DNA from: a virus
Reading direction: 5' to 3' (one strand)
Length of the DNA: 27,594 nt
IMG/VR virus record: IMGVR_UViG_3300006735_000178
Location: 1 to 27,594 of that record
Made by a program: the position numbers and the translations under genes. Of this stretch, positions 1-27,594 are shown in pieces. Under the pieces are notes generated by a model that saw nothing but the letters and a program-made list of their open reading frames with translations, was not told the DNA's origin and did no database searches. Position 1 is the first letter of the stretch. Every line of letters starts with the position of its first letter.

Positions 1-3000
1 ACTGAGTACGTTGTCTTTGTTGAAAAACGGCGGATTCAGACTTCCTCGATGCTGGTTTAATAATGCAGTACCGGGGAAAAAGGCCATCATAGCATTACAA
101 TCTAATAAAGAGAATGATGACAGCGTTTCGTTTGCGTTTTGTATACCAGTAACACCGTTAGGTCCGTTAGCGTATGGATGTGTATATTTGTCACTGTAGT
201 CATTTTGAGTGCCATCATTTACGTCAATAGTTACACCACTAAACCCGCCACCAAAGAATAAAGGAACCCAGTGGTCGCTGCTATCTCTACCTCCACGGAA
301 GAATACTTGAGGCCTAGAGTGAAGGCTACCTAACACACGAACACCAGCAGTAGTGAAGCATCTATGGTCAGCAAAGCGCTGTGCTACATCTGCTGCTGGT
401 GAACTTACTGTGCCAAAATCATCACTCTTAGTATCAGTAATAATATCTAATTTAGTTTGAGAATTTGCTCCATTTTCACTAGTAACAAGCGCTGTATCTT
501 GTCTATATGAAAACAAAGATTTGTTGCCAAATGAGGCTATCTTATCATAAGTGCCTCCGCTTCCGTCACTAATTGTAGTGCCTTCAGCACCAGCAGGTCT
601 TACAAAGTGCCATAGTTCGTTACCTCCATCGAGAACTACATCAGTAGCAGTAATTTCATCAATCTCAATAGTTGGGTTGTTTACCATAGGTAAAATATGG
701 TCTCCTGAATATGCTGTAAATCTAGCACCGTTTAGATTTTTACTCCATGTTTCAGTATTTACCGGCACATTACTAGAATCTACTAACACAGGAGACGGTG
801 TGTTACCATTAGACCCTCTACCTTTACTGATAATTTGCACGACAGTATGTGGTATGTAACCACATTCTGCTCTTAAACCAGCATCAATTTGAGCATCAGT
901 AGCGCAACGGTTACTACTACCTAAAGTTCCATTATGCTCTATTTTTTCAATATCACCATGTTCTACATGTGCTGCCTGAATAGCCATATCTCTATGAATA
1001 CTCGCTGAGAAGAAATTGGATATTGGTTGAATGTTTCGACTAGTATTAAACGCACGAATACGTATAGCGTCAGGTTCCACACCCCACTCACCTAATGTTC
1101 TACCATCAGCAGCAAAGAACTCAGTACAGTCAAAAGGTACTCCCTCTTCTATGTTCGGATTCCTAATATTAATAGCAGCAGTAACAGTAGCAGCAATAAT
1201 TTCATCAGTTACAAGCGTAGTCCAATTTAGACAAGATGAAATTAAACCCCTAATATATGTAGCAGTAGTGGGTGGGTCACCGAATACAGTTGGTGTGTTT
1301 GTTATCGCTGCGGCACCAGCGGCCTGACCTTGTGATGCGTTAAACGCAGTGCCTTCTATTCCGTAAAAGTAGAGTATTCCGCCGGGCTCTTCAGCCCGAT
1401 GTGTGTATGAATATACGTGCCCTATAGAGCCAGTTACATCACTATCAATAAAAGGGTCAGAAACCTGTATGAGCCCATTTTCTAATGGGAAGCCCATATA
1501 ACCCAATATATCAGGATGAGGGCATGAATTGTAAGGTGCTCTAGGTTGAACTTTGATAGTATTACCGGAGTATTGAATATCAACATCATAAGCAGCATTT
1601 ACAGAAGGAACCCCGTTCCAACGATTACCTCTCCAGCCTATTAAATCGGCATTTGTTGGGTTAGCAGGGAACCTACCAGTTGCATCTCCTAAGCCGTGCA
1701 TGTGATGACCTATTGTAAAACCACCTTGACCAACATCTCGGTCATCTATGTAAATTACAATTTCATCATCAAGCGTATCAGGTATTTGTGTTTCATCAAG
1801 TGTGAAAGTTTCGTCCATCGTTCTATAGACTATACGTATACCATGTCTGTTTCCTAAATGGTCTTTGAACTCAAAACCGTATAGGGGAGTGTTACCTATA
1901 CTATCATTAGAAATTTGATTAGATGGTATGTAACTACTATAGGCGGTGGGTAAAGAAGCATTTGATTGACTTTTATGAATGTCACCATATCTTTTAACAA
2001 ACCTCTTATCTCCTTTACGTCCGAATCCCCAATTACCGGCATCAGGTGCGAAGCCGGGTATACCTGCTGCTACTAAACCACCAAAGTTTACCCTACCCAC
2101 TGCTTGTGTACCTACTCTTAAGCCTTCAGTAAAACTAGTAGAATAACCTTCAATTTCTAATGACTCTACATTGACTGTATTATGAGATTGTCCTGACCCT
2201 GTGACCATTGAAATTGCTCTATTAACAGGGTCTGAGTTTTCGTCACCACGTTGAGCAAAGTCGTTAGTAGATTTTATTTGAGTACCTGTATCGTCGGGTA
2301 AAGTATACTGGCGTAAAGTTGTAATAGGAGCAAATGGTCTACCGTGCTTATTTAGTGGCATCGGCGCAGGGTGCATGTTTTCTCCACTTATCTCATCAGG
2401 CTGACACCAAAATGTTCTGAATCTACCACCATGACCAATAAGGAACTCAGGTTGATATGGAACTTGCCCTGTAGCGTTATCTAACCAAACACAGAAATTA
2501 CGACCAGTGGCACCCGGTACAGTGCTATGGATGATTATAGAATGACCTTGATTACCATTAATATCTTGAACTACTCTACCTAGATGTGCTCTAAAATACC
2601 CCATATGACTACCACTGTCTTGTGTATCTAGTGCTTTGTCTAAATCCCACCAAACCGCTGGGTCATGAGCAGAGCCAGTTTCGCCATTTACACTGTTAGT
2701 TCTAGCGTTCTTAGCACCGGCTTGATTGATTGTTCTTACAACTTCACGAGCAGCGGCCTCTACGTCAGTAACACCATCACGTGTTCCAATTAAACCACAG
2801 TCTATTGTTAGCCTTCTAGTAAAATCCATGTCAGTCCAGTGTTTTAAATGTTGAAGTCTATTCTCTTTCATATTTGATAAATCAAGAGTGTTAGAGCGTA
2901 TACCACGTAAAGCCAAAAACGCAGGTATGACTCTAGTGCCATCAGGTGTATCAAACAAAGTAGAAGGGTCACGTATAGAAGCCCCTGTTTTATCCTCACG

Positions 3001-6000
3001 GTGGACTGTTAATTTAACTACAAAGTCATCTAGGCTGGACCTTGTTTTACGACTATACTTATGTAACTCATTAGCCCAATAAGGTAATACTACTGCATCT
3101 TGAGTCCTAGGTAAAATACTGTCACCTATTGCTCTTTCAGACAATGGTCCCCCTGTGTGATAACCAGTATGTACAAAGTGACCATGTCCTTTACCATACT
3201 GAGTTAGTCTATTAGAAGTAGTAAGATTTTTTGAAACTCCTATGGGTGATACTATTACACGGTATTTACCACCTGATGCACCTGACTGTACTACTTCAAT
3301 TACATCACCATCAGCGTAACCTGAGCCACCATTGTTAACAGAAGGTAGTGCTAAAATTCCTCTATTAGTCCCAGCCCCGCCCGTTGTTGAGAGGTTAACA
3401 GTCAATCCTGTGCCACTTCCAGTGGTTGTAGTCGCTAAGCCTGTAGCAGGGCTATAACCAGTACCACCTTCTCTACCATTAGCACCAGCACCATTTTCAT
3501 AAAATGTTTTTAGGGCAGTAACTACTCCCTCAACAGATGCCTTCAAAGTAGATTTAGAATAATTATTAGCAATATCATGAGCATAAGCACTCTCCATAAA
3601 TCTTGAACGCATTGTAGGTCTAACATACTTATTTTGACTTGAAAAACCATTAGCAACGTCAATCTGAGTCATAAAGGCATTTTGACTAGCACCGTTGTAT
3701 TTTATGTTATGAGTGACTAAATCAATTTGGTCACCACCAGTAGCAATGTTATAACCAGTAGTATGCCTTTGGAAGCCGATTTCTGCTACTTTAGGACTGG
3801 TTTGGACTTGCATTTGTAAATCTTGGAAAGCGATGAACTCACGGTCATGAGCACAATCATAAAGCAAAACACGAGCATGGTCATCCCCTTTTAATGTAGG
3901 GTCAAGATACGCTACAATAGGAGGGTGCTCAATCATAGGCTCCCCAAATAACTCTTGGTAGTTTAATCGAATAGTTTCATTGACGTGTTGTGTGTAATTT
4001 TCAGCAGTCTCCCTACAAGTGTTACCGATTAAGAAGTTTTCAAGTGGTATACTATCACGAGCGTCAGTTGCTAAACTTCCCGCTCCACCGTTAAACCCAT
4101 TCCACACTAAAGCCTCATTAAATACACCACGACTTTTAGCAAATAAACCCTCTACTGCGTGAGGATTGTTATAGGTCATATTAGCCCATATAGTATCACC
4201 TTTACGTAAACCACCGGGTGCATATGGGAATAACCATGTTCTATTCAAAATTGCTTCATCATCGTTCCTCATTACGTCATGACATCCAACTCTAAGATAA
4301 ACTTTCTTTGCTACATCGCCTAGAGCACTATTTACTGCTGTCGCTACTGAACTAGTCATACTTCCATCTAAAGTAAGAACTGTATCAGATGAAGGTGTAC
4401 CTTGAGCATGACCATCAGCAATAACAGTCACTTTACCTAGAAACTTAACGCTGTCAATAGTAGAGCCGGATATGGTTTCTATTTCAGCATACACATAGTC
4501 ATCCTTCTGAACATTAAGACTGTTAGTATCTGCTTGTAATAAGCGCTCACTAGTTGTGTTTGTAACAGTTAAAGCAGTAGTAGTGACAGTAGGTGAGGCT
4601 TTGATAGTCCAAGGATGACGAGCAGTAGGAGGTCTAAATGTATCACTAATATTGAGAGTTCTCTCTAGGGCTGAACTATCTTTATCATGGTCAAAGCCAA
4701 ACATAAAACCTCTTTTCACTAACAAAGCCTCTTGGTCTAATATAAAATTAGCATGAGTAGAATCGTAATAATTGGGTAAAGCACCAGCCTTATTGAAAAT
4801 ATCTTCAACTATAATCGAATTTCTATAATCTTCAGGGCTAGTAGGTGTGCTGCTTAAATGTGAAAATGTAGCAGCAGCATCGCCCCAATAAATGAATCTT
4901 CTAATATCTCCGTTAGGTGATTTTGCCTCCAATAGATAATGGTAATCACCAGTCTCGTAGACTATATTGCCATTAGTATCAATGTTAGGTTGTATATTAG
5001 GGAACAGAGCAGCATCTTCTTCTGAGAAACTTAACACTACCAAACCAGTGAATGTCGTCCCATTCATAATAGGCTCTACACCTAAAATTTGACCGCTTGC
5101 TCTACGGGTTTGTATTCGAGCAGCATGAGGATTAGTGGTAGGACCGGCTTTAAACTCAACAGCGCTAACATATTGACGCAGACCGTAGTCTACATTCCCA
5201 CCTTGGGTTTTAACACTAGCAGCATCATGATAGTATTCACTCCTTCTTTCTATAGATGATGATGGGTTTAGGAAACTACCAACTAAGGGAATTAGACTTT
5301 CACTTTGATAGCCCCCTCCTACTAGTAACTGCATACCCGCTTCATGCGTTTCTAAGAACTTCTTAGAATGAGCATAAGTAGCATCTTCAAACTGTATGTA
5401 ACCATCACTAGAAGGGTCATTGTTGTAGATAATCCACTCACCATTTGACAAAAATGCTCTTTGATGTCGCTGTACGTTATCCACGTAGAAGTAAGACTTA
5501 CCTGAACTACCTATGTCAGCAGCAGGAAAGATGTCAGGATTACTAACGTACAGTTTGTAGTTACCTCCACTTGAAACTGCCTCATTTTGAATACTAGCAC
5601 TACGAGTATGATTATTTTGCGATAGAGAGAAAGCATAGGCAGCATGAGCACTGCGGTCACTAGGCGATACTTCTTGATAGCGTCTTCCTACAGGTGATGG
5701 ATTCCAAGTATGTGCTGTCATTGTAGGGTCAAGATGTAATTTCAAAGAGTTATCAGGGCCCGGTAATACACCGTTAGGAATATCCTTGAAGAACTGCTCA
5801 TTAAATAGAGGTATTTCTACTAAAGCACGAGTGCTTGCGAATTGCGTGCCTAACTGATAATCATGTGTAACAGAATCCATTGATTGAAACATTCTGTCAT
5901 TGACAGTAGACCCATCAGCGGTGGCATTCTCAACATAGAAGTTACCATCACCCATAATTACTTCGCCTACTGATGCGGTTACTATACTCCCACCACTAAC

Positions 6001-9000
6001 AGCGCCCGCTGTTGAACTAAGTCCTGTATCTCTAACCCATTCATAGAAATTAGCCACTTCAGAACCATCGCCTAATACAAACGTTCCACTCCCCACAGTA
6101 GAATCCTCGAAGAAAAATGCCACTCCATTTTTACTAGTGTATTCAGCACTGGCACCGTTTTTCAAAAACAAACGCCCCTTCTTTGGGAATGGATAAGTAC
6201 CCCAAGATTTCAAATCTATAGAGCCGTTATTCAAAGCACGTACTTCGATGTATTGAATTCGGTCAGCAGCGGTAGTGTCACGGTCTGTACGAACATTCAA
6301 AGCGTGACATGAGAAACCAAACCTTGTGTTATAAGGCAGCCTCGAAAGTGCGCTAGGGTCAAATGATGGATTTGTATCAAATGCTCCTTGACCTACGCCA
6401 CCTAGGGTAACAGTTACTACTGGAGCGTTAGGGTCTATTTCTTTGACTACGTGTGAATCGGGGCTACCTGACCCTATTTCGTCAACATTTCTATCAATGA
6501 TTGCTGAATTTATACCTACACATTTTACTCTAGTAAATCTTTCAGCGCCGTCTTCACCCTCTTCTTCAGCAATACTACGTAGTTTTGCTCTAGTCATTAA
6601 GTACATTATAGTAGCAAAATGAGAGTCATTTGCATTGTTTCCTACAGTTTTAATGTGTCTTAATTGAACAGTTCTATTACGGTCAGAAGGTTGCACGTAA
6701 ATGCGTTGTTGAATACCCGCTGTAGTTACAGCGTGATTATCTATAATGTCAAACATTTCATGAACAGGACCACTAGAAGCCGCTATTCCTATATCAAACT
6801 CACCAGCAGCGCCTGAACTAACTGAGGCTGAAGGTCTTGGTGATGAAGTAAAACTACCTGCGTTATTAGCCTCTATGATTAAATGATGAAAAACGGACTC
6901 GTGATTATCTTTGGTAGTGTGTGACGCTGCTATATTTTGCGGGGGTCTTCTAGGCTCACTAGACATGGTAGTGTAATTCTGAGGTGTATACCTTTCATCT
7001 AATTCAGAGTCGCTTTCAAAGCCCTCACTATTATCCCCAATCAAAGAGTGTGTAAATGATGCTTCCGCTAAATTACCATCAGTAGGAGCAGAAATCTCAA
7101 TGATACCACCCGGTGCATGTAGAGTCTTACCACTAGCCAAAGATGCTTCAATAGCGTCTATAACATATGTAGAACCTGTAAGTAAATGATTAGAGGCTGG
7201 TACAGTCTTTTCAACCATTAGCATTGGGTTTGTCTTACCCATACTAACACCTGTAAAATCAATTGCATTGTAATGAATTTCTATGTAAGACGCTAAATTA
7301 TACGAAGATAAATCAACTTCTAAAATAGCAACTCTGCTAGTCCTTGACGGTCTAAGATGATGTTTACGTATGTTATCATCTACATCATCTATAGTCCTAG
7401 GCACAGGTCCTTTCAAAACAAATGGCATTGGGTTGAAGCCTTCACCGCCGATTGCTATAAGTTTCCTAGATGGGTCTGCTAGACCATTATCCACAGAGTC
7501 TGAGACTGTGCTAGATGAGGTTGTAGAAACAATCCTACTCTGAGCAATATCCCGATAATAGTCTACTTTACTGTTTATGGGAAATTGCTTTTCAATTCCT
7601 TGGGATGCACCATCGAAGAATAACTCAACAATATCAGCATTACCAAATTGCTGGTCTAAGATTTCTTCATTTGCTCTTGGCATATTTCTAAGATAATGAT
7701 GACCTATGATATGATTAAGCACGTGTCTACCTGAGTGCCCTATCTGAAATGACTCGTCTAATGTACTGGGCCATGTAACAGCAAACGGATTGTTAGCATC
7801 ATTAGTTGTTGTAGCCATTCTACTAGAAAACATTATTCCGTGTTGCTCGAAATGCCCTTCGTCCAATACCATTTGCCCCGTTCTATCAATGAGTTGAGAT
7901 GCTAAATGAGGTGGTTGATATGGTTTACCTGAACCATTATCTAGCAAAAGGTCGGCACTAACCACCACAAAATAATCGTCACCTGTAGCACTACTACGTG
8001 AGTGTAATACTGGTCTAAGCCCGTCTCCATTAGTAGAGCCGTCAAAATCTAAGTGAATACTACTAACAAGCATGGCTCCTGTACTCACGTTAATATTGTG
8101 CAAGCGCACACGCTCGGGTGGTGATTGATTGGGCTTCTGAGTATCACGGTTTATTGCACCGGGATTAATCAGGAGGTTGTAAGGAACATGAGGTATAGAG
8201 CGAGTATTTTTAGTACCGGGTGTTGTTTTGTAATCAACTACACTGTAGTTACCTGATGAGTAGGGAGTGGTTGTAAAATCTACTGTTCCACTTGTTATAC
8301 TCTTCCCTGTCAATTTAGATGCTAATAAAGCAGCATCACTAGTGCTGATGGTTATTGCTGATAAATTACTAACAGAAGAAATAGATGCTATGTCATATGT
8401 TCCTTCTACTGGTTCGATAGGCTCTTCAAATCTAAACAATGCTAGTGTGTTATTATTCACCAATGCTGCATTACGAGTTATCATTTCATTTGAGTACACT
8501 GAACTTATGTGTATACTCTCAATAACACCACGAAACTGACCACCCGGACCTCCTATGTAGACGTGGTCATCTGATTCAGGTAGGAAGCAGCGACCTACTT
8601 TTTCTTCAGCCATTAATTCTCCATTTATGTGAAGAGATACTCTACCTTTGTTAACACTAGCAACAACATGAATTAGTGGTCTTTGATTGATGTTTAGATT
8701 AGTAGCATCGTCTTTAGAACCCACAAAGCGGTTGAAGGAATCTTCAAAGCCGTTATTAGTTGTACTAGGATATACTGTACCATTGTAACCGTTTGAGATT
8801 TCTGTTGCTGTAGAAATTATGACTTTTCTAAACCCAGTATCGGTTTGTAAGTTAACTTCAAAAGAGGCAGGGCCGGGTGTATCTACATTACCTAGTTTCA
8901 GACAAAATTGAGATGACTTTTGTAGTATCACACCACCACAGTCAGGAGTAACCCATGCTTCAATTGCTATCTCCTTACCCAACGCATCGCTAATTACACT

Positions 9001-9165
9001 GTTAACTCTAGCACCTTGAGAGGACTCGCTTATTATATCAGAAGCACTTCTTTCACCCGCAGAATTATCTCTACCTAACTTACTAAACACACCCTGTGGG
9101 ATAATAACGCTGTCACTTACACCATCAAAGAAAAGTGCGTGGTTGGATTGTAACATTATCGGCAT
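1..9165 (-). CDS. Giant tail-tip / receptor-binding protein, at least 3055 aa, 3' end outside window
   Basis: Starts at ATG 9165 with GAGGTG 5 bases upstream, and runs 3055 codons without a stop to the window edge; I read every in-frame codon. Residues about 5-250 form a LamG/concanavalin-like jelly roll (ALFFDGVSDSVIIP, EIAIEAWVTP, then LIHVVASVNKGRVSLHING and FRGVIESIHIS), often used for glycan binding. Two GGxGY segments (GGTGY 1900-1904, GGSGY 1946-1950) resemble motifs of marine phage fibres. His-rich stretches occur at 1994-2003 (HGHFVHTGYH) and 2487-2490 (HHMH). The rest is strand-rich, Ser/Asp/Asn-rich and unrecognised, with no membrane segment. It follows the distal tail gene and is the last gene of the module in view. 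Host recognition at the tail tip is inferred from size, order and the LamG domain. Confidence 0.8.
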   Translation of the reverse strand, partial: MPIMLQSNHALFFDGVSDSVIIPQGVFSKLGRDNSAGERSASDIISESSQGARVNSVISDALGKEIAIEAWVTPDCGGVILQKSSQFCLKLGNVDTPGPASFEVNLQTDTGFRKVIISTATEISNGYNGTVYPSTTNNGFEDSFNRFVGSKDDATNLNINQRPLIHVVASVNKGRVSLHINGELMAEEKVGRCFLPESDDHVYIGGPGGQFRGVIESIHISSVYSNEMITRNAALVNNNTLALFRFEEPIEPVEGTYDIASISSVSNLSAITISTSDAALLASKLTGKSITSGTVDFTTTPYSSGNYSVVDYKTTPGTKNTRSIPHVPYNLLINPGAINRDTQKPNQSPPERVRLHNINVSTGAMLVSSIHLDFDGSTNGDGLRPVLHSRSSATGDDYFVVVSADLLLDNGSGKPYQPPHLASQLIDRTGQMVLDEGHFEQHGIMFSSRMATTTNDANNPFAVTWPSTLDESFQIGHSGRHVLNHIIGHHYLRNMPRANEEILDQQFGNADIVELFFDGASQGIEKQFPINSKVDYYRDIAQSRIVSTTSSSTVSDSVDNGLADPSRKLIAIGGEGFNPMPFVLKGPVPRTIDDVDDNIRKHHLRPSRTSRVAILEVDLSSYNLASYIEIHYNAIDFTGVSMGKTNPMLMVEKTVPASNHLLTGSTYVIDAIEASLASGKTLHAPGGIIEISAPTDGNLAEASFTHSLIGDNSEGFESDSELDERYTPQNYTTMSSEPRRPPQNIAASHTTKDNHESVFHHLIIEANNAGSFTSSPRPSASVSSGAAGEFDIGIAASSGPVHEMFDIIDNHAVTTAGIQQRIYVQPSDRNRTVQLRHIKTVGNNANDSHFATIMYLMTRAKLRSIAEEEGEDGAERFTRVKCVGINSAIIDRNVDEIGSGSPDSHVVKEIDPNAPVVTVTLGGVGQGAFDTNPSFDPSALSRLPYNTRFGFSCHALNVRTDRDTTAADRIQYIEVRALNNGSIDLKSWGTYPFPKKGRLFLKNGASAEYTSKNGVAFFFEDSTVGSGTFVLGDGSEVANFYEWVRDTGLSSTAGAVSGGSIVTASVGEVIMGDGNFYVENATADGSTVNDRMFQSMDSVTHDYQLGTQFASTRALVEIPLFNEQFFKDIPNGVLPGPDNSLKLHLDPTMTAHTWNPSPVGRRYQEVSPSDRSAHAAYAFSLSQNNHTRSASIQNEAVSSGGNYKLYVSNPDIFPAADIGSSGKSYFYVDNVQRHQRAFLSNGEWIIYNNDPSSDGYIQFEDATYAHSKKFLETHEAGMQLLVGGGYQSESLIPLVGSFLNPSSSIERRSEYYHDAASVKTQGGNVDYGLRQYVSAVEFKAGPTTNPHAARIQTRRASGQILGVEPIMNGTTFTGLVVLSFSEEDAALFPNIQPNIDTNGNIVYETGDYHYLLEAKSPNGDIRRFIYWGDAAATFSHLSSTPTSPEDYRNSIIVEDIFNKAGALPNYYDSTHANFILDQEALLVKRGFMFGFDHDKDSSALERTLNISDTFRPPTARHPWTIKASPTVTTTALTVTNTTSERLLQADTNSLNVQKDDYVYAEIETISGSTIDSVKFLGKVTVIADGHAQGTPSSDTVLTLDGSMTSSVATAVNSALGDVAKKVYLRVGCHDVMRNDDEAILNRTWLFPYAPGGLRKGDTIWANMTYNNPHAVEGLFAKSRGVFNEALVWNGFNGGAGSLATDARDSIPLENFLIGNTCRETAENYTQHVNETIRLNYQELFGEPMIEHPPIVAYLDPTLKGDDHARVLLYDCAHDREFIAFQDLQMQVQTSPKVAEIGFQRHTTGYNIATGGDQIDLVTHNIKYNGASQNAFMTQIDVANGFSSQNKYVRPTMRSRFMESAYAHDIANNYSKSTLKASVEGVVTALKTFYENGAGANGREGGTGYSPATGLATTTTGSGTGLTVNLSTTGGAGTNRGILALPSVNNGGSGYADGDVIEVVQSGASGGKYRVIVSPIGVSKNLTTSNRLTQYGKGHGHFVHTGYHTGGPLSERAIGDSILPRTQDAVVLPYWANELHKYSRKTRSSLDDFVVKLTVHREDKTGASIRDPSTLFDTPDGTRVIPAFLALRGIRSNTLDLSNMKENRLQHLKHWTDMDFTRRLTIDCGLIGTRDGVTDVEAAAREVVRTINQAGAKNARTNSVNGETGSAHDPAVWWDLDKALDTQDSGSHMGYFRAHLGRVVQDINGNQGHSIIIHSTVPGATGRNFCVWLDNATGQVPYQPEFLIGHGGRFRTFWCQPDEISGENMHPAPMPLNKHGRPFAPITTLRQYTLPDDTGTQIKSTNDFAQRGDENSDPVNRAISMVTGSGQSHNTVNVESLEIEGYSTSFTEGLRVGTQAVGRVNFGGLVAAGIPGFAPDAGNWGFGRKGDKRFVKRYGDIHKSQSNASLPTAYSSYIPSNQISNDSIGNTPLYGFEFKDHLGNRHGIRIVYRTMDETFTLDETQIPDTLDDEIVIYIDDRDVGQGGFTIGHHMHGLGDATGRFPANPTNADLIGWRGNRWNGVPSVNAAYDVDIQYSGNTIKVQPRAPYNSCPHPDILGYMGFPLENGLIQVSDPFIDSDVTGSIGHVYSYTHRAEEPGGILYFYGIEGTAFNASQGQAAGAAAITNTPTVFGDPPTTATYIRGLISSCLNWTTLVTDEIIAATVTAAINIRNPNIEEGVPFDCTEFFAADGRTLGEWGVEPDAIRIRAFNTSRNIQPISNFFSASIHRDMAIQAAHVEHGDIEKIEHNGTLGSSNRCATDAQIDAGLRAECGYIPHTVVQIISKGRGSNGNTPSPVLVDSSNVPVNTETWSKNLNGARFTAYSGDHILPMVNNPTIEIDEITATDVVLDGGNELWHFVRPAGAEGTTISDGSGGTYDKIASFGNKSLFSYRQDTALVTSENGANSQTKLDIITDTKSDDFGTVSSPAADVAQRFADHRCFTTAGVRVLGSLHSRPQVFFRGGRDSSDHWVPLFFGGGFSGVTIDVNDGTQNDYSDKYTHPYANGPNGVTGIQNANETLSSFSLLDCNAMMAFFPGTALLNQHRGSLNPPFFNKDNVLS

Positions 9166-9174
9166 TATTTCACC

Positions 9175-10407
9175 TCAACCTATGAAGTCAATCGGTACGA
9201 ATACCATCTGATAGGTGTAATGCTCCTCAGCAGCAGAATAAGCAACATCAAACTTTTGTACTGTTCCTTTAATTCCAGTAAATCTATCGTCTTCACTGAA
9301 CTTTACACCAGCAGGGTTATCATTAGTATGTGACATTTTATCGTCTACTCCTAAGTTACCAGTAGGAACGAAAAAGTTTCTAGCAACATACTTTTTACCA
9401 TCAGGTGCTGTAATCATTGAGTTGTATGGAATCTGAATGCCTATAGGATAGTCACCAAATAGCGGTGATGTCGGGTCTTGGTCGTCGCCAAATGTATCAA
9501 TAACTGTTGCTCCCCCAGTTGCTATGGCTGCTAATGTCTGAGAGATAGCCCCAACAATACCCCTTACAATACCTGACCCAACGCCGCCTCTACCTGTATT
9601 GTGAAGTATACCATACAAGTCTTGTACCTTATCACCAGCGGATTTGATACCACCACTACTAGAAGCGTTTCTACCTCCTCTAAAAAGTTCATAATAAAGT
9701 TCAGTGTTCGCGTTGTTTTCAAACTTAACAGAATCTTCTGCTGTCATTTTACCAGCAGTGCTTTGTGTAATTGTAATTCTAGCATCCCCACCATTAGGAG
9801 CATCTGAAGCAGATATAGAGGTTGTAAAGGGGCCACCGCTAAAAGCCCCTATCGCACTTGCTACAGCAGTAGCCAATTGAGCGGGAGTGATATAGGTAGT
9901 TCCCACGGCAACTGTAACAGTTGAAAGACTGCCGGAACCACTCACAAAACCAACTGAACCTGAAGTCAATCTTTGAAGTTTTATCTGATATGTAGTTCCA
10001 TCTTGGCTTTTTAATTTCAAAACTCCACTGTTGCTTCCCCCAACACCATTTGCTAACGTAGTAAACAGGCTATGAGATATGTCTGCAATGCTATTAACGT
10101 TAACTGCACTACTCATTAAATATCCAAAATCTATCACTGCTGATGCTTTTTTAGCAGATATACCTCTTCTAACCAAACTATCATCTGTAAAAATACCATC
10201 TATGATAATAGTTGATGTAGAGCGATTCATGTCTATACCTAAACGCCGACCGCCTAAGTAAGGTAAACTCATACCTCCAACCTTTCTCTCTACAGATAAC
10301 GCTATACTAAGAGCCTGTAACTCCATCCCGTCTTCATACCCAGCCTCAGCCATAACTTCGGGGTCTTCAAAATGTAGTCTAATAGGAGAGCCATATCCGT
10401 CACCCAT
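9175..10407 (-). CDS. Distal tail / baseplate protein
   Basis: 410 residues from ATG at 10407, after GGAGG; the GTG at 10413 is less well placed. It follows the tape measure and precedes the giant tail protein, the usual place of the distal tail protein that caps the tube. The first 115 residues (IRLHFEDPEVM, ELQALSIALSVERKVGG, STIIIDGIF) and the last 110 (IGIQIPYNSMITAPDG, QKFDVAYSAAEEHYTYQMVF) are strand-rich and may form the ring domain. Residues about 126-230 are an inserted domain with TYITPAQLATAVASAIGAF between strands, similar in pattern to the insert of the adaptor. The role is inferred from position; no specific family motif is seen. Confidence 0.55.
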   Translation of the reverse strand: MGDGYGSPIRLHFEDPEVMAEAGYEDGMELQALSIALSVERKVGGMSLPYLGGRRLGIDMNRSTSTIIIDGIFTDDSLVRRGISAKKASAVIDFGYLMSSAVNVNSIADISHSLFTTLANGVGGSNSGVLKLKSQDGTTYQIKLQRLTSGSVGFVSGSGSLSTVTVAVGTTYITPAQLATAVASAIGAFSGGPFTTSISASDAPNGGDARITITQSTAGKMTAEDSVKFENNANTELYYELFRGGRNASSSGGIKSAGDKVQDLYGILHNTGRGGVGSGIVRGIVGAISQTLAAIATGGATVIDTFGDDQDPTSPLFGDYPIGIQIPYNSMITAPDGKKYVARNFFVPTGNLGVDDKMSHTNDNPAGVKFSEDDRFTGIKGTVQKFDVAYSAAEEHYTYQMVFVPIDFIG

Positions 10408-10409
10408 GT

Positions 10410-11558
10410 TCACATCCTCCCTCTCATTGTAGTGCCGCCTAAAGCACGTGATATTTCTTGTTGAATCATGTTACCCATAGAGCGAGCAAGTTCACGCTTG
10501 TCTGTACGGTCAGTAATACCGCTCGGGTTAATAGTGATGTTGAAAGTATTACTACCACCACCTCCGCTGCCTTTCATTTCAACAGGTATTGAGCGATTAC
10601 CTGATAGAGGGACTACTGCTTCAGTACCGTGTAACACAGCAGGGTAACCGCTCTTAGGACCGCTCGTTATACCACCCTTAGCAAGATGGGGAATGTCATT
10701 AAATCCAATTATATCTTGTAGACTTTCACCAATGATAGGTAATTCATAGCCAGTCATATCATTAATAGTATCAATAATATAATCATTTATAGCGTCTTTT
10801 ATAACGTCAACTGAAGCCTTAAAGACTGCTGTGATATTATCAAATACTCTGTTTAAATTATCTAAGGTAAAGAAATCAGCCAAACCGAATGGGATAATTT
10901 TATGCCAATTAAAAGTAGGTAAAAGGTCAGCCCATTCAAAGTCGAAAAAACCCATTACCATTTCCCAACCTGCGCCCATAAGACCTACTAAACCATCCCA
11001 TGCCTTTCCAAGAAGGTCTATTCCAAACAAAAATGGAGTTAAAAACGCATCAATAAGAGGCATTATACCATCATCCCATAGCCCCATGGCAGAATCTATG
11101 AAGCCCTTCCAATCTCCAGTAACAAGAGCCATTGCTCCACTAAACAATCCTGTAAATATTTCAATAACTGGCATTACAACTCCGTTCCAAATAAACGACA
11201 TGTACGTGGTTAATCCTTCCCATGCTAATTTAGCACCCTCTACTAGTAGGTTAAATGCCCCTACTACTAGGTCAATAGCGCCTCCAGCCACAGTGCTAAA
11301 AGCATTCCATATCATCACTATTACTGGTTCTACATAGGCCCAAAACTCATCAAAAATGGGCTGTATATTATCATTCCAAAAGTCCTTTATTGCTTGAAAT
11401 TTTTCCTTTAGAAAATCTATTGCTGCACCAAATGCTGCTTTAATAGCAGCACCTACGTTGGACAATAAACTGCCTAAACTGGTAAAAATACTACTAAGTG
11501 AACCAGCAGATGTTGTTAGACCGGTTAATGCGGTGGTTAAACCTGCTAGTGCTACCAT
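10410..11558 (-). CDS. Tape measure protein (short)
   Basis: 382 residues from ATG at 11558, with GGAGGA 6 bases upstream. It sets tail length and is ejected with the DNA. Helical, hydrophobic and Trp-rich throughout, with repeated segments of the type FWNDNIQPIFDEFW and LWDDGIMPLIDAFL. The end has the classic tape measure signature near 288-320 (LAKGGITSGPKSGYPAVLHG, then TEAVVPL), followed by a Gly-rich linker and an amphipathic helix. At about 0.15 nm per residue, the known ruler relation, the tail would be near 57 nm, so this is a short siphovirus-like tail. It overlaps the chaperone stop by one base. Confidence 0.85.
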   Translation of the reverse strand: MVALAGLTTALTGLTTSAGSLSSIFTSLGSLLSNVGAAIKAAFGAAIDFLKEKFQAIKDFWNDNIQPIFDEFWAYVEPVIVMIWNAFSTVAGGAIDLVVGAFNLLVEGAKLAWEGLTTYMSFIWNGVVMPVIEIFTGLFSGAMALVTGDWKGFIDSAMGLWDDGIMPLIDAFLTPFLFGIDLLGKAWDGLVGLMGAGWEMVMGFFDFEWADLLPTFNWHKIIPFGLADFFTLDNLNRVFDNITAVFKASVDVIKDAINDYIIDTINDMTGYELPIIGESLQDIIGFNDIPHLAKGGITSGPKSGYPAVLHGTEAVVPLSGNRSIPVEMKGSGGGGSNTFNITINPSGITDRTDKRELARSMGNMIQQEISRALGGTTMRGRM

Positions 11559-11872
11559 CAAAAGTCCTCCAATTCAAGCCAATCATAGTCAAGCGAAACA
11601 GTCTCTCGACCCCCGCTTTTTGCCTCTTGTCGCTGCCGCTTCATTTGCTTTTCCTGTTGATTTCTACCAGCAAGCGCCCATGATAAGGATTGTTGGAATG
11701 TCGCCGGTGTCATTTCATGTACCTCTTTTAATGATATACTGTAATGTGTTGCTACTACGTAAGCCCATAATTCTAACTGCATTTCCATGTCTTCGGGCGT
11801 GGCGACTAACTTACGAGTGAGAAAACTCTCAATCTCTAAGCGCCGCCTTTCGTAAAATCCCCCTGCAACATC
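11558..11872 (-). CDS. Tail assembly chaperone -1 frame extension (T-like part of gpGT)
   Basis: 104 codons open from just after a TAA at 11873 to TGA at 11558, in the -1 frame relative to the upstream chaperone. The first ATG is at 11788 and has no ribosome-binding site, while all other genes here have one. From the TAG of the short form to that ATG the frame is open and codes for sensible residues (RRLEIESFLTRKLVATPEDM). The part HYSISLKEVHEMTPATFQQ resembles the T domain of tail chaperones, where a short helix signature of this kind is usual. Expression as a fusion of about 210 residues by -1 frameshift is therefore more likely than a separate 76-residue gene. The stop overlaps the tape measure start (TGATG). 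Confidence 0.6.
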   Translation of the reverse strand, partial: DVAGGFYERRRLEIESFLTRKLVATPEDMEMQLELWAYVVATHYSISLKEVHEMTPATFQQSLSWALAGRNQQEKQMKRQRQEAKSGGRETVSLDYDWLELEDF

Positions 11873-12195
11873 TTACCTACTGTCTCAGGGCTAGGTAAAA
11901 CAGCGGCTATACGCTGACCAATGTGACCCTTCAAGTCTAATAATTCAGAAGTAGATAATTCGGGTTCAGTGCGAACTATCCAGTTAGTGAAAGCGTACTT
12001 CCAATATGCTTCTAGGTCGAGAGACATTTCGCCATTTTTACCAATAACAAGCAACTCTTGGGCAGATTTCTGAACATCAAAGAAAGAAATATCCCTAGCG
12101 TAAACAACCATGACTGTGTCATCGTCTACGGGTATTTCGTGTCTCTTTTCATTCTGCTGTCTCAGTAGTATTTCCTTGTTCGGTAGTTTCGGCAT
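11836..12195 (-). CDS. Tail assembly chaperone, short form (gpG-like)
   Basis: 119 residues from ATG at 12195, with GGTGAG 4 bases upstream; an ATG at 12207 lacks a site. The protein has a strand-rich part (HEIPVDDDTVMVVYARDISF) and then helices (YWKYAFTNWIVRTEPELST, ELLDLKGHIGQRIAAVL). Position between tail tube and tape measure, size and the adjoining -1 frame ORF all match the lambda G / GT arrangement. The chaperone binds the tape measure and tube subunits during tail assembly and is not in the virion. The frame ends at TAG 11836. Confidence 0.65.
   Translation of the reverse strand: MPKLPNKEILLRQQNEKRHEIPVDDDTVMVVYARDISFFDVQKSAQELLVIGKNGEMSLDLEAYWKYAFTNWIVRTEPELSTSELLDLKGHIGQRIAAVLPSPETVGKMLQGDFTKGGA
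11857..11863 (-). other. Candidate -1 frameshift site
   Basis: GGGGGAT read as CAG GGG GAT in the chaperone frame. The P-site GGG codon can re-pair perfectly after a -1 slip, but the A-site codon cannot, so this is not a canonical heptamer. Only the stretch between the -1 frame TAA at 11873 and the zero-frame TAG at 11836 can hold the slip. GAAAGG at about 11846-11851 is a second candidate. A small hairpin (stem TGAGA/TCTCA, loop GTTT) follows at 11818-11831. Confidence 0.4.
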
Positions 12196-12652
12196 TTGTC
12201 TCACCATTGGTCACAGCCGCTTCTTCAGCGGGGGTGTCCGACTCAACTTCAGCAGCCGCTTCAGCGGGGGCTTCAGTCTCAGTCGTGGACTCGGATATAC
12301 CCTCATCTTCACGCTTCAAGCGTAGACTCAACTGGGCTTTTGTACCGGAGACTGCTAAGCCTCGGTTTTTGCACTCCTCTCGAAGTTCAGCAAGTGTCAT
12401 AGCATCATAGGATAGGTCTGATGGGAAGTCTTCTGTATTGGGTATATCTTCAACAGATTCAACCTCAACAACTTCTTCCACAGGTGCAGGTACTAGGGAA
12501 TTAATCGCTATCTGAATGCTCTTGCGTGAGCGGTGTTGTGCTGCTAGCATACTGACTTCAGGTTTTACTCCTAGAGTGTTACCATACCAAATAGCAAAAT
12601 CCTCATTTGACAATCGGCGGTATTTGTATGTACATTCTGATGGAGTCGGCAT
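12149..12652 (-). CDS. SAP-domain protein with acidic C-terminal tail
   Basis: 167 residues from ATG at 12652, with GAGGTGA upstream. Residues 1-55 form a small basic domain (YKYRRLSNEDFAIWYG, HRSRKSIQIAI). Residues 80-115 (YDAMTLAELREECKNRGLAV, then SGTKAQLSLRLKRE) match the SAP motif, a two-helix DNA-binding fold. The rest is Glu/Ala/Thr-rich and disordered. It sits between the tail tube and the chaperone, where a DNA-binding domain is not expected. Its end overlaps the next gene by 47 bases in another frame, the longest overlap of the window. It may be an extra chaperone or a tail-associated protein; the role is unknown. Confidence 0.7.
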   Translation of the reverse strand: MPTPSECTYKYRRLSNEDFAIWYGNTLGVKPEVSMLAAQHRSRKSIQIAINSLVPAPVEEVVEVESVEDIPNTEDFPSDLSYDAMTLAELREECKNRGLAVSGTKAQLSLRLKREDEGISESTTETEAPAEAAAEVESDTPAEEAAVTNGETNAETTEQGNTTETAE

Positions 12653-12663
12653 TCTTAGTCACC

Positions 12664-14856
12664 TCAACAATGGAATAGCGTGTCTCTTGAAATCACACGA
12701 ATGGCTTTAGGCATAATCTTCAAAGGAGCACGGATAGGCCCTTTATCTTCAGGAATAGGAAGTGGTGCTTCTGTAATAACATAGTCATCAAGTAGAATAT
12801 CAATACTCTCACGTGTACTTCCACTACCCGCTTTGGTGAATGACAATCTAATCATGTTAGCAGTAGTAGCATCATGGTCTACACTTCTTCTCATCTTGTG
12901 ATAAAATACTGGGTCATCAACAATGATTTCCATATCCATATTATACTCAGTCTTACCTTCGACAGCAATAGAAGCGTTACGAGAGCCTGCAAACGGCACT
13001 TGGTCAGTCTCAGCATCATTAGTTGGAGCACCGTTGATTGTGTAGAATTGCTGCACTCCAGTTGAGCCGTTAAGCGTAAATGATACTACTTGCCCTATTC
13101 TTACCCCAGCAACGTCAATTGTGCCGTTGTAAAACATGTATGGTTTTTGTGTGCCTTTCGCAATACCACTTTCTTTACGCTTAGCATCTGTATTTGCAGT
13201 GTCTTCAAACATACGGTGAGTATTGTACCTATCACCTTTAGTTCCCACGTCTTCAAGACGACCTGTATCAGTATAACATAGAGCAGAATCAAAGTTCACT
13301 GTTAGTCTTAATGCAGCATCAGTATCAGCAGTTAGGCTGAAGTCTTTTACCTTACATCCACGAAATACACGTGTTAGTTGCTTTGTGTCCGTAGCACCAC
13401 CATCAGCCACGTTGTCTACAGAGCCGTCACTATCACGGCGGCGAATGCTAACTTCCATAGCGAAAGACGGTACACTACTGCGAGAATATAGAAGTCGTGT
13501 AACACCATTGGTTAGAGTGCCACTCGAAGCACGGTCAGGACTGCCTTGAGTAGAGCCACTAGTAAATCTAGCAAAACGTAAAGGAGTGTTATCTGCATGA
13601 GGGTAAAGCAGAGCATCGTCTAAGAATATTTCACTTGCTGTGATTCCTACAATACGGCGTATCTCGCTAGTTTCAGTGCGGTCAAAGTAGTTGGCTGCTG
13701 GATTACTCACAGCACCAAAAGCACTAGCAGCAGCAGTGTCAGCCTCTTTGTAAGTTACAACATCAGCAAGAGTAGTATCTTTGATAATAACATAATCACC
13801 AGCAGCAACTGGGTCACTGCCGCCTGTGAAATCAGGTGCAGTACCATCATATGAAATAGTAGACGCTCCTACTTTAGTAAGACCATTTAGCCTTTGAGGA
13901 GCCCTTTTTAAGTTTTCATTGTTTGCTATTTCAGTAATGTTATTTGCTGCAAGTGTGATTGTGCTCGCTACCACGTTTGTAACAAGTCCTACAAAGGCAT
14001 CAGCATCATCATATAAAGCGTCACCTACATTGAACTTTGTTGTAGCATCTACAGTGTCTACTGCTATGGTGGTGCTACTACCTGCACTGACCACGCCTGT
14101 AGATAAAACACCTGTAGACTCTAAATCAACCAAACTGTCGAATTGGCCTCCACCTGTGCCAGCCGAATCTACATCAATCGCTTCCATACCAAGACAGTAA
14201 TACAACCAGCGAGGATTGTGCATGTTAACCTCAAAAGAGCCCCCTTCATTGACAAACCGACCGGGGACCTGTACTGCAACATCTCGTCCAAGCCCAACTA
14301 CATGATAACGCTTCAAGTCCACCTTTGTCTCAGGGAGTGTGACAGTAGCAGCAAGACCTAGGAATTGGTCAGTAAGCACTGACTCACTAGAAGCGTTAGG
14401 GGTATCATGATAACCCATACTCACATCAATGGATGGTAGGGTAAAGCCGTGGAAGTGAAGAGCATCGTCTGTGCTACTGACAGTAGCAACAGATTCTGCA
14501 AGAGCAGGGGTGACTACGAAGTCAGTTTCAACAGCACTCCCACCAGTCCCAGTGTGATGTTGCACTACAGTGAAAACCTTACCAGTTGATGCAGCATCAT
14601 CTAGTGTAAAGGCAGTTCCTCCTATGATGCTTAACTTTGCACCAACCAGCATACCACGTGGTAATTGAAGCACTCCATTCTCAACAGGAGTGTTGGCAGC
14701 ACCATTAGCCAAACGTATGGTGCTAGTTCCAGCATCAGTATCAGTGCTTTCATGTGTAAATGTAAAAGAACCAGCATAGTTATGTGCTAGTTGTAATGAT
14801 GTTTCGTGACCGAATGAAATTTCGGTTAAATCTCCCTTATACACTGTTGACGGCAT
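12664..14856 (-). CDS. Major tail tube protein, enlarged
   Basis: 730 residues from ATG at 14856, with GAGGTG 6 bases upstream. Two parts look like tail tube strands: near 190-225 (VAVQVPGRFVNEGGSFEVN, followed by WLYYCLG) and near 495-530 (GCKVKDFSLTADTDAALRL, followed by VNFDS), plus a C-terminal part with YNMDMEIIVDDPVFYHKM. Ordinary tube proteins have about 150-350 residues, so the rest is probably inserted surface domains; 230-460 is Ala/Thr/Asp-rich, with motifs such as TTIAVDTVDATTKFNVGDAL. It follows the terminator and precedes chaperone and tape measure genes, the standard order. The alternative is a fused tube and decoration protein. No Cys-rich or catalytic motif is seen. Confidence 0.65.
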   Translation of the reverse strand: MPSTVYKGDLTEISFGHETSLQLAHNYAGSFTFTHESTDTDAGTSTIRLANGAANTPVENGVLQLPRGMLVGAKLSIIGGTAFTLDDAASTGKVFTVVQHHTGTGGSAVETDFVVTPALAESVATVSSTDDALHFHGFTLPSIDVSMGYHDTPNASSESVLTDQFLGLAATVTLPETKVDLKRYHVVGLGRDVAVQVPGRFVNEGGSFEVNMHNPRWLYYCLGMEAIDVDSAGTGGGQFDSLVDLESTGVLSTGVVSAGSSTTIAVDTVDATTKFNVGDALYDDADAFVGLVTNVVASTITLAANNITEIANNENLKRAPQRLNGLTKVGASTISYDGTAPDFTGGSDPVAAGDYVIIKDTTLADVVTYKEADTAAASAFGAVSNPAANYFDRTETSEIRRIVGITASEIFLDDALLYPHADNTPLRFARFTSGSTQGSPDRASSGTLTNGVTRLLYSRSSVPSFAMEVSIRRRDSDGSVDNVADGGATDTKQLTRVFRGCKVKDFSLTADTDAALRLTVNFDSALCYTDTGRLEDVGTKGDRYNTHRMFEDTANTDAKRKESGIAKGTQKPYMFYNGTIDVAGVRIGQVVSFTLNGSTGVQQFYTINGAPTNDAETDQVPFAGSRNASIAVEGKTEYNMDMEIIVDDPVFYHKMRRSVDHDATTANMIRLSFTKAGSGSTRESIDILLDDYVITEAPLPIPEDKGPIRAPLKIMPKAIRVISRDTLFHC

Positions 14857-14866
14857 CCGGCTCACC

Positions 14867-15313
14867 TCATGGCACTAACTCCGCAAAGATAACAACTTCG
14901 ATTTGGAAGGTCTTGCGAAATAGATGTTTTGTACGGTCTGATAGGTCCGTACGAGTCTTAAAAACAAGGCGGTCAAAGGACGTGCCATCTCCCTTGCGCT
15001 TTGTGTGAATGAGGCGACGTATCTCGTTTTCCATCGCTTGCATGTGCTTACGAGACTTTGTAGTTCTCAAGTCAACAGTGATGTTTACACGTGTTGTCAC
15101 GAAATCATAGAGGATTTCAGGCGCTTCTTCATTGTGCGCCGTCTCATAACATAGGACATAGTCGGACTTCTTCATGTCTATGCGCTTACCACGCTCAGGG
15201 CCGACAGTAGCGATGTCAGCAATAATCGGCTTTATGTTTGATGTGTTAGCACGATTCCAGTCACCAAGAACTTCTAAGATTACATCTATAGATTCAGTCC
15301 ATGTTGCTACCAT
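14867..15313 (-). CDS. Probable tail terminator / tail completion protein
   Basis: 148 residues from ATG at 15313, preceded by GGAGGTG at 5 bases. The order is helix (TESIDVILEVLGDWNRAN), strand with MKKSDYVLCYET, strand VTTRVNITVDLRT, helix SRKHMQAMENEIRRLIHT, then strands ending in TFQIEVVIFAEL. This alpha/beta order with paired strands around a helix is typical of the tail terminator ring (gpU-like). The place just before the tail tube gene agrees. Assignment is by fold pattern and position, not by a diagnostic motif. Confidence 0.6.
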   Translation of the reverse strand: MVATWTESIDVILEVLGDWNRANTSNIKPIIADIATVGPERGKRIDMKKSDYVLCYETAHNEEAPEILYDFVTTRVNITVDLRTTKSRKHMQAMENEIRRLIHTKRKGDGTSFDRLVFKTRTDLSDRTKHLFRKTFQIEVVIFAELVP

Positions 15314-15660
15314 CACTCCACCTCCCTTTCGTATGCCTTTATGTCAGGTACTAGAGCACCGCCTTTGAACTCCAGTTTGTAGGTTTTCAAAGCAGGGGAT
15401 TCTCTAAGCATCCTCTTATCTACCCTATCCAATGCTGCTTTAAGTACGCTTTGGTTTGGAGGCTTGCCTCGCTGCTCATAATCACCTGCTTCGTTTCGGT
15501 TGATTCCCTCAAGACTCAACTCTTGTTGCTCAATTACTGCACGAAAACCCTCGGGTGTTTTGGTAATTACCTGAAAGAGTTGCTCTTGATACTCAGGCTG
15601 CATCATTTCAGGAGTGAGTTGAGCCTCCATTAACTCATAAAACTCAGCATTCTTAGCCAT
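15313..15660 (-). CDS. Probable neck or head-closure protein
   Basis: 115 residues from ATG at 15660, with GAGTGA 5 bases upstream; a GTG at 15669 lies inside that site. The protein is helical and charged (EFYELMEAQLTPEMMQPEYQ, then VLKAALDRVDKRML). It has no recognised motif. It lies between the adaptor and the probable tail terminator, where head-closure and connector proteins are found. It overlaps the next gene by one base (TGATG). Confidence 0.5.
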   Translation of the reverse strand: MAKNAEFYELMEAQLTPEMMQPEYQEQLFQVITKTPEGFRAVIEQQELSLEGINRNEAGDYEQRGKPPNQSVLKAALDRVDKRMLRESPALKTYKLEFKGGALVPDIKAYEREVE

Positions 15661-15665
15661 AGTTA

Positions 15666-17243
15666 TCACTCAAACAAGACAATCTCTTGATAACGAGGTA
15701 AAATCTTATCAATTTCAGACTGTAATAACTGCACTTTAGCAGTCAAATCTATGTTACTAGTGCCCTCGGGAAGCAACACAGTACGGTCATCTGACATCAA
15801 TAAGTCAATAACCACCATCTTCGTAGCAACTTCTTCTATTGCTTTTTCAAGATAGCGCTCACCATAGATGTAAGACACCTTGATTGCGTTCCACTCAAAG
15901 AATGGATAAGAGTTGTTGAAGTAGATGATGCCTGTTTCATAGTCCATCCACCAGTCACGTAGACGAGCGTTATCTCCGCTAGCGCTACCGCCTTGTAAGT
16001 CAACTTGTAGAGTATGCTGGGTTATTTCACCACTAATATCACTAAGAGCGCTCCCCACTACAATGACACAACCAGTAAATGTTGTACTAGTAGTCCCAGT
16101 GTACCTGAAAACATCACCACTAGCATCTTTACAGACTCCAGCAGGAGCGAAACCATCGGTAGAATCTACAGTTATTGTAGTAGAAAGAAGACTACTGAAA
16201 GTTGCTGTATTAACTTGAGTTTGCGAAATAGACACTGTGCTGTCTGTACATACAATACTACAAGTCTCTCCAGCCTTCACTGGTCTTCTACTAGTAACCT
16301 TGACTATACCAGTCCCATAATCTGAGTTAGCGGTAGCAAAGAACTCATCGTCTACATTCACGTTACTAGTGCTACCTTCTAAAGTATAGGCTGGGCTAAA
16401 CTCGACTGCTGCCTTACTCACTCTATCCTCTTTGTTAATCAAGTCAGCAAGGTTTTGAGCGGTAGTAGCGAGGTCGAAATCAGCGCGCCATTGAGTAGTA
16501 GCAGTGCCTGCTGTTAATATAGCAGCACTACCATTACCCGGACTAAATACAATCGAGCCACTTATGCTTCTTGGGTCATCAGGTATGGTGATGCGTGCTT
16601 CAGCAGCACCTATCTCACGATAATCGTCACCCTGCCATAGTTCCAATCTTAGAATCTGCTGAACATTACGGAATAGAAGAGGTGCAGTACCGACATAGTC
16701 TGTGTAGTATCGGCGGCGATAAGGCTTGTAAGTATCGAAGTTGATATACTCAGCCGACACTAGGTAAGGTCGCCAAGCATTGTGAGTGATGTTGTCAATC
16801 TTATCCTGTACTTCACGGATGCGATTTTGCACAATGGCTTTTGTCATACCACGCTGTCTACCAACCTTTGCGTTAGTAAAAGAAGACAGGTTTTGCACGT
16901 ATGTGTTATCAGCAGCCTCAAAGTCAGCATGTGTAAAAGAGCCTGTGAATGTTAACTTAACGCCATTACTACCACCATTACTGATGTCTGTTATTGTTTT
17001 CTCTACACCAAGAGGGTTAGCGTCACTGTAAATCAAAATTGTATCATCTACTTCAGTACCACATCTACGGTAATCTTCACCAGTAATGAAAACTCCATCT
17101 GATACGGAATCTGCTGATGTGACCACTGGTTCTTGCGGTCCAATGCCTAAGTAATCTGCTACCTTTTGAGGTGTAGTATACACAGTTGCTGTAGGGTCAA
17201 GAGGGCGTGTTTCGCCCTCACCGGGACTGTATACTCTAGGCAT
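15666..17243 (-). CDS. Head-tail adaptor (connector) with inserted beta domains
   Basis: 525 residues. The ends look like a gp6-like adaptor that binds the portal ring: TPQKVADYLGI near residue 24, a helix with MTKAIVQNRIREVQDKIDN followed by THNAWRP (about 133-160), and a C-terminal helix KAIEEVATKMVVIDLLMS. Between them lie inserted beta domains: about 235-325 has the pattern strand, then LATTAQNLADLINKE, then strands; about 350-400 has TITVDSTDGFAPAGV and YTGTTSTTFTGC, a motif I associate with phage structural proteins. Typical adaptors have 100-200 residues, so this one is greatly enlarged. The stop is the TGA of GAGTGA, which also serves as the ribosome-binding site of the next gene. A neck-surface role for the inserts is inferred. 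Confidence 0.65.
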   Translation of the reverse strand: MPRVYSPGEGETRPLDPTATVYTTPQKVADYLGIGPQEPVVTSADSVSDGVFITGEDYRRCGTEVDDTILIYSDANPLGVEKTITDISNGGSNGVKLTFTGSFTHADFEAADNTYVQNLSSFTNAKVGRQRGMTKAIVQNRIREVQDKIDNITHNAWRPYLVSAEYINFDTYKPYRRRYYTDYVGTAPLLFRNVQQILRLELWQGDDYREIGAAEARITIPDDPRSISGSIVFSPGNGSAAILTAGTATTQWRADFDLATTAQNLADLINKEDRVSKAAVEFSPAYTLEGSTSNVNVDDEFFATANSDYGTGIVKVTSRRPVKAGETCSIVCTDSTVSISQTQVNTATFSSLLSTTITVDSTDGFAPAGVCKDASGDVFRYTGTTSTTFTGCVIVVGSALSDISGEITQHTLQVDLQGGSASGDNARLRDWWMDYETGIIYFNNSYPFFEWNAIKVSYIYGERYLEKAIEEVATKMVVIDLLMSDDRTVLLPEGTSNIDLTAKVQLLQSEIDKILPRYQEIVLFE

Positions 17244-17542
17244 TATTCTCTTGCCTCCTCACTTCTAGTTGCTAGATTGTATTCCATTGGTTTACTACAA
17301 GCACCGCATGTTTCACGCCATAAGAAGTGAAGCATTCCACAGTGCTTACAGCGTGTACCGGAACCTATGTTGAGCACGTCAGCAGCCTCGCTATTGCGAT
17401 TGCGCTGCTCTTTGGTGATACCCTTCAAAGGATTCTCAGGGTCAACAAAGGTAGACTGGTCTATGCTTACGTCTGCACGTAGGTTCTGCTTTTGAAAGCG
17501 ACTGATGTCCTCAAAGTCAATGGTGGAAATGTCTAAACCCAT
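17243..17542 (-). CDS. Zinc-ribbon protein
   Basis: 99 residues from ATG at 17542 with GGTGAT just upstream. A single four-Cys ribbon (C65-x2-C68, C79-x2-C82) with a His and hydrophobic residues between sits in the C-terminal third. The N-terminal 60 residues are polar. The stop overlaps the adaptor start (TAATG), which suggests coupled translation. Ribbons of this spacing are common in archaeal and viral proteins; here the location between head and neck genes suggests a small structural or assembly factor. Metal binding is inferred from spacing. Confidence 0.65.
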   Translation of the reverse strand: MGLDISTIDFEDISRFQKQNLRADVSIDQSTFVDPENPLKGITKEQRNRNSEAADVLNIGSGTRCKHCGMLHFLWRETCGACSKPMEYNLATRSEEARE

Positions 17543-17557
17543 TCATAATCACCACTC

Positions 17558-17731
17558 TCAACTGGTTGTGACAATGATATAGATGTTTCCCAGCACTACA
17601 TGCGGGTCAGCCGTGACACACGTGTTTGAAGCGATAGCGTCGCTAATAGCAGTTTCTATCGCTGCTCTTTGTGTGGCATCAGCAAAGTCACCGGGCGGGA
17701 AAGGCCCTAGAATTGATACTGACTTAGCCAT
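17558..17731 (-). CDS. 57-residue protein of unknown function
   Basis: Small ORF from ATG at 17731 with GAGGTG 6 bases upstream, ending in TGA at 17558. It fills the space between the 106- and 99-residue genes, which would otherwise be the only sizeable gap in the head region. It contains a Pro/Gly-rich start (ILGPFPPGDFAD), a helix (TQRAAIETAISDAIAS) and a hydrophobic end (VVLGNIYIIVTTS). No motif is recognised. The ribosome-binding site and exact fit make it a real gene. Confidence 0.65.
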   Translation of the reverse strand: MAKSVSILGPFPPGDFADATQRAAIETAISDAIASNTCVTADPHVVLGNIYIIVTTS

Positions 17732-17741
17732 TTAAGTCACC

Positions 17742-18062
17742 TCAAGAGCGGCGACCTATTGCTATGAAAGTACCACCTTGGTTAGAAGTATCGAACCCAG
17801 CAGCGTTAACGTTGATAGTTGTACTACCGCTTGCTACTGTTGCGAACTCCGGTGAAACGAAAGGTGCTTTGTCACTTCCATCTGCTGCTGAACCACTTTC
17901 TACTTCGTTATCACCGCTTACGGCGAAAGGTGTTACTGCTGCAAAGTCAATACTTGCTAACAAACCACTCAAATCTATTGATGAGTCGCTTGTACCATAA
18001 GTTCCTGTTACTATCATTCTGTCACCGAAATAACTCGGTCTGTTGTCTATGCTTACTGCCAT
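17742..18062 (-). CDS. Small beta-rich virion protein, second decoration candidate
   Basis: 106 residues, ATG at 18062 overlapping the previous stop (TAATG), with GGAGATGA 6 bases upstream. The sequence is Ser/Gly/Asp/Thr-rich, with short strand-like segments (RMIVTGTYG, STTINVNAAGF, GGTFIAIGRR) and no Cys. The leader closely resembles that of the capsid gene, which hints at strong translation. No family is recognised. Position among head genes suggests a decoration or head-surface protein. Confidence 0.65.
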   Translation of the reverse strand: MAVSIDNRPSYFGDRMIVTGTYGTSDSSIDLSGLLASIDFAAVTPFAVSGDNEVESGSAADGSDKAPFVSPEFATVASGSTTINVNAAGFDTSNQGGTFIAIGRRS

Positions 18063-18466
18063 TATTCTTCATCTCCTTCTTGAGTTTCTTCTTCTTGAGA
18101 TTCTGCTACAAGTTCTTCTGTTTCTGCTACCCCATCAGGGCTCATTACAGTAGCAACTAACTCAAGTAATTGAGTCTTAGTAGCGTAACCTCTTGGTTTA
18201 ATATTATATGCTGCTAGCCATTTGCTAATGTCTTTGCGACTCCAGCCTTCGTCAGGTATACCGTCTCCGCCTTTGTCAACACTTCGCTCTTCAGCGCTTT
18301 CAGGAGTCCAACCTTCAATTCTGAAATCTTCCTCACCTAGTCTAACGCCATAGTGGTCAAGCCATGCTGAAGTTACTTCAACTGGTCTGTTTTGCTCCCA
18401 GTCCTTCATTCTACTATCAGTTGCTCTCCTTACATGAGAGCGCCCGATGTATGTTACTATAGGCAC
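18062..18466 (-). CDS. HeH/SAP-type domain protein with acidic tail
   Basis: 134 residues from GTG at 18466, which has GAGGTG 6 bases upstream; the earlier in-frame GTG at 18475 is part of that site. The N-terminal 60 residues (PIVTYIGRSHVRRA, then AWLDHYGVRL) form a small unknown domain. Residues 75-108 (WSRKDISKWLAAYNIKPRG, then ATKTQLLELVA) match the helix-extended loop-helix pattern of HeH/SAP domains, known for DNA binding and also found in phage structural proteins. The last 25 residues are almost all Glu/Asp/Gln. It lies between two candidate decoration genes and overlaps the next start by one base. It could be a head completion or internal DNA-contacting protein; the exact role is unknown. 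Confidence 0.7.
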   Translation of the reverse strand: MPIVTYIGRSHVRRATDSRMKDWEQNRPVEVTSAWLDHYGVRLGEEDFRIEGWTPESAEERSVDKGGDGIPDEGWSRKDISKWLAAYNIKPRGYATKTQLLELVATVMSPDGVAETEELVAESQEEETQEGDEE

Positions 18467-18476
18467 GTTAAGCACC

Positions 18477-18872
18477 TCAAGAGTAAAACACTAGAACTTG
18501 ACCGCTGGTAACTGCACCTGTTGCTTCCAAAGTAATGACTTTACCACTGAATGAAAGTCCAGCGGTTTGACCATTGTTTGCTGTAAAGGTAGTCATGAAT
18601 GCTCCAGTGATTGCACTAATTCCTCCGCTTAGAGTTACTGTGTTGCTGTCTGCGATTGTTCCTAGAGTTAGGATAGCCATCTTTGGGGCTGGGTCATATC
18701 CATTCGCTGCATCTGTTTGTAGTGCATTGAATGCGTCTATGTTACCGGGGTAAGTTCCACCACGAGCCAAGTATTCAGTTGTGTCCTGTGACCCTGCTCT
18801 TAGTTCCCATGCTCCAGTTACTGCTGCTGTTAAAGAGCCGCCTGCTGCTGTTGCTATTAATTCTGTTGCCAT
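18477..18872 (-). CDS. Small beta-rich virion protein, candidate capsid decoration protein
   Basis: 131 residues starting at ATG 18872. A second in-frame ATG at 18881 lies inside the ribosome-binding site and is therefore rejected. The protein is rich in Ala, Thr, Gly and Ser and mostly beta-like, with a C-terminal half of alternating hydrophobic residues (KMAILTLGTIADSNTVTLSG, then GKVITLEATGAVTSGQVLVF). It has no Cys and no recognisable motif. It lies directly after the major capsid gene and shares a 14-base identical leader with it, which suggests production at similar levels. Position, size and leader make a cement or decoration protein the best guess. A minor head protein is the alternative. 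Confidence 0.7.
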   Translation of the reverse strand: MATELIATAAGGSLTAAVTGAWELRAGSQDTTEYLARGGTYPGNIDAFNALQTDAANGYDPAPKMAILTLGTIADSNTVTLSGGISAITGAFMTTFTANNGQTAGLSFSGKVITLEATGAVTSGQVLVFYS

Positions 18873-18877
18873 ATTAT

Positions 18878-18891
18878 TCATCTCCTATTTT
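18878..18891 (-). promoter_or_regulatory. Ribosome-binding leader identical to that of the capsid gene
   Basis: AAAATAGGAGATGA, identical over 14 bases to 20091-20104. It is 5 bases from the chosen ATG at 18872 and decides that start over the ATG at 18881, which overlaps the site itself. Confidence 0.6.
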
Positions 18892-18908
18892 ATTATCTCC
18901 AAAAGACC

Positions 18909-20084
18909 TCACTTTAGGTCACGAATACTCCCTTGTGCTCGGAAGAAGGTAGTCCATACCTCTCCCATTGTTCGGTAAAGTCCTTCTTGACCTAGTCTGT
19001 TGATTGCGAATGGGTCACCAGTTTCGATTCCTGACTCAAAGTATTGAGTTGGTATTGCTGTAGAGAAGTATAGGTAGTCAGTGTCTAGGAAGTACATCCT
19101 ACTTAGACCGTCCTTTTCTACGTCTTTGGAAGGAATGATTGGAACACCGTTGTAGGTTGCTACGATGAAACCTGCTTCGATACCCGGTACACCCTTAACA
19201 CCGTTGTAGGTAGGTGTAACTCTCTTCTCTTCCATGAATCTTTGCTGAGCCTGTAGCAATTGCTGAAGTCTCATTAGAGTGTCATATCCAGTTAGGATAA
19301 CCTTAGGGTTACCACCAAGTTCCCACATTCGCTGGAACACATCATCTAGTTGGTCTAGTGACATAGTACGACGGTTGCCGGATGCTCTGTCACTACCACA
19401 GTTTACAACAGCGTTAGCCCAAGAGTTTGCACTTCGGTCAATGCTGTAGATGTCAAGGTCAGTAGCGCCACAGTGGTCTGTTCCTGCTGAAGCACCAGTT
19501 TCCATAGATGTTAGTCCACCGGATGCACCACCGTCGTTTGCGGTGATTCTGTCTAGTGATTCAAAGTTGTTACCTGCAACAGTCTCAGAGTCTGTTAGAA
19601 GCATCTTGTTAACCATTTCAGCGTGGTGCTTACCCATTTCTTCTTTGAGAACTGAGCGCATGTCGCCTAGTCCATCGTCCTTGTCAGCAAGGAAGACAGC
19701 AACTTCGCTTACATCGAATGAGTGAGCGATGGTCTTTGGCTTTGCTGCAACGTGCTGGAATACAGGCTTAACAGTTTCAGGCAATGTGCCGTTTTCTGCA
19801 ATTCCACCGTGTACTACACCGCTGTTAGGTTTCTCAGTGATAACTCTCCATCCGCTGCGGTCCCATGGGCGCTTTGGAAGGATTGAGAATGCGTTAAATT
19901 CTTGGTTCAACTGTGACCATACTTTGCGACCATAGATTGCTTGGTATGTTCCCGCTGTGGTAGACAGCATAGGGCTGTCTGCTTTGAGTAATTCGCTACC
20001 GGAGTAGGAGTAACCCATTGAGTTACCTGCTCCGTAGTAATACCTTTCCATGTCAGTGACTGTTCTTACGTAATTTCGTGCCAT
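18909..20084 (-). CDS. Major capsid protein, HK97 fold
   Basis: Shell subunit, 391 residues, the usual size for HK97-type capsid proteins. The call rests on position directly after the protease-scaffold gene and on sequence style. The N-terminal arm is Tyr/Gly-rich. A region near 60-130 (LPKRPW..., then GTLPETVKPVFQHVAAKPKT) reads like the extended loop and start of the P domain. A helix follows with MRSVLKEEMGKHHAEMVNKMLL, then SLDQLDDVF and a strand-rich C-terminal part with KVILTGYDTLMRL and GVPIIPSKDV. ATG at 20084 has GGAGATGA 6 bases upstream. There is no obvious separate N-terminal delta domain, which fits the scaffold being supplied by the upstream gene. I do not recognise the exact virus family. 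Confidence 0.85.
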   Translation of the reverse strand: MARNYVRTVTDMERYYYGAGNSMGYSYSGSELLKADSPMLSTTAGTYQAIYGRKVWSQLNQEFNAFSILPKRPWDRSGWRVITEKPNSGVVHGGIAENGTLPETVKPVFQHVAAKPKTIAHSFDVSEVAVFLADKDDGLGDMRSVLKEEMGKHHAEMVNKMLLTDSETVAGNNFESLDRITANDGGASGGLTSMETGASAGTDHCGATDLDIYSIDRSANSWANAVVNCGSDRASGNRRTMSLDQLDDVFQRMWELGGNPKVILTGYDTLMRLQQLLQAQQRFMEEKRVTPTYNGVKGVPGIEAGFIVATYNGVPIIPSKDVEKDGLSRMYFLDTDYLYFSTAIPTQYFESGIETGDPFAINRLGQEGLYRTMGEVWTTFFRAQGSIRDLK

Positions 20085-20104
20085 ATTTCTTCATCTCCTA
20101 TTTT
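20082..20104 (-). promoter_or_regulatory. Strong translation leader of the capsid gene
   Basis: AAAATAGGAGATGA ends 6 bases before the ATG. The same 14 bases precede the 131-residue gene at 18878-18891, and GGAGATGAAGAA also precedes the 106-residue gene. A shared leader suggests matched high expression of these virion proteins. Confidence 0.6.
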
Positions 20105-20121
20105 GCTTCATTGTTTGAGTT

Positions 20122-20970
20122 TCACTCGTCTCGGAATAATCCTCCAGCGAGTTGGTGAACTTCATCCCATGACATATTACCGAGGTCAGCCGTGGATGGG
20201 ACCTCTATAGCAGGGGATGCGGATTTTGCGATTGTTGTGGACTCTGCTGAGCCAATGTTGTCAATTCTATCGTTAAGTGAATCTAAAGCCTTCATTACTT
20301 CATCAAGAGGCCCACGAGCATCAAATGCTTGTGCTTGTGCTTTTGAAATTTCTTCAGTTCTCTCATGAGCGTAGCGTGACTCAAAGTTGACTTCCATACC
20401 TTTGCGAAGTTCTTCTTCTTGCTTTGCTGCCTTGAAGACTTCGTATGCGTATTCTAGTGATGCTGGGTCTACAGATGTTACAAAGTCACTTTTGTTGACT
20501 TCTCCACCACCGCTGCCTAGTCCAGCACGCTGGATAGCGTTAGTAGATGGTGAACCACCTTCTTGTGCACGGCCCTTTACTTGACCTGCAAAGTAATCTG
20601 CACCGTCTCCAATAGATTCAGGTGTGGAACCAAGGTTTGCCTTAGAGATACCATCAAAGTGCTGTCTTGCACCATCTGTGTCTACACCAGCGGATTTCAA
20701 AGTGTTCTCCATCCAGTCTAGGTACTCAGCAGATATAACGTCAGAGTATTCAGATTTTTTCTTCTCATCTTTCTCATCTTTCTCATCATCGTCAGCCTTG
20801 TATGCTTTCTCAGGCATCTCTTCGTCTTTCTTTTCTTCTTTCTTGTCGCCTTTCTTGTTTTTCATGTGTTCTTTGAGTCCGGGTGGCATTTCACCTTTCT
20901 CCATAGAGTCCAATCTTCCTTCTAGGCGCTCAAGAACGCTGTTCATTTGCTCCATAACATCGTCGCTCAT
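20122..20970 (-). CDS. Probable separate scaffold protein from an internal start (282 aa)
   Basis: In-frame ATG at codon 177 of the protease gene, preceded by GGAGATGA at 20976-20983 with a 5-base spacer. This is the same eight-base site, at nearly the same distance, that precedes the major capsid gene. Initiation here would give a 282-residue product lacking the protease domain: a coiled coil, a charged linker and a helical C-terminal part. Lambda C/Nu3 is the well-known precedent for a nested scaffold gene. The site is visible in the sequence; its use is inferred. Confidence 0.55.
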   Translation of the reverse strand: MSDDVMEQMNSVLERLEGRLDSMEKGEMPPGLKEHMKNKKGDKKEEKKDEEMPEKAYKADDDEKDEKDEKKKSEYSDVISAEYLDWMENTLKSAGVDTDGARQHFDGISKANLGSTPESIGDGADYFAGQVKGRAQEGGSPSTNAIQRAGLGSGGGEVNKSDFVTSVDPASLEYAYEVFKAAKQEEELRKGMEVNFESRYAHERTEEISKAQAQAFDARGPLDEVMKALDSLNDRIDNIGSAESTTIAKSASPAIEVPSTADLGNMSWDEVHQLAGGLFRDE

Positions 20971-21498
20971 TTTAGTCATCTCCATTTTTTTGTCTTCTTT
21001 TAGGATTTTAAATGTTGCTTCAGGGTTTATTCCTTTTTCGCAGATAGTGATTTCGTGAAGTTCTAGTTTACTGATTTCTTGATAATTGCCGTGACTATTA
21101 TCATGTTTCCGAACTCGCTTGAATGCTTGTCCTCCGATGCTGAATCCCGCTAAATTCCCCTTTCTGACCTCTGCTGCCACTTCTCGTGCCTTTTCGATGT
21201 CATTCCTAAGTTGAACTACGACGAACATTCCTGCATCGTCAACTTCGCTTTTCCATAACCTCCCTTCACTATCTGTGTATTGTGGAATGACTTCTCCTAC
21301 CTGAATGTTAGAGTGCGCTAGTTGCACATTTCTATACTTCGGGTCTGCCATATATTTCTTGAAAGCATCTTTCAAGGCTGGCCGAGTAATCAAATCCCCC
21401 TGCTTGTCAACCAGTTCAACACTAGCATATCCTGCGACCACAAGGTCGTTGCTCCCTTTGAGCAGGGAAATGCTGTCTTGTCGAGTTCTGAGCAACAC
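20122..21498 (-). CDS. Prohead maturation protease fused to scaffold region
   Basis: Serine protease that cleaves scaffold and shell proteins inside the assembling prohead (HK97 gp4-like, S78 type). The start is GTG at 21498, 5-7 bases after an AAGGAGGGG site. Residues 1-165 form the protease: VDKQGDLI near 30-37, His62 in the QLAHSN segment, Ser120 in LAGFSIGG, and LHEITICEKGINPEA near 147-161, which holds a candidate third residue (Glu149). These match the order of the family's catalytic segments. Residues 177-250 are a coiled coil followed by a Lys/Glu/Asp-rich low-complexity stretch, and 255-458 are mostly helical, as expected for a scaffold or delta domain. The major capsid gene follows after 37 bases. 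The same frame contains a strong internal start at residue 177 (separate entry). Which residue completes the catalytic triad is an inference. Confidence 0.85.
   Translation of the reverse strand: MLLRTRQDSISLLKGSNDLVVAGYASVELVDKQGDLITRPALKDAFKKYMADPKYRNVQLAHSNIQVGEVIPQYTDSEGRLWKSEVDDAGMFVVVQLRNDIEKAREVAAEVRKGNLAGFSIGGQAFKRVRKHDNSHGNYQEISKLELHEITICEKGINPEATFKILKEDKKMEMTKMSDDVMEQMNSVLERLEGRLDSMEKGEMPPGLKEHMKNKKGDKKEEKKDEEMPEKAYKADDDEKDEKDEKKKSEYSDVISAEYLDWMENTLKSAGVDTDGARQHFDGISKANLGSTPESIGDGADYFAGQVKGRAQEGGSPSTNAIQRAGLGSGGGEVNKSDFVTSVDPASLEYAYEVFKAAKQEEELRKGMEVNFESRYAHERTEEISKAQAQAFDARGPLDEVMKALDSLNDRIDNIGSAESTTIAKSASPAIEVPSTADLGNMSWDEVHQLAGGLFRDE
20976..20983 (-). promoter_or_regulatory. Internal ribosome-binding site for the scaffold
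   Basis: GGAGATGA on the minus strand, 5 bases before the ATG at 20970, in the middle of the protease-scaffold coding region. The match to the site of the capsid gene is exact. It also encodes part of MEMTK, so some chance contribution from codon needs is possible. Confidence 0.55.
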
Positions 21499-21542
21499 AC
21501 TAACCCCTCCTTGTCTGCTCTTGGTATATTAATAAAGCGGCA

Positions 21543-24500
21543 TTACTCATTTTCCGATTCTGCTTCATAAACGTCAGACTCCTCTTTATTTTTGCGTTTT
21601 AATCGCTTGTTACGAACGGCTGGGTATTCTTCCTCCGGGTCTTCCGTTGGACGCTCCAACATATCCCAATCAGGTAATGATTGTTCACTGTTCAATGATG
21701 TTGGTCCTCTAGGAGACTCAGTGCCGTCCCCAACATCTATACCAAATCCTTGAGCACTAGTTCTACCTGACATCTTTTCCTTTGCTAGTTTATCTACTAA
21801 GTCAGCAATACGAGCCAGTGTCTTTACCATTTGATTTGGTTTTAGAATGTTCATTTCATCATCTTCATCTATGATACCAGCAGATTCTTTTTCAGATTCT
21901 TTACGATGCTCAGGGTCTGCCATGCTTCTAGCATTATTTTCTACATCAGGTTTTACACCCTTAATCATCAAAGATGCTGCTTGATTCCATAGAGGGCGTA
22001 GGCTTTCAGCCAATAGTATAGGATATTCATTCTTCTGTAATTCAGCCAATGTAGAATAAGGGGAATGAGCCCACATACCATGAGAGTTTCGCTCCATCTT
22101 GTAAACTACATCGTCTACTTCAGGGAATGATAGAGTAAGTTTATTGTGACTGACATCTAGTGAAAACTGGATTGGTAGCACTGGATGTGATTTTGTGAGT
22201 AACGAAAGCGTTTCAAGTGAGGCTGGTGCATCTTCTGCTTCTGATACTATCCTAGAGGTAGCAACATCGTAGAGTGTTTTACCATTCTTATTCCTAGATT
22301 TCACACCTGATACTTTAACGTTAACGAAGTCTCCTTCTTCAAACGGTTTAGGACTCTTTACAGTACCTACGTCAAGATAAGATTGTCCTTCGTATTCTAC
22401 TCCTCTATTCCCAAAGCCTTCTGCATCTAAAGGCCCAGCCCCTAAACGATATGTGAACGGACCTTTACCTCTAACATCAAGGATGATGAGAGTCACTTGT
22501 TTATCAGGTCTTAGTAAGAACCACTTAGGATGTCTTCTTTCACCACGCATGTATGTAGATGTAGCGTCACGAAGAAGCATTCTCTCTCCTGACTCTTTCA
22601 AACTCTCAACAACTCCATTCAAGCCCTCAGTGTCTGTTAGGCGTAAATTATGAGGGCCCGGCACCATGATATGCTCATGACTGTCGAATTGTCCTCTCAA
22701 TACTTTCAGTCTCTCTCTAACAATCATGTCGGCGATATTAGAGTCATCATACTCAATTATGTCTACGATGTGAATTTCATCATCACTCTTAACCGCATCT
22801 AACATCCAGTTTTTATCATTCAAAGCCCTGAATTGTTTTCTATCTTCAGGTGATAAAGCAACATCACCGTTCTTATCATATGCTGTGATTCTACTACCCT
22901 TTTTACGAACTATGAATCTCTCAGAGGCAGGGAGAATAGAAACTACCCATTCTCCACTAAAGCCCCGTAGTGCTTCAAAGTCTTTGATTGAAAAAATGCG
23001 GTGCATTGGGAGAATTGGTAAGGGCTTACCATCTTCACTTTTTAGTAAAACATCGGGGTCCATCAAAGCCATTAATGACTTACCTATATCCTCAGGGTCG
23101 TCACTTTCAGCCTTACCCCCCAATAAGATATTTGGTTGTTGAGACAAAGGCCCTCTTTGGAACTCACCGGGTAAAGCCATAACTTGTTGAACTAGTTCTT
23201 CACCATGTATATCATTTAATGACTCTTCACTAATTGAATGTAAAACTTGCTGACTTGCTCCATTAGTTCCAGCAACAAACTCATTACCATTCCATTCTAT
23301 ACCAATTGTAGGGGACATAGGATAGCCCATTTCCATACGTCCTGATGTGAAGTAATCTCCAACTGCTGCCCCTTTCAAAGAAGTAGCAGGGTGTATTTCT
23401 CTACCACCCGCTCTGTTTAGTTTAGTAACATCATTCATGCTATCATCTATCGTAGCGTTAGCAATTAACTCTCTATCAACTAGATTAGGGTCTACTGCAA
23501 TTACATTGTGAATTAGACTCTTGACTTTACTCTTATTGTGACTTTTATCCGCTACATCACCCGTATCGTAATATGTTAAGCCATATTTTTCTGCCTCATT
23601 AGCATAAGGACCACTCATAAGTCTAGGAATAACACCTAATTTACCGAGATAATTGGTTTTGAACCATTCATTCAAACCTTTAGTTTCTTTACCACTTTCA
23701 GATGTTCTACCAGTAGATGCTTTCTCTCTAGCCATCTGTTTGTAACGCTGAACCACTGGTTCGTTATCATAAGCCTCTTCAAAAGTAGTCATGTGATTAC
23801 TGTGGAGTTCGTGCTCTAATGAAATATCTTGACCTCTAGGGTGAAAACCCATACCAGTGCTAAGTAATGACCCATGCGTTAGAGCACGTAGACCTCCCTC
23901 TTCAGGTGCACTGTCTATGATTTTCTGAGCGAGTTCTTTGTGTTGCTCATATAATTCATCATCTTCATCGTGGTTAAAACCAAGAGCAGTCATAACTTCT
24001 TGAACGCTCATGTCTCTAGTAATATCAACACCATTTTGTATAGCGCTTATCATCATATTACGATGAGGAACTATTGTATCTCCTACTATTTGGGATGCAG
24101 TAGCACTAGCAGAAGGCATTTTTTCTGTGTCTATCCCCGGTCCATGTGTTGTAAGACCATGAACATCATGTGGGACTAACATCAACATTCTATTTGCATC
24201 ATAGAAAAGACGTGATGTGTTAGAAAGGAATTTTAGTTTGTTGGTAGGGTCAAACGCCTCAGGGTCTGCTTTCTCCATAATCGGCTTTAGAGTCATAGCC
24301 ATTTGAGTAATTGCTGCTAAATCGCCTTCTCCCTTAATGTCGAACTGGTCATGACCTAGAGTAAATCCGCTACCTGAAGCCATAGTAGTCCCACCGACCT
24401 CCTCAAGATTATGTAAGTTAGACCTAGCCGCCATTAGTTCTTCCATTAAACCTTCAGGCATTTCATCTTCTGCTCCAGCATACATACTTACTTGGTCTTC

Positions 24501-27594: not shown

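What the first reader, a model, noticed from the sequence alone, without database searches (positions are those of the whole stretch)
22200..23060. Inactive DNA-ligase-like nucleotidyltransferase plus OB fold inside a giant structural-module protein
Residues about 1315-1580 of the 1808-residue protein keep the motif order I, III, IIIa, IV, V and OB fold of ATP-dependent ligases, but the KxDGxR motif reads GFSGEW (Lys to Gly, Asp to Ser, Arg to Trp) and LDGE reads LDAVK. A ligase fold without its catalytic Lys, fused to 1300 unknown residues and encoded next to the prohead protease, suggests reuse as a DNA-end or nick-binding module in the virion or packaging machine. I know of no described example.
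Basis: partly seen in the sequence, partly recalled or inferred. Interest (0 to 1): 0.8.

Follow-up and report, generated by a model that had tools for sequence, protein, structure and literature searches.

The report
Dead DNA ligase in virus head protein
A very abundant group of ocean viruses of archaea carries, inside a giant protein encoded among its shell-building genes, a DNA-ligase domain that has lost every residue needed to join DNA yet is the most strictly preserved part of the protein; so the 'DNA ligase' credited to such viruses is, in the genomes examined here, probably not an enzyme but a reused part, perhaps a DNA holder.

Summary
The ligase call is right, the motif I call is not. 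Residues ~1313-1595 of the 1808-aa protein (window 22185-23033, minus strand) are homologous to the core of archaeal ATP-dependent DNA ligases: profile-profile E 4.9e-9 (score 70.8; best of 30 shuffles 27.2), AlphaFold pLDDT 84, top Foldseek hits all ATP ligases, archaeal first. GFSGEW is a family-specific motif; true motif I lies eight residues on (S-I-L-P-A-S-E-R). In 106 distinct relatives the catalytic Lys is never present (W/L/F/Y/I); the motif III Glu is I/V in nearly all, the first motif V Lys is L/V/M/I, the motif IV Lys is Arg. Yet dN/dS (0.035-0.074) is lower than in the large N-terminal part (0.10-0.30). Gene order terL-HNH-portal-...-giant-protease-MCP is kept in every locus checked. 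In near-complete records (~90-109 kb) no other ligase family is detected, though 8 of 9 carry DNA polymerase B. Published magrovirus work lists an 'ATP-dependent DNA ligase' as a replication gene, once noted beside the prohead protease: most likely this gene. Likeliest function: non-catalytic DNA binding in head assembly or packaging (inferred, not shown). Invariant LxK motifs like that of the capsid protein flank the domain and may be protease sites.

The parts
21543..26969 (-). giant protein P0001, 1808 aa (GTG start; homologues start ATG at the same place), containing the ligase-like domain
   Evidence: ORF; full-length homologues of ~1800-1980 aa in other contigs
22185..23033 (-). inactive ligase-like core, residues ~1313-1595 (nucleotidyltransferase part ~1313-1498, OB-like part ~1499-1580)
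   Evidence: hhalign E 4.9e-9 to archaeal ligases, Pfam DNA_ligase_A_M over the gathering score in relatives, AF2 model pLDDT 84, Foldseek 4eq5 E 4e-12
22947..22964 (-). GFSGEW, residues 1336-1341: conserved family motif wrongly read as ligase motif I
   Evidence: aligns upstream of motif I
22917..22934 (-). true motif I position (KxDGxR -> L1346-P-A-S-E-R1351); catalytic Lys replaced
   Evidence: 0 Lys among 106 aligned residues (W68 L13 F12 Y12 I1); Arg in all 106
22791..22802 (-). motif III (xDGE -> L1390-D-A-V1393); metal/ribose Glu lost
   Evidence: 0 of 107 sequences have Glu at 1393 (I75 V24 M3 T2 A2 L1)
22743..22766 (-). motif IIIa region (FDIxYxDG -> VDIIEYDD, 1402-1409)
22569..22586 (-). 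motif IV (EGxMxK -> E1462-R-M-L-L-R1467); Lys -> Arg
   Evidence: Arg in 106 of 107
22509..22559 (-). STYMRGERRHPKWFLLR, residues 1471-1487: near-invariant block; motif V LKxK -> F-L1485-L-R1487; R1479 aligns with the nick-sensing Arg443 of ligase IV
   Evidence: roles from PMC6035275
23037..23048 (-). L-L-K-S (1308-1311) just before the domain: possible prohead-protease site
   Evidence: K1310 in all 106 sequences with a residue there; resembles the invariant LLKAD near the capsid protein N-terminus; function inferred
22188..22202 (-). L-L-T-K-S (1590-1594) just after the domain: possible prohead-protease site
   Evidence: K1593 in 107 of 107, next residue S/A in 97; function inferred
20122..21498 (-). 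prohead serine protease (neighbour)
   Evidence: Pfam Peptidase_S78 2.3e-9; PHROG head maturation protease
18909..20084 (-). HK97-type major capsid protein (neighbour)
   Evidence: PHROG 24667 major head protein 1.2e-58; 34% to HVTV-1 capsid protein
26983..27594 (-). Cys-rich head-cassette protein upstream of the giant gene (cut by the window end)

Best explanation
The region is the nucleotidyltransferase-OB core of an archaeal-type ATP-dependent DNA ligase that a marine archaeal tailed-virus (magrovirus) lineage captured, built into a giant head-cassette protein and inactivated before the sampled viruses diverged. Shown here: homology, loss of the catalytic positions, strong purifying selection, fixed place in the head/packaging gene cassette, absence of any other detectable ligase in near-complete records. 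Inferred: the ATP pocket has become hydrophobic (Lys -> W/L/F/Y, motif III Glu -> mostly I/V, motif V Lys -> L/V/M/I), so it cannot adenylate, while some DNA-phosphate contacts stay basic (R1479 invariant; motif V second Lys -> Arg); it therefore most likely acts as a non-catalytic DNA-binding module (duplex, end or nick) during prohead assembly and packaging, or as part of a protein carried in the head, possibly cut free by the prohead protease at the Lys motifs on both sides. Sub-confidences: dead ligase-derived domain 0.95; head-module protein 0.9; DNA binding as its main job 0.5; in the mature virion 0.5; freed by the protease 0.35.
For: Sequence: profile of 15 relatives hits Thermococcus ligases 4eq5 (2.8e-5) and 3rr5 (3.1e-4); Pfam DNA_ligase_A_M in 15 of 15 members, best 8e-7, over the gathering score in 12 of 18 records; hhalign against 18 archaeal ligases E 4.9e-9, against four phage ligases 2.4e-7, with shuffle, reversal and other-segment controls. 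Structure: pLDDT 84, listed top PDB matches all ATP DNA ligases, archaeal first. Inactivity: residue counts over 106 relatives; the archaeal ligases keep KxDGxR and motif IV, and nearly all keep motifs III, V and VI where the pattern search found them. Constraint: dN/dS 0.035-0.074 in the domain against 0.10-0.30 over residues 1-1300. Module: same gene order in all 30 loci as far as each contig reaches. Only ligase-like sequence found; PolB present in 8 of 9. DNA-contact residue: R1479 corresponds to ligase IV Arg443, which senses the nick 5'-phosphate.
Against: The second nick-sensing Arg (ligase IV Arg293) is replaced (E83 S9 K6 T5 of 107); the domain has about zero net charge, -2, which neither favours nor excludes DNA binding; the ligase DNA-binding domain is absent. 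No proteomics, no binding data. The family-invariant patches (PMHRIF, LRGF, STYM..RHPKW, Y[RQ]LGAGP) could equally be a protein-protein interface. The OB part rests on the model and Foldseek, not on sequence profiles.
Confidence: 0.55

Rival explanations
1. Pure protein scaffold: the dead ligase core is kept only as a rigid fold that docks onto portal, protease or capsid proteins, with no DNA binding.
For: ATP pocket filled with hydrophobics; invariant motifs not typical of ligases (STYM[KR]GE-x-RHPKW, Y[RQ]LGAGP); neutral domain; one nick-sensing Arg lost.
Against: R1479 and basic residues at the motif IV and second motif V Lys positions are kept almost everywhere; OB-type folds commonly bind nucleic acid.
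Confidence: 0.3
2. Head-packaged effector: the giant protein is injected with the genome and the domain acts in the new host cell, occupying the same gene slot as HVTV-1 gp115 (zeta-toxin-like kinase plus ADP-ribosyltransferase domains).
For: HVTV-1 has a 1313-aa multi-enzyme protein between its MuF-like gene and its protease; capsid proteins are related.
Against: No detectable homology between gp115 and any part of the giant protein; the ligase-like part is not an enzyme.
Confidence: 0.12
3. Still a working, non-standard ligase, as the published replisome annotation implies; in many relatives a Lys sits one residue upstream (SKWYDGKR).
For: Papers list an ATP-dependent DNA ligase as a replication gene (PMC12999244, PMC10768690, PMC10160649); the offset Lys is found in 65 of 107 sequences.
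Against: The offset Lys is missing from the rest, including the window and its close relatives; motif III Glu and the first motif V Lys are absent from all 107; motif VI pattern in only 6 of 50; the gene lies in the head cassette, not with PolB.
Confidence: 0.03

Closest known systems
Archaeal ATP-dependent DNA ligase (Lig1 type; Thermococcus sibiricus 4eq5, Pyrococcus furiosus 2cfm)
   Same: nucleotidyltransferase core, P-I-[RK]-P-M lead-in, motif order, ER helix, S-x-Y-x-x-G-x-R-x-x-K-W block, OB-like follow-up
   Different: no catalytic Lys, no motif III Glu, motif IV Lys -> Arg, motif V Lys -> hydrophobic/Arg, no conserved RxDK motif VI, no N-terminal DNA-binding domain, short motif III-IIIa loop, embedded in a giant protein
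'ATP-dependent DNA ligase' of magroviruses (Magrovirales; PMC7318539, PMC12999244, PMC10768690, PMC10160649)
   Same: most likely the same gene: next to the prohead protease in a group A genome
   Different: described as a replication enzyme; here shown to lack its catalytic residues and to be part of a giant head-cassette protein (the published genomes themselves were not held and not tested)
Snurportin-1 m3G-cap-binding domain (nucleotidyltransferase fold reused as a binder; role from general knowledge)
   Same: a nucleotidyltransferase-type fold without transferase function; weak profile hits here (Pfam 0.008)
   Different: eukaryotic RNA-cap binder; much weaker similarity than to DNA ligases
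Yeast ligase IV catalytic mutants (PMC3694833)
   Same: a ligase that cannot adenylate still binds breaks and acts there
   Different: laboratory mutants in repair, not a natural dead family in a virus
HVTV-1 gp115 (Druskaviridae)
   Same: giant multi-domain protein in the same gene slot before the prohead protease of a related virus
   Different: zeta-toxin-like and ADP-ribosyltransferase domains; no detectable sequence relation

Membership tests
ATP-dependent DNA ligase (active enzyme) | nucleotidyltransferase fold | tested here: met
ATP-dependent DNA ligase (active enzyme) | OB domain after the transferase domain | tested here: inconclusive
   predicted by AF2 and spanned by Foldseek matches, not reached by profile alignment
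ATP-dependent DNA ligase (active enzyme) | motif I nucleophile Lys (KxDG) | tested here: not met
   0 Lys at the aligned position in the window protein and 106 relatives
ATP-dependent DNA ligase (active enzyme) | motif III Glu | tested here: not met
   0 of 107
ATP-dependent DNA ligase (active enzyme) | motif IV Lys | tested here: not met
   Arg in 106 of 107, Cys in one
ATP-dependent DNA ligase (active enzyme) | motif V Lys-x-Lys | tested here: not met
   L/V/M/I and R/Q
ATP-dependent DNA ligase (active enzyme) | motif VI RxDK in the OB domain | tested here: not met
   pattern in 6 of 50 only, against 16 of 18 archaeal ligases
ATP-dependent DNA ligase (active enzyme) | adenylation and nick sealing | not testable with these tools
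   needs biochemistry
mRNA capping enzyme / snurportin | closest similarity to capping-type transferases | tested here: not met
   DNA ligases score better in sequence and fold searches
Magrovirales (virus assignment) | HVTV-like capsid protein, ~90-110 kb genome, PolB, ligase gene beside the protease | tested here: met
   PMC7318539, PMC12999244; no reference magrovirus genome was held for direct comparison
Virion protein | presence in purified particles | not testable with these tools
   no proteomics; only fixed synteny in the head cassette
Prohead protease substrate | cleavage at conserved sites | not testable with these tools
   invariant K1310 and K1593 resembling the capsid protein LLKAD

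The most novel reading that the evidence does not exclude
A DNA ligase captured by an archaeal tailed-virus lineage was turned into a dead DNA-end or nick-binding part of the prohead, made inside a giant precursor and cut free by the prohead protease at paired Lys sites, so that packaging or ejection uses a former repair enzyme as a DNA handle, and viruses said to be self-sufficient for replication depend on the host ligase.
Probability: 0.2. Interest if true: 0.85.

Novelty: new variant of a known kind. Interest (0 to 1): 0.62.

Why it matters
[quoted passage not shown] In the near-complete genomes examined the only ligase-like gene is this catalytically dead, head-module protein, so that reading needs revision and such viruses would need the host ligase. 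It is also a clean natural case of a DNA-joining enzyme recruited as a non-catalytic part of a virus head module, with at least 255 encoding stretches in public viral contigs to test it on.

Tried and rejected
Single-sequence searches: no ligase hit for the whole protein in Pfam, PHROGs or PDB, so sensitivity had to come from relatives. First AF2 job on seven close sequences was poor (pLDDT 49) and was not used. Phage record collection: no homologue of the giant protein or domain. Homology to HVTV-1 gp112-gp119: none. A remnant of the ligase DNA-binding domain upstream: none. Known domains in the other ~1500 residues: no PDB profile match below 0.01 in five segments (best hits helical chance matches such as Cry6Aa at 0.012). 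Motif I Arg as evidence for nick binding: dropped, since it contacts the AMP ribose (PMC6698739). NAD ligase, RNA ligase and full-length Lig1 models as other sources of ligase in the genomes: none over threshold (the sub-threshold TIGR00574 matches lie in the giant protein). A general K[AS] enrichment in head proteins is not clear-cut, so the cleavage idea rests on the two invariant flanks and the capsid-protein likeness.

Full report
What was checked. The window is a 27.6-kb virus record. The minus-strand ORF 21543-26969 encodes 1808 aa. Alone, the whole protein hits no ligase in Pfam, PHROGs or PDB.

Homologues. Viral contigs hold full-length relatives (97 to ~43% identity in the domain); the last search reported 255 encoding stretches, of which the best 80 were kept. 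The full-length proteins are about 1800-1980 aa (several apparent shorter ones are open at a contig end, and one, in L119, is 543 aa). The ligase-like part is much better conserved than the rest: in 34 sequences, blocks within residues 1400-1560 have ~0.68-0.77 agreement per column against 0.08-0.56 in the first 1300, and dN/dS against six relatives is 0.035-0.074 there against 0.10-0.30 over residues 1-1300; the C-terminal part is also well constrained in several comparisons.

It is a ligase core. A profile of 7 relatives hit Thermococcus sibiricus ligase 4eq5 at 2.7e-4, a profile of 15 at 2.8e-5 with other archaeal ligases following. All 15 members match Pfam DNA_ligase_A_M, best 8e-7, and in 12 of 18 records the match passes the curated cut-off. 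I fetched archaeal ligases (the 18 used all read K-x-D-G-x-R) and six phage ligases (the four with the motif were used): hhalign of the 50-sequence family gives E 4.9e-9 and score 70.8 with the archaeal set, 2.4e-7 with the phage set. Thirty column shuffles reach at most 27.2, the reversed alignment 19.8, other segments of the giant protein at most 22.5. AlphaFold2 with 50 sequences gives pLDDT 84.3, and all 50 listed PDB matches are DNA ligases, archaeal ones first, over ~350 columns that include the OB domain. TM-scores are modest (0.54 for the best) and the OB part is not reached by sequence profiles, so the OB call rests on the model.

Where motif I really is. Both HMMER and hhalign align K-Y-D-G-A-R with L1346-P-A-S-E-R1351. 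Relatives make this plain: SAFYDGKR, THYYDGQR, SKWYDGKR. So the Lys is replaced by Leu in the window, DG is degenerate here but intact in many relatives, and the motif Arg is retained in all 106 sequences with a residue there. GFSGEW is a separate conserved family motif.

It is dead across the family. In the window protein plus 106 distinct relatives: motif I Lys position W68 L13 F12 Y12 I1 (one gap), never Lys; motif III Glu position I75 V24 M3 T2 A2 L1, never Glu; motif IV Lys -> Arg 106 and Cys 1; motif V Lys1 -> L73 V21 M10 I3; Lys2 -> R104 Q3. The motif VI pattern occurs in 6 of 50 against 16 of 18 archaeal ligases. In working ligases these residues hold the adenine, ribose and alpha-phosphate (PMC6698739). 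Sixty-five sequences have a Lys one residue too early (SKWYDGKR); it is absent from the others, and all 107 lack the motif III and V partners, so a displaced nucleophile is unlikely. More than 50 further relatives reported by the searches were not inspected.

What is kept. D1403, E1419-R1420, S-T-Y (1471-1473), G1476, R1479-H-P-K-W1483, G1510, G1512, D1533, G1535, T1536 are invariant in 107 sequences. R1479 lies six residues before the motif V first position, as does Arg443 of human ligase IV, which contacts the nick 5'-phosphate; its partner Arg293 corresponds to 1366, which is E/S/K/T here (PMC6035275). So half of the nick sensor remains. The domain is neutral (-2) in an otherwise acidic protein.

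Context. In all 30 loci checked the order is terL - HNH-like protein - portal - two small genes - Cys-rich protein - giant gene - prohead protease - capsid protein, as far as each contig reaches (annotation). The capsid protein is 34% identical to those of haloarchaeal Druskaviridae. Nine records of 90-109 kb have no NAD-dependent ligase or RNA ligase model match and no other ATP-ligase match, while 8 of 9 have family B DNA polymerase. This fits Magrovirales (90-110 kb; PMC12999244). HVTV-1 has a 1313-aa protein with zeta-toxin and ADP-ribosyltransferase domains in the matching slot, without detectable homology to the giant protein.

Literature. Published profiles list an ATP-dependent DNA ligase in the magrovirus replication set. 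[quoted passage not shown] I found no paper in the held library that notes its inactivity; the original 2017 magrovirus paper was not held.

Possible processing. The capsid proteins share an invariant G-S-E-L-L-K-A-D near the N-terminus (K and A in 19 of 19), and HVTV-1 has M-S-K-A-D at the matching place. The giant protein has L-L-K-S-E, with that Lys in all 106 sequences with a residue there, immediately before the ligase domain, and L-L-[TA]-K-S, with Lys in 107 of 107, immediately after it. From general knowledge, HK97 protease cuts its capsid protein after a Lys; that these are cleavage sites is my inference, and the overall K[AS] survey is not decisive.

Verdict. A real, strongly conserved, catalytically dead ligase domain in a head-cassette protein. 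DNA binding is the likeliest role but is not shown; a protein scaffold is the main rival.

Noticed in passing
L006:5536-6762 (+) and its homologues in the other loci: A ~408-aa protein with an HNH-type endonuclease match (PHROG 5046, 4.7e-9) and a GFLDADGY stretch resembling LAGLIDADG sits between terL and portal wherever the contig reaches that far; a nuclease in the packaging cassette could make the nicks or ends that the dead ligase binds.
   Followed up: partly
window 20122-21498 (C-terminus) and L006:8888-9211: The protease and a small upstream protein end in a similar motif, M-[ST]-W-[DE]-E-[VI]-H, possibly a shared head-assembly or scaffold signal.
   Followed up: no
window 12149-12652 and 18062-18475 (-): Two small structural-module proteins contain stretches that look like SAP DNA-binding motifs (LREECKNRGLAVSGTKAQLSLRL; ISKWLAAYNIKPRGYATKTQLLELV); by eye only.
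   Followed up: no
   Followed up: no
L059:6539-10480 (HVTV-1 gp115): The sequence WVSDPTEQAPNRWT.T.TGEHRYQETKP occurs twice between the domains of this multi-enzyme protein, like a linker or processing repeat.
   Followed up: no
window 1-9165 (-): A 3055-aa ORF running off the window start with a weak Laminin_G_3 match near its N-terminus; likely a very large tail or fibre protein.
   Followed up: no
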